Assembly (NCBI RefSeq): GCF_019204045.1
Contig: NZ_JAGSPC010000001.1
Span: 1,488,001 to 1,552,000 of the forward strand
Direction of reading: 5' to 3'
DNA: 64,000 bases
Source: Erythrobacter crassostreae
GTDB taxonomy: Bacteria; Pseudomonadota; Alphaproteobacteria; Sphingomonadales; Sphingomonadaceae
Positions 1 to 64,000 of this stretch are shown here, one piece after another. Each line of letters starts with the position of its first letter. Position 1 is the stretch's first letter. The notes beneath the pieces are model-generated. The model saw nothing but the letters and a program-made list of their open reading frames with translations, was not told where the DNA came from and searched no databases. The translations under genes and the position numbers were made by a program.

Positions 1-2
1 AA

Positions 3-158
3 GCGGCAAGCACTGCAGTCCACCTTCTGTTTGCAGCCTGGGCACGCATGGAAAGAGAGGAGGCATCCAACCACCGAACGTTCGAAAGGGTTCGGGAGTC
101 CTGGGGCAAGCTGGCACGCGACTTCCTCGAAGATAGTGCACCGGACGGCTTCGAATGA
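3..158 (+). CDS. 3' end of an unidentified gene (partial)
   Basis: An open frame runs in from the left edge and ends at a TGA that overlaps the ATG of the next gene (ATGA at 155-158). About 51 residues are visible; the tail is helical and charged and ends in SAPDGFE. It shows no motif I recognise. The stop/start overlap says it is translated together with the PLD-like protein that follows, so it is probably the upstream partner of that protein. In defence islands PLD proteins often follow a helicase gene, but nothing visible here proves that. Confidence 0.55.
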   Translation, partial: AASTAVHLLFAAWARMEREEASNHRTFERVRESWGKLARDFLEDSAPDGFE

Positions 159-1072
159 GGCGTGAGGGCGACAGGCTCCTTTTGCATGTCCAGGATGCGC
201 AGACGGAGGTAACACTATGTGCGCCGTTTATGAAGCGTCACACGGTAAAGCGCATATTGAGCCGGGTCCCTGGGGGCATACCTGTCAAATTGGTTACCCG
301 TTGGCGAGCCTATGAGGTTCGCTGCGGGGTTTCGGATCTTGAAGTTTTGGATCTAGTGAAGGACAGGCCGAACACTTCACTCGAGATACTCGATGCGCTT
401 CATGCGAAGGCCTACCTATGCGATGGAACCGCTTTGATCGGCTCGGCCAATCTTACCGCGACTGCACTGGGTTGGGCTAAGGACAACAATGTCGAACTGC
501 TTTTCAATGTCCCAGCCAGCGCGCCAGAGATTGTTGATTTAATGGCTGCATTGGAAAATGCCGTGCTGGCCACCTCTGACATGCGGGACACTGTGCAGGC
601 TGCGGCAGACGCTATCGACTTAAACGATCCGCCCGATCCCCAGCTCGACCAGGCAGCGGGCTTAGGGCCGTGGCTGCCAATCAGTTCCGCTCCTGAGCGT
701 TTGTGGACGGCCTACGGTGAGGAAGCAGAGCAGCGTTTGACTTCATCATATTTGAACATGGCACGCGCCGATCTTTCTGCGCTTTCGATACCGAGTGGTC
801 TGAACGAAAATGAGTTCAACGCTGCGGTGGCATCAGCGTTGTGCACAATGCCGGCAATGACGCCGATGCTCGACGGTATTGACAGAGGGGAACTGTCGGA
901 TGCCGAAGCCATCCAGCATATCAAGGGTTTGAAAATTGAAGGTCCTCTAGATGCAGCGATGCAATGGGAAGTGGTGCGTAATTGGCTGAGAGTTTTCTTG
1001 CCCGACACCATTGAAGTGGTCGCGGCGACCTTCATCACACGCAAGCAACCAGGCGTCCGTACCGGGCGCTAA
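155..1072 (+). CDS. PLD-like phosphodiesterase domain protein
   Basis: A 305-residue protein with one phospholipase-D-type half site: HAKAY at residues 83-87 followed by IGSANLT at 95-101, which together form an HxK(x)n(G)SxN motif. PLD-superfamily nucleases need two such sites, so a single-site protein would be expected to act as a dimer. The N-terminal 80 residues match the usual fold that precedes the motif; the C-terminal 170 residues are not recognised. It overlaps the previous gene by 4 bases and converges on sspD. Its place beside a phosphorothioation operon suggests a nuclease role in the same defence island, resembling DrmC-type proteins, but this is inference. Confidence 0.7.
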   Translation: MRREGDRLLLHVQDAQTEVTLCAPFMKRHTVKRILSRVPGGIPVKLVTRWRAYEVRCGVSDLEVLDLVKDRPNTSLEILDALHAKAYLCDGTALIGSANLTATALGWAKDNNVELLFNVPASAPEIVDLMAALENAVLATSDMRDTVQAAADAIDLNDPPDPQLDQAAGLGPWLPISSAPERLWTAYGEEAEQRLTSSYLNMARADLSALSIPSGLNENEFNAAVASALCTMPAMTPMLDGIDRGELSDAEAIQHIKGLKIEGPLDAAMQWEVVRNWLRVFLPDTIEVVAATFITRKQPGVRTGR

Positions 1073-1135
1073 AGGCCAGATTGCACGGTTAACGAACTGG
1101 CCGGTCATAAGAGCTTTCGCACGCGCGGCTCGTCG

Positions 1136-1969
1136 CTACTTATGGCAGGTCAGGCAGGCTTTTGCGGCATTTCCATACAAATCATCGAGATCGATTACTG
1201 TGTCGGGCCGTAACGGGTTAGCCTTCAAACGCTTCTGGGCCCGCTCGATGCGCTTTTCATGATCTTTGCGGATCGCCTGCTGCCTTTCTGGACGCTCGAG
1301 TTCCAGCAGCGATTCACCATGGCTCCACGTGAATGGTGACCCATGGTCCATGGCATTCTTCTCGTATGCCTTGGCTTCTTCAAATGCCTCTGGGTGGCGT
1401 TCTTTGAGACGCACCCACTCGATCTTCTGCTGATAGAAACAGAAGGTGCAACCACTACGGGTTCGCCACTCGTAATAACTCGGCATTCCAAGCCCAGACC
1501 CATCGAGGATGTCGATTACGCCGGCTTTGTCGACGCCGGCGTCCTTGAATGGCAGGCTGGTCATCAGATTGCTTTTTGTCGACTGGTAACCTTCGCGGTA
1601 ATCCTCATCGCTACGTATCGCCACGTATGAAATTACCGTGTCGCCATCGTCGAGATAGCTTTTGGTCCATTGCTCGAAGGGACGAAGTTTCAGTTGTCGG
1701 GTACACCAGCGTGACTGGGCAGACGGAAGATAACTTTTGTAGGTCTTCAGCCAATAATCGAAATCGCGATCGGGATTGAGGCGGAGAATTTCCTTGCCGA
1801 GATATCCTTCAAGCCGGGTTAGATACTCATAGACCTCCGGCAGCTCCTTGCCGGTGTCGGTAAAGAAATATTCGAGATCGAGTTCAGGGTGACGCTGACG
1901 CATGAAAACTGCGAGCGCTGCGCTGTCACGTCCGCCGGACAGTCCTAAAACGTGCCGAGTGATCGTCAT
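1136..1969 (-). CDS. sspD: SspD-like phosphorothioation sulfurtransferase (PAPS-reductase/PP-loop family)
   Basis: A 277-residue ATP-pyrophosphatase of the PAPS reductase family. The PP-loop SGGRDS lies at residues 11-16. Cysteines occur at C89 (RWCTRQLK), C174/C177 (GCTFC) and C272/C275 at the C-terminus (CLTCHK), a set suited to holding a metal or Fe-S cluster and carrying sulfur. In DndC/SspD proteins this enzyme activates the DNA backbone and passes sulfur from the desulfurase into it. Its ATG overlaps the stop of sspC (ATGA, 1966-1969), making it the last gene of a coupled sspB-sspC-sspD operon. DndC is the alternative name, but the neighbours (DUF4007 protein, large ATPase) point to the Ssp type. 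Confidence 0.82.
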   Translation of the reverse strand: MTITRHVLGLSGGRDSAALAVFMRQRHPELDLEYFFTDTGKELPEVYEYLTRLEGYLGKEILRLNPDRDFDYWLKTYKSYLPSAQSRWCTRQLKLRPFEQWTKSYLDDGDTVISYVAIRSDEDYREGYQSTKSNLMTSLPFKDAGVDKAGVIDILDGSGLGMPSYYEWRTRSGCTFCFYQQKIEWVRLKERHPEAFEEAKAYEKNAMDHGSPFTWSHGESLLELERPERQQAIRKDHEKRIERAQKRLKANPLRPDTVIDLDDLYGNAAKACLTCHK

Positions 1970-4900
1970 GCCTTCTTCCTTTTAGAATCGATATTCGCCT
2001 CGACGAGATATCTTGAGGTTACCTCGGCAAGAGCGGCTAGGACCACCTCCCGTCGAAGCTCTATACCGGTATGCAACGCGTTGTTGATCGCCGCGGCCAA
2101 GGTTTCGATCTCATGGCGGTCCTCATCCGCGACTTGGAATTCGCCAACCACGGGAGCAGCTTCCTGCTCACGGCCGACAATGAGCGCTAATGCGTGACGC
2201 TTGTCCTTTCTGCCTTTCACATGGGCTAGTGTTTCGGTTTTCAAGAATTGCGCCGAAAGATCAGCTATCCCAACGCGCGCCTTTTCCTGATCGCGGTCAT
2301 TCCAATCTCGAGCCAGTCGATCTGCCGCTACCGAGGCGAGGCCCTCCATGTCCTCACGCGTGCCGAAGAATTGCGAAAGTCGGCCGACGAAAGCTTCGAG
2401 ACGTAGATCGCCTGAAATCTGCCTGATGTTCTCGGCCCTCATGCGCAGCATTTCGTAAGCTTTTGCGTCGCGTCCCCGAACGTTTAGCTCGCGCAAAAGT
2501 AGCTCGGTCAAATCGTCCATTATGGCAGGGTATGCAGCGCGCATCTCGGCGAGTAGTTCGCGCAGCACTACGGCAATATTTACAGGGTCGAGCGGTTCAT
2601 CTGATCCGTCTGCCGCCAACATTGGCAAGTCGTCGAACAAAAGTTTGTTGGGATCGTTGGCCCGCTTAAGTATCTCACGCAAAGCAAGTGCTTTCGCGCT
2701 TAAGGTTTGGGTGCGTTTTGTCCATGGAACCAACGCATCGAAGTCGCCGACTATTTGCCGGGCCACACCTAATGGTCGCGCATCGGAGCCGGTGCCTATG
2801 ATTGTGCCTAGCTCAGTCAACGTTTCTCCGATTAGCCCGGTCATATCGACGCGCCGGAGGCTGACCTCTGAAGGATCCCTGGCCAGATATTCAATTCCAA
2901 GCTCGTTCATCGCGCTTTGGAACACCCCATCACAATAGACTGCAATTCGATCCCGCCGGCTTTCAATGTAAGCGACTAAATAAACGGGGGCCAAACCGGC
3001 TTTGAGGCCGATGGGCGGTTTGGCCCACGCATCTAGCACATCTCCAGATGAAACAGGTCCGTCGTAGCGATTCATCACGGCATCGGCGACCGCCCAGAGA
3101 GGAGCTAGCGGATTTCCAGCTGTCGGAGCATGAAAGCCATCACCGACATGGAGATCGGCATCTTTCAAAAGGGACTCAAATAGCCCCCGCTCAGCCGGGT
3201 AGCTTTTGCCCGAAAATCCGAGATTGGCCTCGCTGCCGCGTCGCACCATTCTCTTCATAAGTTTGGTACGCGCACTTACCGCGTTGGACGACGGTTCTGA
3301 ACAGTTCAGTAACTCGTTCAGTAGAACTGGTGATTGCGGGAAGCGCTCATCCATCAGGTGTGACAGGGCATCATTTAGTCCACGTCGGTCAAGCATACCC
3401 AATTCTTGGCCATTCGCGAACCAAATGCATTCCTCCAATATCTGTGAGAACCGCTGTTCGAGAATCTGCCGTAGCTCGCCGCGTCTTGCCTCAAGCTCCC
3501 GTTTGGCAATAGCATCGCCTGCTAGCTCTGGAAACCTGTCCTCGAATAGAGACAAAGCCTCCAGTTCACGGGCCATCGCCACCAGCTCTAATGCGCCCAT
3601 GTGAATGCCGATGATATTCACGCGCGCATCGTGGGTCCGCACCAAAGAGCTCGCTTCAGCAAGTGATTTCACTGTTTGCGGGGACTCGCTGCGATCAGGA
3701 AGGACGACGACTAAGCGTCCCGAGATTTCCCCGGCAGTATCCAGTAACGGATCGCTAGAAATACCGAGGTTGCGTGGATAGGTGAGCACAATGTGGAACC
3801 ACCGCGGAGCTCCGGTGTTAATCTGGTGTCTCTTGGCTAACATCGCCGGTATTTCTGCTAGGCGCGCCATTGCATCAAGGTCAGGCTCGCCCATCTCCGC
3901 GAGCACGCTGTTGAGATTGGCAGAGATATCGAAATCGGAGCCAGCGTAAGGTAAGTACAACCCGGTATGACGCCGGAAGACGATCTCTGAGCCTTTAACC
4001 AGCGCCGCCAACGCAGTTTCAACGTCCTGCTGCACACAATCGCTTAGGCATGTGGCTATCGTAGCCTCATCGGGTCTCAAAGGCGCGCGTCCTTGCAGAA
4101 GATGAAAGACAGCGATTACTTTCAAAACTCGGACTGAAACCTCATTTGCCCCGCGTGCTGATGCACGATCCACACAATCGCTGCCTAAGGTCCAGCGTCT
4201 TCCGTCAGGCGAAGATAGGATTGCCGCCTCGTAGTTTGCCCGGAGGTAGTCCCACAAGCGATCAAGGTGATAGGATATACCAGCTGATCGGCCCGAGCGA
4301 ATATCCTGGAGACCGAATGGTTCGGCAGAATTCAAAAACGAGAAGACACTGCGTTGGTTCTGGCCGAACCTTCTACGTGAAACCGGTGCTAACATAGCGG
4401 CGGTGGTTGGGTGCAGCGGAGCCACGCGGCTCAACCGCTCAACAAGCGCATCACGTTCATCACCTGTCGGTTCAGGATGAAAGAGTTCGACCGTCTTTTC
4501 AGAAACGCGTTTGGAGCCCTTGGACTTCCCGCCGTCAGCCATCGCATCGGCGATTAACCCGATAGCTTCTTCAGCAGTGACAGAAACCGAGATGTCGATG
4601 AAGCGCCCTTGAATCTTCGACCAGTCATCCTTGACCCTTTGGCCGAGTCCGTCAGCATAATCTTCGAATGCTTGGTGAAGTATGCCGACGACGATCAGAC
4701 GTCCGTTGCTGCGGCTTGCGACTTCCGCCAGATCCTGAAGGAAATGAGCATCTCCGCGTCCTTCGGCGATTGCCTCGAGTCCGCGTCCAAGTTCATCCAA
4801 CACCAGCAGGACGCACTCTTTGGCGCATTTTTCCTCGAGTGCCGTAAGGATATCCGAGGCAGCTGTATCCAAAGGGAGACACAGAGATTCAGCAATTTGA

Positions 4901-5268
4901 GAGACAAGTGGCAGCTTTTGCGTGACTATGGGAAGCACAACCCATTTTGATGGAAAATTGGGCAGCGCACTTTTCAATGAAGCTATTACTTCGTCGCCGA
5001 AGATTTCCGCAGTCTGGGCGAATGCTTTGCCTCGAGAAGAGAACAGGGTCGACAAGGCAAGCGCTAGACTAGATTTGCCTGCGCCGTACGGCCCAGTCCA
5101 TGTAAATGCTCCCTGTCCAGTATCACCTATGTGAGATGCCATAAAGCGGATAACGGCACGAAGCGATGGAGCGCACACGAAACCTTCGAGTGCTCCCTGC
5201 GAGCCAAGATCTGAATCAAGACGCACTGAACGCCGGAAGCGCGGAAGGATGTTAATTCGTTCAGTCAT
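1966..5268 (-). CDS. sspC: SspC-like large P-loop ATPase of the phosphorothioation operon
   Basis: A 1100-residue protein with a clear Walker A (GPYGAGKSS, residues 59-67) and a Walker B-like strand (LLVLDE, 154-159) near the N-terminus, followed by about 900 residues of mostly helical sequence without familiar motifs. The position between the DUF4007 gene and the PAPS-reductase gene, with 4-base overlaps on both sides, matches the ATPase of SspABCD systems, which powers the modification complex. The ATG at 5268 overlaps the sspB stop, so the start is firm. It is longer than I would expect for a bare AAA-type ATPase, so the C-terminal part may hold DNA- or partner-binding domains. Confidence 0.78.
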   Translation of the reverse strand: MTERINILPRFRRSVRLDSDLGSQGALEGFVCAPSLRAVIRFMASHIGDTGQGAFTWTGPYGAGKSSLALALSTLFSSRGKAFAQTAEIFGDEVIASLKSALPNFPSKWVVLPIVTQKLPLVSQIAESLCLPLDTAASDILTALEEKCAKECVLLVLDELGRGLEAIAEGRGDAHFLQDLAEVASRSNGRLIVVGILHQAFEDYADGLGQRVKDDWSKIQGRFIDISVSVTAEEAIGLIADAMADGGKSKGSKRVSEKTVELFHPEPTGDERDALVERLSRVAPLHPTTAAMLAPVSRRRFGQNQRSVFSFLNSAEPFGLQDIRSGRSAGISYHLDRLWDYLRANYEAAILSSPDGRRWTLGSDCVDRASARGANEVSVRVLKVIAVFHLLQGRAPLRPDEATIATCLSDCVQQDVETALAALVKGSEIVFRRHTGLYLPYAGSDFDISANLNSVLAEMGEPDLDAMARLAEIPAMLAKRHQINTGAPRWFHIVLTYPRNLGISSDPLLDTAGEISGRLVVVLPDRSESPQTVKSLAEASSLVRTHDARVNIIGIHMGALELVAMARELEALSLFEDRFPELAGDAIAKRELEARRGELRQILEQRFSQILEECIWFANGQELGMLDRRGLNDALSHLMDERFPQSPVLLNELLNCSEPSSNAVSARTKLMKRMVRRGSEANLGFSGKSYPAERGLFESLLKDADLHVGDGFHAPTAGNPLAPLWAVADAVMNRYDGPVSSGDVLDAWAKPPIGLKAGLAPVYLVAYIESRRDRIAVYCDGVFQSAMNELGIEYLARDPSEVSLRRVDMTGLIGETLTELGTIIGTGSDARPLGVARQIVGDFDALVPWTKRTQTLSAKALALREILKRANDPNKLLFDDLPMLAADGSDEPLDPVNIAVVLRELLAEMRAAYPAIMDDLTELLLRELNVRGRDAKAYEMLRMRAENIRQISGDLRLEAFVGRLSQFFGTREDMEGLASVAADRLARDWNDRDQEKARVGIADLSAQFLKTETLAHVKGRKDKRHALALIVGREQEAAPVVGEFQVADEDRHEIETLAAAINNALHTGIELRREVVLAALAEVTSRYLVEANIDSKRKKA

Positions 5269-6215
5269 GCTGTTTGCGCTCCAGGTTCATCTTTCAGCCG
5301 ACCTCTCAGCATATCAGCCAGCCATGCATACCTTTCCTCACGACCTACGGAACGCCGCCGCACCAATTGTCGTAAACCTGCGCTTTCCGACCAGGCGATA
5401 TTGCCGTGGCTCACGCGATCGAGGCCCTCCAGCCGGTCCACCAAAGCTTCAGGTTCGAGCAGGAAGACGCGTCCCGGTGAACCGGATGTATATGCAATCC
5501 TTTCGAACGAAAGGGTTTCCGCGGTCGGAGCGGTGCGGTCCCAGAATTCTTCAAGTGCAAATAGGAATACCCAAGATGGTAGCGACCCATGTGCGGCCCT
5601 CACCAAGCGGACGCGGTGGCGATCAAGGGGTATAATTAAGCCCAGTTCCGAGAAGAGTGAACCGCCTGTCTCACCTTGGCCTCTGCCGCCGATGTAATTT
5701 CGTAGATGGCATTGCAGATCTCTATCCACGGTAGTTCGCGCCACTCTGGACCAATCTTCTCGTGCAGCTATTGCCATGATGGTGTCCAAAGCATCCTTGC
5801 GAAGCAAATCAGAACCATTGTATTCATTGAATAACCAATAAACGCTAGTCAGCCTAGGCCGAGATGCGCAGAACCAGTGTAACAACCAAATAGAAGACGG
5901 ATCCTCAAGGTAAAGGTCAATCCCATTCTCCCCCAAAAGCAGCTCGCCGGCCCAACCAGTCACAAGCCCTTCGCTAGTCTCATCCAAAACGCCTGCTGCA
6001 ATTGACCAGAATTTGATGGCCGCCACCATATTGCGACCGACGCCAAAACGCGTGATTGCAGCGGGATCCCTAAATATACCCGACGCATCCTTTGGTGAGG
6101 GCGCATCAGAAACGGCCCGGAATGCTTTTTGCAACCAACCATGCCGTAGCGGAAAGGTCTCATGACCGCTAAAGCATGGTCGATACCCTTCTATTTCTAA
6201 CTCCGCAGTTCTCAT
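5265..6215 (-). CDS. sspB: SspB-like DUF4007 family protein
   Basis: A 316-residue protein starting with the pattern CFSGHETFPLRHGWL (about residues 14-28), then a helix with TRFGVGRNMVAAIKFW, both typical of DUF4007. In the Ssp phosphorothioation system the protein of this family (SspB) is reported to act as a DNA nickase needed for sulfur insertion. It is the first gene of the sspBCD operon, overlaps sspC by 4 bases and is divergent from the desulfurase gene. The link between DUF4007 and SspB is from memory of the family, not from a search. Confidence 0.78.
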   Translation of the reverse strand: MRTAELEIEGYRPCFSGHETFPLRHGWLQKAFRAVSDAPSPKDASGIFRDPAAITRFGVGRNMVAAIKFWSIAAGVLDETSEGLVTGWAGELLLGENGIDLYLEDPSSIWLLHWFCASRPRLTSVYWLFNEYNGSDLLRKDALDTIMAIAAREDWSRVARTTVDRDLQCHLRNYIGGRGQGETGGSLFSELGLIIPLDRHRVRLVRAAHGSLPSWVFLFALEEFWDRTAPTAETLSFERIAYTSGSPGRVFLLEPEALVDRLEGLDRVSHGNIAWSESAGLRQLVRRRSVGREERYAWLADMLRGRLKDEPGAQTA

Positions 6216-6294
6216 AAATTCCTTCTGGGGCTATCATCCAGTGAGTAAACTGCCTTATAGGAACTGCTGGAGCCACCGTCCAGCCGGGAACATC
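6216..6294. promoter_or_regulatory. Divergent control region between sspB and sspA
   Basis: The 79 bases between the sspB start (6215) and the chosen sspA start (6295) must hold the promoters of both the sspBCD operon and sspA. No convincing -35/-10 pair or palindrome stands out. A GTG at 6241 is an in-frame alternative start of sspA; the ATG at 6295, preceded by GGGAA, fits better with the usual N-terminus. Confidence 0.4.
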
Positions 6295-7446
6295 ATGCGG
6301 ATCGACGATACGATATACCTCGACTATCAAGCGGCCACGCCGATCGATCCGCGTGTTTTGGCCGGCATGACCGATGCCTTCAGGCGAAATTTCGCCAACC
6401 CGCATGCAACTGATCATTTTCTCGGAAGACTTGCAAATGATGCGATAGAACATGCTGCGATCGCAATCGCAAATTGTGTTGGGGCGTTTGCGGAAGACAT
6501 CGTCTTCACATCGGGAGCGACCGAGGCAAACGCATTGGCGCTAACATCAGCACGATCCGAGTGCGGCTTCGACAGGCACCCCACAATTGTGACATGTGGC
6601 GGCGACCACAAATCCGTGATTGATCAGGCGCATCATTTCGGTCTCAATGTTAGGACAATTGAGTTGGATAGCAACGGGGCGCCAGATATTGATCACGCGT
6701 CGCAGATCATTGATGGGGAAACTGCGCTCGTATCGGTTATAGGCGTAAACAACGAAAACGGAGCGATTACCGATCTCGCTTCGATCGGAGCTATTTGCGC
6801 AGAAACCGGTACGCTATTTCATGCAGACCTGTCTCAATCACTAAGTTCGGTTCCGATCGATATTGAGGCGGCGAACCTATCATACGCAACGCTTAGTTCT
6901 CAAAAAGCGTATGGCCCCAAAGGTATTGGTGCGTTGGTGGTTGATCCCAAAGCCAGAGCGAGGCTTTCGCCCTTATTGGTTGGCGGCGGTCAGCAGGACG
7001 GCTTGAGGGGAGGGACCATGCCTACCGAATTATGCGTAGGTTTCGGCATTGCATGTGATCTGATCAGAGAAGAACGGAAGACAGAAAGTTCCAGATTGGC
7101 CATTCTTCGGGACCGCCTCGTGAACGGCATCGAAGCGGCGGGATGGGGCAAGCTTCTAGGCGACCGCAGCAATCGTCATCCGGGCAACGCGTTAATCGAG
7201 CTATTCAAAATGAGCGCGTTCGATCTCCTCAGCCGAGCCCAACCGAAAATTGCAGCATCGACCCGTTCTTCATGTTCTAGCAGCGATGAGGACTATTCGC
7301 ATGTTCTTAGAGCAATGGGACTTGGGCGAGAGCGCGCCGAACGCTGCGTGCGTTTCAGTCTAGGTCGTTTCTCTGACGAAAAGCAAATCGACGAAGTGCT
7401 CGCAACCTTAGACGGAATATCTCACGACATCGCCGAAAGAGATTGA
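6295..7446 (+). CDS. sspA: SspA/DndA-like cysteine desulfurase
   Basis: A 383-residue class V aminotransferase-fold enzyme that takes sulfur from cysteine with PLP. Visible family marks are YLDYQAATP near the N-terminus, TSGATEANALAL, the PLP-lysine segment SSQKAYGPKGIGAL, and a catalytic-cysteine loop around SSCSSSDED in the C-terminal third. It is divergent from sspBCD, the layout of sspA relative to sspBCD in known Ssp systems, and would supply persulfide sulfur to SspD. The length is normal for IscS/DndA-type desulfurases. A GTG at 6241 would add 18 residues. Its stop lies about 20 bases from an insertion-sequence remnant. Confidence 0.85.
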   Translation: MRIDDTIYLDYQAATPIDPRVLAGMTDAFRRNFANPHATDHFLGRLANDAIEHAAIAIANCVGAFAEDIVFTSGATEANALALTSARSECGFDRHPTIVTCGGDHKSVIDQAHHFGLNVRTIELDSNGAPDIDHASQIIDGETALVSVIGVNNENGAITDLASIGAICAETGTLFHADLSQSLSSVPIDIEAANLSYATLSSQKAYGPKGIGALVVDPKARARLSPLLVGGGQQDGLRGGTMPTELCVGFGIACDLIREERKTESSRLAILRDRLVNGIEAAGWGKLLGDRSNRHPGNALIELFKMSAFDLLSRAQPKIAASTRSSCSSSDEDYSHVLRAMGLGRERAERCVRFSLGRFSDEKQIDEVLATLDGISHDIAERD

Positions 7447-7467
7447 GATGTGAAAACTGTGTTGGCT

Positions 7468-7608
7468 AGCTTTTGTAATGTTGTTCTCGCCGCGCAGGCC
7501 TTCCAGCACGATCCGGATTTTCTTTTCTGCGCTATACTGCTTGCGGGTCGCCCGGCGGATGTCTGTGACCACCGCTTGCGCGGAGGATTTTGAGTGTTTT
7601 GACTTCAT
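7468..7608 (-). pseudogene. Remnant of an IS3-family transposase orfA
   Basis: On the minus strand the first ~45 codons from 7608 read as the N-terminus of an IS3-type OrfA: RRATRKQYSAEKKIRIVLEGLRGENNI is matched in pieces to the very common RRxTRxxxSAEdKIRIVLEGLRGEdsI pattern. After this the homology stops and the frame runs on meaninglessly into the end of sspA. Only the helix-turn-helix N-terminal part is left; there is no OrfB and no clear inverted repeat. It marks a past insertion at the junction of two blocks of the island. Confidence 0.7.
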
Positions 7609-7862
7609 CTTCGTTTCTTACGTCACTACGATGAACTCAAAATACTGACTCATTTTATCCAGCTAATCTGTCTATCGAATGCTGACGGCGGACAGATTGA
7701 GCCGCCAATGCCTTGGTTGCGTCGATATAGGCTTGAGCACGTTGCAATCTAGACTATTGGGTTTAGTCAATCAGATGCTTGCTGACCGACTTCCTTGCTT
7801 GCGATATCCGCCAACCGAGCAAGTTCTCAGAAGACAGAAATTATCGTATTATGAAGCTCTTT
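7609..7862. other. Non-coding stretch next to the IS remnant
   Basis: The ~250 bases between the orfA remnant and the end of the DGQHR gene contain no believable gene. With the remnant, 7447-7862 is over 400 bases without an intact gene. The sequence is AT-richer than the core genome and is probably debris from an insertion and deletion. Confidence 0.5.
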
Positions 7863-9125
7863 CTAAGCCACAGGCTTAGGGAGCATAGCTGTTTCGTCCC
7901 CAGTTTCATTACGATAGCGTAATAGCAGCTTTTCTTCGCTGAACTTGGAACGTCCAAGCATATACAGGAGCGTTTCACGCAATGTTACGCGGTTGCCACC
8001 AACGATGCGCTGAGTGTCCGGATCCCAGAGAAGTCCTTTGTATGGTGCCTTGCTGAGATCAGTTGGAAGCTTCGCCGCAGTCTTCACGGCCTTGTTTAGT
8101 GACATGTCCTTCGAAAGGCGCGCGATAACTTGGGTAAAAATGTCGAGGCCTATCGGGCGATATAACGCGCTTCCACCATGGCTTCCGCGAAACTCACTAA
8201 CTGGCACTGCTGGATCACTTGCATCGAAAAATGATTTAAGTTCCTGAAAATGCTTTTTCATGAGGGTGAAATAGGCTTTCGAAAGTTCGAAGTAGGCCTG
8301 AAGGTCATCATCGCCGGGCCGGACCCGTGTTAGATTCACGCGAGTGTCCGTCAAAGCGGTGTCTACCTTAGTAAATAAATGCAGCAATAGGTCATAAAGA
8401 TTGCCAATGGTGGTGAGGCTGGACTTATTTGATGTTGGAAGGTTGTTAGTTGCTACAAAGGCGATCCGCTTGCCTGAAAACAGTTGAGTATGTTCGATAA
8501 GCCATCGCACGGCGAGTGCCATCACGTCATCTTCGTCCAGAGCAATAATGTCGCCTTTGCTAACCGGGCGAGCAGTCTTATTAAGTGTGGTGAATAGGCG
8601 TCTGGTGCGTTCTAAACCGAGCTTAGTATCCTTGTGAGAAACAAAAATGACTGAAATATCGTCGTAACCACTTTTGTCTTGAACACCCTCGTCAAACGCA
8701 CGCTTAATGCCGGCAAGCCGGTGCTGTCCATCTAGTGCAAATAGTTCTTCGTCACCCCGTAACGTTAGAAAACCGACGGACGCGACAGTCTCTTCGTTTA
8801 GATCAGCGAGTGCGACTTGACTTTTCTTAGTTCGCAGATCGGACAAGCCAATCCAATTCGGCTCACCCTTGTAGGTTGCAACTACCAGTGAATTAAAAAA
8901 GCGTTCGGGCTGATCTTCCAAGTACGTGGCGATCTCTTTGCTCCTACCAGCTTTGAGTTTGCGCTGAATCATATCAGAAAGCGCCTTGTGCTTGTGAATT
9001 TCATCAGCGTATCGAACTCGAACGGCAATTTCGTCGAGCGGCATTAGGCATGAATAGTACACCCATTTGCCCATAATCCCGCGCAATGCCGGTAGAGCGA
9101 AACCATCCGCGTCGCTTTTGCTCAT
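7863..9125 (-). CDS. DGQHR-domain protein (DndB-related)
   Basis: A 420-residue protein carrying the exact DGQHR signature (LFALDGQHRLAGIKRA, DGQHR at residues 132-136), followed by FVSHKDTKLGLERTRRLFTTLN, a layout shared with DndB and other DGQHR proteins of the ParB/Srx-like fold. DndB is a negative regulator of dnd systems; the related DGQQR motif of DUF262 proteins such as SspE takes part in nucleotide hydrolysis. Its ATG overlaps the stop of the GIY-YIG gene by one base (TAATG), so the two are translationally coupled. The pair is visibly AT-richer than sspABCD and may have a separate origin. Role as regulator or as sensor of phosphorothioate is open. Confidence 0.75.
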   Translation of the reverse strand: MSKSDADGFALPALRGIMGKWVYYSCLMPLDEIAVRVRYADEIHKHKALSDMIQRKLKAGRSKEIATYLEDQPERFFNSLVVATYKGEPNWIGLSDLRTKKSQVALADLNEETVASVGFLTLRGDEELFALDGQHRLAGIKRAFDEGVQDKSGYDDISVIFVSHKDTKLGLERTRRLFTTLNKTARPVSKGDIIALDEDDVMALAVRWLIEHTQLFSGKRIAFVATNNLPTSNKSSLTTIGNLYDLLLHLFTKVDTALTDTRVNLTRVRPGDDDLQAYFELSKAYFTLMKKHFQELKSFFDASDPAVPVSEFRGSHGGSALYRPIGLDIFTQVIARLSKDMSLNKAVKTAAKLPTDLSKAPYKGLLWDPDTQRIVGGNRVTLRETLLYMLGRSKFSEEKLLLRYRNETGDETAMLPKPVA

Positions 9126-9652
9126 TATCTGAATGCCTTTCGCTTAGCTTTTGTTTCCGCCTCAAGGTCTCCGTCAGAAAAAACAGGCATCATGCAAGAA
9201 TTTAGCTGCTTTTCGAGCTGTTCGAGATCTTCAGATGACATATCAGCATCAACGGGTGCGAACTGGAATTGCAGGATGTTGTGCCAGGTACCTATTAGTC
9301 GGGCAATCGTAAGACGCTTAGCAACCTTTCGGGTGTTTAGGTAATCACGATACCGACTTCGAAGACTACGATTTGAGCGTCGCCCAGCGATGCCAATGTA
9401 CATTACATATCCATGTGGCGGTAAAACCGGATGAGGAGCTTTCAGCGTGAATGCATAGATGCCCCGACGGTCGTCGGGTACCAAATCGACATCGCTCTCT
9501 CCATAGGGAACGCTCTCCCAATTCAGGTCGTCCAGATCGTACTCATCAGCTAACAACCTTTCAGCGTTCAAAATGCATTCAAATCTGTACTGCGAGATTT
9601 CCTTGATCCCAGTTTCTACTATGTCATTGAGTTCAGTAAGATCTACGGCCAC
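9125..9652 (-). CDS. GIY-YIG nuclease domain protein
   Basis: A 175-residue protein with a GIY-YIG core: RGIYAF at residues 63-68, MYIGIAG at 84-90, then an arginine-rich helix (LRSRYRDYL, 97-105) and a glutamate helix ending in a proline (LEKQLNSCMMP, 146-156), the usual positions of the catalytic Arg and Glu. The first ~60 residues are acidic and unrecognised. It starts with GTG at 9652 and its TAA overlaps the next start. Such single-domain nucleases cut or nick DNA; pairing with a DGQHR protein beside a phosphorothioation operon suggests a restriction effector. Confidence 0.72.
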   Translation of the reverse strand: MAVDLTELNDIVETGIKEISQYRFECILNAERLLADEYDLDDLNWESVPYGESDVDLVPDDRRGIYAFTLKAPHPVLPPHGYVMYIGIAGRRSNRSLRSRYRDYLNTRKVAKRLTIARLIGTWHNILQFQFAPVDADMSSEDLEQLEKQLNSCMMPVFSDGDLEAETKAKRKAFR

Positions 9653-10169
9653 ATCGTTCTCTATTCAGCATCATCGCGATCAAACACCACTGTGCATCAG
9701 TCGTTTGTATCTGCCAACCGTGAAAGCGACTTACCACCCGGATGCAAGTAAAGTCTGCACCTAGCCTTTTGTATTAGGCTTTGTACGTTCTCGCCAAGTG
9801 GTGGGCGAGAGTGAATGAACCTTGATCAGATAAGACTCACCTGTTCTCACTTCGAAAATAAGCTTAAAAATTCAGCATATTGAATCGAAGTTCGAGCTAC
9901 TGGAAACGTCCGCGCATATGGGAACATGACAGGCACACCGTGCGCAGCGGTGAGCATTTCTTTACCCGTCATCGGCATCCACCCATCGATGACATTTTGT
10001 CAATTTCGTCACGGTAGGATGAATGAACGAGGTGCTCCAAAGTATTTGTCAGCGTGCTTTCTGCTCAGGTAGCAATGACTGAAGGAACACGTCTATTTGC
10101 CCTTTGGCTTCGTCAGACGATCCAAGTATCTTGGATTTTGAACAATCAGTTGTGACGTCCCACAAGAAA
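9653..10169. other. Intergenic region between the island and tRNA-Thr
   Basis: About 520 bases hold no believable gene. It includes a small inverted repeat AGCCT/AGGCT at 9763-9780 and the upstream region of the GIY-YIG gene, whose promoter must lie near 9660-9760. Because the tRNA-Thr 3' end is at 10170, this stretch would hold an integration junction if the island entered at that tRNA. I see no integrase gene and no repeat of the tRNA end in it. Confidence 0.5.
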
Positions 10170-10245
10170 TGGTGCCGGCTACACGATTCGAACGCGTGGC
10201 CTGATGATTACAAATCAACTGCTCTACCAACTGAGCTAAGCCGGC
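10170..10245 (-). tRNA. tRNA-Thr (anticodon TGT)
   Basis: The minus strand folds as a standard 76-nt tRNA with encoded CCA. The acceptor pairs GCCGGCT with AGCCGGC, the D arm starts TAGCTCAGTTGG, the anticodon loop is TTTGTAA (anticodon TGT, threonine) and the T loop is TTCGAAT. Its 3' end faces the phosphorothioation island. Confidence 0.96.
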
Positions 10246-10434
10246 CCATCTCTGTCCGCCTCTTTCGAAGCGGAGCCGTCCTTTAGTCGAAACCTTCGCT
10301 GCCCTCAAGAGGCAATTTGGCGTCAAACTTATTGCGTGTGCAGAGAGCGTTTGTCGTTTCGTCGATCATTGACGATTCACGCTTGCGCGGCGCCGATCAT
10401 CCGCCCAAGACTATATTTGGTACAGGGACGGATC

Positions 10435-10836
10435 ATGGACGAAACAGCGCACAAACAAATGGTGTTCGAGGCAAACCGGAAGTCGATGGGCATCGCCTAT
10501 CTGCTCTGGCTCTTCCTTGGCTTTTTCGGGGTTCACCGATTTTACGCTGGATCGACCAAGACTGGCGTGATGCAGCTTGTGCTGGCACTTTCGGTTGTCG
10601 GCTGGCTGGTGCTGATCCCGTGGTTGCTCGCCGATCTGGTTTTGATTCCCGGTATGATCCGCGATGAAAACATGAAGACTATCAACATGTTGACGCACGG
10701 CAGTTCGGAAGCGCCAATTGCCGCAGCGCCCAAAGCTGTGACCGAGGCAGACCGCAGGCGCGATGCGATGCTCGAAGATTTGCGTACGACCGGATATCGT
10801 AAGAAGCCGCGCGATACATCGCACCTTTATCGGTAG
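10435..10836 (+). CDS. TM2 domain membrane protein
   Basis: A 133-residue inner-membrane protein with two transmembrane helices and the TM2 signature between and around them (AYLLWLFLGFFGVHRFYAG, then GVMQL). The short N-terminus and a basic, soluble C-terminal tail of about 45 residues flank the domain. TM2 proteins are common in bacteria, with no established function. The ATG at 10435 is preceded by AGGGACGG; an upstream in-frame start at 10336 adds a segment with no family likeness. Confidence 0.8.
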   Translation: MDETAHKQMVFEANRKSMGIAYLLWLFLGFFGVHRFYAGSTKTGVMQLVLALSVVGWLVLIPWLLADLVLIPGMIRDENMKTINMLTHGSSEAPIAAAPKAVTEADRRRDAMLEDLRTTGYRKKPRDTSHLYR

Positions 10837-11610
10837 TTATTTTTTGACCCGCCAATCTTTGCGGTAGGTCGATTCCTCGGTGTATTTGCGTTTGCTCGCT
10901 GCCATTTGCTGCGCGAGTTCCGCCTCATTTGAGGCCCTTACTTCATGCCCTTTGATCATTGCATCGCGGCGGATCGGGATCACTTGAACCATTGGCGATC
11001 CGGCGGGCAGCATAAATTCGCCAGGCCCCGCGGTCCAGATGAAGGGAAAGTTGATCGTTGTGTCGAACCGGTCGCAGTCGACTAGCCCTGAGAAGCAATA
11101 GAACGGCATTTCTGGTCGGTTTACGAGCGGCTGAAACAGCAGCGAGTAACCATCTGACACCTTGATCCGCCAAGGGTTGATGAATTTGAGTGGCATGACC
11201 TGAGCAAACGGAGGCTGCGGCGCACCGAGTTGTTGCGGCATGTGACTTTCGATCGGAGCAAAGGCGCAATGCTCACCCCAGCCCATCTCAATGTTCACTT
11301 CATCTGCTGGAACTTGCAATTGCACGTCGTAGGGGAGGGGGATTACGAAACCGAGTGAGAAAGCATCGGTCATTGGCAGGCATGCTTTGGCGGTCAGACC
11401 GGGCAGGCCTTCGGCGTCTAATACACCCATTTCCGGCTTGAGCTTGCGAAACCACTCCGGTGCGAAACGGATGGCGCGTTCGGGTTCTGGAATCGTGCCT
11501 GCCAGTGCAGGGTCGCAGAGAAACTCGATTTGAGGTTCATTGGGCGGTGCGGGACTTGTCTGGGGCGTTGACGCGTCGCCAAAGCCAAAATTGATCGAGA
11601 AATCACTCAT
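10837..11610 (-). CDS. Conserved hypothetical protein (possibly DUF6065-like)
   Basis: A 257-residue soluble protein. It opens with a proline-rich stretch and then has phrases such as ACLPMTDAFSLGFVIPLP, PQLG, LKFINPWRIK and PFYCFSGLVDCDRFDTTINFPFIWT, which recall the DUF6065 group of unknown function. It lies 15 bases behind the DUF429-like gene on the same strand and is probably the last gene of the rarA operon. No enzyme motif is visible. Confidence 0.6.
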   Translation of the reverse strand: MSDFSINFGFGDASTPQTSPAPPNEPQIEFLCDPALAGTIPEPERAIRFAPEWFRKLKPEMGVLDAEGLPGLTAKACLPMTDAFSLGFVIPLPYDVQLQVPADEVNIEMGWGEHCAFAPIESHMPQQLGAPQPPFAQVMPLKFINPWRIKVSDGYSLLFQPLVNRPEMPFYCFSGLVDCDRFDTTINFPFIWTAGPGEFMLPAGSPMVQVIPIRRDAMIKGHEVRASNEAELAQQMAASKRKYTEESTYRKDWRVKK

Positions 11611-11625
11611 GCGACGCAGCGTGTC

Positions 11626-12525
11626 CTAGAGCGCGCCGAAGGTCCAGCCTTCTGTGTAAGCAATTTCAGCAGTCAGGCATTTCGGCTCCCACCGGCGCCG
11701 TTCAGGAGCAACTTTGCGCAGCCATGCAGCGGTAAGCAATGCGTCCGAGGAATGGTCATCTACTTCGCCCGTCTGATCCACCGGAGGGCAATCCAGCGCG
11801 GAAAGAGCCGCGTTCAGATCTGCATAGGTCAGTAGTTTGGTTCTTGCGCCCAACGCAGCCGTCTCTTTGGAGGCGAGCCCGGTGTAAATCTCGACCAGCA
11901 TCGACCCACCTTTTGTGACCCGCTTTTCGGGGATTGGGTCCATCGGCCATACGGGTAAGTCGCCGCGCAATTGATGCAGCATCCGCATTCCTGTGAGCGA
12001 GCTTTTGCCGACTTGGGCCGCACCGACGAGGTTGAAATTGCTGACCGGTCGGCATTTCTGCGCACGCTGAGCGGTCTCTGCTTCCCGGAACCGTCCTTCG
12101 CGGGTGACGGCGCTAGGCAGCAGGAAACGGTCGCCCACATGGTCTTTACCGTGGCGGAAGTACCGGGAGGCGTCCGGATGCGAGACAAAGCTGTTGGCTC
12201 CCAAATGCGGTTCATGGTCGCAAATCGCGTCGATCATCGCCCAAAGCCGCTTGGCGCTCTTAGGGCTCCTATCCCAACCCGGAAAGAATGCGCCCGCGTC
12301 ATTGAAAGGCAGGCTGATCCCTAGATCAATGCCAACCAGCGAATTCGGCGGAAGATCGCTGCGCAAAATTTCCATCACTTCTGGGCGGGAGAAGCCGCGC
12401 GCCGGCGGATCGACCAGGACCGGAGGTCCGCCTTTGCCATCGGCAATAGCTATGGCGATACCCTTATGCCGCTCTCCTTTGGCACCGGACCAATCAATGG
12501 CGACGAAGTGATCGAAATCACGCAT
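11626..12525 (-). CDS. DUF429-like RNase H-fold protein
   Basis: A protein of about 299 residues starting FDHFVAIDWSGAKG, with GIDLGISLPF and a late DDHSSDALLTAAWL segment. These three acidic patches are placed like the active site of RNase H-fold proteins and recall DUF429. The ATG at 12525 overlaps the stop of the preceding gene by one base (TGATG), which fixes the start and shows coupled translation; a longer frame to 12621 has no family support. Function unknown; a nucleic-acid role is a guess from the fold and the rarA context. Confidence 0.68.
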   Translation of the reverse strand: MRDFDHFVAIDWSGAKGERHKGIAIAIADGKGGPPVLVDPPARGFSRPEVMEILRSDLPPNSLVGIDLGISLPFNDAGAFFPGWDRSPKSAKRLWAMIDAICDHEPHLGANSFVSHPDASRYFRHGKDHVGDRFLLPSAVTREGRFREAETAQRAQKCRPVSNFNLVGAAQVGKSSLTGMRMLHQLRGDLPVWPMDPIPEKRVTKGGSMLVEIYTGLASKETAALGARTKLLTYADLNAALSALDCPPVDQTGEVDDHSSDALLTAAWLRKVAPERRRWEPKCLTAEIAYTEGWTFGAL

Positions 12526-13220
12526 CACGATGCGAAGCAAACCTCGCCAGCGCTCAATTTCCAGCCATCTCTGGACCGAGAGACATACCGGTCGCGCTTG
12601 TACTCCGTAAGCTTTCGCCAATCCTCGACACGGTCATAGGGAACCGCAGAGAGGTGCAGGCAGCCATTGCCTTCCCATTTGTCGATCCGCCAATCCGCCA
12701 TCGTTGGAAGATTGGTATCGACATGCACCGGGGTCATTCCGCTGGCATATGTGCGCCACACTGCGAAGCCTTCAAGCCCGCCCCATCCTGCGTCCGAGAA
12801 CTGTATGGACGCCATGTAACCTCCCTCGGGCGAGAACACAGGCTTCGCGCCGGTATCAGTGCTGCTTCCAGTGCCCGCAGTGTCGATCAGCATATAGCCG
12901 CCGGCCTCATAACCGCTCCATTCGAAACCGAGGAACCGTTCATTCAATCTCTCATAAGCATCTGCGTCGATAGCCCATGTTGTTTCGACACAATGGACCG
13001 AACCCAGCTCCGTCCTCACTGCGAGCCAGTACATCGACATATCGGCAAAGTCTGCCCATGCGGCAGGAAAGCTCAGCATGGCCTCACGGTCAGGCGACGC
13101 GTCTTCCAAGACGGGTCTATCAGGACAGGCAGTCTCTGCATCAGGGCGCGTTTGTGGTTCATCTTGTGCGGCCGCAGAAAAAGTTGCGAATACAATTGCG
13201 GCAGCCGCAGTGCCGATCAT
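12525..13220 (-). CDS. Secreted hypothetical protein
   Basis: A 231-residue protein with a signal peptide (MIGTAAAAIVFATFSAAAQ, likely cut after AAA/AAQ) and a soluble domain with several cysteines and tryptophans. I do not recognise the domain. The ATG at 13220 overlaps the rarA stop by 4 bases (ATGA), better than the ATG at 13253, which would give a 37-base overlap. It is the second gene in the rarA transcript and is coupled to the DUF429-like gene. Confidence 0.65.
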   Translation of the reverse strand: MIGTAAAAIVFATFSAAAQDEPQTRPDAETACPDRPVLEDASPDREAMLSFPAAWADFADMSMYWLAVRTELGSVHCVETTWAIDADAYERLNERFLGFEWSGYEAGGYMLIDTAGTGSSTDTGAKPVFSPEGGYMASIQFSDAGWGGLEGFAVWRTYASGMTPVHVDTNLPTMADWRIDKWEGNGCLHLSAVPYDRVEDWRKLTEYKRDRYVSRSRDGWKLSAGEVCFAS

Positions 13221-14533
13221 TCCCGCAGTTCGGCGCGTCGTTTTGCCCACCATTCCATTCGCTCCTTAACCTTGCGCTCAAAACCGCGCTCGACTGGCGT
13301 GTAGTAATCCTGTGGCTCCATCCCCTCCGGCCAATAATTGTCGCCGGAAAAGCCGTCTTCGGAATTGTGATCGTAAGAATATCCGGTCCCGTAGCCAATG
13401 TCTTTCATAAGCTTAGTCGGCGCGTTCAGGATATTGGCAGGCGGCATAAGACTGCCGGTTTCCTTTGCGCTGCGGAATGAAGCCTTCTGCGCGTTATAGG
13501 CGGCGTTCGATTTGGGCGCTGTGGCGCAGTACAGGCAAGCTTGGGCGATTGCGACTTCGCCTTCTGGGCTGCCTAGGAATTCGTATGCCTGTTTGGCAGC
13601 AAGGCATTGCGTGAGCGCGTTGGGATCGGCGAGGCCGATATCCTCGCTGGCAAAGCGGACAAGGCGGCGCAGCACATAAAGCGGTTCTTCACCCGCAGTC
13701 AGCATTCGGGCCATGTAATAAAGCGCCGTCTGCGGATCGGAGCCGCGCAAAGATTTGTGCAGCGCGCTGATCAGATTGTAATGCCCGTCACGGTCTTTGT
13801 CATAAACGGCCACGCGCCGCTGAAGGAATGCCCCAAGCGCAGCCGGATCAAGCGGCTCCGGTATAGCGGCATTGTAAAGCGTCTCTGCCTGACCCAGCAA
13901 AAACCGGCCGTCACCATCTGCGCTCGCGATAAGGGCGGCTCTTGCATCATCGGTCAGAGGCAGCGGGTCTTCCAGTTGTTCCGCGCGGCCAAGCAAAGCT
14001 TCAAGTGCGGCGTGATCGAGACGTTCTAGGATCAGAACCTGTGCGCGGCTGAGTAGGGCCGCGTTCAAAGCAAAGCTGGGGTTTTCGGTCGTCGCGCCGA
14101 TCAGCGTTACCGTGCCGCGCTCTACAAAAGGGAGAAACCCGTCTTGCTGCGCGCGGTTAAAACGGTGGATCTCGTCCACGAACAAGAGCGTGCGCTTACC
14201 TGCACCCGCCATCTTTTCTGCCTCGGCAAAGGCCTTCTTGAGGTCCGCAACACCAGAGAAAACGGCGCTGATTGAGGTGAAGCGCATGCCAACCTCGTCT
14301 GCGAGCAAACGGGCGATGCTGGTTTTACCAGTGCCCGGCGGCCCCCACAGGATCATGCTCGACAGCTTGCCCGCTGCGACCATACGGCCAATCGCGCCTT
14401 CGGGCCCAGTTAGATGGTCCTGACCGATAATCTCGGAGAGCGCACGCGGGCGCAAGCGATCCGCCAGCGGCGCATTGTCGCGCGGCGTGTCATCGCGAAC
14501 AGGCGCGGGGTCGTCTTGAAACAGGTCAGCCAT
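13217..14533 (-). CDS. rarA: Replication-associated recombination protein RarA (MgsA)
   Basis: A 438-residue AAA+ ATPase related to the clamp-loader family that acts at stalled replication forks. Seen are LADRLRPRALSEIIGQDHL, Walker A GPPGTGKT (residues 64-71), Walker B LLFVDEIHRFN, sensor I ATTENPSF, and the C-terminal MgsA part with SLRGSDPQTALYY and the AYNA and GYGTGYSYDH segments. Full length for the family. The ATG at 14533 is chosen because the upstream extension to 14848 overlaps the divergent padR control region and is not RarA-like. First gene of a four-gene minus-strand cluster. Confidence 0.93.
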   Translation of the reverse strand: MADLFQDDPAPVRDDTPRDNAPLADRLRPRALSEIIGQDHLTGPEGAIGRMVAAGKLSSMILWGPPGTGKTSIARLLADEVGMRFTSISAVFSGVADLKKAFAEAEKMAGAGKRTLLFVDEIHRFNRAQQDGFLPFVERGTVTLIGATTENPSFALNAALLSRAQVLILERLDHAALEALLGRAEQLEDPLPLTDDARAALIASADGDGRFLLGQAETLYNAAIPEPLDPAALGAFLQRRVAVYDKDRDGHYNLISALHKSLRGSDPQTALYYMARMLTAGEEPLYVLRRLVRFASEDIGLADPNALTQCLAAKQAYEFLGSPEGEVAIAQACLYCATAPKSNAAYNAQKASFRSAKETGSLMPPANILNAPTKLMKDIGYGTGYSYDHNSEDGFSGDNYWPEGMEPQDYYTPVERGFERKVKERMEWWAKRRAELRE

Positions 14534-14594
14534 TCGTCGCCTGAAATAGGACGCTCGTCGGAAAAAGCCATGCGCCTCTTGCAACGACAGCTCT

Positions 14595-14626
14595 AAGATA
14601 TATCTTGAACCTATCAAAAGATATCT
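14595..14626 (+). promoter_or_regulatory. Probable PadR operator
   Basis: Two related palindromes lie just before padR: AAGATATATCTT at 14595-14606 and AGATATCT at 14619-14626, centred about 22 bases apart (two helical turns). AT-rich ATAT palindromes of this kind are typical PadR binding sites and sit 10-40 bases before the padR start, so autorepression is likely. The site lies in the rarA-padR divergent gap and could also touch rarA. Confidence 0.65.
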
Positions 14627-14636
14627 GGAGTACGAA

Positions 14637-15284
14637 ATGATGACTTGGCAGAAATACGGAAAAGGCGGCTGGAACAATCTCGGCCCGATGATCGCAATGA
14701 TGGCAGCATCTGCCGCAAGTGACTGGGACAGCGGCGAGCGCCGCCAGCGCCGAGGCCGAAATTGGCAAGACGGCCCGCGCCGCAGCAAGCGCCGTGGGCG
14801 CATGTTCGGCTCAGGCGAATTGCGCCTCGCATTGCTGGCACTCATCAATGAAGAGCCGCGTCACGGATATGAATTGATCCGTGCGATCGAAGACATGACC
14901 GGCGGCGGCTATGCGCCAAGTCCAGGCGCGGTGTACCCGACGCTGCAAATGTTGGAGGAAGAAGGCCAGATCAAACAGGCTAAGCCGAAAACCAAAGCCA
15001 AAGGTGATGATGCGGGCAGCAAGAAACCGTTCAAGGCAACCAAAACCGGCATTGCCGAGCTTGAAGAGCGCAGCGATGAAGTCGACCAACTGATGGGCCG
15101 TATTTCCGAGCACGGTGACCGCGCCGAACGCGTGAAGGAAAAGTCACCCGATCTGTTCCGCGCGATGGGCAACCTCGCCAATGTCCTGAAAAACCGTGCG
15201 AGCAACGGAAAACTCGACAAAGCAGCCATCGACGAGATTGTCGACATTATTGACGAGGTCTCCAAGCGTATCGAACGCATGTGA
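14637..15284 (+). CDS. PadR family transcriptional regulator
   Basis: A 215-residue regulator. The winged-helix domain begins near residue 60 (GELRLALLALINEEPRHGYELIRAIED, then SPGAVYPTLQMLEEEGQI), the classic PadR DNA-binding pattern, followed by a C-terminal helical dimer part. The first ~57 residues are an unusual arginine- and glycine-rich extension. The start at 14637 follows TCTGGAG, and the regulator sits behind its own likely operator. Its targets beyond itself are not evident; the next gene encodes an integral membrane protein but a terminator stands between. Confidence 0.88.
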   Translation: MMTWQKYGKGGWNNLGPMIAMMAASAASDWDSGERRQRRGRNWQDGPRRSKRRGRMFGSGELRLALLALINEEPRHGYELIRAIEDMTGGGYAPSPGAVYPTLQMLEEEGQIKQAKPKTKAKGDDAGSKKPFKATKTGIAELEERSDEVDQLMGRISEHGDRAERVKEKSPDLFRAMGNLANVLKNRASNGKLDKAAIDEIVDIIDEVSKRIERM

Positions 15285-15305
15285 CCGGCTGACTATCCGA
15301 AACAG

Positions 15306-15345
15306 AGGCGCGGTAATCCTTAACGGGTTTGCCGCGCCTTTCTCG
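15306..15345 (+). terminator. Rho-independent terminator after padR
   Basis: An 8-base-pair stem AGGCGCGG (15306-15313) with CCGCGCCT (15332-15339) is followed by a T-rich tail, 20 bases after the padR stop. Confidence 0.75.
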
Positions 15346-15398
15346 TTTCTCTATCCTGTCGCCATGGATGGGGTCGCGCCGTCTTGGGAGGGATAATT

Positions 15399-15836
15399 AT
15401 GAGCGAGCTTGGACAGGCGAAAACACCTTGGCATTTGTGGGTAATCGGTGTGATCGCAACAATCTGGAACGCTGGTGGGGTGGCAAGCTATCTTGCCACC
15501 GAAACCGGCAATCTCGAAGCGATGGGAATGACCGCGGAACAGATTGCGTATTTCTCCAGCTTCCCGGCATGGGCTGTTGCCTTTTGGGCGCTCGGTGTCT
15601 GGGGATGTTTTTTGGGTTCAATCGCCTTGCTGCTGCGCCGCAAATTCGCGGTTTGGTTGTATGGAATCTCGATCGTCGGACTGCTCGGCACGACCTACTA
15701 CGAACGCGCTGTCGCCGACATTCCAGAATCAATGCAAACCCATGGTCAGCTTTGGTTCGCTGTCGCAATTTGGGTGATTACGATCAGCCTTTTCGTTTAC
15801 GCCAGCCGCATGGCCCGTGCGGGAGTGCTCAGGTAA
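15399..15836 (+). CDS. Small integral membrane protein of unknown function
   Basis: A 145-residue protein with four predicted membrane helices (beginning WHLWVIGVIATIWNAGGV; SFPAWAVAFWALGVWGCFLG; KFAVWLYGISIVGLL; LWFAVAIWVITISLFVYA). The ATG at 15399 has the ribosome site GGGAGGGA at good distance, better than the upstream ATG at 15384. Similar hypothetical proteins occur widely in alphaproteobacteria; no function is known to me. It converges on the glycosyltransferase gene with 4 bases between stops. Confidence 0.72.
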   Translation: MSELGQAKTPWHLWVIGVIATIWNAGGVASYLATETGNLEAMGMTAEQIAYFSSFPAWAVAFWALGVWGCFLGSIALLLRRKFAVWLYGISIVGLLGTTYYERAVADIPESMQTHGQLWFAVAIWVITISLFVYASRMARAGVLR

Positions 15837-15840
15837 GTCG

Positions 15841-17055
15841 TCAGGAAGAGGCGGCCTTGCGCGCCGCGTCCACCGCCTCTTTTTTCTGCAAAATTCTGCG
15901 ATCCTCGACCAGCCGGATATACGTATCGGCGACAACCTGATTGATCGCTTCCCAGCTGAACTCGCGGCTGCGTGCTTCACCTGCAGCGCCGTGCGACATG
16001 CGCAGCGCAGGATCGGTACAGTAAGGCGCAATTGCCTCTGCAAAAGCGGCGGCGTTGGTGTCCTTGTCTTTAGTCGGCGGGACGAGCTGTCCTGTTACGC
16101 CGTGATTCACAAGGCTCGCCGCACCGGTCGCACCAGCTGCGACCACTGGCAATCCGCAAGCCATCGCCTCTAAAGTGACATTACCGAAAGTCTCTGTGAT
16201 CGACGGATTGAAGAAGATATCGCCGCTCGCGAGCGCCTGACCCAGATCGGCACCGGTCTTGAAGCCTGCGAAAATGCCCCCTGGCAGGTTGGTTTCGAAC
16301 CATTCGCGCGCCGGACCGTCCCCGATAACCAGAACCTTGTGCGGGACTTGACGCTTGCGCAGTTGAACGATGGTCTCGGCGAAGACATCCAGCCCTTTTT
16401 CCATCACGAGACGGCCAAGGAAAACAATCGCGACATCATCATCGGCAAGGCCTAACGAGCGACGCCACTCCAGATCGCGCTTTTCCGAAGAGAAAACATC
16501 GCGCTCAACGCCCCGGCTCCACAGGCCGATATCGTCGTGCATATCTTGCGCCAGCAATTCTTCGATCATGCTGTCCGATGGCGCGACCAACGCATCGCAG
16601 CGATTGTAGAACCGCTTGAGCAGCTTCACGACCAGCGGCTCCAAAAAGCCGAGCTTGTAATAGCGCGGATAGGTTTCAAACCGGGTGTGAACCGATGCCA
16701 GAACGGGAATGTCGTGATCCTGCGCCCAGCGCAGCGCCTCATGGCTTGAAGGGTCGGGCGAGGACAGGTGCACGATATTGGGCGCAAACTTTTCCAGATC
16801 GCGCTTTGCTTTCCTGCCTAGCCGGGTCGGCAGACGGTACTCGCCGCGACCAAACGGCACGCCGACCGACTTCACACCGATCAAATCGCCGGTCGGTTCA
16901 AAATCCGGTTCGTCAACTGTGGGCGAATAGACGCGGACCTGCGCGCCTTTGGCCAGCAAAGAGCCGACCAACCGGTTCAAGGCCTGATTCGCCCCGTCGC
17001 GGGTGTAATTGTAGTTGCCGCTGAACAGGGCGATGCGCAGATCGGATGTTTCCAT
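15841..17055 (-). CDS. GT4-family glycosyltransferase
   Basis: A 404-residue GT-B fold enzyme. The N-terminal half starts RIALFSGNYNYTRDGANQALNRL and the C-terminal half has the nucleotide-sugar site (FNPSITETFGNVTLEAMACGLPVVA), with the family EX7E pattern. It resembles the alpha-mannosyltransferases that act on membrane lipids or polysaccharides (MgtA-like), but the sugar and acceptor cannot be read from sequence. It is divergent from serC, separated by the serC leader. Confidence 0.85.
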   Translation of the reverse strand: METSDLRIALFSGNYNYTRDGANQALNRLVGSLLAKGAQVRVYSPTVDEPDFEPTGDLIGVKSVGVPFGRGEYRLPTRLGRKAKRDLEKFAPNIVHLSSPDPSSHEALRWAQDHDIPVLASVHTRFETYPRYYKLGFLEPLVVKLLKRFYNRCDALVAPSDSMIEELLAQDMHDDIGLWSRGVERDVFSSEKRDLEWRRSLGLADDDVAIVFLGRLVMEKGLDVFAETIVQLRKRQVPHKVLVIGDGPAREWFETNLPGGIFAGFKTGADLGQALASGDIFFNPSITETFGNVTLEAMACGLPVVAAGATGAASLVNHGVTGQLVPPTKDKDTNAAAFAEAIAPYCTDPALRMSHGAAGEARSREFSWEAINQVVADTYIRLVEDRRILQKKEAVDAARKAASS

Positions 17056-17169
17056 ATCAGCGTCCGTTTAGGCGAGCCGTGCCAGATTTGCGAGAGGGGA
17101 TAGGAAAAACTAGAAACGGGAAAACAATCGCACTTCGTACGTTGACTCTCCAACCCGCATCTTTAGTGC

Positions 17170-17226
17170 GGCCAGTGGGCCACGCGGTCCCAACGCCGCG
17201 CGAGCTCTCTGTAAGGAGAGAATACA
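17170..17226 (+). promoter_or_regulatory. serC leader RNA (alphaproteobacterial serC motif)
   Basis: Three short stems precede serC: GGCC/GGCC (17170-17173 with 17178-17181), CGCGG/CCGCG (17183-17187 with 17196-17200) and CTCTC/GAGAG (17205-17209 with 17216-17220). The last stem contains the serC ribosome site AAGGAGAG. This matches the known serC RNA motif of Alphaproteobacteria, whose final stem covers the ribosome site of serC. The signal it senses is not known to me. Confidence 0.7.
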
Positions 17227-18405
17227 ATGACTGACTACGCACGTGGGCTCTTGCACGAGCCGCCGCTCAAACCTGAGCGTCCTCAATTTTCATCCGGCCC
17301 AACTGTAAAGTTCCCCGGATGGTCCCTCGACAAACTCAAAACAGATTCGCTTGGACGTTCGCACCGTTCGAAGCTCGCCAAAGGTCGGCTGAAATACGCC
17401 ATCGACCTGACGCGTCAGCTATTGGGTGTGCCGGACGATTACCTCGTGGGCATCATGCCTGCATCGGACACGGGCGCTCTCGAAGCGGCGATGTGGACCA
17501 TGCTTGATCCCGCTCGCCCGGCAACGGTCGCGGCTTGGGAAAGCTTTGGCAATGTCTGGATTCAGGATGCGGTGAAGCAGCTTAAGCTGCCAAATCTGCA
17601 AACACTCACGGCGGATTACGGCGAGATCCCCGACCTTTCGACCATCCCGCAGCGCAACGATGTTGTGTTCACATGGAATGGCACGACATCGGGCGCGATG
17701 ATCCCGAACACGGACTGGCTTGAGCCGGGCCGTGAGGGCATCACGATCAACGACGCGACCAGCGCTATCTTTGCCATGGAAATGGACTGGGCAAAGCTGG
17801 ATGCGACGACATTCAGCTGGCAAAAAGTGATGGGCAGCGAAGCCCAGCACGGCATGCTGATCCTTTCACCCAAGGCGGTTGAGCGGATCGAAAGCTATGA
17901 TCCGGCATGGCCGTTGCCTAAGCTGTTCCGCCTTAAAAAAGGCGACAAGATCAACAAAGGCATCTTTGAAGGCGCGACGATTAACACGCCTTCGCTGCTG
18001 GCAACCGAAGATTATATCGCTGCGCTGGAATGGGCGAAGTCGATCGGCGGACGTCAGGCCATGTTCGAACGCGCCAACGCGAACGCGAAAATCGTTAAAG
18101 ACTGGATCGAAGCAAAACCGTGGTTGCGCAACATGGCTTCTGACCCGGCGCTGCGCACCAATACCGGTGTCTGCATGATGTTCCAGGGCGACTGGTATGA
18201 CAGCCTTTCGGCCGAAGATCAGGCCGCCGTGCCAAAGAAAATCGTCGCCATGCTCGAAGAGCGGCATGTGGGTTACGACTTCAACGGCTATCGCGACGCC
18301 CCACCTTCGCTGCGCATCTGGTGCGGTGGAACTTTGGAGCAAGAGGACATTCAACGCCTCTTGCCGTGGATTGAGTGGGCTTACGAGACCGTCAAGAACG
18401 GCTGA
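17227..18405 (+). CDS. serC: Phosphoserine aminotransferase
   Basis: A 392-residue PLP enzyme making 3-phosphoserine from 3-phosphohydroxypyruvate in serine synthesis. It begins PPLKPERPQFSSGPTVKFPGW, holds GIMPASDTGALEAAMW and the PLP-lysine region TFSWQKVMGSEAQHGMLILS, all typical of the long alphaproteobacterial SerC form. The start has a strong ribosome site that sits in the leader hairpin. serA follows 100 bases later on the same strand, giving the first two steps of the pathway in one cluster. Confidence 0.95.
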   Translation: MTDYARGLLHEPPLKPERPQFSSGPTVKFPGWSLDKLKTDSLGRSHRSKLAKGRLKYAIDLTRQLLGVPDDYLVGIMPASDTGALEAAMWTMLDPARPATVAAWESFGNVWIQDAVKQLKLPNLQTLTADYGEIPDLSTIPQRNDVVFTWNGTTSGAMIPNTDWLEPGREGITINDATSAIFAMEMDWAKLDATTFSWQKVMGSEAQHGMLILSPKAVERIESYDPAWPLPKLFRLKKGDKINKGIFEGATINTPSLLATEDYIAALEWAKSIGGRQAMFERANANAKIVKDWIEAKPWLRNMASDPALRTNTGVCMMFQGDWYDSLSAEDQAAVPKKIVAMLEERHVGYDFNGYRDAPPSLRIWCGGTLEQEDIQRLLPWIEWAYETVKNG

Positions 18406-18412
18406 TCGGTGC

Positions 18413-18435
18413 GCGGCCCGGCATGTTCGGGCCGC
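18413..18435 (+). other. Strong hairpin between serC and serA
   Basis: GCGGCCCG (18413-18420) pairs fully with CGGGCCGC (18428-18435) around a 7-base loop, 8 bases after the serC stop. There is no T run behind it, so it may be an mRNA-stabilising or partial attenuation hairpin and not a full terminator. Confidence 0.5.
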
Positions 18436-18508
18436 CGCCGTCCCCCTTTATTGAGATTTACAGACCGCGACGTTTGGAATGACGCGCGGCTGGCCAAAGG
18501 AAATACCC

Positions 18509-20092
18509 ATGACCAAACCTAAAGTGCTCATCTCTGACAAGATGGACCCGAATGCCGCGCGTATCTTCGAAGAGCGCGGCTGTGATGTTGATGTGATTAC
18601 AGGCGAAAACGCCGAAGAATTGAAGGCGCGCATCGGCGAATATCACGGCCTTGCAATTCGTTCTTCGACCACTGTTACACCGGAAATCCTGGACGCTGCG
18701 ACGAACCTGAAAGTGATCGGCCGCGCTGGTATCGGGGTCGACAATGTCGATATTCCGTATGCCAGCGGCAAGGGCGTGGTTGTGATGAACACCCCGTTCG
18801 GCAACTCGATCACAACGGCTGAACACGCGATCGCGATGACGATGGCGCTGGCCCGCATGATCCCGGCCGCCAACGCGCGCACGCAGAACGGCGAATGGCC
18901 CAAGAAAGACTTTATGGGCATCGAAGTCACCGGCAAGACGCTTGGCCTGATCGGGGCTGGCAATATTGGCGGCATCGTTGCCACCCGTGCGCAGGGCCTT
19001 CGCATGAAAGTGATCGCATACGATCCTTTCTTGACCGAAGACCGTGCGGTTGAGCTGGGCATCGAGAAAGTCGATCTCGACAATCTGCTATCCCGCGCAG
19101 ATTTCGTGTCGCTCCATACACCGCTGACCGATCAGACACGCAATATTCTGAGCCGTGAGCGGCTGGAAAATGCGAAGCCCGGCATCCGTATCGTGAACTG
19201 CGCACGTGGCGGTTTGATCGACGAGGCGGCGCTGAAAGATTGCCTTGAAAGCGGTCAGGTTGCAGGCGCGGCTCTTGACGTTTTCGCCGAAGAGCCAGCC
19301 AAGGAAAACCCACTGTTCGGCGCGCCGAATTTTATCTGCACTCCGCACCTTGGTGCGTCCACAACCGAAGCGCAGGTCAATGTAGCGCTGCAGGTTGCCG
19401 AGCAGATGGCCGACTATCTCGTCAATGGTGGCGTAACAAACGCGCTCAATATGCCATCGCTGTCGGCTGAAGAAGCTCCGAAGCTGAAGCCATACATGGC
19501 CTTGGCGGAGCGCCTCGGTTCTCTGGTTGGACAGCTTGCGCATGGTAACCTGACCAAGATCAGCATCGAGCGTGAAGGCGCCGCTGCGCAGCTCAATGGT
19601 AAGCCGATTACCGGCGCGGTTCTAGCGGGCTTTATGCGGCGTTATTCCGACACGGTGAACATGGTCAACGCGCCATACCTTGCCAAGGAACGCGGCCTTG
19701 AGGTCAGCGAGATACGCCATGAACGCGACGGGGCGTTTAACACTCTGATCCGCGTTACGGTCGAAACAGAAAGCGGTCCGCGCTCGGTCGCAGGCACGCT
19801 GTTTGGCAGTGACAAGCCGCGTCTGGTAGAGATTTTTGGCATCGGTATCGAAGCCGAACTCGACGGTCACATGCTCTACATTGTCAACGATGATAAGCCG
19901 GGCTTTATCGGCCGCATCGGTTCGCTTTTGGGCGAGCGCGGTATCAATATCGGCACATTCAACCTTGGCCGCCGCGATGCGGGCGGGGAAGCGGTGCTGC
20001 TGCTGAGCCTTGATGATGCACCAACCGCTGAAACTATTGCCGAGGCTGAAAAGGTCGAAGGCGTGAAAACGGTCACCGCACTGGTTTTTTAG
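18509..20092 (+). CDS. serA: D-3-phosphoglycerate dehydrogenase
   Basis: A 527-residue NAD-dependent dehydrogenase, the first enzyme of serine synthesis. Marks are KVLISDKMDP, the substrate-binding AIRSSTTVT, the Rossmann motif TLGLIGAGNIGGIVA, the catalytic Arg/Glu/His segments (NCARGGLIDE, HTPLT, TPHLGAST), an ASB-type middle domain and a C-terminal ACT domain (GFIGRIGSLLGERGINIG) for regulation, as in long-form SerA. The ATG at 18509 follows AAAGGAAATACCC; the upstream ATG-like start at 18479 has no family match. Confidence 0.96.
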   Translation: MTKPKVLISDKMDPNAARIFEERGCDVDVITGENAEELKARIGEYHGLAIRSSTTVTPEILDAATNLKVIGRAGIGVDNVDIPYASGKGVVVMNTPFGNSITTAEHAIAMTMALARMIPAANARTQNGEWPKKDFMGIEVTGKTLGLIGAGNIGGIVATRAQGLRMKVIAYDPFLTEDRAVELGIEKVDLDNLLSRADFVSLHTPLTDQTRNILSRERLENAKPGIRIVNCARGGLIDEAALKDCLESGQVAGAALDVFAEEPAKENPLFGAPNFICTPHLGASTTEAQVNVALQVAEQMADYLVNGGVTNALNMPSLSAEEAPKLKPYMALAERLGSLVGQLAHGNLTKISIEREGAAAQLNGKPITGAVLAGFMRRYSDTVNMVNAPYLAKERGLEVSEIRHERDGAFNTLIRVTVETESGPRSVAGTLFGSDKPRLVEIFGIGIEAELDGHMLYIVNDDKPGFIGRIGSLLGERGINIGTFNLGRRDAGGEAVLLLSLDDAPTAETIAEAEKVEGVKTVTALVF

Positions 20093-20175
20093 GATGAGGT
20101 AATTTGCGATGATCGCGGCCTTGGGCTCGACTGGGCTTGACCTGGGGCCACGATCCTCTCAGGCGCATTTTCGAA

Positions 20176-21282
20176 ATGACTGATAACACCGATCTTCTTC
20201 CCGAAGGACTCGAAGACCGTCTGCCAGCATCGGCGGATCGGATCACTCGGACAATGCGTGCCTGCCTCGATGTGCTGGATAGCCATGGGTATGACCGCGT
20301 GCGCCCGCCGCTGCTCGAATTTGAAAGTTCACTGAACCGCCGCATGCAGGGCATTTCGACGCGCTCGATGTTTCGCTTTGTCGATCCGTCGAGCCTTCGC
20401 ACGCTTGCGCTGCGCAGCGATATTACCCCCCAGATTGGCCGTATTGCGGCGACGAGCATGGCGGAAGCTGCGCGGCCTTTGCGCCTCGCCTATTGCGGCG
20501 ACACCGCCGTGATCCGTGCAAGCCAGCTCGATCCGGCGCGGGAGCGTTTGCAATTGGGCGCCGAGCTGATTGGTGCAGATACAGCCGCTGCGGCGGGTGA
20601 AATGGTCGCATTGGCGATAAGCGCGCTTAAGGCGGCAGGCCTGACCGGTATCTCGGTCGATTTCACGATGCCTGATCTGGTAGACACGCTTGCGGCGCAA
20701 GACTTGTCTATGCAGCCTGATACGGTCGAGGCGATCCGACGCGAGTTGGATACGAAGGATGCTGGCGGATTGAAAGCAGCAGGCGGCGAAGCCTATCTGC
20801 CGTTGATCCATGCAACCGGCCCGTTTGCTGATGCAATGGCCACGCTGCGCGATTTGGATGCAGGCGGCGCGCTTGGTACGCGGCTTGACGGGCTTGAGGC
20901 AATCGCAGCGCAGGTCGGCGATGCCGCGCGCATCACGCTTGATCCGACCGAACGCCACGGCTTTGAATACCAAAGCTGGTTCGGCTTTACTCTTTATGCC
21001 GCCAATGTTCGCGGAGCAGCCGGACGAGGCGGGACATATCGGATCGGCGGAAGCGATGAGGCCGCAACCGGCTTCACGCTCTATGTCGATGCGCTGGCCG
21101 ATGCCGCGCCGCAAGGTGAAGCCGCGCAAACAGTGTACCTGCCAACCGGTTTCAGCGCGAGCAAAGCCAAGCGCCTTCGCGCCGATGGTTGGCGCACGGT
21201 CGCACAGCTATCGGCCAGCGAAGATCCCAAGGCGATGGGCTGCACGCATATCCTTGAGAATGGCGAGCCTAAGGCGCTCTAA
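20176..21282 (+). CDS. hisZ: ATP phosphoribosyltransferase regulatory subunit HisZ
   Basis: A 368-residue class II aminoacyl-tRNA-synthetase-like protein starting with LLPEGLEDRLPASADRI and holding RRMQGISTRSMFRFVD and TLALRSDITPQIGRIA, which correspond to motif regions of HisRS. It lacks a tRNA-binding domain and is the HisZ paralogue that, with short HisG, catalyses and regulates the first step of histidine synthesis. The ATG at 20176 is preferred over 20137 because the family N-terminus starts there. hisG is not in the window. It ends 4 bases into the convergent esterase gene. Confidence 0.87.
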   Translation: MTDNTDLLPEGLEDRLPASADRITRTMRACLDVLDSHGYDRVRPPLLEFESSLNRRMQGISTRSMFRFVDPSSLRTLALRSDITPQIGRIAATSMAEAARPLRLAYCGDTAVIRASQLDPARERLQLGAELIGADTAAAAGEMVALAISALKAAGLTGISVDFTMPDLVDTLAAQDLSMQPDTVEAIRRELDTKDAGGLKAAGGEAYLPLIHATGPFADAMATLRDLDAGGALGTRLDGLEAIAAQVGDAARITLDPTERHGFEYQSWFGFTLYAANVRGAAGRGGTYRIGGSDEAATGFTLYVDALADAAPQGEAAQTVYLPTGFSASKAKRLRADGWRTVAQLSASEDPKAMGCTHILENGEPKAL

Positions 21283-22313
21283 TTGAAAACGCGGCCAAGG
21301 AATGCGTCGATAGCCTGCGTTTGTTCGGCTCCTGCCGGGATGCCGATTTCCCGGTTCATCCGGCCATGATCGGTGTTCGAAATTGGAACGGCCTGCGCAG
21401 CCGAGCCAGCTTCCGTCAGACTGCCGACGAGCAGTTCTGACTGTTCTTTCGATTTAGCCCGTTCGGCGACATAAAACGCCAGCCAATTCGGGGCATCTGC
21501 TCCGCCGACGTGGGTAACTGGCGACAAAGCGCGGTGCCGGTCTGCGTCCTCGCCAAACACGTTTTTGTATAGGGTTTCTGAGCGCGCACCGGCATTGGCC
21601 ATACTGCTGCTGATTTCATACCCAGCCCCGTCGAGCAGGATAACACCGCGAATGGCATCAAACGCTTCGCCGGCATATTGCGGATCTGTGCTGACTAAAG
21701 CGGCGAGATGCGCTCCTGCGCTATGCCCCATCACGACGATACGATCCGGATCGAACCCAATCGCTGATGCTTGGCCGCGCAGCGCCTGAATTGCTGTGCC
21801 TATATCTGCTGCCTGCTGTTCAACAGGCGCGTCTGGCATCAATCGGTATCCAGCCGATGCAAAAAAGTAGTTCGCATTTGTGAAATGAGCGGGTTTCGAT
21901 TGCACCAGTTTATGATTGCCGACTGACCAGCCTCCGCCATGAATGTGGAGCACAAGCGGCAATTCATCCACCGCGCCCTCCGGCTCAAAAACGTCGATCT
22001 GCTGACGCTGATCATTGCCATAGATGATGGTGCGGTCTGGCCTGATCATCGTCTGTGAGGCGGCCCTATTGCCCCGATCTCGTGCACCTCTGCGTTGCTG
22101 CATCCGGTCGCGCAGCTCGCCCGAGCATTTGCTGGAGAGCTGATCCGCTTTTTCTTGCAAGCAGCTGCGTATTTGCGAACGGTCACGTCCGCATAGCTCC
22201 CTGACTTCCTGCATACATTCGCGGGATGGTCGCTCGCGTTGCTGGGCCAGAATTGGTGTCGCGATCACCGCAGTGGTGGCGAGGATAATGAGATTTTTAT
22301 GCACGCGTTTCAT
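21279..22313 (-). CDS. Secreted alpha/beta-hydrolase (esterase/lipase type)
   Basis: A 344-residue protein with a signal peptide (LIILATTAVIATPILAQ), a Cys- and Arg-rich N-terminal part of about 60 residues (CMQEVRELCGRDRSQIRSCLQ), then an alpha/beta-hydrolase domain. The oxyanion motif HGGGW, the nucleophile elbow GHSAGAH and a late DHGRM histidine are visible, as in HSL-type or kynurenine-formamidase-like esterases. The Cys-rich front part recalls small secreted cysteine-rich-repeat modules. Substrate unknown. Confidence 0.82.
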   Translation of the reverse strand: MKRVHKNLIILATTAVIATPILAQQRERPSRECMQEVRELCGRDRSQIRSCLQEKADQLSSKCSGELRDRMQQRRGARDRGNRAASQTMIRPDRTIIYGNDQRQQIDVFEPEGAVDELPLVLHIHGGGWSVGNHKLVQSKPAHFTNANYFFASAGYRLMPDAPVEQQAADIGTAIQALRGQASAIGFDPDRIVVMGHSAGAHLAALVSTDPQYAGEAFDAIRGVILLDGAGYEISSSMANAGARSETLYKNVFGEDADRHRALSPVTHVGGADAPNWLAFYVAERAKSKEQSELLVGSLTEAGSAAQAVPISNTDHGRMNREIGIPAGAEQTQAIDAFLGRVFN

Positions 22314-22574
22314 GCGCGTTCTCCTTTGTCAGCCCCCATTGAAGTGCTGTCTTGCGCAACGCGTCCGTCCTGCCAAGAATATCTGCGTCGCAAATTGTAT
22401 TGGCCGCCGTGCAAGTCCGGCAGGTATGCGGTAATCGGCATTGCTTGACAGCAGGGCTCCCGCCGCTCTAGTCCGCACCGGCATTTCGGGCCGTTCGCCC
22501 GTCCATTTCATCCCCTACGTCGAGTCCTGTCGAAGGACGTTTGAGGATCCCCGGGCAGGGGTGAAGGAATACCC

Positions 22575-23864
22575 ATGGCTAACGTAACTGTAATCGGCGC
22601 TCAGTGGGGCGATGAAGGCAAAGGCAAGATTGTCGACTGGCTCGCCAGCCGCGCTGATGCTGTTGTCCGCTTTCAAGGCGGGCATAATGCCGGTCACACT
22701 TTGGTGATTGATGGCAATGTCTTCAAATTGAGCTTGCTGCCCTCGGGTATCGTGTCCGGCACGATGAGCATGATCGGCAATGGTGTCGTACTCGATCCTT
22801 GGGCGCTGCGCGACGAGGTTACGAAGCTCGAAGGGCAAGGCGTACGCATTGACGACGATAATCTTGCTGTGGCGGATAACTGTCCGCTGATCCTGCCACT
22901 GCATCGCGATCTGGACGGCCTGCGCGAAACAGCGGCGGGCACGGGCAAAATCGGCACGACGGGCCGGGGCATTGGCCCAGCCTATGAAGATAAAGTTGGT
23001 CGCCGCGCGATCCGTGTTTGCGATCTGGCCCATCTGGATGATCTGGATTCGCAGCTTGATCGCCTATGCGCGCATCATGACGCGCTGCGAGCAGGATTCG
23101 ATCAGCCTCCAGTAGACCGCGAGGCGCTGCTCGCTGAACTGCGCGAGATCGCACCGTTTGTAATGCGGTTTGCCCAACCAGTTTGGAAACGGCTCAAGAA
23201 AGTGCGCAAAGCTGGGGCGAAAATCCTGTTCGAAGGCGCGCAGGGCGTGCTGCTGGATGTCGATCACGGAACTTATCCCTTCGTCACCAGCTCAAATACT
23301 GTCAGCGGCACAGCGGCAGCTGGAAGCGGCCTTGGCCCCAATGCAGCCGGCTTCGTTCTGGGCATCGTAAAGGCCTACACCACCCGCGTCGGCTCCGGCC
23401 CATTCCCGACGGAGCTGAATGACGAAATCGGACAAGGCATCGGTGAGCGCGGGCATGAATTCGGCACCGTCACCGGCCGTCAACGCCGCGTTGGCTGGTT
23501 CGATGCCGTCATCGTGCGCCAAACGTGTTCGATCAGCGGCGTGACCGGCATTGCTTTCACCAAGATCGATGTTCTCGATGGCCTCAAGACGGTCAAAATA
23601 TGCACCGGCTACCGGCTAAACGGTAATGTTCTTGATTACCTGCCCAGCCATGCCGGTGATCAGGCCGCGGTCGAGCCGATTTATGAAGAGATGGAAGGTT
23701 GGAGCGAAAGCACCGTCGGCGCGCGCAGCTATGCCGACCTGCCGGCCAATGCGATCAAGTATATACAGCGCGTACAGGAATTGATCGAATGCCCCGTTTC
23801 GCTCGTATCGACCAGCCCGGAACGTGACGATACGATCCTGATGCGTGATCCTTTCGAGGACTAA
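22575..23864 (+). CDS. purA: Adenylosuccinate synthetase
   Basis: A 429-residue GTP-dependent ligase joining IMP and aspartate in AMP synthesis. Visible are [17 protein letters not shown] (GDEGKGK at 12-18), GGHNAGHT, the IMP site [17 protein letters not shown] and [12 protein letters not shown]. Full length. The start has GGAATACCC before it. It stands alone between the esterase and the L,D-transpeptidase. Confidence 0.97.
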
Positions 23865-23958
23865 GAGCCTGCGAAAACGCAGTTAGCGAGTCCTTGACTG
23901 GGACATAGGCCAAGAGGCGCAATTGTGCCTCGCAGTGTTGCGCGCTAGTTCTTTGGCT

Positions 23959-24525
23959 ATGGAACGCGCAGCTACCCTCTTGCTCCTGGTTACCCTTGCT
24001 GGATGTTCTTCATCGGCGACTGAAGCGGTGCTTGCGCCTGTTTCAGAGCCGCGTGTCGCTGCGCGTTCCATTCCCGATTACCAACCAAGCCGCCCGGCGC
24101 CCCGAGTGCTGGCCGATTACCTTATTGTCGACAAGTCAGAACGGCTGTTGATCGCGTATAGCAATGGCCAGCCGATCCGTGCCTATCGCGGCATCCAGTT
24201 TGGCGATGCGCCAATGGGTCACAAAAGGTTTGAAGGGGATGAGAGGACGCCCGAGGGCATTTACACTATCGATACCCGCAACCCGCGCAGCAGCTTTCAC
24301 CTAAGCCTGCGCATCTCCTATCCCAACCGCCGCGACCAGGCCTTTGCCGCGCAATATGGCCGTTCCGCGGGCGGAGATATCTTCATTCACGGTCAGCCCA
24401 CCGGCTATCGCGGCCCGCCTTTGCAAGGCGACTGGACCGATGGCTGTATCGCGCTGACCAATGAAGAGATCGAAGAGCTTTGGAGCCTCGTTCCCGATGG
24501 CACCCCGATCGAAATACGCCGCTGA
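23959..24525 (+). CDS. L,D-transpeptidase (YkuD) lipoprotein
   Basis: A protein of about 188 residues. The N-terminus MERAATLLLLVTLAGCSS has a lipobox (LAGC), placing it on a membrane. The YkuD domain follows: LIVDKSERLLIAY, then IFIHGQP and DGCIALTNEEIEEL with the catalytic His and Cys (HGx..GCxxL). These enzymes make 3-3 crosslinks in peptidoglycan or attach proteins to it. The TTG at 23923 is an alternative start but would put residues ahead of the lipoprotein signal. Confidence 0.83.
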   Translation: MERAATLLLLVTLAGCSSSATEAVLAPVSEPRVAARSIPDYQPSRPAPRVLADYLIVDKSERLLIAYSNGQPIRAYRGIQFGDAPMGHKRFEGDERTPEGIYTIDTRNPRSSFHLSLRISYPNRRDQAFAAQYGRSAGGDIFIHGQPTGYRGPPLQGDWTDGCIALTNEEIEELWSLVPDGTPIEIRR

Positions 24526-24530
24526 TCGGA

Positions 24531-24914
24531 TCAGTCTTTCTGCTCGCTGAGCAAGGCGACCTGAACCTGCAACCTTTTTACTTCGCTAAGGAGTGTCAGC
24601 ATGTTCATGCGAGCGAACATCCACTCTTTCAGAAACCCTTGCATGATGAGCAGGCCGATTGTCATCAGACCCCAGCCCAGCATCGCTTCTGATCCATCAG
24701 CCGTGACAGCGCGGTAGAAGCAGTAGGCGAGGCCGATTCCTATCACGATGGCGATACCAAATGCGAATTTGGCCCATCCGCCCAGCGGCCCGTGCCAGCT
24801 ATCACCGATCTGCTGGAACATGCCGCGATCTGTATCGAGGCTGGCGAGAAATTCGTGATCATCGCTGCCCAATGCATCCGCGATATTGGTGTCGGTATTC
24901 TTGATATTGCTCAT
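24531..24914 (-). CDS. Small membrane protein coupled to the ECF sigma gene (DUF6768-like)
   Basis: A 127-residue protein with an acidic N-terminus and two membrane helices (KFAFGIAIVIGIGLAYCFY and AMLGWGLMTIGLLIMQGFLKEW), then a coiled-coil-like tail (LLSEVKRLQVQVALL). The ATG at 24914 overlaps the sigma-factor stop by 4 bases (ATGA), so the two are made together. It recalls DUF6768 proteins. By position it could act as an anti-sigma factor, though no zinc motif is present. Confidence 0.68.
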   Translation of the reverse strand: MSNIKNTDTNIADALGSDDHEFLASLDTDRGMFQQIGDSWHGPLGGWAKFAFGIAIVIGIGLAYCFYRAVTADGSEAMLGWGLMTIGLLIMQGFLKEWMFARMNMLTLLSEVKRLQVQVALLSEQKD

Positions 24915-25501
24915 GGCAATTCTCCTTCGAAGCAATCTGGATTGAGCGCCGCTTTCAGTTTGCGGCGAGCGTGGAACAGGCGACTTTTCGCAGTGCCTGT
25001 TGGAATGGATTGCACCTCAGCGATTTCGGCCAGAGTGAGGCCTTCTACGAAGTGCAAATGCGCAGCGAGGCGTTGATCTGGCGGTAGCGCGGCAAAGGCC
25101 TGTTGGATGGCAATCCGTCCGTCTTGTGAGGCCGTCTGTGCGGTTTCTTGCGATAGCTCTTCGACATGATCCCTATCGCGAATTGAGCTGCGCACATGGC
25201 TGGCACCGCGTCGGTGCAGGATCGCAAAAGCATAGGAGCGAAACCGCGCCGGATTGCGCAAACCGGCAATGCCTTTCCAAATGCCGATCCAGCAATCCTG
25301 AGCTAGATCGCGTGCCAAATCGGCATCACCGGTGTAGCGATAGGCCGCGCGGATAAGCCGGGTATCCCACCGCATATGCAGCCTGTCCAAGGCGCGGCGA
25401 TCACCCTGCTGAACCATGACGACAAGCAATTCGTCGAACAGAACGCCAGAACTTGGCGGCGCCGGACGAGACAGGGAAGGGCGAGATGTTTTGGTCATCA
25501 C
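24911..25501 (-). CDS. ECF-type RNA polymerase sigma factor
   Basis: A 196-residue sigma-70-family protein with region 2 (LIRAAYRYTGDADLARDLAQDCWIGIWKGIAGLRN; boundaries about residues 50-90) and region 4 (ALPPDQRLAAHLHFVEGLTLAEIAEVQSIPTGTAKSRLFHARRKL, matched in pieces), the usual two-domain ECF plan. It is coupled to the small membrane protein behind it. Its regulon cannot be read here; no clear autoregulatory GGAAC-type promoter was seen in the 125-base gap to the divergent gene. Confidence 0.87.
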   Translation of the reverse strand: MMTKTSRPSLSRPAPPSSGVLFDELLVVMVQQGDRRALDRLHMRWDTRLIRAAYRYTGDADLARDLAQDCWIGIWKGIAGLRNPARFRSYAFAILHRRGASHVRSSIRDRDHVEELSQETAQTASQDGRIAIQQAFAALPPDQRLAAHLHFVEGLTLAEIAEVQSIPTGTAKSRLFHARRKLKAALNPDCFEGELP

Positions 25502-25626
25502 TTGGGTAGTCCACGACTAGGCCGAAATGGTTCAATTGTGCCCGTTCAAAACTCGAAAAATCGCCGATTATCTTGACCTGATCCTGATTTGTTCTACTCT
25601 CGTTCTTCATTTCGGGAGTCGATTCG

Positions 25627-26607
25627 ATGGTCCAGGCTGAATACACCACTCAAGATTTTTCATATGATGGCGCGCACGACGCGGCTGGTCTTCCAGCGAG
25701 AGTGGCAATTTTCGCGGATCGTGGGACAACCCGTTCCCAGATTGCTCAAGACCTGACCGGTGCGGGATTCCGATGCACGCAGGGCGGGGCGCTTGCTGAC
25801 CTCCTGGAGGGGCCTCTGACGCTGCTTGGTGATGTGGTGATGGTAGATTGTCCCGTTATTGACGCAGCTGGCATGGCAGCACTTAGCAGGCTCGATATGC
25901 GGGTATCGCGTTCAGGTGCGCAGCTGATTGTTGCAACCTCTTTGAATGCGCTGGACGATGTGTTCGCGGCCCTTGATCAGTCTCACCCGCAGATCTTGGT
26001 TGAGCCTAGCCGCGCAGAACGTGTGGTCGCAGTGGGCAGGGTGCTTGCTGATGTGTCGAATGAACGTGTGCGTGAAATGACCGAAGAGGACAGGATCGCT
26101 CTTCTGCGTCTCTCACAGCAAGTGGACGCGATCGCGCAGCAACTCGATCAGATTTCATTCGCCGATGACAGCGCGCCAGAGCGGCTTTCCGATTTTAGTC
26201 ATAGTTTTCGCGGGAAAGGTGAAACGGTGTCGACTGGTCACGGGATGGCGCGGTACCCACTGCCTGACCCTTCCATCGTGCGCCAGATTATCGCCAGTCG
26301 TCAGGCGCGCTCCCGCTTTTTCGATGAGGAACTGTTTGCCGATCCGGCGTGGGATATGCTGCTCGATCTGACGGCTGCACATGCAGAGCATCAGCGTGTT
26401 AGCGTCACATCGCTGTGTATCGCTGCTGCGGTTCCTGCGACCACGGCATTGCGCTGGATTAAGCAATTGGTCGAAACGGGCGTGTTTGAACGGGTCGCAG
26501 ATCCGGCTGACAAACGCCGTGCCTTTATCGCTCTAAGTGACCAATCGCTTGAGGGGATGGCTCGCTATTTTGCCGAGGTTGATGTGCCTTTGGCTCACGC
26601 TGCGTGA
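25627..26607 (+). CDS. MarR-like regulator with an N-terminal receiver-like domain
   Basis: A 326-residue protein. Residues ~20-130 resemble a response-regulator fold (ARVAIFADRGTTRSQIAQDLTGAGF, then VVMVDCPVIDAAGMAAL) but without the acidic cluster needed for phosphorylation. The C-terminal ~100 residues form a MarR-like winged helix (VTSLCIAAAVPATTALRWIKQLVETGVFERVADPADKRRAFIALSD, read in pieces). A linker of about 60 residues joins them. It is divergent from the ECF sigma gene; targets unknown. Confidence 0.72.
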   Translation: MVQAEYTTQDFSYDGAHDAAGLPARVAIFADRGTTRSQIAQDLTGAGFRCTQGGALADLLEGPLTLLGDVVMVDCPVIDAAGMAALSRLDMRVSRSGAQLIVATSLNALDDVFAALDQSHPQILVEPSRAERVVAVGRVLADVSNERVREMTEEDRIALLRLSQQVDAIAQQLDQISFADDSAPERLSDFSHSFRGKGETVSTGHGMARYPLPDPSIVRQIIASRQARSRFFDEELFADPAWDMLLDLTAAHAEHQRVSVTSLCIAAAVPATTALRWIKQLVETGVFERVADPADKRRAFIALSDQSLEGMARYFAEVDVPLAHAA

Positions 26608-26620
26608 CCCACATTTCTGG

Positions 26621-27472
26621 CTACTGATGATAGCGCAGGATAACAGTTAAGCGGCTTTTGCTATGCAGTGTGACGCAATCGGGCGCTGCTCCATCTTTGC
26701 GGTTCGTTTTGCAGGCTGGACCTGAACACGTGACACGCACGGCATCAGCGCGAGCGCGGGCAAGTATCCCTGCAGGCACATCGCCGCTGGCGCAGACAAC
26801 ATCTGCTTCGCCGAGAAGCCGGGCTTGCTTGATTGTCAGGTCATCGGGATCAGCGCCTGTTAGTGCGAACTCTTCCACCCGTGCGGGAACATCGGAGGCA
26901 GCCTGCTTTGACCACTCATTCACCCTTTCATGTGATGCAGGGCCAAACGGATCGAGAGTGCCGCCTTCACGCAAAGCCTCATCCACGGCGCGCCGGCGGT
27001 CGCCTCCATCGGGATAGCTCAATCGCAAATCGACCCGTGCCCCAAACAGTGCGCTGGCGAGTTTTCCAAGAGTGTCCGGCAAAATCCTCTCAAGCCGTAA
27101 GCGGATATGCTTGGCGAGCCCAGCAGAGGCTCCTCCTGTACCCACTGCGATCAACAGCGGATTGCGGTCCAGTATGCTCGGCGTGGTAAAATCGCACAGT
27201 TCAGGCCGGTCCACGACGTTCACTAGCATACCGGCGCAGCGAAGATTGATCGCCGCGGCCTCACAAGCCTTCGCATCTTCGTAAGCGACAAATGCGATGC
27301 GCACGCCTTCATCTACAGCGCGCTGTATATCATCAACGATGACACCGCCTGCGCGCTCGACAAGTCGCCGTTTTGGTTCGGCTGTATCGCCTTCGCCCAG
27401 AACCAGCACCTGTTGCCCAGTAATCTGGTGGAACAGCGGCAGGCTTCCGAGTTCAGGCGCTGCACGTGTCAT
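26621..27472 (-). CDS. Siroheme synthase-like protein (CysG dehydrogenase part with vestigial methyltransferase)
   Basis: A 283-residue protein starting LPLFHQITGQQVLVLGEGDTAEPKRRL, the NAD-binding front of precorrin-2 dehydrogenase / sirohydrochlorin ferrochelatase (CysG-N, Met8). After about residue 200 it has FALTGADPDDLTIKQARLLGEADVV, which is the first helix-strand unit of a uroporphyrinogen-III methyltransferase, but the protein then ends within ~60 residues, so the methyltransferase domain is a stub. The ATG at 27472 overlaps the lysA stop by 4 bases. It would make siroheme for sulfite or nitrite reductase. Confidence 0.8.
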   Translation of the reverse strand: MTRAAPELGSLPLFHQITGQQVLVLGEGDTAEPKRRLVERAGGVIVDDIQRAVDEGVRIAFVAYEDAKACEAAAINLRCAGMLVNVVDRPELCDFTTPSILDRNPLLIAVGTGGASAGLAKHIRLRLERILPDTLGKLASALFGARVDLRLSYPDGGDRRRAVDEALREGGTLDPFGPASHERVNEWSKQAASDVPARVEEFALTGADPDDLTIKQARLLGEADVVCASGDVPAGILARARADAVRVTCSGPACKTNRKDGAAPDCVTLHSKSRLTVILRYHQ

Positions 27473-28728
27473 GCAAGCCAGTCCGGAACCCGTTCCGCGT
27501 CCATAATTGATCCGGCATCGATTCTGTCGGCGACAACGGCGAATTTGTCTCCATCGACCAGCACCTCGGCGACAAACCCGCGCGAATTGTAGCTGGAGGC
27601 CATTGTCGCGCCGTACGCGCCTGCCGTGCGGAAAACGGCAAGCTCTCCGCTGGTCAGAGCGTCGCATTCGCGGCCCATCGCAAAGGTGTCGCCAGTCTCG
27701 CAGATCGGGCCAACGATGTTAGCCGTCATTTCCGCGCCGGTCGGCTCGACCGCTTCGAAATGGTGATATGCGCCGTAAAGGGCTGGGCGGGCAAGATCGT
27801 TCATCGCGGCATCGACAATCACGAACGGATGGTTGAGACCGCGCTTCACGCGAACAACGCGGGTCAGCAATACACCAGCATTGCCGGCAATCACGCGGCC
27901 TGGTTCGAAGATCAGCGCCACGCCCCAATCCTTTGTGACGCGCGCGACCATTGCGCCATAATCGGCGGGTGCAGGCAGCACTTCGCCTTTGCGGTATGGC
28001 ACGCCAAGCCCGCCGCCCAAATCGACATGGGTGATAGTGTGGCCCGCGCCGCGCAGCGCCTTCACCAGCGCGCCAAGCTTCTCAAACGCGCGCTCCAGCG
28101 GGGCAGTTTCGGCAAGCTGGCTGCCAATATGCACCGCGACACCGCGCAGGTTCACGCTGTCATGCGAGGCGAGTTTGCCAAAAATCTGACCTGCCTGATC
28201 AATCGGTACACCGAATTTGTTGTCGGCCTTACCGGTGGAAATCTTGTCATGCGTGCCCGCATCGACATCGGGATTAATCCGCAGCGCACATTGCGCGGTA
28301 AGGCCCATCCCGGCAGCGATCTCGGCGAGCTCTAGGCCCTCTTCTTCGCTTTCAATGTTAAACTGGCCGATGCCCGCTTCCAAAGCGGCGACGAGTTCGG
28401 CAGCAGTTTTGCCGACGCCTGAAAACACGATCTTTTCCGGCGCGATACCGGCGGCAAGCGCACGGCGCATTTCGCCCACGGAGACACAATCCGCGCCGTA
28501 TCCCTCTTTTTGCAACACCTTCAGCACGGCAAGGTTCGGGTTGGCCTTCACAGCAAAGGCGATCAGCTTGTCCGGGACAGCGTCCAATGCCTCGCGAAAT
28601 ACGCGTGCGTGCCGCTCCAACGTAGCGCGTGAATAGACATAGACGGGCGTACCGACTTCGTCTGCGATGCGCGGCAGCGGAACGTCCTCGGCGTGCATGA
28701 CGCCGTCTTTTAGTGCGAAATGATCCAT
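27469..28728 (-). CDS. lysA: Diaminopimelate decarboxylase
   Basis: A 419-residue PLP enzyme making lysine from meso-diaminopimelate. Seen are TPVYVYSRATLERH, the PLP-lysine segment IAFAVKANPNLAVL, HIGSQL, the glycine-rich phosphate site DLGGGLGVPY, FEPGRVIAGNAG and CETGDTFA. Full length. It lies in an argH-lipoprotein-lysA run and overlaps the siroheme gene behind it by 4 bases. Confidence 0.96.
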   Translation of the reverse strand: MDHFALKDGVMHAEDVPLPRIADEVGTPVYVYSRATLERHARVFREALDAVPDKLIAFAVKANPNLAVLKVLQKEGYGADCVSVGEMRRALAAGIAPEKIVFSGVGKTAAELVAALEAGIGQFNIESEEEGLELAEIAAGMGLTAQCALRINPDVDAGTHDKISTGKADNKFGVPIDQAGQIFGKLASHDSVNLRGVAVHIGSQLAETAPLERAFEKLGALVKALRGAGHTITHVDLGGGLGVPYRKGEVLPAPADYGAMVARVTKDWGVALIFEPGRVIAGNAGVLLTRVVRVKRGLNHPFVIVDAAMNDLARPALYGAYHHFEAVEPTGAEMTANIVGPICETGDTFAMGRECDALTSGELAVFRTAGAYGATMASSYNSRGFVAEVLVDGDKFAVVADRIDAGSIMDAERVPDWLA

Positions 28729-28740
28729 AGGGCGGGGCGC

Positions 28741-28983
28741 TTATTCAGGAGGGAGATCGAAAGGGTCATCGCCGCGCTCTTCGGAACGGCGGCGCAATTC
28801 CACGCTGCGTTCAGGGGCGGCTAGCGCGTCAAGTTCGAGCAATTCATCGGTGGCAGGTTTCTCGGTCGCGCCAAAAGGGGCAGGGGGCAGGTTTGCGCCT
28901 TCGGGCGGGGCAAGCGGCGCGACTGTGCCGCAGGCGCCAAGCGCCAGACCCAATCCAAGACAGATTCCAAACCGTGCCATCAT
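28741..28983 (-). CDS. Small lipoprotein between argH and lysA (LptM-like)
   Basis: An 80-residue lipoprotein: signal [19 protein letters not shown] with lipobox (LGAC) followed by a proline-rich, acidic tail. The ATG at 28983 overlaps the argH stop by one base (TGATG). A tiny lipoprotein at this spot before lysA is common in proteobacteria and belongs to the LptM (YifL) lipoprotein-attachment group, which in E. coli helps LptD mature. Assignment is by position and form, not by a motif. Confidence 0.68.
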   Translation of the reverse strand: MMARFGICLGLGLALGACGTVAPLAPPEGANLPPAPFGATEKPATDELLELDALAAPERSVELRRRSEERGDDPFDLPPE

Positions 28984-30410
28984 CAAACCATACCCAACTG
29001 TTCGCGCGCTCGCTGTACTTGGTTACGTACCTGCGCCGGAGCGGTTCCGCCATAGCTGGATCGCGCAGCAACAGATGCATCAACACTCAGCGCCTTGAAG
29101 ACGCGTTCGTCAATACGTTCGTCGATGGCTTTAAGCTCGGCCAAGGGCAGTTCATCCAGAGCGACGCCGCGGGATTCCGCTAGTTTCACAGCTGTGCCGG
29201 TGATGTGGTGCGCCTCGCGGAACGGAATGTCGGCTTCGGTCACCAGCCAATCGGCAAGGTCGGTCGCGGTCGCATAACCAAGCTCCGCTGCTTCGCGCAT
29301 CCGCTGCGTCTTGAATGTGCTGTCTGCCACCATCCCAGTCATTGCGGCGATGCTGAGCGCCATCAGGCCCGCTGCCTCAAACACAGGCGGTTTGTCGTCC
29401 TGCATATCCTTGGAATAGGCGAGCGGGAGGCCCTTCATAGTGATCATCAGAGCGGTGCTGCACCCTATCACGCGTCCGGCATGGCCGCGCACAAGCTCTG
29501 CGGCATCGGGGTTTTTCTTTTGCGGCATGATTGAGCTGCCGGTGGAAAGTGTGTCGGGCATGCGGACAAAGCCATATGGCTGGCTGGCCCAGATAATCAT
29601 TTCCTCTGCCAGACGCGACAAATGCAGTGCGCAGGTGCTGGCTGCGTAAAGGTAATCCAGCGCGAAATCGCGGTCCGACACGGCATCGAGCGAGTTTGCG
29701 GTTGGCCGGTCAAAACCAAGAGCCGATGCCGTCATGTTGCGATCAATCGGAAAGCCGGTGCCTGCCAGCGCAGCACTACCGAGCGGGCTTTCATTGAGCC
29801 GCACGCGCGAATCTGCGATCCGCGAACGATCACGCCTGATCATCTCGTAATAGGCGAGCAGATGATGGCCGAGTGTCACCGGCTGCGCGGTTTGGAGGTG
29901 GGTAAAGCCCGGCATGATGCTGTCCGCATGCTCGTCTGCGCGGGTCACCAGCGCGCGTTGGAGCGCGGCAAGGCCGGCATCCATATCGTCCAGCGCCTCC
30001 CGCACCCAAAGCCGAAAATCGGTTGCGACCTGATCATTGCGACTGCGCGCTGTGTGCAAACGGCCCGCAGCAGCGCCGACGATTTCAGCAAGCCGAGCCT
30101 CTGTCGTCATGTGAATGTCTTCGAGGTCCCAATCCTCTGGAACACCGTCTTTTTCGTATTCAACGGCGACCTGGTTCAGGCCGTCATGGATCGCATTGGC
30201 GTCGGCTTCGCTGACGATCCCTTGCTTTGCGAGCATGGCGACATGGGCCAGTGACCCGGCGATATCCTGCCGCCACAATGCCTTGTCGAACGGGATCGAG
30301 GCGTTGATTTCCCGCATGATCGCGCTAGGCCCGTCTGCGAACCGGCCGCCCCACATTGTGTTCGATTGGGTGTTGGGCTTCGTGCTGGAAATGTTGGAGG
30401 TCTCGCTCAT
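28983..30410 (-). CDS. argH: Argininosuccinate lyase
   Basis: A 475-residue fumarase-superfamily enzyme, the last step of arginine synthesis. It shows [14 protein letters not shown], the substrate helix [25 protein letters not shown] (read in pieces) and the family signature [16 protein letters not shown]. The ATG at 30410 adds 18 residues before MWGGRF; the internal ATG at 30356 would be the more usual family start. The 30410 start overlaps the tlpA start on the other strand. Confidence 0.95.
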
Positions 30411-30990
30411 GATCCGGTCTTTGCTTGTTCTCGCCGCATCGGCGTTTGTTCTTGTCGGCTGCGATAGTAGGCCGGAAGATCTTTCGCAACGGGCGGAAGA
30501 CGCTGTTGGTCCAAGCTACACCCCGCCGCCGCCTTTGCCGGGGCAGATCGTGCGTTTCAAGGCGGGTACGCAGCTGCCGGAACTGACATTCAGCGACCCA
30601 TCAGGTGCGCAGTTGAACACCGCAGACCTCAAAGGTACGCCTGTGGTGTTAAATCTCTGGGCGACATGGTGCGCTCCTTGCGTGATCGAAATGCCGACGC
30701 TGGACGCACTCGGGACGGAGCTGGACGGCGAAGTTAAGGTGCTCACTGTAAGTCAGGACGTGCGCGGGGCCGAAGTGGTCGCGCCGTTCTTTGCCCAGCG
30801 CGAATTTGCCAATCTCGAACAATGGCTTGATCCCGATGCGCAGCTCAATCAGGCGCTCAATCCCGAAGGGTTGATGCCGGTCACAATTCTTTTCGACGCC
30901 GACGGCAAGGAATTGCTGCGCGTTGCGGGCGGATATGAATGGGATTCAGAAGAAGCGATTGCGGCAATCCGGGAGGCGCTGGCCGAATAG
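30409..30990 (+). CDS. TlpA-like thioredoxin lipoprotein
   Basis: A 193-residue TlpA/ResA-family protein. [20 protein letters not shown] has a lipobox (LVGC), so it is membrane-anchored in the periplasm. The thioredoxin fold has the active site [15 protein letters not shown] (CAPC) after VVLNL. Such proteins reduce disulfides for cytochrome c or copper-centre assembly. Its ATG lies at 30409, one base inside the start codon of argH on the other strand. Confidence 0.85.
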
Positions 30991-31023
30991 CCAAGCGCTG
31001 AATGCCGAAATTCCAGGGACACG

Positions 31024-31099
31024 TGGTGGGCGATGACAGGCTCGAACTGCCGACCCTCTCGGTGTAAACGAGATGCTCTACCAACTGAGCTAATCGCCC
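31024..31099 (-). tRNA. tRNA-Val (anticodon TAC)
   Basis: The minus strand folds as a 76-nt tRNA with encoded CCA: acceptor GGGCGAT/ATCGCCC, D arm TAGCTCAGTTGG, anticodon loop TTTACAC (anticodon TAC, valine) between TCTCG and CGAGA, T loop TTCGAGC. It lies between tlpA and asparaginase. Confidence 0.95.
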
Positions 31100-31208
31100 C
31101 ACGTTGTCTTGCTCATAGCTGAGCGAGAGAGCGCTATCTAGCGGCAAAAGATTCAAAATCAATCGCTGATGTGGTGGAAAATGCACTTCACGGGTAAAGG
31201 CGCACCCT

Positions 31209-32189
31209 ATGAGCACCCAAAATCTCCTCGTTTTGGCCACTGGTGGCACCATTGCTGGCGCTGCCGATTCGGCGACGCGCCACGATTACCGGCCCGGACA
31301 AATCGGCATTGATGACTTTTTGAGCCGAGTCGAAGAGCTCGGGATCGAAGCGAACCTGACGGGAAAGCAGATCGCCAATATTGGCTCGGAAGATATGTCG
31401 CCGGAAATCTGGTCCGATCTGCACAAAGCGACCGCCGCCGCGATCTCTGATCCGTCATGCGACGGGATCATCATTACCCACGGTACCGATACAGTCGAAG
31501 AAACCGCGTTCATGCTTGATGTGACTCTGCCAACGACCAAGCCGGTGGTGTTGGTCGGGGCGATGCGTCCAGCGACGGCAGTGGGCTATGATGGCCTACG
31601 AAATTTCGCCAACGCTATGCGCGTCGCGAGCGATCCCCAAGCCGCAGGGCGGGGCGTCTTGGTCGTAATGGGAGACCGGGTGTTTGCGTCGCGCGATATC
31701 CGCAAAAACCGCACACGCGGGACCGATGCATTTGCAGGCTTCCCGCGCGATGCGGTGGGTCTGGTCACGCCAAGCGCGCTCGACTGGTTCGGAGCGCCAT
31801 GGCGCAGCGATGAGAGTGCGCGGTTCGATTTCCGCACTGATCTGCCGGATGTGCCGGTGCTGTTCATCCATGCGGGCATCACACCCGATTATGTGGACCG
31901 GCTGGTTACGCCAGAAACGCGCGGGATCATCGTGTGCGGAGTGGGAGAGGGCAATATGCCCGATCCGGTGCGTCAGCGGCTATTTGAGCTGTGCAATGAA
32001 AGCCTGAGCATCGTCCGCGCCAGCCGTTTGGGCGAAGGGTTGGTCGATCGCGAGCCGGAGGACGATGCAAACGGATTTGTCGCCGCGCGTGCTTTAGGCC
32101 CCGCAAAAGCGCGCATCCTACTGCAATTGCTGATCGCGGCTGGCATTTCAGAGCCCGGCGCGATCCAGATTCAATTTGATCGCCGGTGA
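31209..32189 (+). CDS. L-asparaginase
   Basis: A 326-residue asparaginase with both catalytic threonine regions: LVLATGGTIAGAAD near the N-terminus and IITHGTDTVEETAFML around residue 95. It has no obvious signal peptide, so is probably cytoplasmic or unprocessed. Hydrolyses asparagine to aspartate and ammonia. It stands alone between two RNA genes. Confidence 0.92.
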   Translation: MSTQNLLVLATGGTIAGAADSATRHDYRPGQIGIDDFLSRVEELGIEANLTGKQIANIGSEDMSPEIWSDLHKATAAAISDPSCDGIIITHGTDTVEETAFMLDVTLPTTKPVVLVGAMRPATAVGYDGLRNFANAMRVASDPQAAGRGVLVVMGDRVFASRDIRKNRTRGTDAFAGFPRDAVGLVTPSALDWFGAPWRSDESARFDFRTDLPDVPVLFIHAGITPDYVDRLVTPETRGIIVCGVGEGNMPDPVRQRLFELCNESLSIVRASRLGEGLVDREPEDDANGFVAARALGPAKARILLQLLIAAGISEPGAIQIQFDRR

Positions 32190-32280
32190 TGTCCGCTGCG
32201 GCTCTTTTTCGGTTGAGAGCGGACTGTCGGTTTACGTCCCAGTTGCTGACATGGCGGCAAGTTTTGTCTAGGTGGGATGC

Positions 32281-32388
32281 TGAGACGTGGCAGAGTGGCT
32301 GATTGCGGGTGCCGCCTTCCCTAGCGAAAGTTATAGAAGGAGCACTACGGAGCAAAAGCTCCGCGCAGGTTCGAATCCTGTCGTCTCG
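32281..32388 (+). tRNA. tRNA-Ser-like RNA with an extended anticodon loop (possible pseudo-tRNA)
   Basis: A 108-nt stretch folds like a class II tRNA: acceptor TGAGACG/CGTCTCG (first pair T-G), D arm GCAGAGTGGCTGATTGC, anticodon stem GGTGC/GCACT (32308-32312 with 32342-32346), long variable arm CGGAGC-AAAA-GCTCCG (32348-32363), T arm GCAGG-TTCGAAT-CCTGT. The D and variable arms are serine-type. The anticodon loop is 29 nt (32313-32341), not 7, and holds an inner stem CCTTC/GAAGG; no normal anticodon with T33 can be placed. CCA is not encoded, unlike the other two tRNAs here. It may be a decayed tRNA or a tRNA-shaped RNA with another role. Confidence 0.6.
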
Positions 32389-32533
32389 CTTTTTGAGTAA
32401 AACCCTCGCGTCCGCTTCCCACCCCAGTTGCAGCCATTGAGCCGCGACTTGAATCGGGCTGATTACCCACAGTCCGCTTTGTCTTTTGCAAAGGTCAGGG
32501 CCCGCCGCACTCTTTTGGCCCGCTAATCGTCGC

Positions 32534-34843
32534 TCAGGCTACTCTTGAACTCTGTACCGAGGCGCTATTTTCAAACAGCTCAGCAACATCGCTCGCCGCC
32601 ATTGGTTTGCTGAACAAATAGCCTTGAATGTTACGACACCCCTCTTGTTTTAGCACTTCGAGTTGTTCGTCGATCTCAACACCTTCGGCCAAGGTATCCA
32701 TACCGAGCGCATCGGCAAGTGTCGTGATTGCGCGAACCACCGCGTGTGAGTTCCCGCCTTGTCCCAGATCTTCGACGAAGCTGCGATCGATTTTGACTTT
32801 GTCGAACGGAAATGATCGCAGATAGCTGAGTGAGGAGTAGCCAGTGCCAAAATCATCCAGGGCGATACGAACGCCAAGGCTGCGCAGGTTGTGAAGGGTC
32901 GAAAGTGTCTTTTCGACGTCAGCGATAAAGATGCTTTCCGTGATTTCCAGTTCCAGCCTGCTTGCCGCCAAACCGGTGCTGGAAAGCGCCTGAAGGATGG
33001 TGTTCGTCAGACCTGCATAGGTAAACTGTTTGGGAGATATGTTGACAGCAACCGATACGTCTTCTGGCCATTCTGCGGCTTGCCGACATGCCTCGCGAAT
33101 GACCCATTCGCCGATCGGCAAGATCAAGCCGGTTTCTTCCGCCAGAGGTATAAAATCAAGCGGGCTGATCCGGCCGCGTTCAGGATGGTTCCAGCGCAGC
33201 AATGCCTCGAAACCTGTAAAGCGATCCTCGGCGATGCTGTAGAGCGGTTGATAATGCAGTTCGAAATCGCCGTCGCGCAGGGCGCTGCGCATATCAAGTT
33301 CGGTTTGCCTGCGCTCACGGGCCTGCTGATCAAGTGCGGGTTCAAAGAAATGATACGTCGATTTGCCCTCGCTCTTGGCACGGTAAAGCGCGAGATCGGC
33401 ATTCTTCATCAAAGTGGTGCCGTCATTCCCATCGCTTGGTGCCACCGCGATGCCGATGCTTGCGCTGCATTCCGCTTGCTGGCCTTCGAGTTCGATTGTC
33501 CGCGAAAAGCAATTTTGGATCCGGTCTGCCACAGACGCAAGGCTCGTATCGCTTGCGATGTCATCGATCAGAATGGCGAATTCATCACCACCCAAGCGGG
33601 CGATCATGGCCTCCGGCAACATCTCGCACAGATTGCTCGCAACATCGCGTAACATCATGTCCCCGGCCGGATGGCCGAGAGTATCGTTCACAACCTTGAA
33701 GTTGTCGAGATCGGCATAAACCACCATAAGCTGGTCTGTACCCCGGAGCTGTGCGACACCCCGGTTAAGTTGCTCCAGAAACAGCTTACGGTTTGGCAGC
33801 CCGGTAAGATCATCGTGCAGCCCCACATGGACGATTTTCCGTTCCCGTTCCTCAATCGCGCTCACCATCTGGTTAAAGCTTCCCGCCAACCGACCGATTT
33901 CGTCATCGGTTTCGATAACCAGGTCGACCTTGTTTCCAGCGCTAATCTGACGTGTCGCTTTGTCCAGTTTTTGCAGCGGGCCTGTGATAGTTTTCGCCAC
34001 ACGCCAGCTAAGGCCCACCACCAAAACGATCCCGCCCAATGCAAGGATAGCAAGCAGCCACTGCAGGCCGGAATACTCCGCCATGGATCCTGTCAATGAA
34101 TGGCGCAGAACCAAACGCGGTGACAATTCATCGTCGAAAGTGGGCAATGCAGATAGGTAATAAAGGTGGCGCTCGCTCTGTTCATACTCGAACACCTCGC
34201 CGTTCGGCCTGTCGCGAAGAGTAGCAGGCAAGGACGACGCACTTTCCACACTCGCTTCAAGGTCAATCGCTGCCAGATCTGTAAGACGATTGAGTTCGGT
34301 TTTATCCATCGGCTGAGCGAGGACAAGCCACCCGATCAAATCGGGCGCAGTGATCTGCGATGCCGCGGCTAGCGACAGTTCACCATCCACCATCATGATA
34401 CCCTGGTCCTGGCCATCATCCAGCTTGAACCACAGCGCATCGCTTGAGCTTATACCTGCTTCACCTGAAGCGATGATATCACCTTCGAGGGTAACAACGA
34501 ATGCCGCACCAGTGCGCGAACGTGACCTGAGGCTAACGAGAGCGCTGTTTATGGTCGGAGCGTCTTCCGTTGCGACCGCCTCGCGAAAGCCAAAATCACG
34601 GGCCAGAACATCAGATGAGCTGCGCATCTGGCTTGCTCTTAGGTCAATTATCTCATTAAAAACGCGCGCATTGGCCTGCATATCGCGGGTCGCACTCGTC
34701 TCGCCAAAGCGAGAGAGACCGCCTCCCGCAATCGCAAGAATCGCCGCCAGAACGAGCGCGAACAGCCCGGTATACAGCGCAGCGATACGCAGCTGCAGCG
34801 AACCAAATCGCAGAGTTAGGAACTTCGGCAATTCGGTCCTCAC
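32534..34843 (-). CDS. GGDEF-EAL signalling protein (c-di-GMP cyclase/phosphodiesterase)
   Basis: A 769-residue membrane protein: an N-terminal helix (about residues 18-43), a periplasmic sensor region to about 260, a second membrane helix, a HAMP linker, a GGDEF domain with intact ARLGGDEFAIL, and an EAL domain with EALLRW and DDFGTGYSSLSYL. Both catalytic motifs look intact, so it may make and break c-di-GMP. It starts with GTG at 34843 overlapping the stop of the cupredoxin gene (GTGA), which suggests that the secreted protein and the signalling enzyme work together. Confidence 0.9.
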   Translation of the reverse strand: MRTELPKFLTLRFGSLQLRIAALYTGLFALVLAAILAIAGGGLSRFGETSATRDMQANARVFNEIIDLRASQMRSSSDVLARDFGFREAVATEDAPTINSALVSLRSRSRTGAAFVVTLEGDIIASGEAGISSSDALWFKLDDGQDQGIMMVDGELSLAAASQITAPDLIGWLVLAQPMDKTELNRLTDLAAIDLEASVESASSLPATLRDRPNGEVFEYEQSERHLYYLSALPTFDDELSPRLVLRHSLTGSMAEYSGLQWLLAILALGGIVLVVGLSWRVAKTITGPLQKLDKATRQISAGNKVDLVIETDDEIGRLAGSFNQMVSAIEERERKIVHVGLHDDLTGLPNRKLFLEQLNRGVAQLRGTDQLMVVYADLDNFKVVNDTLGHPAGDMMLRDVASNLCEMLPEAMIARLGGDEFAILIDDIASDTSLASVADRIQNCFSRTIELEGQQAECSASIGIAVAPSDGNDGTTLMKNADLALYRAKSEGKSTYHFFEPALDQQARERRQTELDMRSALRDGDFELHYQPLYSIAEDRFTGFEALLRWNHPERGRISPLDFIPLAEETGLILPIGEWVIREACRQAAEWPEDVSVAVNISPKQFTYAGLTNTILQALSSTGLAASRLELEITESIFIADVEKTLSTLHNLRSLGVRIALDDFGTGYSSLSYLRSFPFDKVKIDRSFVEDLGQGGNSHAVVRAITTLADALGMDTLAEGVEIDEQLEVLKQEGCRNIQGYLFSKPMAASDVAELFENSASVQSSRVA

Positions 34844-35457
34844 CGCAGGCGTACCTTAACTTTGCGCGACTGGTCACCGGTAGAAATTCTAACCGAGGAG
34901 CTCTTTTCGTTGCGCGGCGCGCGCAGCCGCGGATGCCAGACGGTAAGTTTGGCATTGCCTGCGGGCATTGAGCGGAGAGTTATGTAGCCGTTACGATCGG
35001 TTTTGCCTGCAAAAGGCGTCTCTGTGACGCGGATGTAACCGCGCATATTATCGTGAATGTTGCAGCCGAGCTTGACGCTGCCGGCCACGGCAAATTTGTA
35101 AGACCGCGTTTGATCACGGCCGTAAAGGTCAATCTCGAACCGGGCTGGCTTTGAGAAACTGTAAACCGAATGCCGGACGTGATCGAGATTGGGGAAAGCA
35201 ACCGTGCTGCCTTTTGCGACGACCAACGTGCCCGGCGTAAATTGCTGATTTCGTTGAGCCATCGCCATTCGCCAGGGGAACTGGATCGAACCGGACCAGC
35301 CGCCATCCGGCATCAGTTCGACTACCGCGTCGCGCACAGGCACTCCGCGCTCATCCGTGACTTGAACCCGAAGGCTTGTCGAAGATGATGCGGCCAACGC
35401 ATAGCCGGTAAAAACACCGATCAGACAAAAGGCTAATATGGATCTAAAAAACAACAC
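34840..35457 (-). CDS. Periplasmic cupredoxin-like protein
   Basis: A 205-residue secreted protein with a signal peptide (SILAFCLIGVFTGYALAASS). The cupredoxin-like part has VAFPNLDHVRHSVYSF and LGCNIHDNMRGYI, giving His, Cys, His and Met in the order of a type 1 copper site. A carboxypeptidase-regulatory-like beta module surrounds it. Proteins of this kind are often labelled methylamine-utilisation proteins. It starts with GTG (35457). Coupled to the GGDEF-EAL gene and divergent from the DUF3034 gene. Confidence 0.78.
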   Translation of the reverse strand: MLFFRSILAFCLIGVFTGYALAASSSTSLRVQVTDERGVPVRDAVVELMPDGGWSGSIQFPWRMAMAQRNQQFTPGTLVVAKGSTVAFPNLDHVRHSVYSFSKPARFEIDLYGRDQTRSYKFAVAGSVKLGCNIHDNMRGYIRVTETPFAGKTDRNGYITLRSMPAGNAKLTVWHPRLRAPRNEKSSSVRISTGDQSRKVKVRLR

Positions 35458-35541
35458 CGCACCGGCCTAGACGTAAGAGTTTAAGAAATTCTCGGCGTAG
35501 AGTTAACCTCGATTTAGGCATGTTTGAGTACGCCCAAGCCT

Positions 35542-36417
35542 ATGCGAAAAATTGTGCTGATAAGCGGATGCATGGTGAGCGCGTTTTGCGCGTCGGTGGC
35601 GCAAGCCGAAGAGCTCGAATGGTTTGAGGGCGACAAGCTCGTCCTTACCAATGGAGCCTCGACGGTCGAAGGCGCAAGCGGCGGTGGTATTGCGACGTGG
35701 GCGACCATATCCGGTCTGGAAATGGATAATGGTGTCGGCGTATCCGCACATATCACTGCAATCGACTTGCCTGACTTCGGATTCCAGAGCCACGGTGTTT
35801 CCATCGGTATCAAGAACCGGGTCGAGCTTTCATATGCTCGGCAAAACTTCGACACACGTGACGTGGGTGAGGCGCTTGGGCTTGGCCAGGGTTATGTCTT
35901 CAACCAGGACGTGTTCGGCGCAAAGGTTCGCCTTTTTGGTGACATGGTTTATGGCGATCCATTGCTTCCACAAGTGAGCGTCGGTGTGCAGCACAAGCGC
36001 AATCTGGATGGTCCCGTCGTGCGTGCCGTTGGCGCCGCCGATGATGAAGGTACCGACTACACAATCAGCGCGACGAAACTGTTTTTGCGTCACAGCATTC
36101 TTATGAACGCCACTGTTCGATATACCAATGCCAACCAGACAGGCTTATTGGGATTTGGTAGCGCATCGGGCAAAGGGCATACTGTGCAATTCGAAGGGTC
36201 TATTGCATATCAGCTTTCACGCCGTGCTGTGATCGGCGCCGAAGTGCGTACGAAGCCTGACAATCTCGACCTGGGTGAGGATGACTGGATCGACCTTTTC
36301 GCTGCCTATGCTATTTCTGATAATATCACGGTAACGGCTGCTTATGCAGACCTCGGATCGATCGCTACATTCGAAGATCAGCGCGGCGCCTTTCTCTCTG
36401 CACAACTGGCTTTTTGA
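35542..36417 (+). CDS. DUF3034 family outer-membrane-like protein
   Basis: A 291-residue secreted protein with a signal peptide (MRKIVLISGCMVSAFCASVAQA) and a beta-rich body: WFEGDKLVLTNGASTVEG, GISIGIKNRVELSYARQNFDT-like segment, VFGAKVRLFGD, and a final FLSAQLAF ending in phenylalanine as outer-membrane barrels do. These phrases fit DUF3034. The ATG at 35542 is preferred over TTG at 35524. It often sits with cupredoxin and GGDEF/EAL genes, as here. Function unknown. Confidence 0.78.
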   Translation: MRKIVLISGCMVSAFCASVAQAEELEWFEGDKLVLTNGASTVEGASGGGIATWATISGLEMDNGVGVSAHITAIDLPDFGFQSHGVSIGIKNRVELSYARQNFDTRDVGEALGLGQGYVFNQDVFGAKVRLFGDMVYGDPLLPQVSVGVQHKRNLDGPVVRAVGAADDEGTDYTISATKLFLRHSILMNATVRYTNANQTGLLGFGSASGKGHTVQFEGSIAYQLSRRAVIGAEVRTKPDNLDLGEDDWIDLFAAYAISDNITVTAAYADLGSIATFEDQRGAFLSAQLAF

Positions 36418-36427
36418 GGATGAACTC

Positions 36428-36958
36428 TTGATCAAGACTGCCATTCTTACACTTTTCCTTTTGCAGCAGGCTCCTGCCGAAAATGTCGATTGGGACAAGG
36501 AATTCGGTGTCGAAGAAAGGGTGCGCGACCCGGAAACAGGCGAGTTTCCGGTGGAGCCCTATCAACAAAGCAATGAGAATGCGGGTGCGAAACCATTCCA
36601 AGGCGAGCAATTGCCCGCTGCCTTTGGGGGCCGCGAGGGCATTCAGAAGATCGCCGATCGCACTGTCGAACTGAGCGAGGCTGATCCGCGGATATCTGAC
36701 ATTTTCGTATCGCACGACATGGTCCGCCTTAAACGGACGCTTGGCGAACAATTCTGTTACCTATTGGGAGCCGGTTGCGACTATTCAGGCCGGGACATGC
36801 GCACTGCGCATGCTGGCCTTGGCGCAACGAAAGCTGATCTAAACGCGCTGGTCGAGAACCTGCAAAAGGCGATGCGCGAGGCCAAGGTTCCTTTCGCTGA
36901 TCAGAACAAACTGCTTTCAAAGCTCGCACCAATGTCGAAAGACGTGACCGAGAGATAA
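36428..36958 (+). CDS. Truncated-haemoglobin-like protein with signal peptide
   Basis: A protein of about 176 residues. From a TTG at 36428, with GAGGA in front, it begins with a short secretion-type hydrophobic segment (IKTAILTLFLLQQAPA). The rest resembles group 1 truncated haemoglobins: GGREGIQKIADRTVELSEADPRI, FVSHDMVRLKRTLGEQFCYLLGAGCDYSGRDMRTAHAGLG (pieces) with the proximal-His region in MRTAHAGL. A periplasmic globin is unusual. It lies 10 bases after the DUF3034 stop and is likely cotranscribed. Confidence 0.75.
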   Translation: MIKTAILTLFLLQQAPAENVDWDKEFGVEERVRDPETGEFPVEPYQQSNENAGAKPFQGEQLPAAFGGREGIQKIADRTVELSEADPRISDIFVSHDMVRLKRTLGEQFCYLLGAGCDYSGRDMRTAHAGLGATKADLNALVENLQKAMREAKVPFADQNKLLSKLAPMSKDVTER

Positions 36959-37126
36959 TCTAGGCACCCCCATTGAACTACGAGCGCACCTGTGCCGATT
37001 GCAGACTGTCCGCTATGGACAAATTAGGCACCTAAGGCTGCCATGCTTCGTGCGCGTGGCATCGGTTCCTTGTTGGCGGAGGTTCTGTGCGGTAGATTGG
37101 CTTACGGCTTTGGGGGGAATAGAGCT

Positions 37127-39289
37127 ATGCGACCAAATGCATTCGTTCTTGCGGCGGCGATGGGCTTGTCGGCCTGTGCGGGCACAGGCAATATTGCATC
37201 CTCAAGCAATGCCATCCAGCCCACATGGGACGAATTCGCGGCCGGCGAGTTGGCTCCGGAACCTGATCCCAATATCGTCATTAACACAGTAGAACCTGTT
37301 CAAGTCTTCGACCGGCACCCCAACGAGCCTCATCCCGTCAGGGTTCGCATGGCCAGTGATCTTGATGCCGAACAGCTTGCCATTGTCGAAGCCGCTTTGG
37401 GCTACAGGCAATCGGTAGAAAATCATCCGGCAGCGACTTACGAGATTGCACCGCATCCGGAGTTTCCCGAGCATCTGGTGTTTTACAGGATCAAAGGGAT
37501 GGGCGGGGCAGAGGCCGCAGCAATCGACCCGCGGATGAACCGCCAAGGGGCGATGACGTTGGAGGATATACTCCATTTCTATTCGTCGCGCGAAAGCAGT
37601 ATTGAGAACGCCTGGGCGTCCAATGTGCCTGTACCCATCGATCTGGGGCGCGCAGACCGCGAAGGTTTTGCCGCCGATCTGGATCGCCATATCTCAGCAC
37701 TGGCGCGCCGAGCAGCGTTGCTAACCATCGGTCAGTCCGGCGGTGATTACCCGAGCACCTCGATCTGCTTAAGCGAAGGAGCCGGATACGGTGCATCGTG
37801 CGCCATGCCAGATAGCATGGACTGGAATGAGGTGCGCGCGGGGCAGGGGTATTACTTTTCTGTCGCCGCGAAACTGGACAAGCCGCATCATATCGCTGTG
37901 ATTTCGATTTCTCCGAGCGGCAAGGTTTCGCATTTGTTGTCTCAATGGACGCGTTTCCCCGCCTACGGAGCCGAAACCGACTTTCCGATCAAATACGTCC
38001 CGACCGAATACGTGGATGACAATGGAAACCGCGTGCGTGTGTCGCAGCCAGTCACGCAGCAGCCCCGAGCTTACCCCAATGGCAAATTGATCGGTTCCGG
38101 AAGTGAGGCTGCATCGGCGCAAAATGCTGGCGGTCCGGAAACGTCGCGTAGCTATAGTTCAGTCGATAGCCGGATGATGGCCTTTGCCGCTACCGCTCAG
38201 CAGAGCGCGATTTTCACAGAACCCGGACGGCATCAGGTGATCGTCATGGCGACAGAAGATGCGATCAATCAGGCCATTTGGGAGCTTCAATGGGGCGACC
38301 AAGTACCGGCCAATATGTGTGTTGGAGACATTGAGGAATCGCTGTGCTCGGCGCTCACTCGGGGCGTGCCGGGCGATAATTTTGATTGGCCGCAAAACAT
38401 CCGCACTTTCACAGTCGATGCTCTCAAACCCATTCGATCCGACGGTTACATAATCAACGGGTTTGCCGCCTCTGCCGGTATCTCCAAATGGCAGGCTCAG
38501 CTTTTCTTGTACCGGGAAGGCGATGCGTTTCATCGCTCGACATCCAGCCCGCGCAACAATTTTGAAAAGGCGCACAAATGCGGTGGGTCATATGTTGGCG
38601 GCGGTTACATTCTGACCGCGGCGCATTGCATTCGGCCAGATTTGAAGGAGATGCGCATCCGGCTTGGCACGCGTGATATCGCAACCGGAGGGCGGACGTT
38701 CAGGGTTCACTCTGCCGCGATACATCGCCGTGCGAAATCGAGTTCAAGCAGGGCGGATATTGCGCTGATCCGGATTGATGATCCGCGCGGTTATCTGGCA
38801 CGTATGGGCGGCAGCCTCGCCGCGATCGCAACGGCGGGTAGCGGCCGTTATCGCTCGACACGGTACAACAAACTCATCGTCACAGGCTGGGGTTATATGA
38901 GCGCGGCATCGCCCGGTGCGGGCGGCCCGGTTGCGGCCGATGGGACAACCCAGCGAAACCCGCGCTATCTGCAAGGGCTCTCTCTGCTGCCAGTGCCTGC
39001 GAACGCTTGCACCCGGCTTCGCGGATTCGGCGGTTTCAGCGCAGCGGACATTCTTTGCGCGAGAGGCTCAATCGCGGGCAGCGATTCTTGCAATGGTGAT
39101 AGCGGCGGGCCGGTCACGTCACGCGTGGGCAACCGCAGGGTTCTGGTTGGAGTTGTCTCCGTCGGGAAGGGATGTGCGCAAGGCAACACACCCGCCATTT
39201 ACATGCGGGTGGAAAGCTACGCGGATTGGATCGCAAAAGCGCGGTCACGCCTAAAAACCGCGCGTAAAGGCGGGCGCCTCACAATTTAG
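37127..39289 (+). CDS. Large trypsin-like serine protease (lipoprotein or secreted)
   Basis: A 720-residue protein. The N-terminus MRPNAFVLAAAMGLSACAG has a lipobox-like SAC. Residues ~30-470 are an unrecognised region with beta-rich stretches. The C-terminal S1 protease domain has the full triad: H500 in LTAAHC, D544 in ADIALIRI and S659 in GDSGGPV, with VTGWGYM. Trypsin-like proteases of this form are far less usual in bacteria than DegP types. The ATG at 37127 has a GGGGGGAA site before it; 37043 is an alternative upstream start that hides the signal. Confidence 0.83.
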   Translation: MRPNAFVLAAAMGLSACAGTGNIASSSNAIQPTWDEFAAGELAPEPDPNIVINTVEPVQVFDRHPNEPHPVRVRMASDLDAEQLAIVEAALGYRQSVENHPAATYEIAPHPEFPEHLVFYRIKGMGGAEAAAIDPRMNRQGAMTLEDILHFYSSRESSIENAWASNVPVPIDLGRADREGFAADLDRHISALARRAALLTIGQSGGDYPSTSICLSEGAGYGASCAMPDSMDWNEVRAGQGYYFSVAAKLDKPHHIAVISISPSGKVSHLLSQWTRFPAYGAETDFPIKYVPTEYVDDNGNRVRVSQPVTQQPRAYPNGKLIGSGSEAASAQNAGGPETSRSYSSVDSRMMAFAATAQQSAIFTEPGRHQVIVMATEDAINQAIWELQWGDQVPANMCVGDIEESLCSALTRGVPGDNFDWPQNIRTFTVDALKPIRSDGYIINGFAASAGISKWQAQLFLYREGDAFHRSTSSPRNNFEKAHKCGGSYVGGGYILTAAHCIRPDLKEMRIRLGTRDIATGGRTFRVHSAAIHRRAKSSSSRADIALIRIDDPRGYLARMGGSLAAIATAGSGRYRSTRYNKLIVTGWGYMSAASPGAGGPVAADGTTQRNPRYLQGLSLLPVPANACTRLRGFGGFSAADILCARGSIAGSDSCNGDSGGPVTSRVGNRRVLVGVVSVGKGCAQGNTPAIYMRVESYADWIAKARSRLKTARKGGRLTI

Positions 39290-39359
39290 GATTGCGCCAA
39301 AGAGTAGAAGCTATGGGGCCCCGGCGCTTTGTACGTGCTGGAGCCCCGCAAAGCATAAG

Positions 39360-39644
39360 TCATTCCTCGTCGGCGCCAGTGCGCTCGTCAACACCTGTGC
39401 GTTCATCAACACCTGTGCGTTCATCAACGCCGGTGCGCTCGTCAACACCGGTGCGCTCATCAACACCTGTGCGTTCATCAACGCGAGTACGGTCATCAAC
39501 ACCATCGCGGTCATCGCCGCCGGTGCCGTCTTCTGCCGATGTCTTGGGTTCTTCAACGCCATCAGACCCCTCATGCCCCTGACACGCAGCAAGGCTAAGG
39601 CTGAGCGCGCTCACTGCGCCAATGATCATTGCATTTGTCTTCAT
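39360..39644 (-). CDS. Repeat lipoprotein (RTGVDE repeats)
   Basis: A 94-residue protein with a signal MKTNAMIIGAVSALSLSLAACQG (lipobox LAAC) and a body formed largely of an 18-base, six-residue repeat RTGVDE, seven to eight copies, strongly acidic and hydrophilic. It resembles a low-complexity tether or a charged surface brush. The ATG at 39644 follows AAAGGATC; the ATG at 39659 is an alternative. It lies between the protease and the TIR-TPR gene; function not known. Confidence 0.68.
   Translation of the reverse strand: MKTNAMIIGAVSALSLSLAACQGHEGSDGVEEPKTSAEDGTGGDDRDGVDDRTRVDERTGVDERTGVDERTGVDERTGVDERTGVDERTGADEE
39379..39522. repeat. 18-bp tandem repeat, about eight copies
   Basis: Units starting at 39379, 39397, 39415, 39433, 39451, 39469, 39487 and 39505, each near GTGCGTTCATCAACACCT, with the last two diverged. 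The period is a whole number of codons, so gain or loss of a copy keeps the lipoprotein frame. It is a minisatellite likely to vary in copy number between strains. Confidence 0.85.
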
Positions 39645-39674
39645 ATTCGATCCTTTCATGGAACTACTGATTGG

Positions 39675-41654
39675 TTACTCAAAGCCCATTCGTCCGACTG
39701 CTCGTTGGTATCCTTCGGTTCCGCGCAGAGGGTCTAGCATCGGGTCGCGGTAAATCTGCACCAGACCCGCATCACGCGCGGCCCATGCGGCTTCCAGCGC
39801 GGCGAGCGCCTCGGCTTCATTGCCCCACTGCGCATGGACTTGTGCGTATTGGTAATTGCTCTTGTCGCCTTGGCGCTCTCTGAGCTCTGCAAAGTGCCTC
39901 TCAGCCTCCGCGCGATTACCAAGTTTGTCTTCGACAATCGCAAGACCGGTTTTCTTGAAGACATACCGCGTCTCGGCTTCGAAATTCGTTTTGGCAGATG
40001 CTAGGTCGCCAAGCGTGAGCCGGGCCCAGCCGACAAGATTGTGATAGCTTGAAAGCCCCTCATTCAGGCCATACGCTTTTTCATATTCAGGTATGGCCGC
40101 CCCGGGCTCACGCGAATTGTAGGCGATGTTTCCGGCATAGCGGAACACGCGGGCGTTTAGAGGATCCAGAGATTCTGCCAGCGCTATCGCGGCTTTCGCT
40201 TCGCTATCATCGCCGATGCGTGATCGGAAAATAGCATAGCGGCTGAGAATGTCGGCATCCCCTTTGCCCAATTCATACGCTTGCTTCCACGGGGTGAGCG
40301 CGCCTGCCACATCGAGCTTACCCGTCGCAAAGATAAAGCCAAGCACAGCGTACCCATCGGCGAAATCAGGCGCGATTGCGATCGCTCGCCGCGCGGCCTC
40401 GGCGGCAGCGTTCATCGCACCGTCCCTCTCGCGCGGTGCACCATAAAGGTTCTGGATCAAAGCTAGCGTTCGCCCGCGCTTTGCGTGAGCGGCAGCGTAG
40501 TCAGGATCGAGCCGGATCGCCTCGTTGAACTTGGCCAAGGCGGCACGGTCGCTCGCCTCATCTGTTCCGGAATCATAGAGTTCTTGCCCGCGCAGAAATG
40601 CATCATACGCTGCGACATTTTGCGTGCCGCCCGAAAGCCCATCCGCTGTTGAGCGATCATCCGCTCCTGAAAGCAAAGTGACGATACCTGCCGCAATCTG
40701 GGATTGAATGGCGAACACGCTATCAATCGGACCTTTGATCTCGAATTCTCGAAGCACTCTGTCGGTATTTCCGTCGATCAATTCCGCACCGCCTGCGAGA
40801 GTATCGCCCTCACGCCGGATATCACCGGTGAGCAGATAGTTCACATTAAGCTTTCCGCTGATTGCGCCGGCGGTATCGCCTGTATCGCGGAACGCATTGG
40901 AGGATGTTTTTGCCGCCACATGCAGCAACGGATTGCGTGCCAACTGCGAACGAATTTCCGCAGCAAAACCTTCGAGTAGATACGAACCTTCGCCCGGCTC
41001 CCCCATCACACTGAACGGCATCACTGCCAGTTTAATGTCTGTTGCACCGCCCGTGAACAGCCCGCCACTCCAAGCGGCAACGCCGCCTGCCCCAACGGCG
41101 AGCGCCGCCCCGCCAAGAATAGCCGCGCGGCGGCTGATGACAGGGCTGGTTTTAGCCGGTGCTGCAATCGTCCCGGTGCCTGAAGGTTCTGTGCCTGCAG
41201 GTCCTGCAAGTGCCGAGCGCTCGCCATCCTGCTTTAATTTGACCGCCTTTATCAGTCTTTCGATTTCCGGAGTGTCCGCCGTCCAATCGGCGTCTGCGGG
41301 CAGAGTAATCCATTGAAACTGGCGAAATCCCAATGGCGGCTCTGTGCCGTCGATGGAAACGGGGACTAGCGCCCCGCGATCGCGTCCGCGTGTCGCTTCG
41401 TCATGGACCCAGTGCGAGACTGCGGAGACCTTGGACCACAGCACGACAACCGCATCTGCGGTTTCAAGCTTATCCTCGGTCACTGTATGGTAGCGTGCGC
41501 CGCCTTCGAGCATGGCATCCCACCACACTGAAATGCCAGCATCCTGAAGCAGGTCGAGCACCTTGCGTGCCAAGGGTTGATCATCCCTCGAATAGCTGAG
41601 GAATACAGTGTCCTTTGCCGTTCCGACTTGTTCTGGATGATCCAGACCGCTCAT
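39675..41654 (-). CDS. TIR-domain protein with a membrane helix and TPR repeats
   Basis: A 659-residue protein. Residues ~14-125 form a TIR domain (DTVFLSYSRDDQ, ISVWWDAML, then EDKLETADAVVVLWS with E60/E64 as candidates for a catalytic Glu). A single membrane helix lies at ~178-197 after RR. Residues ~205-320 resemble a TolB/FlgO-like domain (AVMPFSV), and ~345-650 hold TPR repeats. TIR domains can hydrolyse NAD or bind partners. This architecture is common in sphingomonads, often labelled adenylate-cyclase-like. Divergent from the SLOG-like gene. Confidence 0.82.
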   Translation of the reverse strand: MSGLDHPEQVGTAKDTVFLSYSRDDQPLARKVLDLLQDAGISVWWDAMLEGGARYHTVTEDKLETADAVVVLWSKVSAVSHWVHDEATRGRDRGALVPVSIDGTEPPLGFRQFQWITLPADADWTADTPEIERLIKAVKLKQDGERSALAGPAGTEPSGTGTIAAPAKTSPVISRRAAILGGAALAVGAGGVAAWSGGLFTGGATDIKLAVMPFSVMGEPGEGSYLLEGFAAEIRSQLARNPLLHVAAKTSSNAFRDTGDTAGAISGKLNVNYLLTGDIRREGDTLAGGAELIDGNTDRVLREFEIKGPIDSVFAIQSQIAAGIVTLLSGADDRSTADGLSGGTQNVAAYDAFLRGQELYDSGTDEASDRAALAKFNEAIRLDPDYAAAHAKRGRTLALIQNLYGAPRERDGAMNAAAEAARRAIAIAPDFADGYAVLGFIFATGKLDVAGALTPWKQAYELGKGDADILSRYAIFRSRIGDDSEAKAAIALAESLDPLNARVFRYAGNIAYNSREPGAAIPEYEKAYGLNEGLSSYHNLVGWARLTLGDLASAKTNFEAETRYVFKKTGLAIVEDKLGNRAEAERHFAELRERQGDKSNYQYAQVHAQWGNEAEALAALEAAWAARDAGLVQIYRDPMLDPLRGTEGYQRAVGRMGFE

Positions 41655-41982
41655 ATGCCCCTCTATTGCAGAAATACTGCACCCTTGACCGTGCGACCGG
41701 AACGCATGAGATAACGCAGCTTATCGGCCCTGTCGAACTCTGTTCGCAAAAGTATGCGGGACGCACGCTGTGCTTGTCGAATGTTTTGTGTGCGGTTAGC
41801 ACCTGAGATGAAAAGCCGAACCGCTTCTCCCGGGGGGAACAACGATCACGCCGAATACCGATCCAGCATCGCCCGGACAGGGTTTTGAGCCGCCTGCGCC
41901 CAGGCCTTGTCTTGCCATCGGTGTCACAGGACATCGCCGCTCGCACCCCGCGTTTCCAGCCGACATTGCGGCGCTATCAGCG

Positions 41983-43866
41983 GTGCTTTCGGAGATTTTC
42001 TCTGCTTTGGAAGATGCTGGGACCGACTGTGAGGTCCACGGGACTGAACCACAGCCACCTGCGCTGCGTTTGCTGACATTGCTAGCCGACGGGACCGACC
42101 ATCTTGCGGCAGAGCTCGCGCTGGCAAAGGCTTGGGAGCTGACCGTTCCGTTGCCATTTGGCCGGGCGCTCAATACCGCTATCAACGCTGATCCGGACAC
42201 CGCTGCAGATCCACGCGCGATCTTGGCTGGTAGAGCGCCTGATGATGCGCCCACAGGCAAGCGTGCGGCTGCGATAGAAGCGCTTTTGGATAAGGCCACA
42301 GTTTTCGAATTGGCAGAGCGTGATGCGATTGTTGCTGATCACTTTCTCGCCACGCTGGATAATCCCAGTGATCCGAAAGCGCTCAGCACTTTTCTCCACC
42401 ATACGTCTGACCGGACACTGCAAGCAGGCCGTATCCTGATCGAGCAGTCGGACATTTTGATCGCGGTTTGGGACGGGGTATCTACCACCAATATTGGCGG
42501 AACAGGCCATACTGCGATAGCTGCTCTTTCGGCTGGAGTTCCGGTGATCTGGATCGATCCTGCATCACCGGACGAATGGCGCATTGTGTACACGCCCGAT
42601 GCGCTTGCTCTTAAACCGCCGCCTACCGCTGCGTCGCGCGATGCGCAATTGCGGGCTTTGGTAGGCGATAGCGTTGGATTGGCTGCGCCTGATGAAGACA
42701 GCCCCCATGCCGGGCTCGCCGCCCTTGGCAAAGAAGCGTGGCGGGGCCGCAGCTCGGCAAGCAGTCACGCCTATCGCCGCGTAGAGGCACTGTTTGGGCA
42801 TAGCAAATGGCGCGAAAAGTTCGGGTCTATCCGGCAGACCTTCGAAGCACCTGACGAAGTCGCAACGGGAAGCGGGCAACCTTTGCTGGACTCGCTCGAT
42901 GCGCTTCCGGGCGGCGATGAGCGGATCACGTGCGCCATCGGTGAGGATGTTCTGAGCCGTTTTGCATGGACCAACGCCATCGCATCGCGTCTATCGGACC
43001 TGTTCCGGTCGGGAATGGTGCTGAACTTCACTCTCGGCCCGCTCGCGATCCTTGTCGGCCTGCTTTATATTCCCACTGCTGGGCCCGAATACAAATGGAT
43101 TTTCGCGGCGCTAGAGCTCCTTTTGCTGCTGGTTATTGTGGTCAACACACTTTCGGGACAACGCGCACGTTTGCATGCCCGCTGGTTGGAAACGCGGCGT
43201 CTGGCCGAATATCTGCGTCATGCGCCCGGCCTGCTTGCATTGGGCGTGGCCCGGCCTGTTGGCGGCCGGCCGCAAAGCGTCCGTGGCAGTTGGCCGGAAT
43301 GGTATGCTCGTCAGGTCGCCCGCGGTGTCGGTTTGCCAAACGTCAAAGTGGATGGCGCGTATTTGCGTGCGTCTGCGCGACTGTTGCTCGATCACGCGAT
43401 CCAACCTCAGCTTGAATACCATCAAGGCAAATCGGCGCGCCTTCACCGCGCGCATCACGCCATCGAAACGTTGGCCGAGAGGCTATTTGCGCTCGCTGTC
43501 ATAATGGTAACGCTTTATCTGGTGTTGTTCGGACTATCGACGCTTGGTGTGATTGCTCCCGAATTGGTCACGACCTTGGCCAAATGGTTCACGGTAAGCG
43601 CAGTCGCGTTGCCAACCATTGCCGGTGCCCTCGCCGCGATCGGATATTTCGGGGATTTTGATCGGTTCGCCGATATCTCGGAAATGACCGCGCGCAGGCT
43701 TGAGGCGCTGCAAGAGCGCACCGTTATGTACCTTGAGCAGAGCGACGACGCGCTCGGTTACGCCCCGTTGGCGCAGCTAGCGCGGCAGACAGACGAAACA
43801 ACGTTCGCCGAAATTCAGGCATGGCAGGCAGTGTTCAACAACAAGCGTACGACTGTCCCCGCCTAA
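41983..43866 (+). CDS. SLOG-like domain protein with four membrane helices (SLATT-like)
   Basis: From the GTG at 41983 a 627-residue protein is read. The frame stays open upstream to 41812 and codes LAIGVTGHRRSHPAF at ~41911-41955, which is a classic SLOG-type start (VTGHR), so the true protein begins earlier. No ATG, GTG or TTG lies there in frame. An ATC at 41845 follows GGGGGGAACAACG; alternatively an ATG at 41808 is one base out of frame across a six-G run. Downstream, a nucleotide-binding-like half is followed by helices near 43015-43085, 43096-43155, 43480-43555 and 43585-43650, recalling SLATT effectors. SLOG proteins sense or make nucleotide signals. Confidence 0.65.
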   Translation: MLSEIFSALEDAGTDCEVHGTEPQPPALRLLTLLADGTDHLAAELALAKAWELTVPLPFGRALNTAINADPDTAADPRAILAGRAPDDAPTGKRAAAIEALLDKATVFELAERDAIVADHFLATLDNPSDPKALSTFLHHTSDRTLQAGRILIEQSDILIAVWDGVSTTNIGGTGHTAIAALSAGVPVIWIDPASPDEWRIVYTPDALALKPPPTAASRDAQLRALVGDSVGLAAPDEDSPHAGLAALGKEAWRGRSSASSHAYRRVEALFGHSKWREKFGSIRQTFEAPDEVATGSGQPLLDSLDALPGGDERITCAIGEDVLSRFAWTNAIASRLSDLFRSGMVLNFTLGPLAILVGLLYIPTAGPEYKWIFAALELLLLLVIVVNTLSGQRARLHARWLETRRLAEYLRHAPGLLALGVARPVGGRPQSVRGSWPEWYARQVARGVGLPNVKVDGAYLRASARLLLDHAIQPQLEYHQGKSARLHRAHHAIETLAERLFALAVIMVTLYLVLFGLSTLGVIAPELVTTLAKWFTVSAVALPTIAGALAAIGYFGDFDRFADISEMTARRLEALQERTVMYLEQSDDALGYAPLAQLARQTDETTFAEIQAWQAVFNNKRTTVPA

Positions 43867-44056
43867 GCGATATTACTCCTGCATGGATGGTGTAGGAGGG
43901 TGCTGTCAGTCGCCGAACCCAATGGGTATTCTTGCGAACGATACATTTGGTTGAAATGACCGCAGATGGGCTGATAGCGGACGGTCTTGTTTCCCGGGCC
44001 GCAACGTTCAAAGCTGACAGTCAGCTTCCGACCCAATTGCAGATGTAGCACTGCTG

Positions 44057-44085
44057 TTGACACCGATTTCAATTTGATCTAGTGC
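44057..44085 (+). promoter_or_regulatory. Possible sigma-70 promoter of the marR gene
   Basis: A perfect TTGACA at 44057-44062 stands 17 bases before TAGTGC (44080-44085), 22 bases ahead of the marR start. The -10 is weak. The rest of the 240-base gap (43867-44106) shows no gene. Confidence 0.35.
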
Positions 44086-44106
44086 ATATACACGAAAGGG
44101 CGCGCT

Positions 44107-44532
44107 ATGGATGATAAATTAATTGCAAACACCTGCTATGCCACCCGAGCTCGGCGCGCTGCGCGGCATCTCAGCCGCATGTATGATGATGCGCTTAGAC
44201 CGCATGGCATCAAGGTCAGCCAGTTCTCAATTCTCGTCGCCGCATCCGTATCGCGCGGAGACGCTACAATTACCGAACTAGCCGACGAGCTCGGCCTGGA
44301 GCGCTCCACACTGAGCCGCAATCTGCAACCGTTGGAACGGCGCGGCCTTGTCGAAATCGGAGAAGAACAACAGCATCGCTCGCGTCAAGTATTGCTTACG
44401 GCGCAAGGCGAACGTCTGATCGAGGACGCCTATGGTGATTGGGCACGGGTTCAAGACCGTGCGCGTGGACAATTGCCGATTGATGAGAGCGCAATTCTGG
44501 GCAGCCTGAGCGCCCTTAACGCAATCACCTGA
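44107..44532 (+). CDS. MarR family transcriptional regulator
   Basis: A 141-residue MarR protein: helices around ARRAARHLSRMYDDALRPHGIKVSQFSIL, then the winged helix ATITELADELGLERSTLSRNLQPLERRGLVE and the wing QQHRSRQVLLTAQGE (pieces). Full length for the family. It leads a plus-strand run with a membrane protein (30 bases on) and, after a further gap, a drug efflux pump, so it probably represses these and is relieved by a small molecule. Confidence 0.88.
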   Translation: MDDKLIANTCYATRARRAARHLSRMYDDALRPHGIKVSQFSILVAASVSRGDATITELADELGLERSTLSRNLQPLERRGLVEIGEEQQHRSRQVLLTAQGERLIEDAYGDWARVQDRARGQLPIDESAILGSLSALNAIT

Positions 44533-44562
44533 GCAAACCCGGTTCCATCAAGGAGAAGAACA

Positions 44563-45216
44563 ATGGCCTCTAACGTGTATATACAAGATAGCGAAGGTGC
44601 GGCAGTACCTTCTGGGGAGTTTGAATACTGGCACTGGAGGGTCTTCGTAGTCCTCGCGCTTTGGGCAGCCGGGGTTGCTGCGGCCACTCTTGCGGGTGTG
44701 TTCGAGACGCTGCCAATGCAAGCGGTCGCTCCACTGGCGGCGCTGGGCATTATCGCGCCGGTCGTGCTTTATAAGACGGTCCCTTCGCTGGGCGCTTTCT
44801 TGCGCTCGCGTTCGCTTGACTATTTCACGACGTTCCATCTGTGGCGCATCGGCGCAGCTGGCCTTTTCTTCTGGTATGGTTCGCAAAACCTGCTGCCAGA
44901 AACGTTTGTGCGTCACGCAGCTTGGGGCGATCTGCTTGCCGGATTGCTTGTACTCCCATTGCTGTTTTCCGCCAGCAAAGGACTTCGCAAATATGTCCTG
45001 TTTCACACTGTTGGGTTTCTCGACTTCATCCTTGCTGTTGGGACCGGGCTTTATTTCACCATCATCGGCGATCCAGCAATGTCGTCGATCGCGACCCTAC
45101 CCCTTATCCTGATCCCGCTGTTTGGTGTCTCAGTATCGGGTGCCTCGCATATCATCGCTTTCGATATCATGCGCGGTCGCAGCCAAGGTGATGCCGCCTA
45201 TGAGCAAGCCGCATGA
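44563..45216 (+). CDS. Multi-pass membrane protein of unknown function
   Basis: A 217-residue protein with about six membrane helices, for example VFVVLALWAAGVAAATLAG, AVAPLAALGIIAPVVLY, LLAGLLVLPLLFSA and LPLILIPLFGVSVSG. It has a good ribosome site (AAGGAGAAG) and lies 30 bases after marR, so it is likely the first target of this regulator. I do not recognise the family. Confidence 0.7.
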   Translation: MASNVYIQDSEGAAVPSGEFEYWHWRVFVVLALWAAGVAAATLAGVFETLPMQAVAPLAALGIIAPVVLYKTVPSLGAFLRSRSLDYFTTFHLWRIGAAGLFFWYGSQNLLPETFVRHAAWGDLLAGLLVLPLLFSASKGLRKYVLFHTVGFLDFILAVGTGLYFTIIGDPAMSSIATLPLILIPLFGVSVSGASHIIAFDIMRGRSQGDAAYEQAA

Positions 45217-45345
45217 CTGTGCTGGTTCGCCACGCGAGTTCGGAGCAGGGCGGTGCCATAGCGCATCGCCTTGACTCCAAAGCCGACTACATCAGGGGTA
45301 GCTTGCTAGTTAGACAGCTGGGACGCCACTACCCGGAGGACAGGC

Positions 45346-46590
45346 ATGACATCTGAGACATTTCCCGCGCAAACCAGCAAGCCAGCAGTCGTTAAAACGA
45401 CGGGCTTTCTCGTCCTGCTCGCTATCCTCTCCGCCCTTGGGCAGTTCGCAAGCAACGTATATCTTCCATCCTTGCCTGCCGTAACGGAGCAACTCGGTAT
45501 CAGCGGTTCGGTCGCGGCTCTTACTTACACCATTTATTTGGGTGCGTTCGCATTCGCTCAACTGGTTTACGGTCCCGTCGCGGACAGGTTTGGCAGACGC
45601 CCGCTCTTGCTGTTAGGCGCGATCCTTTTCGTGCTCGGCTCGGGGATGTGCATGCTCGCAGGCGATGTTTCCTGGCTGCTCACTGGCCGTGTAATTCAGG
45701 CGATCGGCGCGGCGGCAGGCGTCGTGATGGCACGCGCCATGGTGCGCGACGTGTTTTCAGGTCCCGAACTCGCCAAAGCGCTTGCCCTCATGACAATCGT
45801 GTTCGCGCTGGCGCCTGGTTTAAGTCCGCTCTTGGGAGGCGTGCTTCAAGATACTCTTGGCTGGCGTTCGGTGTTTGCAGCTGCAGCAATCGCGGGTGTT
45901 TTGGTATTAATCGCAGCAACTGTTTACGCTCCGGAAACCTTGGCAAAAAAGTCGGATGCAATCAGTTTGTCAGGAACGGCGAAGAGCTATCGAGCGATAC
46001 TCGCTGATACTGAATTCTTCCGCTTCGCGCTGGCGACAGCATTTATCATCGGTGCGATGTCAGCCTTCTTTGTGGGTTCTCCAATCGTCTTCATCGATCT
46101 GCTCGGAGTGTCCGCGACGGAATATGGACTGTACCCGCCGCTTGCCATAACTGGATTTATCATAGGGAGCGTCGCGACGCGCAAACTTGCTGGACGGCTC
46201 GCGGTTTATGATCTCGCGAAAGTGGGCGTCTCGATTTCCTTGATGGGGGCAATTCTGATGGTGGTATTCCCACTGTTCGGGATTGAGCACAAACACGCGA
46301 TCAATGTTTCGATCGTCGTATTCGTGAGCGGAATGGGCGTTTTCATGCCAACGGCGGTGGCGATCGCGTTGGAGCGTTTTCCAGAACGCGCTGGCACAGC
46401 TGCCGCGATGCTCGGGTTTTTGCAGATGGGTATTGGTGCTGCAGCGTCGGCAGGCGTCGGCTTGCTTGCCAATGCTCAGCCATTTCTCGCTTTTCCAATT
46501 ATCATGGTGGTCTCGGCGCTTTCTGCCTTCGCACTAGTTGCCACACCTAACTCCGACTCAAGCGGCGATGACATAATGTCGTCTTCATAA
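45346..46590 (+). CDS. Bcr/CflA-type multidrug efflux MFS transporter
   Basis: A 414-residue major-facilitator protein with 12 expected helices. The Bcr/CflA marks are NVYLPSLPAVTEQLG, QLVYGPVADRFGRRPLLLLG (motif A) and LTGRVIQAIGAAAGVVMARAMVRDV (motif C region). Members pump out drugs such as bicyclomycin and chloramphenicol. The start follows CCGGAGGAC. Placed behind MarR and the membrane protein with a 130-base gap that may hold its own promoter. Confidence 0.88.
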   Translation: MTSETFPAQTSKPAVVKTTGFLVLLAILSALGQFASNVYLPSLPAVTEQLGISGSVAALTYTIYLGAFAFAQLVYGPVADRFGRRPLLLLGAILFVLGSGMCMLAGDVSWLLTGRVIQAIGAAAGVVMARAMVRDVFSGPELAKALALMTIVFALAPGLSPLLGGVLQDTLGWRSVFAAAAIAGVLVLIAATVYAPETLAKKSDAISLSGTAKSYRAILADTEFFRFALATAFIIGAMSAFFVGSPIVFIDLLGVSATEYGLYPPLAITGFIIGSVATRKLAGRLAVYDLAKVGVSISLMGAILMVVFPLFGIEHKHAINVSIVVFVSGMGVFMPTAVAIALERFPERAGTAAAMLGFLQMGIGAAASAGVGLLANAQPFLAFPIIMVVSALSAFALVATPNSDSSGDDIMSSS

Positions 46591-46716
46591 TTCGATGGAG
46601 CGATGACCACCTTGACTGCAAACCTTCAAATTATGCTAGTCAAAACTCATAGCCTCAAAACACCCCAACCTGAGGCATTCGTGCAAAGCGCAGCTTTTGA
46701 CCAAGTCGGTCGCCGG

Positions 46717-46756
46717 GCGGGGATGGACTAGCGGGCTTTGCCGCTGCCATCCCCGC
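46717..46756. terminator. Bidirectional terminator between the MFS and dehydrogenase genes
   Basis: GCGGGGATGG (46717-46726) pairs with all ten bases of CCATCCCCGC (46747-46756), with an inner GCGG/CCGC pairing. It lies between two converging genes and could end transcripts from both. Confidence 0.7.
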
Positions 46757-46780
46757 TCTATTCTCAGGCGATAGGGCGGT

Positions 46781-47896
46781 TTAGCCCCAAGGCGTGACGA
46801 GATACTTCTCGCCGGTTTTCATCTGGCGATAATCCGTGATCGCTTCTTTGGTCAGCATGCCTTCCAGATCGACCTTCGCCTTGTAGCTAGAGGCAAAGGT
46901 CGTGCCGAGGTTCTGCTGAACGCGCGTGCGCATTTTTACGACCGTTTCCATGCCAGCCTTCGCAAGGAACGGCGTGAGCAGCCAGCCCGAAACGGTCCAT
47001 TGCAGACCGTATGACGGGGTCAGGATAGTCGGGTTCTGCAGGTCCAGACGGCCATACTGATACATCTTCTTGTCTTGGTTTGATCCGTAGCGTGAATACT
47101 CATCCATTTGCGACGAGGCCACTTGCTCCATCGCTTTCAAAACGTGGTCAGTGTTTTGACCGCCGCCGATCGGATCAAAGCCGAGGAACGCGCCGGTTTC
47201 GGTGATCGCTGCACGAAGCTGCTTCATGTAATCATCGTCAGACGAGTTCACGACATATGTCGCGCCTTGGCTTTTCAGCAGATCAACATGCTCTTGCTTG
47301 CGCACGATGTTGACGAGCTTCATGCCGTCTTCCTGACAGATCTTATTGAGCATCTGGCCAAGGTTCGATGCCGCGGCGAGGTGCACGATGGCATCGTGGC
47401 CTTCCATCTTCGCGGTTTCGACAAAGCCGAGGGCTGTCATCGGGTTCACAAAGCTGGATGCACCTTCTTCGGCAGTGTGATCGCCCAGCGGCAGGCACAT
47501 CATGGCATCGGCAATGGCATACTGGCTGAAGGCGTTGCCCGGCACGCATGCGACGCGCTGACCCATCAGAGCCTTTGCCATGTCGCCGTCACCGGTGGCG
47601 ACAACGGTGCCTGCGCCTTCGTTACCGGCTGGCAGACGCTGACCGTGGCGGCCGCGCTGACCGGAAAGGAATGGCTCCGGCATGGTCGCGACAACTTTGC
47701 CAGGTGAATATTCTGCGCTGTCGAAATCGGCGGCGCTGGTCAGGATCGCGAGATCGGACGGATTGATCGGCGCGCCTTCCATTTTGACTAGCACTTGGTT
47801 GCCGGTTGGCTCTGCAAAGCTCTCTTCGCTGATTTCGAGGGTCAGCTTGCCGTCTGCCGAAAGCGTCGAGAAAAGCTGTTTGCCGGTCGTTGTCAT
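46781..47896 (-). CDS. Zinc-binding-dehydrogenase-like (MDR) oxidoreductase
   Basis: A 371-residue medium-chain reductase. The GroES-like half shows VLVKMEGAPINPSDLAIL and GNEGAGTVVATG; the NADPH-binding half has DAIVHLAAASNLGQMLNKIC. Zinc ligands are not evident, so it belongs with quinone-reductase-like enzymes. Substrate unknown. It begins with a strong site (AGGAGACGG) and ends before a strong hairpin, so it is a single-gene unit. Confidence 0.82.
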   Translation of the reverse strand: MTTTGKQLFSTLSADGKLTLEISEESFAEPTGNQVLVKMEGAPINPSDLAILTSAADFDSAEYSPGKVVATMPEPFLSGQRGRHGQRLPAGNEGAGTVVATGDGDMAKALMGQRVACVPGNAFSQYAIADAMMCLPLGDHTAEEGASSFVNPMTALGFVETAKMEGHDAIVHLAAASNLGQMLNKICQEDGMKLVNIVRKQEHVDLLKSQGATYVVNSSDDDYMKQLRAAITETGAFLGFDPIGGGQNTDHVLKAMEQVASSQMDEYSRYGSNQDKKMYQYGRLDLQNPTILTPSYGLQWTVSGWLLTPFLAKAGMETVVKMRTRVQQNLGTTFASSYKAKVDLEGMLTKEAITDYRQMKTGEKYLVTPWG

Positions 47897-47967
47897 TATC
47901 CGTCTCCTGTAATTGCGTTGCAGCCGAGCTAGGGAACTGATGCGCGCATTACTAGGGTGACGTTAGG

Positions 47968-48354
47968 TCAAGCCTCGCCCGTATCCGGCTTTTCGCGCGG
48001 CATCAATTCCACGAGCAGCACCATGAAAGCCCATACCGCGAGGGTCGGTTGCAGCTTGGGCACGCGCGCCAGTTGGAAGAAATCTTCGGCGATATAGGGA
48101 AAGGCGGCGATCGTTGCCGCAGTCAAGACGACATAGAACAATTTGTATTCGCTCTGACCCAGATAAAGGATCATCACAACCACTGCCGCGCTTAGGAGGA
48201 GCAGCGCGACGAAATCGCGCACTGGCAACCCTTCGCCGCCGACCAGAACAAATCCCAAAACCGCGCCAAATACGATGTTGATACCATCGACATTGGCTTT
48301 GTATTCGCCTTCGGTGATCCGAAAGCTAGGCGGCATTTTGTACCAGTTCGACAT
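47968..48354 (-). CDS. Small integral membrane protein
   Basis: A 128-residue protein with about four membrane helices (INIVFGAVLGFVLVGG; FVALLLLSAAVVVMILYLG; YVVLTAATIAAFPYIA; TLAVWAFMVLLVELM). It starts one base after the truA stop and is probably the last gene of fmt-truA-membrane protein. Not recognised. Confidence 0.68.
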   Translation of the reverse strand: MSNWYKMPPSFRITEGEYKANVDGINIVFGAVLGFVLVGGEGLPVRDFVALLLLSAAVVVMILYLGQSEYKLFYVVLTAATIAAFPYIAEDFFQLARVPKLQPTLAVWAFMVLLVELMPREKPDTGEA

Positions 48355-48355
48355 T

Positions 48356-49120
48356 CTATTTTTGCCCCTCCGGATAGAGCGCTTCGACGAAATACAGCCC
48401 ATGCGGCGGCGCGTTCATACCAAGAGCCTGCCGGTCGCGTGCCTCGAGCGCGGTCGTAATCCGCGCTTCTTCCCAAGTTCCTTGTCCCACCAGTTTTAGG
48501 CAACCGACCATGGAGCGAACCTGATGATGCAGGAAACTGCGGGCCTCGGCGTGGATATGAATCTCCGGCCCGAACAGGCCGTCCACTTGCTCCACATCCA
48601 GCCGGTCTAGCGTTTTCACCGGGTCTTTCGCCTGACAAATGGTCGATCGGAACGTCGTAAAATCGTGACGCCCGACAAGAGCCTGTGCGGCGCGCTGCAT
48701 GGCATCCGCGTCAAGATTTGCAGGCACTTGCCACGCACGTTTCTTTGCCAGCGCAAGCGGCGCGCGGCGGCAGGCAATCCGGTAAAGATAGCGGCGGCCA
48801 AGGCAGGAAAAGCGCGAATGCCAATCCTCGCTCACAATCTCGCAATGGTTCACGCCGATGGGATTGGGGCGCAGATGCGCGTTTACGGCCTCCATCAGGC
48901 GGAACGGGGTCAGGTCTTTCTCGATATCGACATGGCTGACCATCGCCATAGCATGGACGCCCGCATCGGTACGGCCTGAGGATAACAAGGTTAATTCCTC
49001 ACCTGTCACCTTGAACAGAGCCTCTTCCATCGCCTGTTGCACAGTCGGCCCGTGCTTTTGGCGCTGGAGCCCCTGAAACGGGGTGCCGTCAAACTCGTAT
49101 GTCAGCGCGAAACGGGTCAA
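48356..49120 (-). CDS. truA: tRNA pseudouridine(38-40) synthase TruA
   Basis: A 254-residue pseudouridine synthase with [14 protein letters not shown] at the front, the catalytic Asp in [11 protein letters not shown], and [12 protein letters not shown]. It modifies positions 38-40 of tRNAs. It starts with TTG at 49120, overlapping the fmt stop (TTGA), so it is coupled to fmt. Confidence 0.93.
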
Positions 49121-50034
49121 TCGAGCTGCGTCCCTTGCGGAACGGTCCGCCCGCGCAAAAATTCGCCCGTGCTCATCGCTGGCTTGCCTGCGCGTTGCAG
49201 GCGCAGGGGGCGAATTGCACCTTTGCCGCAGGCGACAGTGAGCGTATCATCGAGGATGGCTCCAGCATCGCCCGCTTGATTGACTTCTTCGGCTGACAGT
49301 AGCTTGATCCGCTCGCCCTCCAGCTCGAACCAAGCACCCGGAAATGGTGCGAGACCTTGCACATGGCGCACCAGATCGCTTGCATGGAGAGACCAATCAA
49401 TCCGAGCCTCGGCCTTGTCGATCTTGGGCGCGTATGTGGTGTCACCATCATCTTGCGGCTGCGCGTCGTACCTATCGAGGTCTGCTAGCACTTCGACCAT
49501 CGCGCCTGCGCCGAGTTCGGCGAGCTCTGCGGTCAGCTCGCCGGTGGTTTTGTCCGCAATCGGCGTGCGGATGATATGCAGCATCGGGCCGGTATCGAGG
49601 CCAGCCTCCATTTGCATGATCGTCACACCCGTTTCTTCATCACCCGCCATAATCGCGCGGTGGATCGGCGCGGCACCGCGCCAGCGTGGCAGGATCGAGG
49701 CGTGAATGTTGAGGCAACCATGCGTCGGCGCATCCAGCACCGCTTGCGGCAGGATCAGGCCATATGCCGCCACCACCGCGACATCGGCATTCAGCGCGGC
49801 AAAATCGGCCTGAGCAGCCTCATTACGCAGCGATTTGGGAGAGCGAACCTCCAGCCCAAGCGCCTCTGCCTTTGCTTGAACGGGGGAGGGGCGTAGCTTT
49901 TTTCCCCGGCCCGCCGGGCGCGGTGGCTGGGTGTAAACGCACACGATCTCATGCCCTGCATCGTGCAGCGCAGCGAGTGCAGGCACCGCGAAATCGGGCG
50001 TGCCCATAAAAGCGATTTTCAATTTTGGGCGCAT
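49117..50034 (-). CDS. fmt: Methionyl-tRNA formyltransferase
   Basis: A 305-residue enzyme formylating initiator Met-tRNA. It shows [29 protein letters not shown], the folate/catalytic [20 protein letters not shown] and [10 protein letters not shown]. Full length. It faces recR with about 50 bases between starts; def, which removes the formyl group, lies 1 kb to the right on the other strand. Confidence 0.95.
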
Positions 50035-50087
50035 AACGCGGTGCTTTGGCCTTTCTCGTTTCCGCTGCAGCCCCTATCTCTACCCCC

Positions 50088-50684
50088 ATGGCATCGCAAG
50101 AGATCGAAGCGCTTTCGGGCGTATTGGCCCGTTTGCCGGGGCTGGGGCCGCGCAGCGCGCGCCGGGCTGTGCTGTGGCTGGTGAAGAACCGCGAACAGGC
50201 TTTGCCCGCGCTTTTGGAGGCTCTGGATGCCGTGTCGGAAACGCTGGTGGAATGCCAGACCTGCGGCAATGTAGACACGAGCGACCCTTGCGGCATCTGC
50301 GCCGATCCGCGCCGCGATGTGAAATCGCTTTGCGTGGTGGAGGATGTTGCCGATGTCTGGGCATTGGACCGCGCGCGGCTGTTTCAAGGGCGATATCACG
50401 TGCTGGGCGGCCGATTGTCGGCGCTGGACGGGGTTGCACCGGAAGACCTCAATATCGCCACCCTTCTGGACCGTGTATCGGGCGGCGAAGTCGATGAAGT
50501 CGTGCTCGCCATGAACGCCACCCTCGAAGGGCAAACAACCGCGCATTACCTCGCCGAGCGGCTGGAGGAGCACAATGTCCGCATCACGCAGCTTGCTCAC
50601 GGCCTGCCCGTGGGCGGCGAGCTCGATTATCTGGACGAGGGCACATTGGCGCAGGCGCTTAGGGCGCGGCGGCCGGTTACCTGA
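50088..50684 (+). CDS. recR: Recombination protein RecR
   Basis: A 198-residue RecR. The helix-hairpin-helix [15 protein letters not shown] is followed by a four-cysteine zinc site (C56, C59, C68, C71 in CQTCG...CGIC) and a Toprim domain with [12 protein letters not shown] and a C-terminal THGLPVGG-like segment ([18 protein letters not shown]). It acts with RecF/RecO in gap repair. The ATG at 50088 gives the usual N-terminus. Confidence 0.94.
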
Positions 50685-50686
50685 TC

Positions 50687-50914
50687 GTGGTGAGGCGCGC
50701 GCTGGCTGTCGGTGTTTGCGTCGGACTGGCCGCAGCCATAGCTATTCTGTTCGTCGCAATTGATCACAATCCGCAAAACGAATTTCTAGACGAGGGTGGA
50801 GAGCCGACGCAGGCGTTGGCAACGCTCGGTGCGATATGGTTTGTCGTTGCCGGCGTGTCAGCAGGACTGTTCACGTTGATCGCCGGATGGCTCACGTCCG
50901 ATCGATCAGACTGA
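50687..50914 (+). CDS. Small two-helix membrane protein
   Basis: A 75-residue protein with two membrane helices (LAVGVCVGLAAAIAILFVAI and ATLGAIWFVVAGVSAGLFTLIAG). It starts with GTG two bases after the recR stop, so it is likely translated behind recR. Not recognised; coding is supported by the spacing and the clean amphipathic layout. Confidence 0.55.
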   Translation: MVRRALAVGVCVGLAAAIAILFVAIDHNPQNEFLDEGGEPTQALATLGAIWFVVAGVSAGLFTLIAGWLTSDRSD

Positions 50915-50964
50915 TCGCGCTATTGCGCTTGCGGCGACGCACCGCGCACACTAAATCCCCTCAC

Positions 50965-51549
50965 ATGGCTATACGCGAAATTCTTGAAGTGCCGGACGCC
51001 CGGCTTAAAACCGTGTCCGTTCCCGTCGAAGCAGACGAGTTTAACGACGATCTCAAAGCGCTCGTCGAGGACATGTTTGAAACCATGTATGACGCGCCCG
51101 GCATTGGTCTGGCCGCGATCCAGGTGGGCGTGCCCAAACGGGTGCTGGTGATCGATCTTCAACCCGATGATCCCGATGCAGAGCCGGAGGAGTGCGATCA
51201 CGACCATGGGCATGACCACGGGGCACACACGCATCAACCGACCAAGAAAGAGCCGCGCGTCTTTATCAATCCGGTGATTGTCGATCCGGCAGAAGAGCTG
51301 TCCACCTATCAGGAAGGCTGCCTATCCGTACCAGAGATTTACGCTGACGTGGATCGCCCCGCGACCTGCACTGTCGAGTATCAGGATCTGGACGGCAAGA
51401 AACACACAGAAAACCTCGAAGGTCTGCTCGCCACGTGTTTGCAGCACGAGATGGACCACCTCGAAGGCATCCTGTTTATCGACCACCTTTCGCGGTTAAA
51501 GCGCGGTATGGCGCTGAAGAAGCTGAAGAAGTTGCGGCAGGCGGCTTAA
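50965..51549 (+). CDS. def: Peptide deformylase with a His-rich insert
   Basis: A 194-residue metalloenzyme that removes the formyl group from new proteins. All three motifs are present: GIGLAAIQ (46-53), EGCLSVP (117-123) and HEMDHLEG (161-168), giving the Cys and two His metal ligands. Between motifs 1 and 2 lies an insert of about 25 residues with an acidic start and six histidines within H79-H90 (HDHGHDHGAHTH). Typical deformylases are shorter here. The ATG at 50965 is the family start. Converges on the Cys-rich protein gene with a 4-base overlap. Confidence 0.94.
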   Translation: MAIREILEVPDARLKTVSVPVEADEFNDDLKALVEDMFETMYDAPGIGLAAIQVGVPKRVLVIDLQPDDPDAEPEECDHDHGHDHGAHTHQPTKKEPRVFINPVIVDPAEELSTYQEGCLSVPEIYADVDRPATCTVEYQDLDGKKHTENLEGLLATCLQHEMDHLEGILFIDHLSRLKRGMALKKLKKLRQAA

Positions 51550-51947
51550 ACTTCGGTTTTCATCCGGCCTATCGCTGCCTTCACATCACGGATCACTTCA
51601 TTGCACATTTGGACACAGCGTTTGCAGTGCCGGTCGTCATGCATTGAGCAATGCTCAATGCATTGTTCGCATGCGACAATCGTGGCCAGCCCCATTGCGC
51701 GGATTGCGATCACGTTTTGGCCCGTTCTACGCGAACCAATACGATAAAAGGCTGTACAGGCATCAGACGCATCAAGGCACCTGCGGATGCATTCGCTTCG
51801 ATCCTGGTCTGTCTGTGCGAGGCAAGCATCGGCACACGAATTCATAATAGCGGCGCCATACATTGCGTGCTTAACCGCCTCACCCAGTTCCGCGTTGTAA
51901 TCATCGCCCACATGCGGGTGATCCTGAATCATCTCTTTGATCGACAT
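51546..51947 (-). CDS. Cys-rich four-helix copper-storage-like protein (Csp/DUF326)
   Basis: A 133-residue helical protein with about a dozen cysteines, many as CxxxC, for example NSCADACLAQ, CIRRCLDASDAC, CEQCIEHCSMHDDRHCKRCVQMC. This fits the DUF326 / Csp family, four-helix bundles that store Cu(I) inside. No signal peptide, so a cytosolic (Csp3-like) form. It overlaps the stop of def. Confidence 0.85.
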   Translation of the reverse strand: MSIKEMIQDHPHVGDDYNAELGEAVKHAMYGAAIMNSCADACLAQTDQDRSECIRRCLDASDACTAFYRIGSRRTGQNVIAIRAMGLATIVACEQCIEHCSMHDDRHCKRCVQMCNEVIRDVKAAIGRMKTEV

Positions 51948-52050
51948 CGTTTTTCTCCTTTAGCTATCAAGCGAATGATGTTGGGGATTGGTTCCAAGCC
52001 TGCCGCGATTGCGCCTTGGCGTCAGCGTTCGTTCCAGCTATGTTCTGCGA

Positions 52051-53469
52051 ATGGATGCAAACATTGTCATTGCCGCTATCGGCATTCTCGCGCTGCTGAT
52101 CGGCCTGGCTGTAGGGTGGTTCCTGGGAGGGAAACCAGCGGCTGATTTGCGTGATCGGCTCGGCGTGCGTGAGGGTGAGTTCAAGACTGCGATTGCCGAA
52201 TTGGGCGATGCTCAGGTGAAGCTCTCTGCGGCGCAAGAACGCGCTGGCCGCGCCGATGCTCTCGCCGCCGAGCTCGAAACCGCACGCGAGCAGAACGCCG
52301 CGTTCAAGGCCGAGCGGGCTGGATTTGCAGAGCAAAAGAAGCTGCTCGAAGAATCCCGCGATAAGCTGCTCAAGGAATTCGAAAACACCGGCGCTCAGGT
52401 GCTCGGCAAAGCGCAGGAGGCGTTTCTGCGCCGCGCGGATGAGCGTTTCAAACAGTCCGAGGAAACCGGCGAGCAGAAGATCAAGGCTTTGCTCAATCCC
52501 GTCGGCGAGCGGCTGGCGAAATACGAACAGCAGGTCGAAACGCTGGAGAAGCAGCGGGTTGATGCGTTTGGCCAGCTCAACGGCCTGATCCAGTCCATGC
52601 GCGAGGGGCAAGAAGAAGTCCGGCGCGAGGCGCAGCGGCTTGGCAATTCGCTCACCAACGCCCCCAAAGCGCGCGGTCGCTGGGGTGAGCGTGCTTTGCA
52701 AAACCTGCTCGAACAATGCGGCCTCGCACAGCACACCGATTTTATGATGGAGCATTCGGTAGACACCGAGGAAGGGCGGCTTCGCCCAGATGCGATCATC
52801 AATGTTCCGGGGCAGAAAAAGCTCGTGATCGATTCCAAAGTCTCGCTCAACGCGTATCAGGCAGCGTTTGAGGCTGATGATGATGATACGCGCGATTTTC
52901 AGTTGAAATCCCACGCCAAAAGCATGCGCAATCACGTCCAGACGCTGAGCGCGAAAAGCTATCAAAGCCAATTCGAAGAAGCGCCCGACTATGTGATCAT
53001 GTTCATCCCCGGTGAACACTTCGTGACCGCCGCTTTGGATGCTGATCCAACATTGTGGGATTTCGCGTTCGAGCGCCGCGTGCTGCTCGCCACGCCAACG
53101 AACCTCGTAGCCATCGCACGCACCGTTGCGCAGGTCTGGCGGCAGGACGGGCTGGCAAAAGACGCGCAGGAAATCGGGCGGATGGGCGCGGAGCTTTACG
53201 ACCGGCTGCGCGTTGCGGGCGAGCACCTGAAACGTGTTGGCGGCGGACTGGATAGCGCGGTCAAAAACTACAACAAATTCGTCGGCAGCTTTGAACGCAA
53301 CGTCCTCTCCTCCGGCAAACGCCTTGCGGAAAAAGGTATCGAGATCGGCAAAGCCGAAATCGAAGAGGTGCCGCTGGTGGAAAGCACTCCGAATTACAAC
53401 GCGGCAGATGCGGACGATAGCGATGCGCGTGATGATACCAAACAGATCGGGCGCGACGCTGCCGAATAG
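52051..53469 (+). CDS. rmuC: DNA recombination protein RmuC homologue
   Basis: A 472-residue protein: one N-terminal membrane helix (IVIAAIGILALLIGLAVGWFLGG), a long coiled coil (about residues 30-190), then the RmuC nuclease-like domain with GRWGERALQNLLEQCGL, LRPDAIINVPGQKKLVIDSKVSLNAY and PDYVIMFIPGE. RmuC limits DNA inversions and has been linked to processing of stalled DNA. The ATG at 52051 begins at the membrane helix. Confidence 0.92.
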   Translation: MDANIVIAAIGILALLIGLAVGWFLGGKPAADLRDRLGVREGEFKTAIAELGDAQVKLSAAQERAGRADALAAELETAREQNAAFKAERAGFAEQKKLLEESRDKLLKEFENTGAQVLGKAQEAFLRRADERFKQSEETGEQKIKALLNPVGERLAKYEQQVETLEKQRVDAFGQLNGLIQSMREGQEEVRREAQRLGNSLTNAPKARGRWGERALQNLLEQCGLAQHTDFMMEHSVDTEEGRLRPDAIINVPGQKKLVIDSKVSLNAYQAAFEADDDDTRDFQLKSHAKSMRNHVQTLSAKSYQSQFEEAPDYVIMFIPGEHFVTAALDADPTLWDFAFERRVLLATPTNLVAIARTVAQVWRQDGLAKDAQEIGRMGAELYDRLRVAGEHLKRVGGGLDSAVKNYNKFVGSFERNVLSSGKRLAEKGIEIGKAEIEEVPLVESTPNYNAADADDSDARDDTKQIGRDAAE

Positions 53470-53637
53470 AGCATATCGCCATGCCATATCTCTGCATCAG
53501 CATCCCCTCACGCGGCTAATTGTGTCATCGCTGCAATACTATGCACGCTCCAATTGGTTAACCCGATTGACGAGAGGTGTGACAGTGTTACCTGCCCCGT
53601 TCCTATTCTAGGAATTGACACATTTGGAGGGGTCAAA

Positions 53638-53985
53638 ATGAAGAAATCAATCGTATTTACAGCCGCACTTTCGAGCGCGCTTCTGCTTACCGCATGTGGC
53701 GGAGCCACCGAAGAAACTGATGCGGCGACAACCGACGCAGCAGCGACCGAAGAAGGCACCGAAGAAGTAGCTGCTGCTGCTGAAGATTGCACTGAAGAAG
53801 CGATGACCGCCAAAGCAACCGAACTTGGCGAAAAGATGCAGGCCCTCGCCAGCGATCCGGAAGCCATGGCTGAAATGGCTGCCAAGATGACCGAAATCCA
53901 AGAAAAAGTGACCGCCGGCGCTGCTGACGGTTCTTTCGGTATGACCGAAGCATGTGCAGCTTATGACGAAATGCTTGCTGCTTAA
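53638..53985 (+). CDS. Small alanine/glutamate-rich lipoprotein
   Basis: A 115-residue lipoprotein with signal KKSIVFTAALSSALLLTACGG (lipobox LTAC), an acidic Ala/Thr/Glu-rich spacer and a helical C-terminal part with two cysteines (EDCTEEAMTAKATELGEKMQAL; MTEACAAYDEML). A strong ribosome site (GGAGGGG) precedes it, and a strong hairpin follows, so it is a well-expressed single gene. Family not known. Confidence 0.8.
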   Translation: MKKSIVFTAALSSALLLTACGGATEETDAATTDAAATEEGTEEVAAAAEDCTEEAMTAKATELGEKMQALASDPEAMAEMAAKMTEIQEKVTAGAADGSFGMTEACAAYDEMLAA

Positions 53986-54003
53986 TTGCTGACAACTATT
54001 GCA

Positions 54004-54036
54004 GCCTATCAGCGTGGGCATTCCGCGCTGATAGGC
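54004..54036. terminator. Bidirectional terminator hairpin
   Basis: GCCTATCAGCG (54004-54014) pairs over eleven bases with CGCTGATAGGC (54026-54036). It sits between the convergent lipoprotein and GtrA genes; T runs are weak on the plus side. Confidence 0.72.
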
Positions 54037-54043
54037 TCGCAAT

Positions 54044-54448
54044 CTAGACCTTTTTGAAATTGAACGCTGCGTTCAAAACAAACACCGCCAGTCCAGCGAA
54101 AACGGACACAATCACACGCGCGACAAGGTAATTTATCGCTGTGTATTCCGTGAGTATCCAGAACAAGCCGACGGTTACGGCAAGCCCCACGAGGGCGTTC
54201 AGGATAAACAACAGGTAGCCTGTCGAAACCTTGCGATCCGACCCTGCGAAGATCCATGTTCTCCCGAACACATAATGTATCGAATTGGCTATCAGGAAAC
54301 TGATTGCGGTCGCGATGACCGGATCGACTCCCGCAAATTCGACCAACAGCCACAGCACGCCCAATCCGATGGCAAACACACCGGTGCTAACCACCGTATT
54401 GCGGAGAAGCATGCCGCCAGCGCGCCGAGTGAAGAAACGTTCGATCAT
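54044..54448 (-). CDS. GtrA family membrane protein
   Basis: A 134-residue protein with four membrane helices: FTRRAGGMLLRNTVVSTGVFAIGLGVLWLLV, VIATAISFLIANSIHYVFGRTWIF (the conserved N-YxxxRxWxF pattern), LLFILNALVGLAVTVGLFWILTEY and VIVSVFAGLAVFVLNAAFNFKKV (pieces). GtrA proteins are thought to flip lipid-linked sugars. The ATG at 54448 is the usual start. Confidence 0.85.
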   Translation of the reverse strand: MIERFFTRRAGGMLLRNTVVSTGVFAIGLGVLWLLVEFAGVDPVIATAISFLIANSIHYVFGRTWIFAGSDRKVSTGYLLFILNALVGLAVTVGLFWILTEYTAINYLVARVIVSVFAGLAVFVLNAAFNFKKV

Positions 54449-54479
54449 GGCTGTTCGAAGGCAGTAGCGCCCGGTCTGC

Positions 54480-55163
54480 TCAGGCCTGAACCGCAGAGCG
54501 CGGCATGGGGCGCGGATTATGCTCGCCAACATCGCGCCATTCTGTACGGCGCGGCGCACCGAACCAGATGAAGAGCAGAGGCAGCTTTATAAAGAGCAGC
54601 TCGGAATGGATCATCCTGTCGATCCATAGTTCACGCCGGTTGGGCTTTCGCCGTGCATTCGCGGCCAGCCATTTGTCATAAGGTTCGAAATGGCTCGGCT
54701 CGTCGATGTGAACAATCTCGAATATCCGCTTTAGCGTTTTGTCCGAATTCACTAGCGGATGGTCGAGCAGGATATCCACCTGCTTCAATCCGCGTTTTTC
54801 AGTAAGCGAGATCACTCGGCATAAACGTTCAAACAAATCATCGCTGGCCACAATCGCATCGGTATCGAGATCGTCGATAGACGTGCCAAAGGTCAGCTCG
54901 ATAAACCGGTCAATATGGCCAAATGTCCGGTCAACCGCGATCGGCTTTTTACCCTGAAGCTCAAACCAGCGTTTGAACATCACATAATGTTTTCGTTCGT
55001 CAGCCCGGTGTTTCTCTACAGCGGTTATGAACTCGACCGCGTCGGGATGCTTGCGCTTTACCGCTTCAAGAACCCGGTCAAGCGCGGTGTAGCCGCGATG
55101 CTCGTTATAGATGTAGATCGAGCCAAGGATGTCGAGATAGCGGCGGGTGAACCATGCTTTCAT
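54480..55163 (-). CDS. Ferritin-like domain protein
   Basis: A 227-residue helical protein. The ferritin-like iron ligands can be placed as E in YNEHRG, E/H in VEKHRADERKHY (ExxH), and ExxH in HIDEPSHFEPYD. It recalls di-iron ferritin-like proteins of unknown function near lipid or glycosyl genes. The C-terminal end is basic with a hydrophobic stretch (FIKLPLLFIWFG). On the same strand as GtrA, 31 bases before it. Confidence 0.75.
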   Translation of the reverse strand: MKAWFTRRYLDILGSIYIYNEHRGYTALDRVLEAVKRKHPDAVEFITAVEKHRADERKHYVMFKRWFELQGKKPIAVDRTFGHIDRFIELTFGTSIDDLDTDAIVASDDLFERLCRVISLTEKRGLKQVDILLDHPLVNSDKTLKRIFEIVHIDEPSHFEPYDKWLAANARRKPNRRELWIDRMIHSELLFIKLPLLFIWFGAPRRTEWRDVGEHNPRPMPRSAVQA

Positions 55164-55235
55164 TCGAGAAGAATACTACGAACGCGGAAGGGAGTCACGA
55201 AATTGGATGCAATCCGAACTCTTTGCTCCGCTTTT

Positions 55236-56030
55236 CTAAAAGCTGTCCAGAACCTCATAAGCCAACACCGCGCCCGCGACGGCTGCGTTCAGGCTATCGG
55301 CACGCCCGCGCATTGGCATGGTCACGCGAAGGTCGCATTCGGCTTCGTAGGCCTCTGGCAGTCCTTGGGATTCGTTGCCGACAAGGATGAAACAGGGCGC
55401 TGCATAAGGCGCGCCGCGATAGGGTACGGCGTCGCGCAGGCTGGCCGCGACCAATTGGCCCGATCCGGAACGAAGCCACGGGACGAAATCCTCCCAGCGC
55501 GCTTGAGCAATGCCTTGAGTAAAAACCGCGCCCATGCTCGCCCGGACGGCTTCGGCGCTGAATGGATCGGCGCAATCATCGATCAGGATCAACCCGCCAG
55601 CACCCACGGCATCTCCGGTGCGCAGCATTGTGCCAAGATTGCCCGGATCGCGCAGTGCCTGCGCCACAAGCCAAATTTGCGCGGCGCCGCGGTCAATATG
55701 CTCAAGACCGGTGTCCCATTCATCGAACACGCCGACCACGCTTTGCGAGTTCGACTTGCCGGTGATTTTGGTCAGAATATCGGGAGAGGTTTCGATAACT
55801 TCGCCGCCTGCTGCTATAATATCCGCTTCGAGCCGTTCCAACAGCGGATGCGGATCGCGATTTTCGGCAAGCACGATCTGACGCGGCAACCGGCCGCCTT
55901 CACGCGCGTCTTCAAGCAGCCTTAGCCCCTCGACCAGAAACTGGCCTGCACGCTTGCGATGTTTTTTGTCCCGCAAAGACCGCAGGTACTTAACGGTGGG
56001 GTTAGAGAATCCAGTGATCTGTTTGCGCAT
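55236..56030 (-). CDS. TrmH/SpoU-family RNA 2'-O-methyltransferase
   Basis: A 264-residue methyltransferase: an N-terminal substrate-binding domain (NPTVKYLRSLRDKKHRKRAGQFLVEG) and the knotted SPOUT domain with motif 1 LRDPGNLGTMLRTGDAVGA, motif 2 FILVGNESQGLPE and motif 3 RVTMPMRGRADSLNAAVAGAVLAYE (pieces). It methylates a ribose in rRNA or tRNA; the exact site cannot be told. ATG 56030 is chosen; TTG at 56036 would add two residues. Confidence 0.9.
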   Translation of the reverse strand: MRKQITGFSNPTVKYLRSLRDKKHRKRAGQFLVEGLRLLEDAREGGRLPRQIVLAENRDPHPLLERLEADIIAAGGEVIETSPDILTKITGKSNSQSVVGVFDEWDTGLEHIDRGAAQIWLVAQALRDPGNLGTMLRTGDAVGAGGLILIDDCADPFSAEAVRASMGAVFTQGIAQARWEDFVPWLRSGSGQLVAASLRDAVPYRGAPYAAPCFILVGNESQGLPEAYEAECDLRVTMPMRGRADSLNAAVAGAVLAYEVLDSF

Positions 56031-56054
56031 GGCCAATCACGAAGTAAGCTCGCG

Positions 56055-56333
56055 CTATTCTTCGCCGAACCCGTCTTCGATCAGGCCGACCATCTGACCA
56101 AGCACGCCCTCTGCGTTTTCGCCCGAGACGATCACATCGACAGTATCGCCTTTGGCAGCACCCAACATCATCAGACCAAGGATCGATCCGCCAGCAGCCT
56201 CATTCGGGGCCTTTGCAACTCGGACCGAAACACCCTCGGGCAATTCAGCGACAGCGCCCACGAATTTGGCGCTGGCGCGGGCGTGAAGTCCGCGTTTGTT
56301 TACGATTGTCACGGTCTGGCGCAGTTCGCTCAT
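56055..56333 (-). CDS. ptsH: Phosphocarrier protein HPr
   Basis: A 92-residue HPr with the active histidine H17 in NKRGLHARASAKF and the regulatory serine S50 in GGSILGLMMLGAAKGD, the HprK target. It works with the EIIA gene 8 bases upstream of its start, in a PTS without sugar permeases that senses nitrogen or carbon state. The N-terminus starts at ATG 56333, after the EIIA stop at 56341. Confidence 0.93.
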   Translation of the reverse strand: MSELRQTVTIVNKRGLHARASAKFVGAVAELPEGVSVRVAKAPNEAAGGSILGLMMLGAAKGDTVDVIVSGENAEGVLGQMVGLIEDGFGEE

Positions 56334-56340
56334 TGCCGGA

Positions 56341-56766
56341 TCATCCCTTCGCGGCCGCAGGTGCGGCGCTTTCACCAAGGAGTTCACTGGCAACGGTTAT
56401 GTAATTGCGGCCTGCGTGCTGGGCGGCTTCCACTGCCTCCACAACGTTCATGCTCTTGCGCGCACCGGCAAGGCGGATCAGCATCGGCAGATTGATACCG
56501 GCGATCACTTCAACGCGGCCTGTATCTAGCAGCGAAATTGCAAGGTTCGATGGTGTCCCGCCGAACAAATCGGTAAGAATGATCACGCCGTTGCCGCTAT
56601 CGACTTCGCCGATTGCTGTCGCGATTTCCTCGCGCCGCAATTCCATATCGTCGCTGGGGCCAATGCAGACGGTGACCACGTTCGCTTGCGGTCCAACGAC
56701 GTGTTCCATCGCTTCGACAAACTGGTCCGCGAGGCGGCCGTGAGTGACCAGGATCAAACCAATCAT
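56341..56766 (-). CDS. Mannose-family PTS EIIA protein
   Basis: A 141-residue EIIA of the mannose type, with the phosphorylated His H9 in LILVTHG and VIILTDLFGGTPSNLA. No EIIB/C/D partner is nearby, so it is a regulatory EIIA as usual in Alphaproteobacteria, next to HPr, RapZ and HprK. The C-terminus has an alanine-rich tail. Confidence 0.92.
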   Translation of the reverse strand: MIGLILVTHGRLADQFVEAMEHVVGPQANVVTVCIGPSDDMELRREEIATAIGEVDSGNGVIILTDLFGGTPSNLAISLLDTGRVEVIAGINLPMLIRLAGARKSMNVVEAVEAAQHAGRNYITVASELLGESAAPAAAKG

Positions 56767-56781
56767 GCGGGGGTGGGTCCG

Positions 56782-57732
56782 TTAGTTACCTTGGCGCTTG
56801 CCGCGTTCGATTTCGTCGGCGGCGCGTGAGCCTAAATTGCGATGCCGGACAGTGGGCGAAAATCCTGCATCGCGCAAGCCTTGAGCCATGCGTTCAGCGG
56901 TGAATACCGAACGGTGCCGTCCGCCGGTGCAACCGAATGCAACGTGGACATAGGATTTTCCCTGCGCTTGATAACGCGGCAACAGCGTCAACAGCAGGTC
57001 GTGGATCTGATCAAAGGCTGCGGCAAAAGCGGGATCTTTCTGGACATGCTCGCCGACGGGCGCGTCTTGACCGGTCAGCTCTCGCAGCCCTTCGACCCAG
57101 TGAGGGTTGTCGAGAAAGCGCATGTCAAAAACGAGGTCAGCCAGCGGCGGCATACCGCGGGCGAAGCCAAAGCTGGAAACCGTAAGCGTCATGGCGCCAT
57201 CATCGCGCTTTTCAAACAGGTCGCGTACATGGTTTTGCAGATCGTTTGCTGACAGGTTGCTGGTGTCGACCACAATGTCTGCCCAGCGGCGCAGCGGCTC
57301 AAGCAGTTCACGCTCGGCACCGATCCCGTCTAGCAACGGGCGGCCTTGGGTCATCGGATGGCGGCGGCGCGTCTCGTTATACCGCCGTTCCAGCTCGGCA
57401 TCGGCACAATCGATGAACATAAAACTGACAGACAGATCATCGCGGCCCGTCAAATCTTTCAACTGCGCAATAATATCAGCAGGCACGAAACCGCGCGTGC
57501 GCGAGTCGAAGCCAATGGCAAGCGGGCCGCGAACTGTGTCGGATTGCTGATCCGGATTGGTGACAAGCCGTTCAAGCAGTCGCACCGGAAAGTTATCAAT
57601 CGTTTCCCAACCCAGATCCTCGAGCACGCCGAGCGTTGTGGATTTGCCTGCACCGGATAGTCCGGTGACCAGCAATATACGCTGCAACTCGGCCCCGTCA
57701 GACCGGGAATCGGTGGAATTTGAACTTTCCAT
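56782..57732 (-). CDS. rapZ: RNase adapter protein RapZ (YvcJ family)
   Basis: A 316-residue P-loop protein: Walker A GLSGAGKST near residue 24, Walker B-like VSFMFIDCADAELERRY, and the C-terminal GCTGGRHRSV loop, which is the hallmark of the family. It binds nucleotides and in enterobacteria controls an RNA decay pathway through RNase E; its alphaproteobacterial role is less clear. It lies in the HPr-EIIA-RapZ-HprK run. Confidence 0.94.
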   Translation of the reverse strand: MESSNSTDSRSDGAELQRILLVTGLSGAGKSTTLGVLEDLGWETIDNFPVRLLERLVTNPDQQSDTVRGPLAIGFDSRTRGFVPADIIAQLKDLTGRDDLSVSFMFIDCADAELERRYNETRRRHPMTQGRPLLDGIGAERELLEPLRRWADIVVDTSNLSANDLQNHVRDLFEKRDDGAMTLTVSSFGFARGMPPLADLVFDMRFLDNPHWVEGLRELTGQDAPVGEHVQKDPAFAAAFDQIHDLLLTLLPRYQAQGKSYVHVAFGCTGGRHRSVFTAERMAQGLRDAGFSPTVRHRNLGSRAADEIERGKRQGN

Positions 57733-57798
57733 ACCTCTGTTTCGCGAGGAACGGGTCGAATGGAAAGCGCCTTTTTTGCAAACGCACCATTGCTGGAC

Positions 57799-58236
57799 TT
57801 ACCCGAAGGCCAACCCGTGTGTGTTTAAGGCCCATTCTGCCCGGACTGCCGGTGCGATTTCTCCGGGTAAGAAGGGTAGGGTAGGAATTGAGATACCAAG
57901 AATCTCACGATGTGCGATAGTCTCTGGAAGGCGCGGACCCTTTTCACCCAGCGACAGGATCAAGGAGAGCGGCGCCGGTTCGCCAAGGGGAAGCTTGATC
58001 AGGCCGATCCCTCGGACCTCGATCAGGCCCGCAATATTCGGTGGGGGTGATGCGATTATCTGGCCACTGTCCACCGACAGGGTAACCGCGTCATCGCCAA
58101 TAAGCTTTGCGCCGCGGTCAATCAAAGCGAGCGCGAGCGATGATTTGCCACTGCCCGGTGGCCCTTCGATCATCAAGACGCGCCCCGCAATCGCGACGGC
58201 GCTGGCTTGAACTACGATAGAGTTTTCTTCGGTCAT
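57799..58236 (-). CDS. hprK: HPr kinase/phosphorylase (short alphaproteobacterial form)
   Basis: A 145-residue protein holding only the catalytic domain of HPr kinase: Walker A MIEGPPGSGKSSLALALIDRG (GPPGSGKS at 25-32), then LIGDDAVTL and EVRGIGLI. The N-terminal domain of Firmicutes HprK is missing, as usual in Alphaproteobacteria. It phosphorylates S50 of HPr. The ATG at 58236 overlaps the chvG stop by 4 bases (ATGA), so it is coupled to the two-component system. Confidence 0.9.
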   Translation of the reverse strand: MTEENSIVVQASAVAIAGRVLMIEGPPGSGKSSLALALIDRGAKLIGDDAVTLSVDSGQIIASPPPNIAGLIEVRGIGLIKLPLGEPAPLSLILSLGEKGPRLPETIAHREILGISIPTLPFLPGEIAPAVRAEWALNTHGLAFG

Positions 58237-59789
58237 GCCGCCGGAAGGCGAAGTTTCAGGCAAGCGCCGTCCTGCCCGTCTGGCCGGTCTTCCGCAATGA
58301 GCGAGCCATCATGAGCCTCTGCAATGGCCCGAGCTATGGCGAGGCCCAAGCCAGAGTGATTGCCGAAATCCTCTCTTTCGGGGCGAACAGAGTGAAAGCG
58401 AGTGAAGACTTTCTCGCGCGAGGCCTCGGGTATGCCCGGGCCCGAATCGCAGACGGACAATGTGACGCACGATCCATCATTGTCGATCAGAACTTCGATC
58501 GGCGCACCGGGCTTTGAGAACGACACAGCGTTATCGAGCAGATTTTCGACAACCCGCTCCAGTCGCACACCTACACCCAGCACCGTCGCTGCAAATCCGA
58601 TTGTGTTCAAAGTGATCTGGTGGTTCTGGTTTTCCGATCGGTATTCACGGTTGCCGACAATCGCACGGACCAGATCAGCCATATCGATTGGCTCGCGCTT
58701 GGCGCGCGACATCTCTGCATCAATTCTGCTCGCATCGGATATTTCGGTGACAAGCCGGTCAATCCGCCGAACATCGTGGCTCACGATCTGTTCAAGTTCG
58801 CGCCGCGTATCTGCGTCTTCCACCTTCGGGAGCGATTCCACCGCACTGCGCAGGCTGGCGAGCGGGTTCTTAATCTCGTGCGCGACGTCGGCGGCAAAGC
58901 TGTCCACCGCATCAATCCGCTGGCGCAGCGCGCCGGTCATATCTGAAACGGCGCGGGCAAGCAGACCGATTTCATCGCTGCGCTCGGGCAGGCGCGGTAC
59001 CTCAACCTCTCGCCCGCGGCCTTGCCTTACCTTGACTGCGGCTTGTGAAAGCTGGCGCAGCGGCGTTACGATTGTGCGCGCGAGATACAGTGAGAGCATC
59101 GCCGAGGCGAAAAGGACCAGCAAGACCGCTGAAACCAGAGTTGAACGTGCTGACCGCACCGTTGCGGTAATATCGGCAGCGTTGCGAACGGTCAGCAGGG
59201 TCGCCCCGTTCAATCCGACCGGGGCGGCGGCGGTGATAACGGGCGTGCCGTCAACCCAGTCATACAGGTTGATCTGGCTAACTTCCTGTTCCCGAGCGGC
59301 GACCAGTTCGGGCCATGCATCGGCGGTTTGACCTTCGGGTTCAACAAAGTCGGTTACGGGCTCTGCGCTGACAATGGCATCAACGGTCCGATCCAGCCAG
59401 CGCGCGAAGCGTTCGCTCTGTGTATCGTCGCTGATATCGTTGAATTCGAATGCTGGTTCATCAAGCTCGAAACTGTCCGCCCAAAGCAAGCCTTCGGCAT
59501 CGAACATGCGCAGCCGCATTCCTTGCTCTTTGCCGATCTGGACAAGCAGCGCCTCCTGTCTTTCACGGGTAGCGCCTGCGAGGGCTTCGGCGGTAATCTG
59601 TGCCTCGATCCGGGCTAGCTTGAAACGCTCGTCAATCAACTGGGTGCGGTAACTGTCGATGTAGAACAGTCCGCCGCCAAGCAACGCCAGCGGCAAGATA
59701 TTCACCGCGAGAATACGCGCGGTGAGCGAGAACCGGCCAACCGGGCTCAGCGTTTCATCGCTTACAGTGGACGCAGCTTCTTCAGCCAT
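58233..59789 (-). CDS. chvG: Two-component sensor histidine kinase ChvG
   Basis: A 518-residue kinase: a first membrane helix near residue 30 ([19 protein letters not shown]), a periplasmic stimulus domain of ~230 residues, a second helix ([20 protein letters not shown]), HAMP, the H box [19 protein letters not shown] and the ATP-lid motifs ([36 protein letters not shown]). Matches ChvG/ExoS, which senses acid or envelope state. It overlaps chvI (8 bases) and hprK. The upstream part to 59906 overlaps chvI more and is unlikely. Confidence 0.93.
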
Positions 59790-60534
59790 CGTTGAAGCTG
59801 TACCCTGCTCCGTAGAGTGTTTCGATCGAAGAAAACTCGTGGTCGACACTTCTGAATTTGCGGCGCATCCGTTTAATATGGCTGTCCACTGTGCGGTCGT
59901 CGACAAAGATGTCGTCCGGATACGCGGCGTCCATCAATTGGTTGCGGCTTTTGATCACTCCGGGCCGCGCGGCGAGAGCTTCGAGAATAAGGAATTCTGT
60001 GACTGTCAGACTGACGGGGCGATCATCCCAGGTTACGTGATGGCGCGCGGGATCCATGGTCAGGCGGCCACGGGCAATATCGCTAGCGGCGGGTTGGATA
60101 ACCTCGCCGCCGTCTCCCGCGGTTTCACGGATCGGATCGGCACGGCGCAGGATCGCGCGGATTCTGGCAATCAGCAGGCGCTGGCTGAACGGTTTGGCGA
60201 TGTAATCATCCGCCCCCAATTCAAGACCGGCTTCCTCGTCTTCCTCGTCGTCTTTACTCGTCAGGAAAATAACCGGTAGCGTCACTTGCTCGCGCACCCG
60301 TCGCAGCAATTCCATTCCATCCATTTTGGGCATCTTGATGTCAAAGACACCAAGGGCGGGCGGGTTTTCTATCAACGCCTTGAGCGCCGTTTCGCCATCA
60401 GAATAGAGCCGCGTCACAAAGCCTTCGGCTTGTAGCGCAATGGAGACCGTCGTCAGGATGTTGCGATCATCATCGACCAGAGCAATGACAGGCGCGTCTT
60501 CACTGGCTGGAATTTCTGACGTGTTTTCGGTCAT
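59782..60534 (-). CDS. chvI: Response regulator ChvI
   Basis: A 250-residue OmpR-type regulator: receiver with [11 protein letters not shown], phospho-acceptor D65 in [11 protein letters not shown] and K in [11 protein letters not shown], then a winged-helix DNA-binding domain with [30 protein letters not shown] and [13 protein letters not shown]. It heads the chvI-chvG-hprK-rapZ-EIIA-HPr run, divergent from pckA, which is a known target type for ChvI/HPr control. Confidence 0.95.
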
Positions 60535-60781
60535 TTGTGTCCTCCGGCAGACATATAAATCCGCCTGCCAATATCGCTTCTCCAGTTGCTAGCGGGTTCG
60601 ATGCGCCGAAACAACGCGTAGACGACGCTTATGTCTCGGATTGCCGCGCTTTTCGCACAGGATTGGGCAGATATGCCGGTCTGGTCTAGACCTTTGTGCA
60701 TACGTATGCGAAATGCGAGCCGAATCCAGTGAATCGCGCGAACGCTGCTGGGCCATAGTCCATTTTCTCGGAGTAATTACG

Positions 60782-62398
60782 TTGACGCCTCTCGCTCAAT
60801 CGCTGTCCAGCCACGGAATCGAAACACAGGCGGAGATCCACCCCAATCTCGGCACTCCAGCCCTTGTCGAGGCGTCCGTTTCTGCAGGTGAGGGTGCCTT
60901 GTCCAAGCACGGCGCTTTGGTGGTTCAGACCGGAGCGAAAACGGGCCGCAGCGCCAAGGACAAATTCATCGTCCGCGATGCCACGACAGAGGACACAGTG
61001 TGGTGGGGCAAGGTCAATGCCTCCATGACGCCGGAGCACTTTGCCAACCTCAAAGCCGATTTCATGGACGCGGTCGCGGGCAAAGAAACGCTCTATGTCG
61101 CTGACCTGTTTGGCGGGTCGCAGCCGGAACACCGCGTGAATGTGCGCGTGATAAATGAGCTTGCCTGGCACAACCTGTTTATCCGTACATTGCTGGTGCG
61201 TCCGACGACAGACGAACTGGTCGATTTTGCGCCCGAATACACAATCATCGATCTGCCCAGCTTTAAAGCCGATCCGGCCCGTCATGGCACCAACAGCGAA
61301 ACTGTGATTGCGGTGAACCTCACAGAGAAACTGATCCTGATCGGCGGCACGCGCTATGCGGGCGAGATGAAGAAGAGTGTCTTCGGCATTCTCAACTATC
61401 TGCTTCCGACCAAAGGCGTGATGCCGATGCACTGCTCTGCAAATGTCAGCGCAGACGGTAAGACGGCGGTGTTTTTCGGCCTATCGGGTACGGGTAAGAC
61501 GACGTTATCGGCTGATGCATCGCGCACATTGATCGGCGATGACGAACATGGCTGGTCGGACACCGCAGTCTTCAATTTCGAAGGCGGCTGCTACGCCAAG
61601 ATGATCCGCCTGTCCGAAGAGGCAGAGCCTGAAATTTACGCGACCACCAAGATGTTCGGCACCGTGCTCGAAAATGTCGTGATGGACGAGCAAACCCGCG
61701 AACTGGATTTCGACGACAACTCGCTCGCCGAAAACACTCGCGGTGCATACCCGATCCATTATATCCCGAACACGAGTGAGAAAAATCTCGGTCCGGTTCC
61801 CAGCAATGTTGTGATGCTAACAGCCGATGCGTTCGGCGTGCTGCCTCCGATTGCGCGGCTGACACCTGATCAGGCGATGTACCACTTCCTGTCGGGCTAC
61901 ACGGCGAAAGTCGCAGGCACCGAAATCGGTGTGACCGAACCTGAGGCGACATTCTCGACCTGTTTCGGCGCGCCGTTTATGCCGCGCCACCCAAGCGTTT
62001 ACGGTAACCTGCTGAAAGAACGCATCGCGAGCGGCGGCGTTCAGTGCTGGCTCCTCAACACTGGCTGGACCGGCGGGAAATACGGCGTCGGCAACCGGAT
62101 GCCGATCAAGGCAACCCGCGCATTGCTGAATGCAGCTCTCGACGGTGATCTGGACAACGTAGAATTCCGCAAAGACGGTAATTTCGGCTTTGAAGTGCCG
62201 GTCCATGTTCCGGTTCTTGCGGAGAAGGGCATCGATCAGTCGATCCTCGATCCCCGCAGCACATGGTCTGACAAGGCCGAATACGACGCAACCGCGCATA
62301 AGCTGGTGCAATTGTTCATCGATAACTTCGAAGAATTTGCTGCCCACGTTGATGAAGGCGTGCGCCAGGCAGCCCCGGCGACACCTGTCGCCGCGTAA
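60782..62398 (+). CDS. pckA: Phosphoenolpyruvate carboxykinase (ATP)
   Basis: A 538-residue enzyme turning oxaloacetate to PEP in gluconeogenesis. It has [11 protein letters not shown], the kinase loop [46 protein letters not shown] and [10 protein letters not shown]. The start is TTG at 60782 with CGGAG in front ([11 protein letters not shown]...); the ATG-like frame to 60641 is not family-like. It is divergent from chvI across a 247-base gap and ends at a strong terminator. Confidence 0.95.
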
Positions 62399-62420
62399 AC
62401 CCCTTTCTCGGTTGGAGAGG

Positions 62421-62460
62421 AAGCCCCGCCCGGCGTTAAGACCGGTGCGGGGCTTTTGTT
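62421..62460 (+). terminator. Rho-independent terminator of pckA
   Basis: AAGCCCCGC (62421-62429) pairs with GCGGGGCTT (62447-62455), followed by TTGTTT, 22 bases after the pckA stop. An inner CCGG/CCGG pair extends the stem. Confidence 0.85.
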
Positions 62461-62467
62461 TCTGATG

Positions 62468-63448
62468 TTAGCGCTGAATATTTATAGGTCTGGGTAAGCA
62501 GAAGTGTGCAAGCAAGGCACGATGATCGGAACCATTGGAGTCCATCACTTCTAAACTGCGTACAGCCACGTCGCCTTTGACCATCACCTGATCCAGTGGC
62601 CAGCCAATTGGCAGCGCAAAGGAAGGAAAGGTCGGGAAAGTCCCGCGGCCGATACGTGGATCGCTCCATTCGCCCTTGTCACGAAATTCGCTTGTTGTGC
62701 GAGACCACGGCACATCGTTAAAATCGCCCATCACGATTGCACCGGCGATATCACCATCGGCGATTTTCGCCGCGCGCACGATGCTGCGGTCGCGTTGCTC
62801 AGTATTTTGACCGGGCAGGGGAGCTTTCGGATGCAGGCCGGTAAACCGGATCAAAGCTGTGTCGCTTGCTCGCAACAGAGAAAAGAGGGTCGGTGTGTCC
62901 TCGCCTTCCTTCTCATTGAAGTCGACATCGACTGTCTGCAAACGGCTGGCAAACACTTTGCCAAATGTGTCGTCCTGTGGGTGCGTTTGCACTGTCGGAT
63001 AGTTTGAAAGCATGGGCGACAGCGCTTCAATCCACTTTTCGTCGGTTTCCGTCAGGAACAGGATGTCAGGATCATATTTATCAACCTGTTCGATTAGCGC
63101 CGAAAAGTTGGTGTTTTCCATCTTCACATTGGCCGAATAGGCGGTGAAACAGCGGTTGTCCGGTGCATCTGGGGCAAGCTCGATCTGTGTCGAAGCGAGC
63201 GATGAATATGGCCAGATGCACCAAACGTTGATGATAGCCGAAAAGCCGAGCAGCAGTGCAGTCCATCCGCGAAACCACGTTTTGGCAAGAAGGCTGCCGA
63301 TCAAGAGCGCGGTGAAGAGATAAGTCGCAGGCTCCCGCACAAGATCCAGCGCCCGCACAAACCACCAATCGGTGTGCACCAGCGAGAAGGATGTGGCCGC
63401 AGCAGCAACGATCCCGATGGTCAGAAATGTGTAGCTAACGGCTCGCAT
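62468..63448 (-). CDS. Endonuclease/exonuclease/phosphatase family membrane protein
   Basis: A 326-residue protein: three N-terminal membrane helices (TFLTIGIVAAAATSFSLVH; ATYLFTALLIGSLLAKTW; LLLGFSAIINVWCIW), then an EEP domain on the outside, with DILFLTETDEKW, GLHPKAPLPG, IVMGDFNDVPWS and SNGSDHRALLAHF, the catalytic Glu, Asn/Asp and His sites. Members act as phosphodiesterases on DNA, lipids or other substrates. It converges on pckA's terminator. ATG 63448 chosen. Confidence 0.85.
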   Translation of the reverse strand: MRAVSYTFLTIGIVAAAATSFSLVHTDWWFVRALDLVREPATYLFTALLIGSLLAKTWFRGWTALLLGFSAIINVWCIWPYSSLASTQIELAPDAPDNRCFTAYSANVKMENTNFSALIEQVDKYDPDILFLTETDEKWIEALSPMLSNYPTVQTHPQDDTFGKVFASRLQTVDVDFNEKEGEDTPTLFSLLRASDTALIRFTGLHPKAPLPGQNTEQRDRSIVRAAKIADGDIAGAIVMGDFNDVPWSRTTSEFRDKGEWSDPRIGRGTFPTFPSFALPIGWPLDQVMVKGDVAVRSLEVMDSNGSDHRALLAHFCLPRPINIQR

Positions 63449-63590
63449 AATTCCCTCTTTTCTGATCAATGGTGCGAACCGGGCGAAGTTCCATTGAAAG
63501 TTTTTACAATCGTGGATTTCACAATTCACTTTATTTTGCGGCGCGCGCGATCCATCCTGCTATCTAATTAGATTATTAGGGAGAACAATT

Positions 63591-63914
63591 ATGAGCTTGC
63601 TAGACGGAATTCTGAAGAACATCGGCGGCGCACCGGATGATGTTGTCAACCTTGCCGAGAAGGTCGGTATTGATCCTGCCATGGCTGAAAAAGCGATTGC
63701 GGTGCTTGGTAAGACACACCAGCAAGACGGCGACACTGTCGAACTGGCTGCGAAAGAAACCGGTCTAGATAGCGGTGTACTGAACCAGATCGTTGAGCAG
63801 ATCGGCGGCGAAGGTTCGCTTTCAAGCTTCGCATCGATGCTGGATCAGGATGGCGACGGCAATCCGCTAAACGATATTGTCGGCATGGCATCGGGCCTTT
63901 TCGGTAAGAAATAA
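63591..63914 (+). CDS. DUF937-like protein
   Basis: A 107-residue helical protein starting SLLDGILKNIGG and ending DQDGDGNPLNDIVGMASGLFGKK, with LASMLDQDGDG-like spacing typical of DUF937/YidB-type proteins of unknown function. It has a strong start site (AGGGAGAAC) and is followed 30 bases on by a related gene. Confidence 0.75.
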   Translation: MSLLDGILKNIGGAPDDVVNLAEKVGIDPAMAEKAIAVLGKTHQQDGDTVELAAKETGLDSGVLNQIVEQIGGEGSLSSFASMLDQDGDGNPLNDIVGMASGLFGKK

Positions 63915-63944
63915 CCAAACCAACTCAGGGACGGGGAGAGAATT

Positions 63945-64000
63945 ATGAGCCTAGGACAAATGTTGCAGCAGACCGGAGCCATCGCATCGATGGCGAAGGA
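63945..64000 (+). CDS. 5' end of a second DUF937-like gene (partial)
   Basis: An ATG at 63945 after GGGGAGAG opens MSLGQMLQQTGAIASMAKE before the window ends. The start and the tandem position suggest a paralogue of the previous gene. Confidence 0.6.
   Translation, partial: MSLGQMLQQTGAIASMAK

Follow-up and report, generated by a model that had tools for sequence, protein, structure and literature searches.

The RNA gene at 32281-32389 of the window (the whole 64,000-nt stretch of Erythrobacter crassostreae DNA that was analysed) has the shape of a serine tRNA with a closed hairpin in the place of the anticodon. It probably derives from a sphingomonad tRNA-Ser and probably has a job outside protein synthesis. 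We are confident that it is a real, selected, mobile and non-decoding RNA gene. We also lean, by a modest degree, towards the reading as a whole, according to which it would be a non-decoding mimic derived from tRNA-Ser that serves as a decoy or regulator and is carried as mobile cargo. That it acts on a partner of tRNA-Ser is the tentative part of this reading. The RNA is composed as follows.

32281..32389, + strand: tRNA-like RNA, nt 1-109 (nt 109 is C, the base after a 7-bp acceptor)
32281..32287, + strand: 5' strand of the acceptor, TGAGACG (the conserved helix is nt 2-7)
32290..32306, + strand: D arm with a 3-bp stem and a serine-type loop (from the sequence and the 14-member alignment)
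32308..32346, + strand: anticodon arm, a 5-bp stem and a 29-nt closed hairpin loop, without an anticodon
32315..32340, + strand: apical hairpin CCTTC/GAAGG, with an inner TAGC-GAAA-GTTA (read directly)
32348..32363, + strand: variable arm with a 6-bp stem (from the 14-member pair counts)
32365..32381, + strand: T arm with the loop TTCGAAT (from the alignment)
32382..32388, + strand: 3' strand of the acceptor, CGTCTCG, followed by C (32389) and TTTTT; no CCA

An earlier note on this DNA had described well-paired class II arms, a six-base variable stem, a 29-nt loop with its own CCTTC/GAAGG stem, a T-G first acceptor pair and the lack of a CCA, and all of this can be read directly in the sequence, with C and TTTTT after the acceptor. 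The anticodon stem, GGTGC/GCACT, has five base pairs, as does the T stem. Both ordinary tRNAs of the window encode their CCA, unlike the tRNA-like RNA. ARAGORN calls no tRNA in the window copy, nor does any Rfam family reach its gathering score there. The best sub-threshold Rfam match is tRNA-Sec, an identity that we rejected, given 20.7 bits against a cut-off of 47, no UCA anticodon and an acceptor of 6-7 rather than 8 bp. (Elsewhere in the window, a serC leader RNA at 17173-17225 on the + strand scores above its Rfam cut-off.) Two relatives do receive an ARAGORN call, G016 as tRNA-Phe(gaa) and G104 as tRNA-Gly(ccc); both have loops of 13 nt, and we take both anticodons to be false.

Fourteen members make up the RNA family: the window copy (G000) and 13 relatives (G283, G1088, G016, G249, G252, G104, G558, G153, G385, G384, G493, G1101 and G1046), all from one bacterial family. 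G104 is Parerythrobacter lacustris RS5-5, and G558 is Parasphingorhabdus marina DSM 22363; genomes listed under two handles were matched by coordinates, for example G253 = G283. Nine members are labelled as belonging to the window's bacterial family, and the five found via the genus of G249 are unlabelled; this genus includes G253 = G283, labelled as the window's genus.

These members stem from several searches. With blastn, 12 of 149 genomes of the bacterial family gave matches, namely the window, two full relatives (G016 and G104) and nine genomes that we did not accept as members, their matches being T arms of tRNA-Pro (one of the two matches in G090 lies outside any called tRNA). A three-member covariance model matched in 245 of 249 family genomes and also picked up ordinary tRNA-Ser; among the matches listed, four genomes exceeded 80 bits, and all others remained at or below 66 bits, with the length of ordinary tRNA-Ser. 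A DNA pattern found 88 loci in a collection of 84,980 species, seven of them members. A family-wide spread was dismissed, as 80 of these loci are stretches of one protein gene (presumably uvrA-like) and one is a chance match in Streptomyces. Run on 396 genomes of the order, an eight-member model had matches at E <=1e-10 in 22. Seven of these exceeded 75 bits, with G385, G384 and G493 as new members; the other 15 genomes scored at most 72.9 bits, and the three that were viewed hold ordinary tRNA-Ser. A tight D-arm pattern matched eight times in 397 family genomes, in seven members and in G106, where the match is no tRNA and was discarded. The class-wide model search (385 genomes, E <=1e-10) returned the window and three other genomes, whose matches we read as ordinary tRNA-Ser and excluded. 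In plasmids and phages, blastn found no match to a 131-base query at E 1e-3. None of the open-access PubMed Central texts consulted describes this RNA. The models find members near known ones, and more distant members may hide among the tRNA-Ser matches.

In G016, G249 and G252 the RNA occupies the same place, directly after a gene that we take to be tadA. The RNAs of G016 and G249 share 89% identity, compared with 34% for the 44 nt before it, 27% for the stretch after it and 70% for the last 400 nt of the upstream gene. A query composed of the gene end and the RNA had a match in 58 of 99 genomes of G249's genus, in 52 of them to the gene end alone. The RNA was matched in six (G249, G252, G253 = G283, G1101, G1088 and G1046), three of which were new; the search scored seven candidates per genome, and a diverged RNA could be missed. 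Gene end and RNA lie together in two of the six (G249 and G252), and at separate places in four. The frequencies, 7/397 in the bacterial family and 6/99 in the genus, come from even draws of genomes and are rough. The presence of the RNA in few genomes speaks for its being dispensable.

Where the RNA is present, its pairs are kept. In the 14-member alignment, 13 of 28 pairs have changed on both sides, compared with 5.4 in shuffles, and none of 500 shuffles reaches 13. Of the 392 cells, 96.2% are paired, a figure also reached by none of the 500 shuffles, and favoured by the procedure, since the MAFFT alignment was made without structure and the structure was written from the window copy. Sliding the partner by 1-3 columns leaves no more than three pairs with both-sided change. 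The first eight members alone had 97.8% of cells paired and both-sided change in 11 of 29 pairs. Such changes affect all six pairs of the variable arm and three pairs of the anticodon stem. Outside pair 1-72, the 378 cells comprise 330 Watson-Crick pairs, 40 G-U pairs, no A-C pair and eight other combinations. The 40 G-U cells against no A-C cell indicate that the RNA of the + strand is what is conserved, with the proviso that 26 of the 40 belong to two pairs fixed in 13 of 14 members (the first pair of the anticodon stem and the first pair of the T stem, the latter G-U in 13/14) and therefore count as few events; the remaining 14 are spread across ten pairs. Only seven members have a standard pair 1-72, and pairs 2-7 are standard in 83 of 84 cells. 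The residues of the D and T loops are nearly invariant. Comparison thus shows that selection on the + strand RNA keeps the elbow elements (D loop and T loop), the helices and the long variable arm.

Folding energies are less telling. The 108-nt stretch folds better than its shuffles (z -3.16, 1/200 as good), and two relatives are less distinct from theirs (z -1.86 and -1.47, with 10/200 and 20/200 as good). The cloverleaf rests on comparison and not on energy, because none of the three minimum-energy folds is a full cloverleaf; the lowest-energy fold of the window copy misses the D and T stems.

Could the RNA be a decaying tRNA-Ser pseudogene, moved passively by a repeat element and functionless? 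The patchy occurrence (6/99 genomes of one genus), the loss of the CCA and the position of several copies between repeat motifs would fit this idea, as would broken pairs in the acceptor and variable arm of G1046 and, as aligned, in the variable arms of G384 and G493. Decay does not predict compensatory changes in 13 of 28 pairs without any A-C cell, nor an RNA that is better kept than its flanks at the syntenic site, and we consider it improbable. The earlier note had held the intact arms against simple decay, had proposed a tRNA mimic or regulatory RNA among other roles and had called for an analysis of covariation. The arms are indeed conserved among relatives, which fits a mimic or regulatory RNA rather than simple decay, and the covariation is there. 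The note had named lack of conservation in relatives as a sign against its case: the pairs are kept in those that have the RNA, but an RNA match was found in only six of the 99 genomes.

The members share a long variable arm, a serine-type D arm and the T loop with translational tRNA-Ser, and like pseudo-tRNAs they have a tRNA fold that is unable to decode. The seven-base loop of such a tRNA, with its U33 and serine anticodon, is missing from all 14. Comparison shows the anticodon loop to be replaced by a closed hairpin of changing length: 29 nt in three members, 28 in two, 26 and 21 in one each, 14 in two and 13 in five. The loop starts with C-N-C-C and finishes with GGA in 13 members and CGA in one, and the two outer C-G pairs of the apical hairpin are kept in 14 and 13 of 14. 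A GAAA or GAGA tetraloop, seen by eye in 6/14, is no family feature. The earlier note had also considered a spliced or processed tRNA, in which the hairpin would be an intron whose removal gives a working anticodon loop. The five-pair anticodon stem has the normal length for this, but loops of 13, 14, 21, 26, 28 and 29 nt have only their start and end in common, with no constant insert, no U33, no consistent seven-base remainder and no anticodon to be restored. This suggestion has become scarcely credible.

Upstream of the RNA are two candidate promoter elements.

32246..32251, + strand: putative -35 box, CTGACA (consensus match only)
32268..32273, + strand: putative -10 box, CTAGGT, after a 16-nt spacer; it ends 7 nt before nt 1 (consensus match only)

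We scanned for -35 and -10 hexamers at a spacing of 16-18 nt, with the -10 box allowed 3-14 nt before nt 1. Summed over 11 members, the promoter-like score is 87, compared with a mean of 66.1 at random positions and 0/2000 draws as high; this control is lenient and favours the result, the random positions being drawn from the same, mostly coding regions. Several members score 6-7 of 12. The best -10 box ends 5-9 nt before nt 1 in 12 of 14 members (13 nt in G558 and 14 nt in G1101), a nearness that is partly built in by the scan range. That the RNA has its own putative promoter and starts at about nt 1-2 is thus supported, but more weakly than the fold. With such a start, no 5' trimming would be needed and nt 1 would lie outside the helix.

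The 3' end can be counted in two ways. With a 7-bp acceptor, the next base is C in 12 members and T in two. With a 6-bp acceptor, it is G in 11 of 14 (two T and one A in the others), followed by C in nine of these 11. Thirteen of the 14 members lack an encoded CCA; G016, counted with six pairs, reads GCCA. The window's genome carries ordinary tRNA-Ser genes with TGA, GCT and GGA anticodons, and the acceptor of host tRNA-Ser(GGA) is GGAGACG/CGTCTCC, followed by G and CCA. Most members read nGAGACG/CGTCTCG, sharing with the host tRNA the acceptor core GAGACG/CGTCTC as well as the serine D arm, the variable arm and the T arm. They differ from it in lacking the anticodon loop and U33, in the absence of the CCA (13/14) and in the loss of pair 1-72 in half of them. 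Set beside the host tRNA, the mimic gives the impression of having lost pair 1-72 and kept six pairs. An origin from a Bacteroidota tRNA-Ser was dropped, since the host tRNA-Ser fits the acceptor stem.

The 6-bp count opens up another possibility, that the RNA donates serine outside translation: with a 6-bp acceptor, G73 and C74, its end would be completed by the CCA enzyme, and a non-ribosomal transferase would use the serine. Pair 1-72 is indeed standard in only half of the members, G stands at position 73 in most of them with C usually next (GCCA in G016), and taking one base from the host's CGTCTCC-G-CCA gives CGTCTC-G-C. The three members without the G, the restriction of GCCA to one of 14, an unusual 11-bp acceptor domain and the lack of a transferase among the ten window-segment proteins scanned all speak against it, and we rate a serine donor as unlikely. 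Allo-tRNAs have a 12-bp acceptor domain, arranged as 8/4 or 9/3, together with an anticodon (PMC7609411), compared with 6/5 or 7/5 and no anticodon in the sphingomonad RNA.

The RNA lies in a region that differs between congeners.

32186..46780, no strand assigned: segment of about 14.6 kb absent from two congeners (G041 and G264), delimited by lost collinearity
32191..32252, + strand: left copy, partial or degenerate, of a GTCCGC...GCGGAC palindromic repeat (GTCCGC at 32191 read directly)
32410..32436, + strand: start of the right copy, GTCCGCTTCCCACCC (an exact 15-base match; the HMM match is weak, E 2.5)

The window is collinear with the congeners as far as 32167 or 32185 and then again from 46781 or 46783 onwards, which places the RNA about 95 nt inside the left border of the segment. 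The predicted products of the segment are a MarR regulator, an MFS transporter and proteins of the GGDEF-EAL, DUF3034, globin-like, trypsin-like and TIR-TPR kinds. None of the ten proteins scanned was seen to be a recombinase. Models of defence systems matched generic parts only, namely TIR, a winged helix and, weakly, a protease. The GC content is 54-59% in the segment, 59-61% to its left and 57-62% to its right.

Away from the syntenic site, little besides the RNA is shared. The window and G283, its nearest relative then known, have common DNA only from -39 to +144 (about 184 nt, 88.6% identical), G558 and G153 only from 0 to 103 (93%), and G384 and G493 only from -54 to +157. When the neighbourhoods of eight members were compared, those outside the three syntenic ones gave two protein matches. 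One (62%, G283 and G016) is far from the RNA in G016. The other (37%) involves the genes that directly follow the RNA in G283 and in the window, the latter encoding a GGDEF-EAL protein, and could reflect a shared neighbour; GGDEF-EAL proteins are common, and the DNA just after the RNA is not alignable between the two (28%). Apart from the three syntenic ones, the compared neighbourhoods have no gene in common, and the RNA thus travels without a partner gene. The comparison shows that the unit turns up again and again at sites unrelated to one another, often next to a palindromic repeat, and the RNA reads as an element that is mobile or has been inserted repeatedly. The flanking repeat motif, the position at the border of a segment missing in congeners and the recurrence at unrelated sites all go beyond what had been noted before.

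The left repeat copy is matched by nhmmer at 32216-32252 (repeat positions 52-88, E 3.7e-4). The extra segment also contains a further half copy (44010-44045, E 1.4e-3), flanked by the MarR gene and by an ORF of 627 aa that matches no Pfam family. Six of 14 members (the window, G283, G1088, G558, G153 and G493) are flanked on either side by GTCCGCTT, the motif with which a palindromic repeat starts, allowing one mismatch; it lies 48-96 nt ahead of the RNA and 5-32 nt behind it. Random positions in the same regions are flanked likewise in 0.2-2.2% of cases (five of the six members, without G1088). The motif is found only after the RNA in three members (G252, G104 and G384), and on neither side in five (G016, G249, G385, G1101 and G1046). 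That the RNA adjoins palindromic repeats, and in one genome lies within an array of them, could mean that the fold has its role in single-stranded DNA, perhaps within a recombination site that serves a cassette system. The absence of the motif from both sides in 5/14, the nearly invariant D and T loop residues and the excess of G-U over A-C cells, which points to the RNA of one strand (again with 26 of 40 cells in two pairs), render this very improbable.

The array is in G384. There, an 89-nt palindromic repeat occurs at least 17 times, at spacings of 353-1763 bp, and the RNA lies among the copies. Mostly single small ORFs, called mechanically and to be read as putative genes, lie between the repeats, and the RNA is the sole feature of its 635-bp interval besides an overlapping reverse ORF. 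The array (L213, G384:C1:2644000-2662510, continued in L265) resembles the cassette array of an integron, in that its palindromic repeats mostly enclose a single small ORF, or the RNA. In attC sites the RYYYAAC box comes first and the GTTRRRY box last; the G384 repeats, by eye, have GTTAGC and then GCTAAC, the reverse of this order. No integron integrase (TIGR02249) exceeds the cut-off in any of 11 member genomes, nor in any of 14 control genomes, so that the control holds no positive, and nothing in the array reaches an Rfam gathering score. Membership among integrons is thus unsupported, and we call the array cassette-like without filing it as an integron. Weak matches to the integrase model (20-22 bits, at G384:C1:2635149, G283:C1:1074170 and G385:C1:473216-474507) are found no more than about 1.5 kb from copies of GTCCGCTTNCCACCC and are probably other tyrosine recombinases. 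In G153, the 20 kb around the RNA (L168) hold 28 matches to GTCCGCTT, many of them within CTAATGTCCGC...GCGGACATTAG palindromes, possibly a second type of array.

As for function, the kept features are those that a tRNA-Ser binding protein would touch, and the absent ones, the anticodon and an encoded CCA, are those that the ribosome needs. This would be expected of an RNA that works by its shape. Seryl-tRNA synthetase, which does not read the anticodon, would be the most likely partner; a review describes it as recognising the variable arm and G73, and not the anticodon (PMC7609411). Charging by this enzyme is disfavoured, because with a 7-bp acceptor the members have C or T instead of G73, and because 13/14 lack a CCA. 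The RNA may then act as a decoy or regulator that is carried as the cargo of a mobile unit. A bolder version, more doubtful than likely, holds that these are RNA-only mobile cassettes: derivatives of tRNA-Ser with a closed-off anticodon and their own promoter. Sphingomonads would exchange them in palindromic-repeat arrays that function as integron cassettes do but lack an integron integrase, and they would serve as decoys, either for a protein that binds tRNA-Ser or for an enzyme that attacks tRNAs.

The target might also be more specific. As defence cargo, the RNA could be a decoy or antitoxin against a tRNA-cutting toxin or a phage factor, the closed arm being uncuttable at the anticodon. 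The mobile setting is compatible with this, and so is the TIR protein of the window segment, which weakly matches defence TIR models (best E 1.2e-9). Two phage contigs hold a look-alike in which a GAAA-capped hairpin stands for the anticodon loop. Still, no tRNA-cutting toxin was recognised among the ten window-segment proteins, and the family model gives ordinary phage tRNA-Ser higher scores than the phage look-alike, which leaves this possibility rather unlikely. The look-alike, the same class II tRNA-like RNA at L316:514-618 (388 kb contig, IMG/VR 3300031998_000001) and L317:1274-1378 (101 kb contig, 3300028887_000092), has one long GAAA-loop hairpin as its anticodon arm, no CCA, a T-run after it and an ordinary tRNA-Tyr nearby. 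Its predicted minimum-energy fold is a full cloverleaf, and its score with model R2, 50 bits, is below those of four ordinary tRNA-Ser from other viral loci. To judge from this score, it is a parallel case rather than a proven relative. The viral D-arm pattern had given at least 120 loci. Of the first 120, 108 had a recognisable T arm and were screened only for how far it lies from the D arm, which would miss short hairpins. Two long viral loci, L283 and L326, were read by eye as tRNA-Leu and set aside.

The nearest functional precedent is tRNA-Other of Bacillus cereus. Its host belongs to another phylum. As described, tRNA-Other is a pseudo-tRNA beside a pathogenicity island whose deletion changes the cell wall and antibiotic resistance (PMC3399842). 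Like the sphingomonad RNA, it is described there as tRNA-shaped, unused in translation and located at the border of a genomic island; it has a Trp anticodon (PMC3399842), whereas the sphingomonad RNA is a class II, serine-type molecule with a closed hairpin and a putative function.

Non-decoding RNAs with the shape of a tRNA have become known one by one, and their roles are mostly poorly understood. A set of 14, with a common body, a hairpin for the anticodon, strong conservation of pairs and a mobile setting, makes such a role testable. The set also suggests that sphingomonads may have cassette arrays which lack an integron integrase and carry an RNA gene among their cargo.
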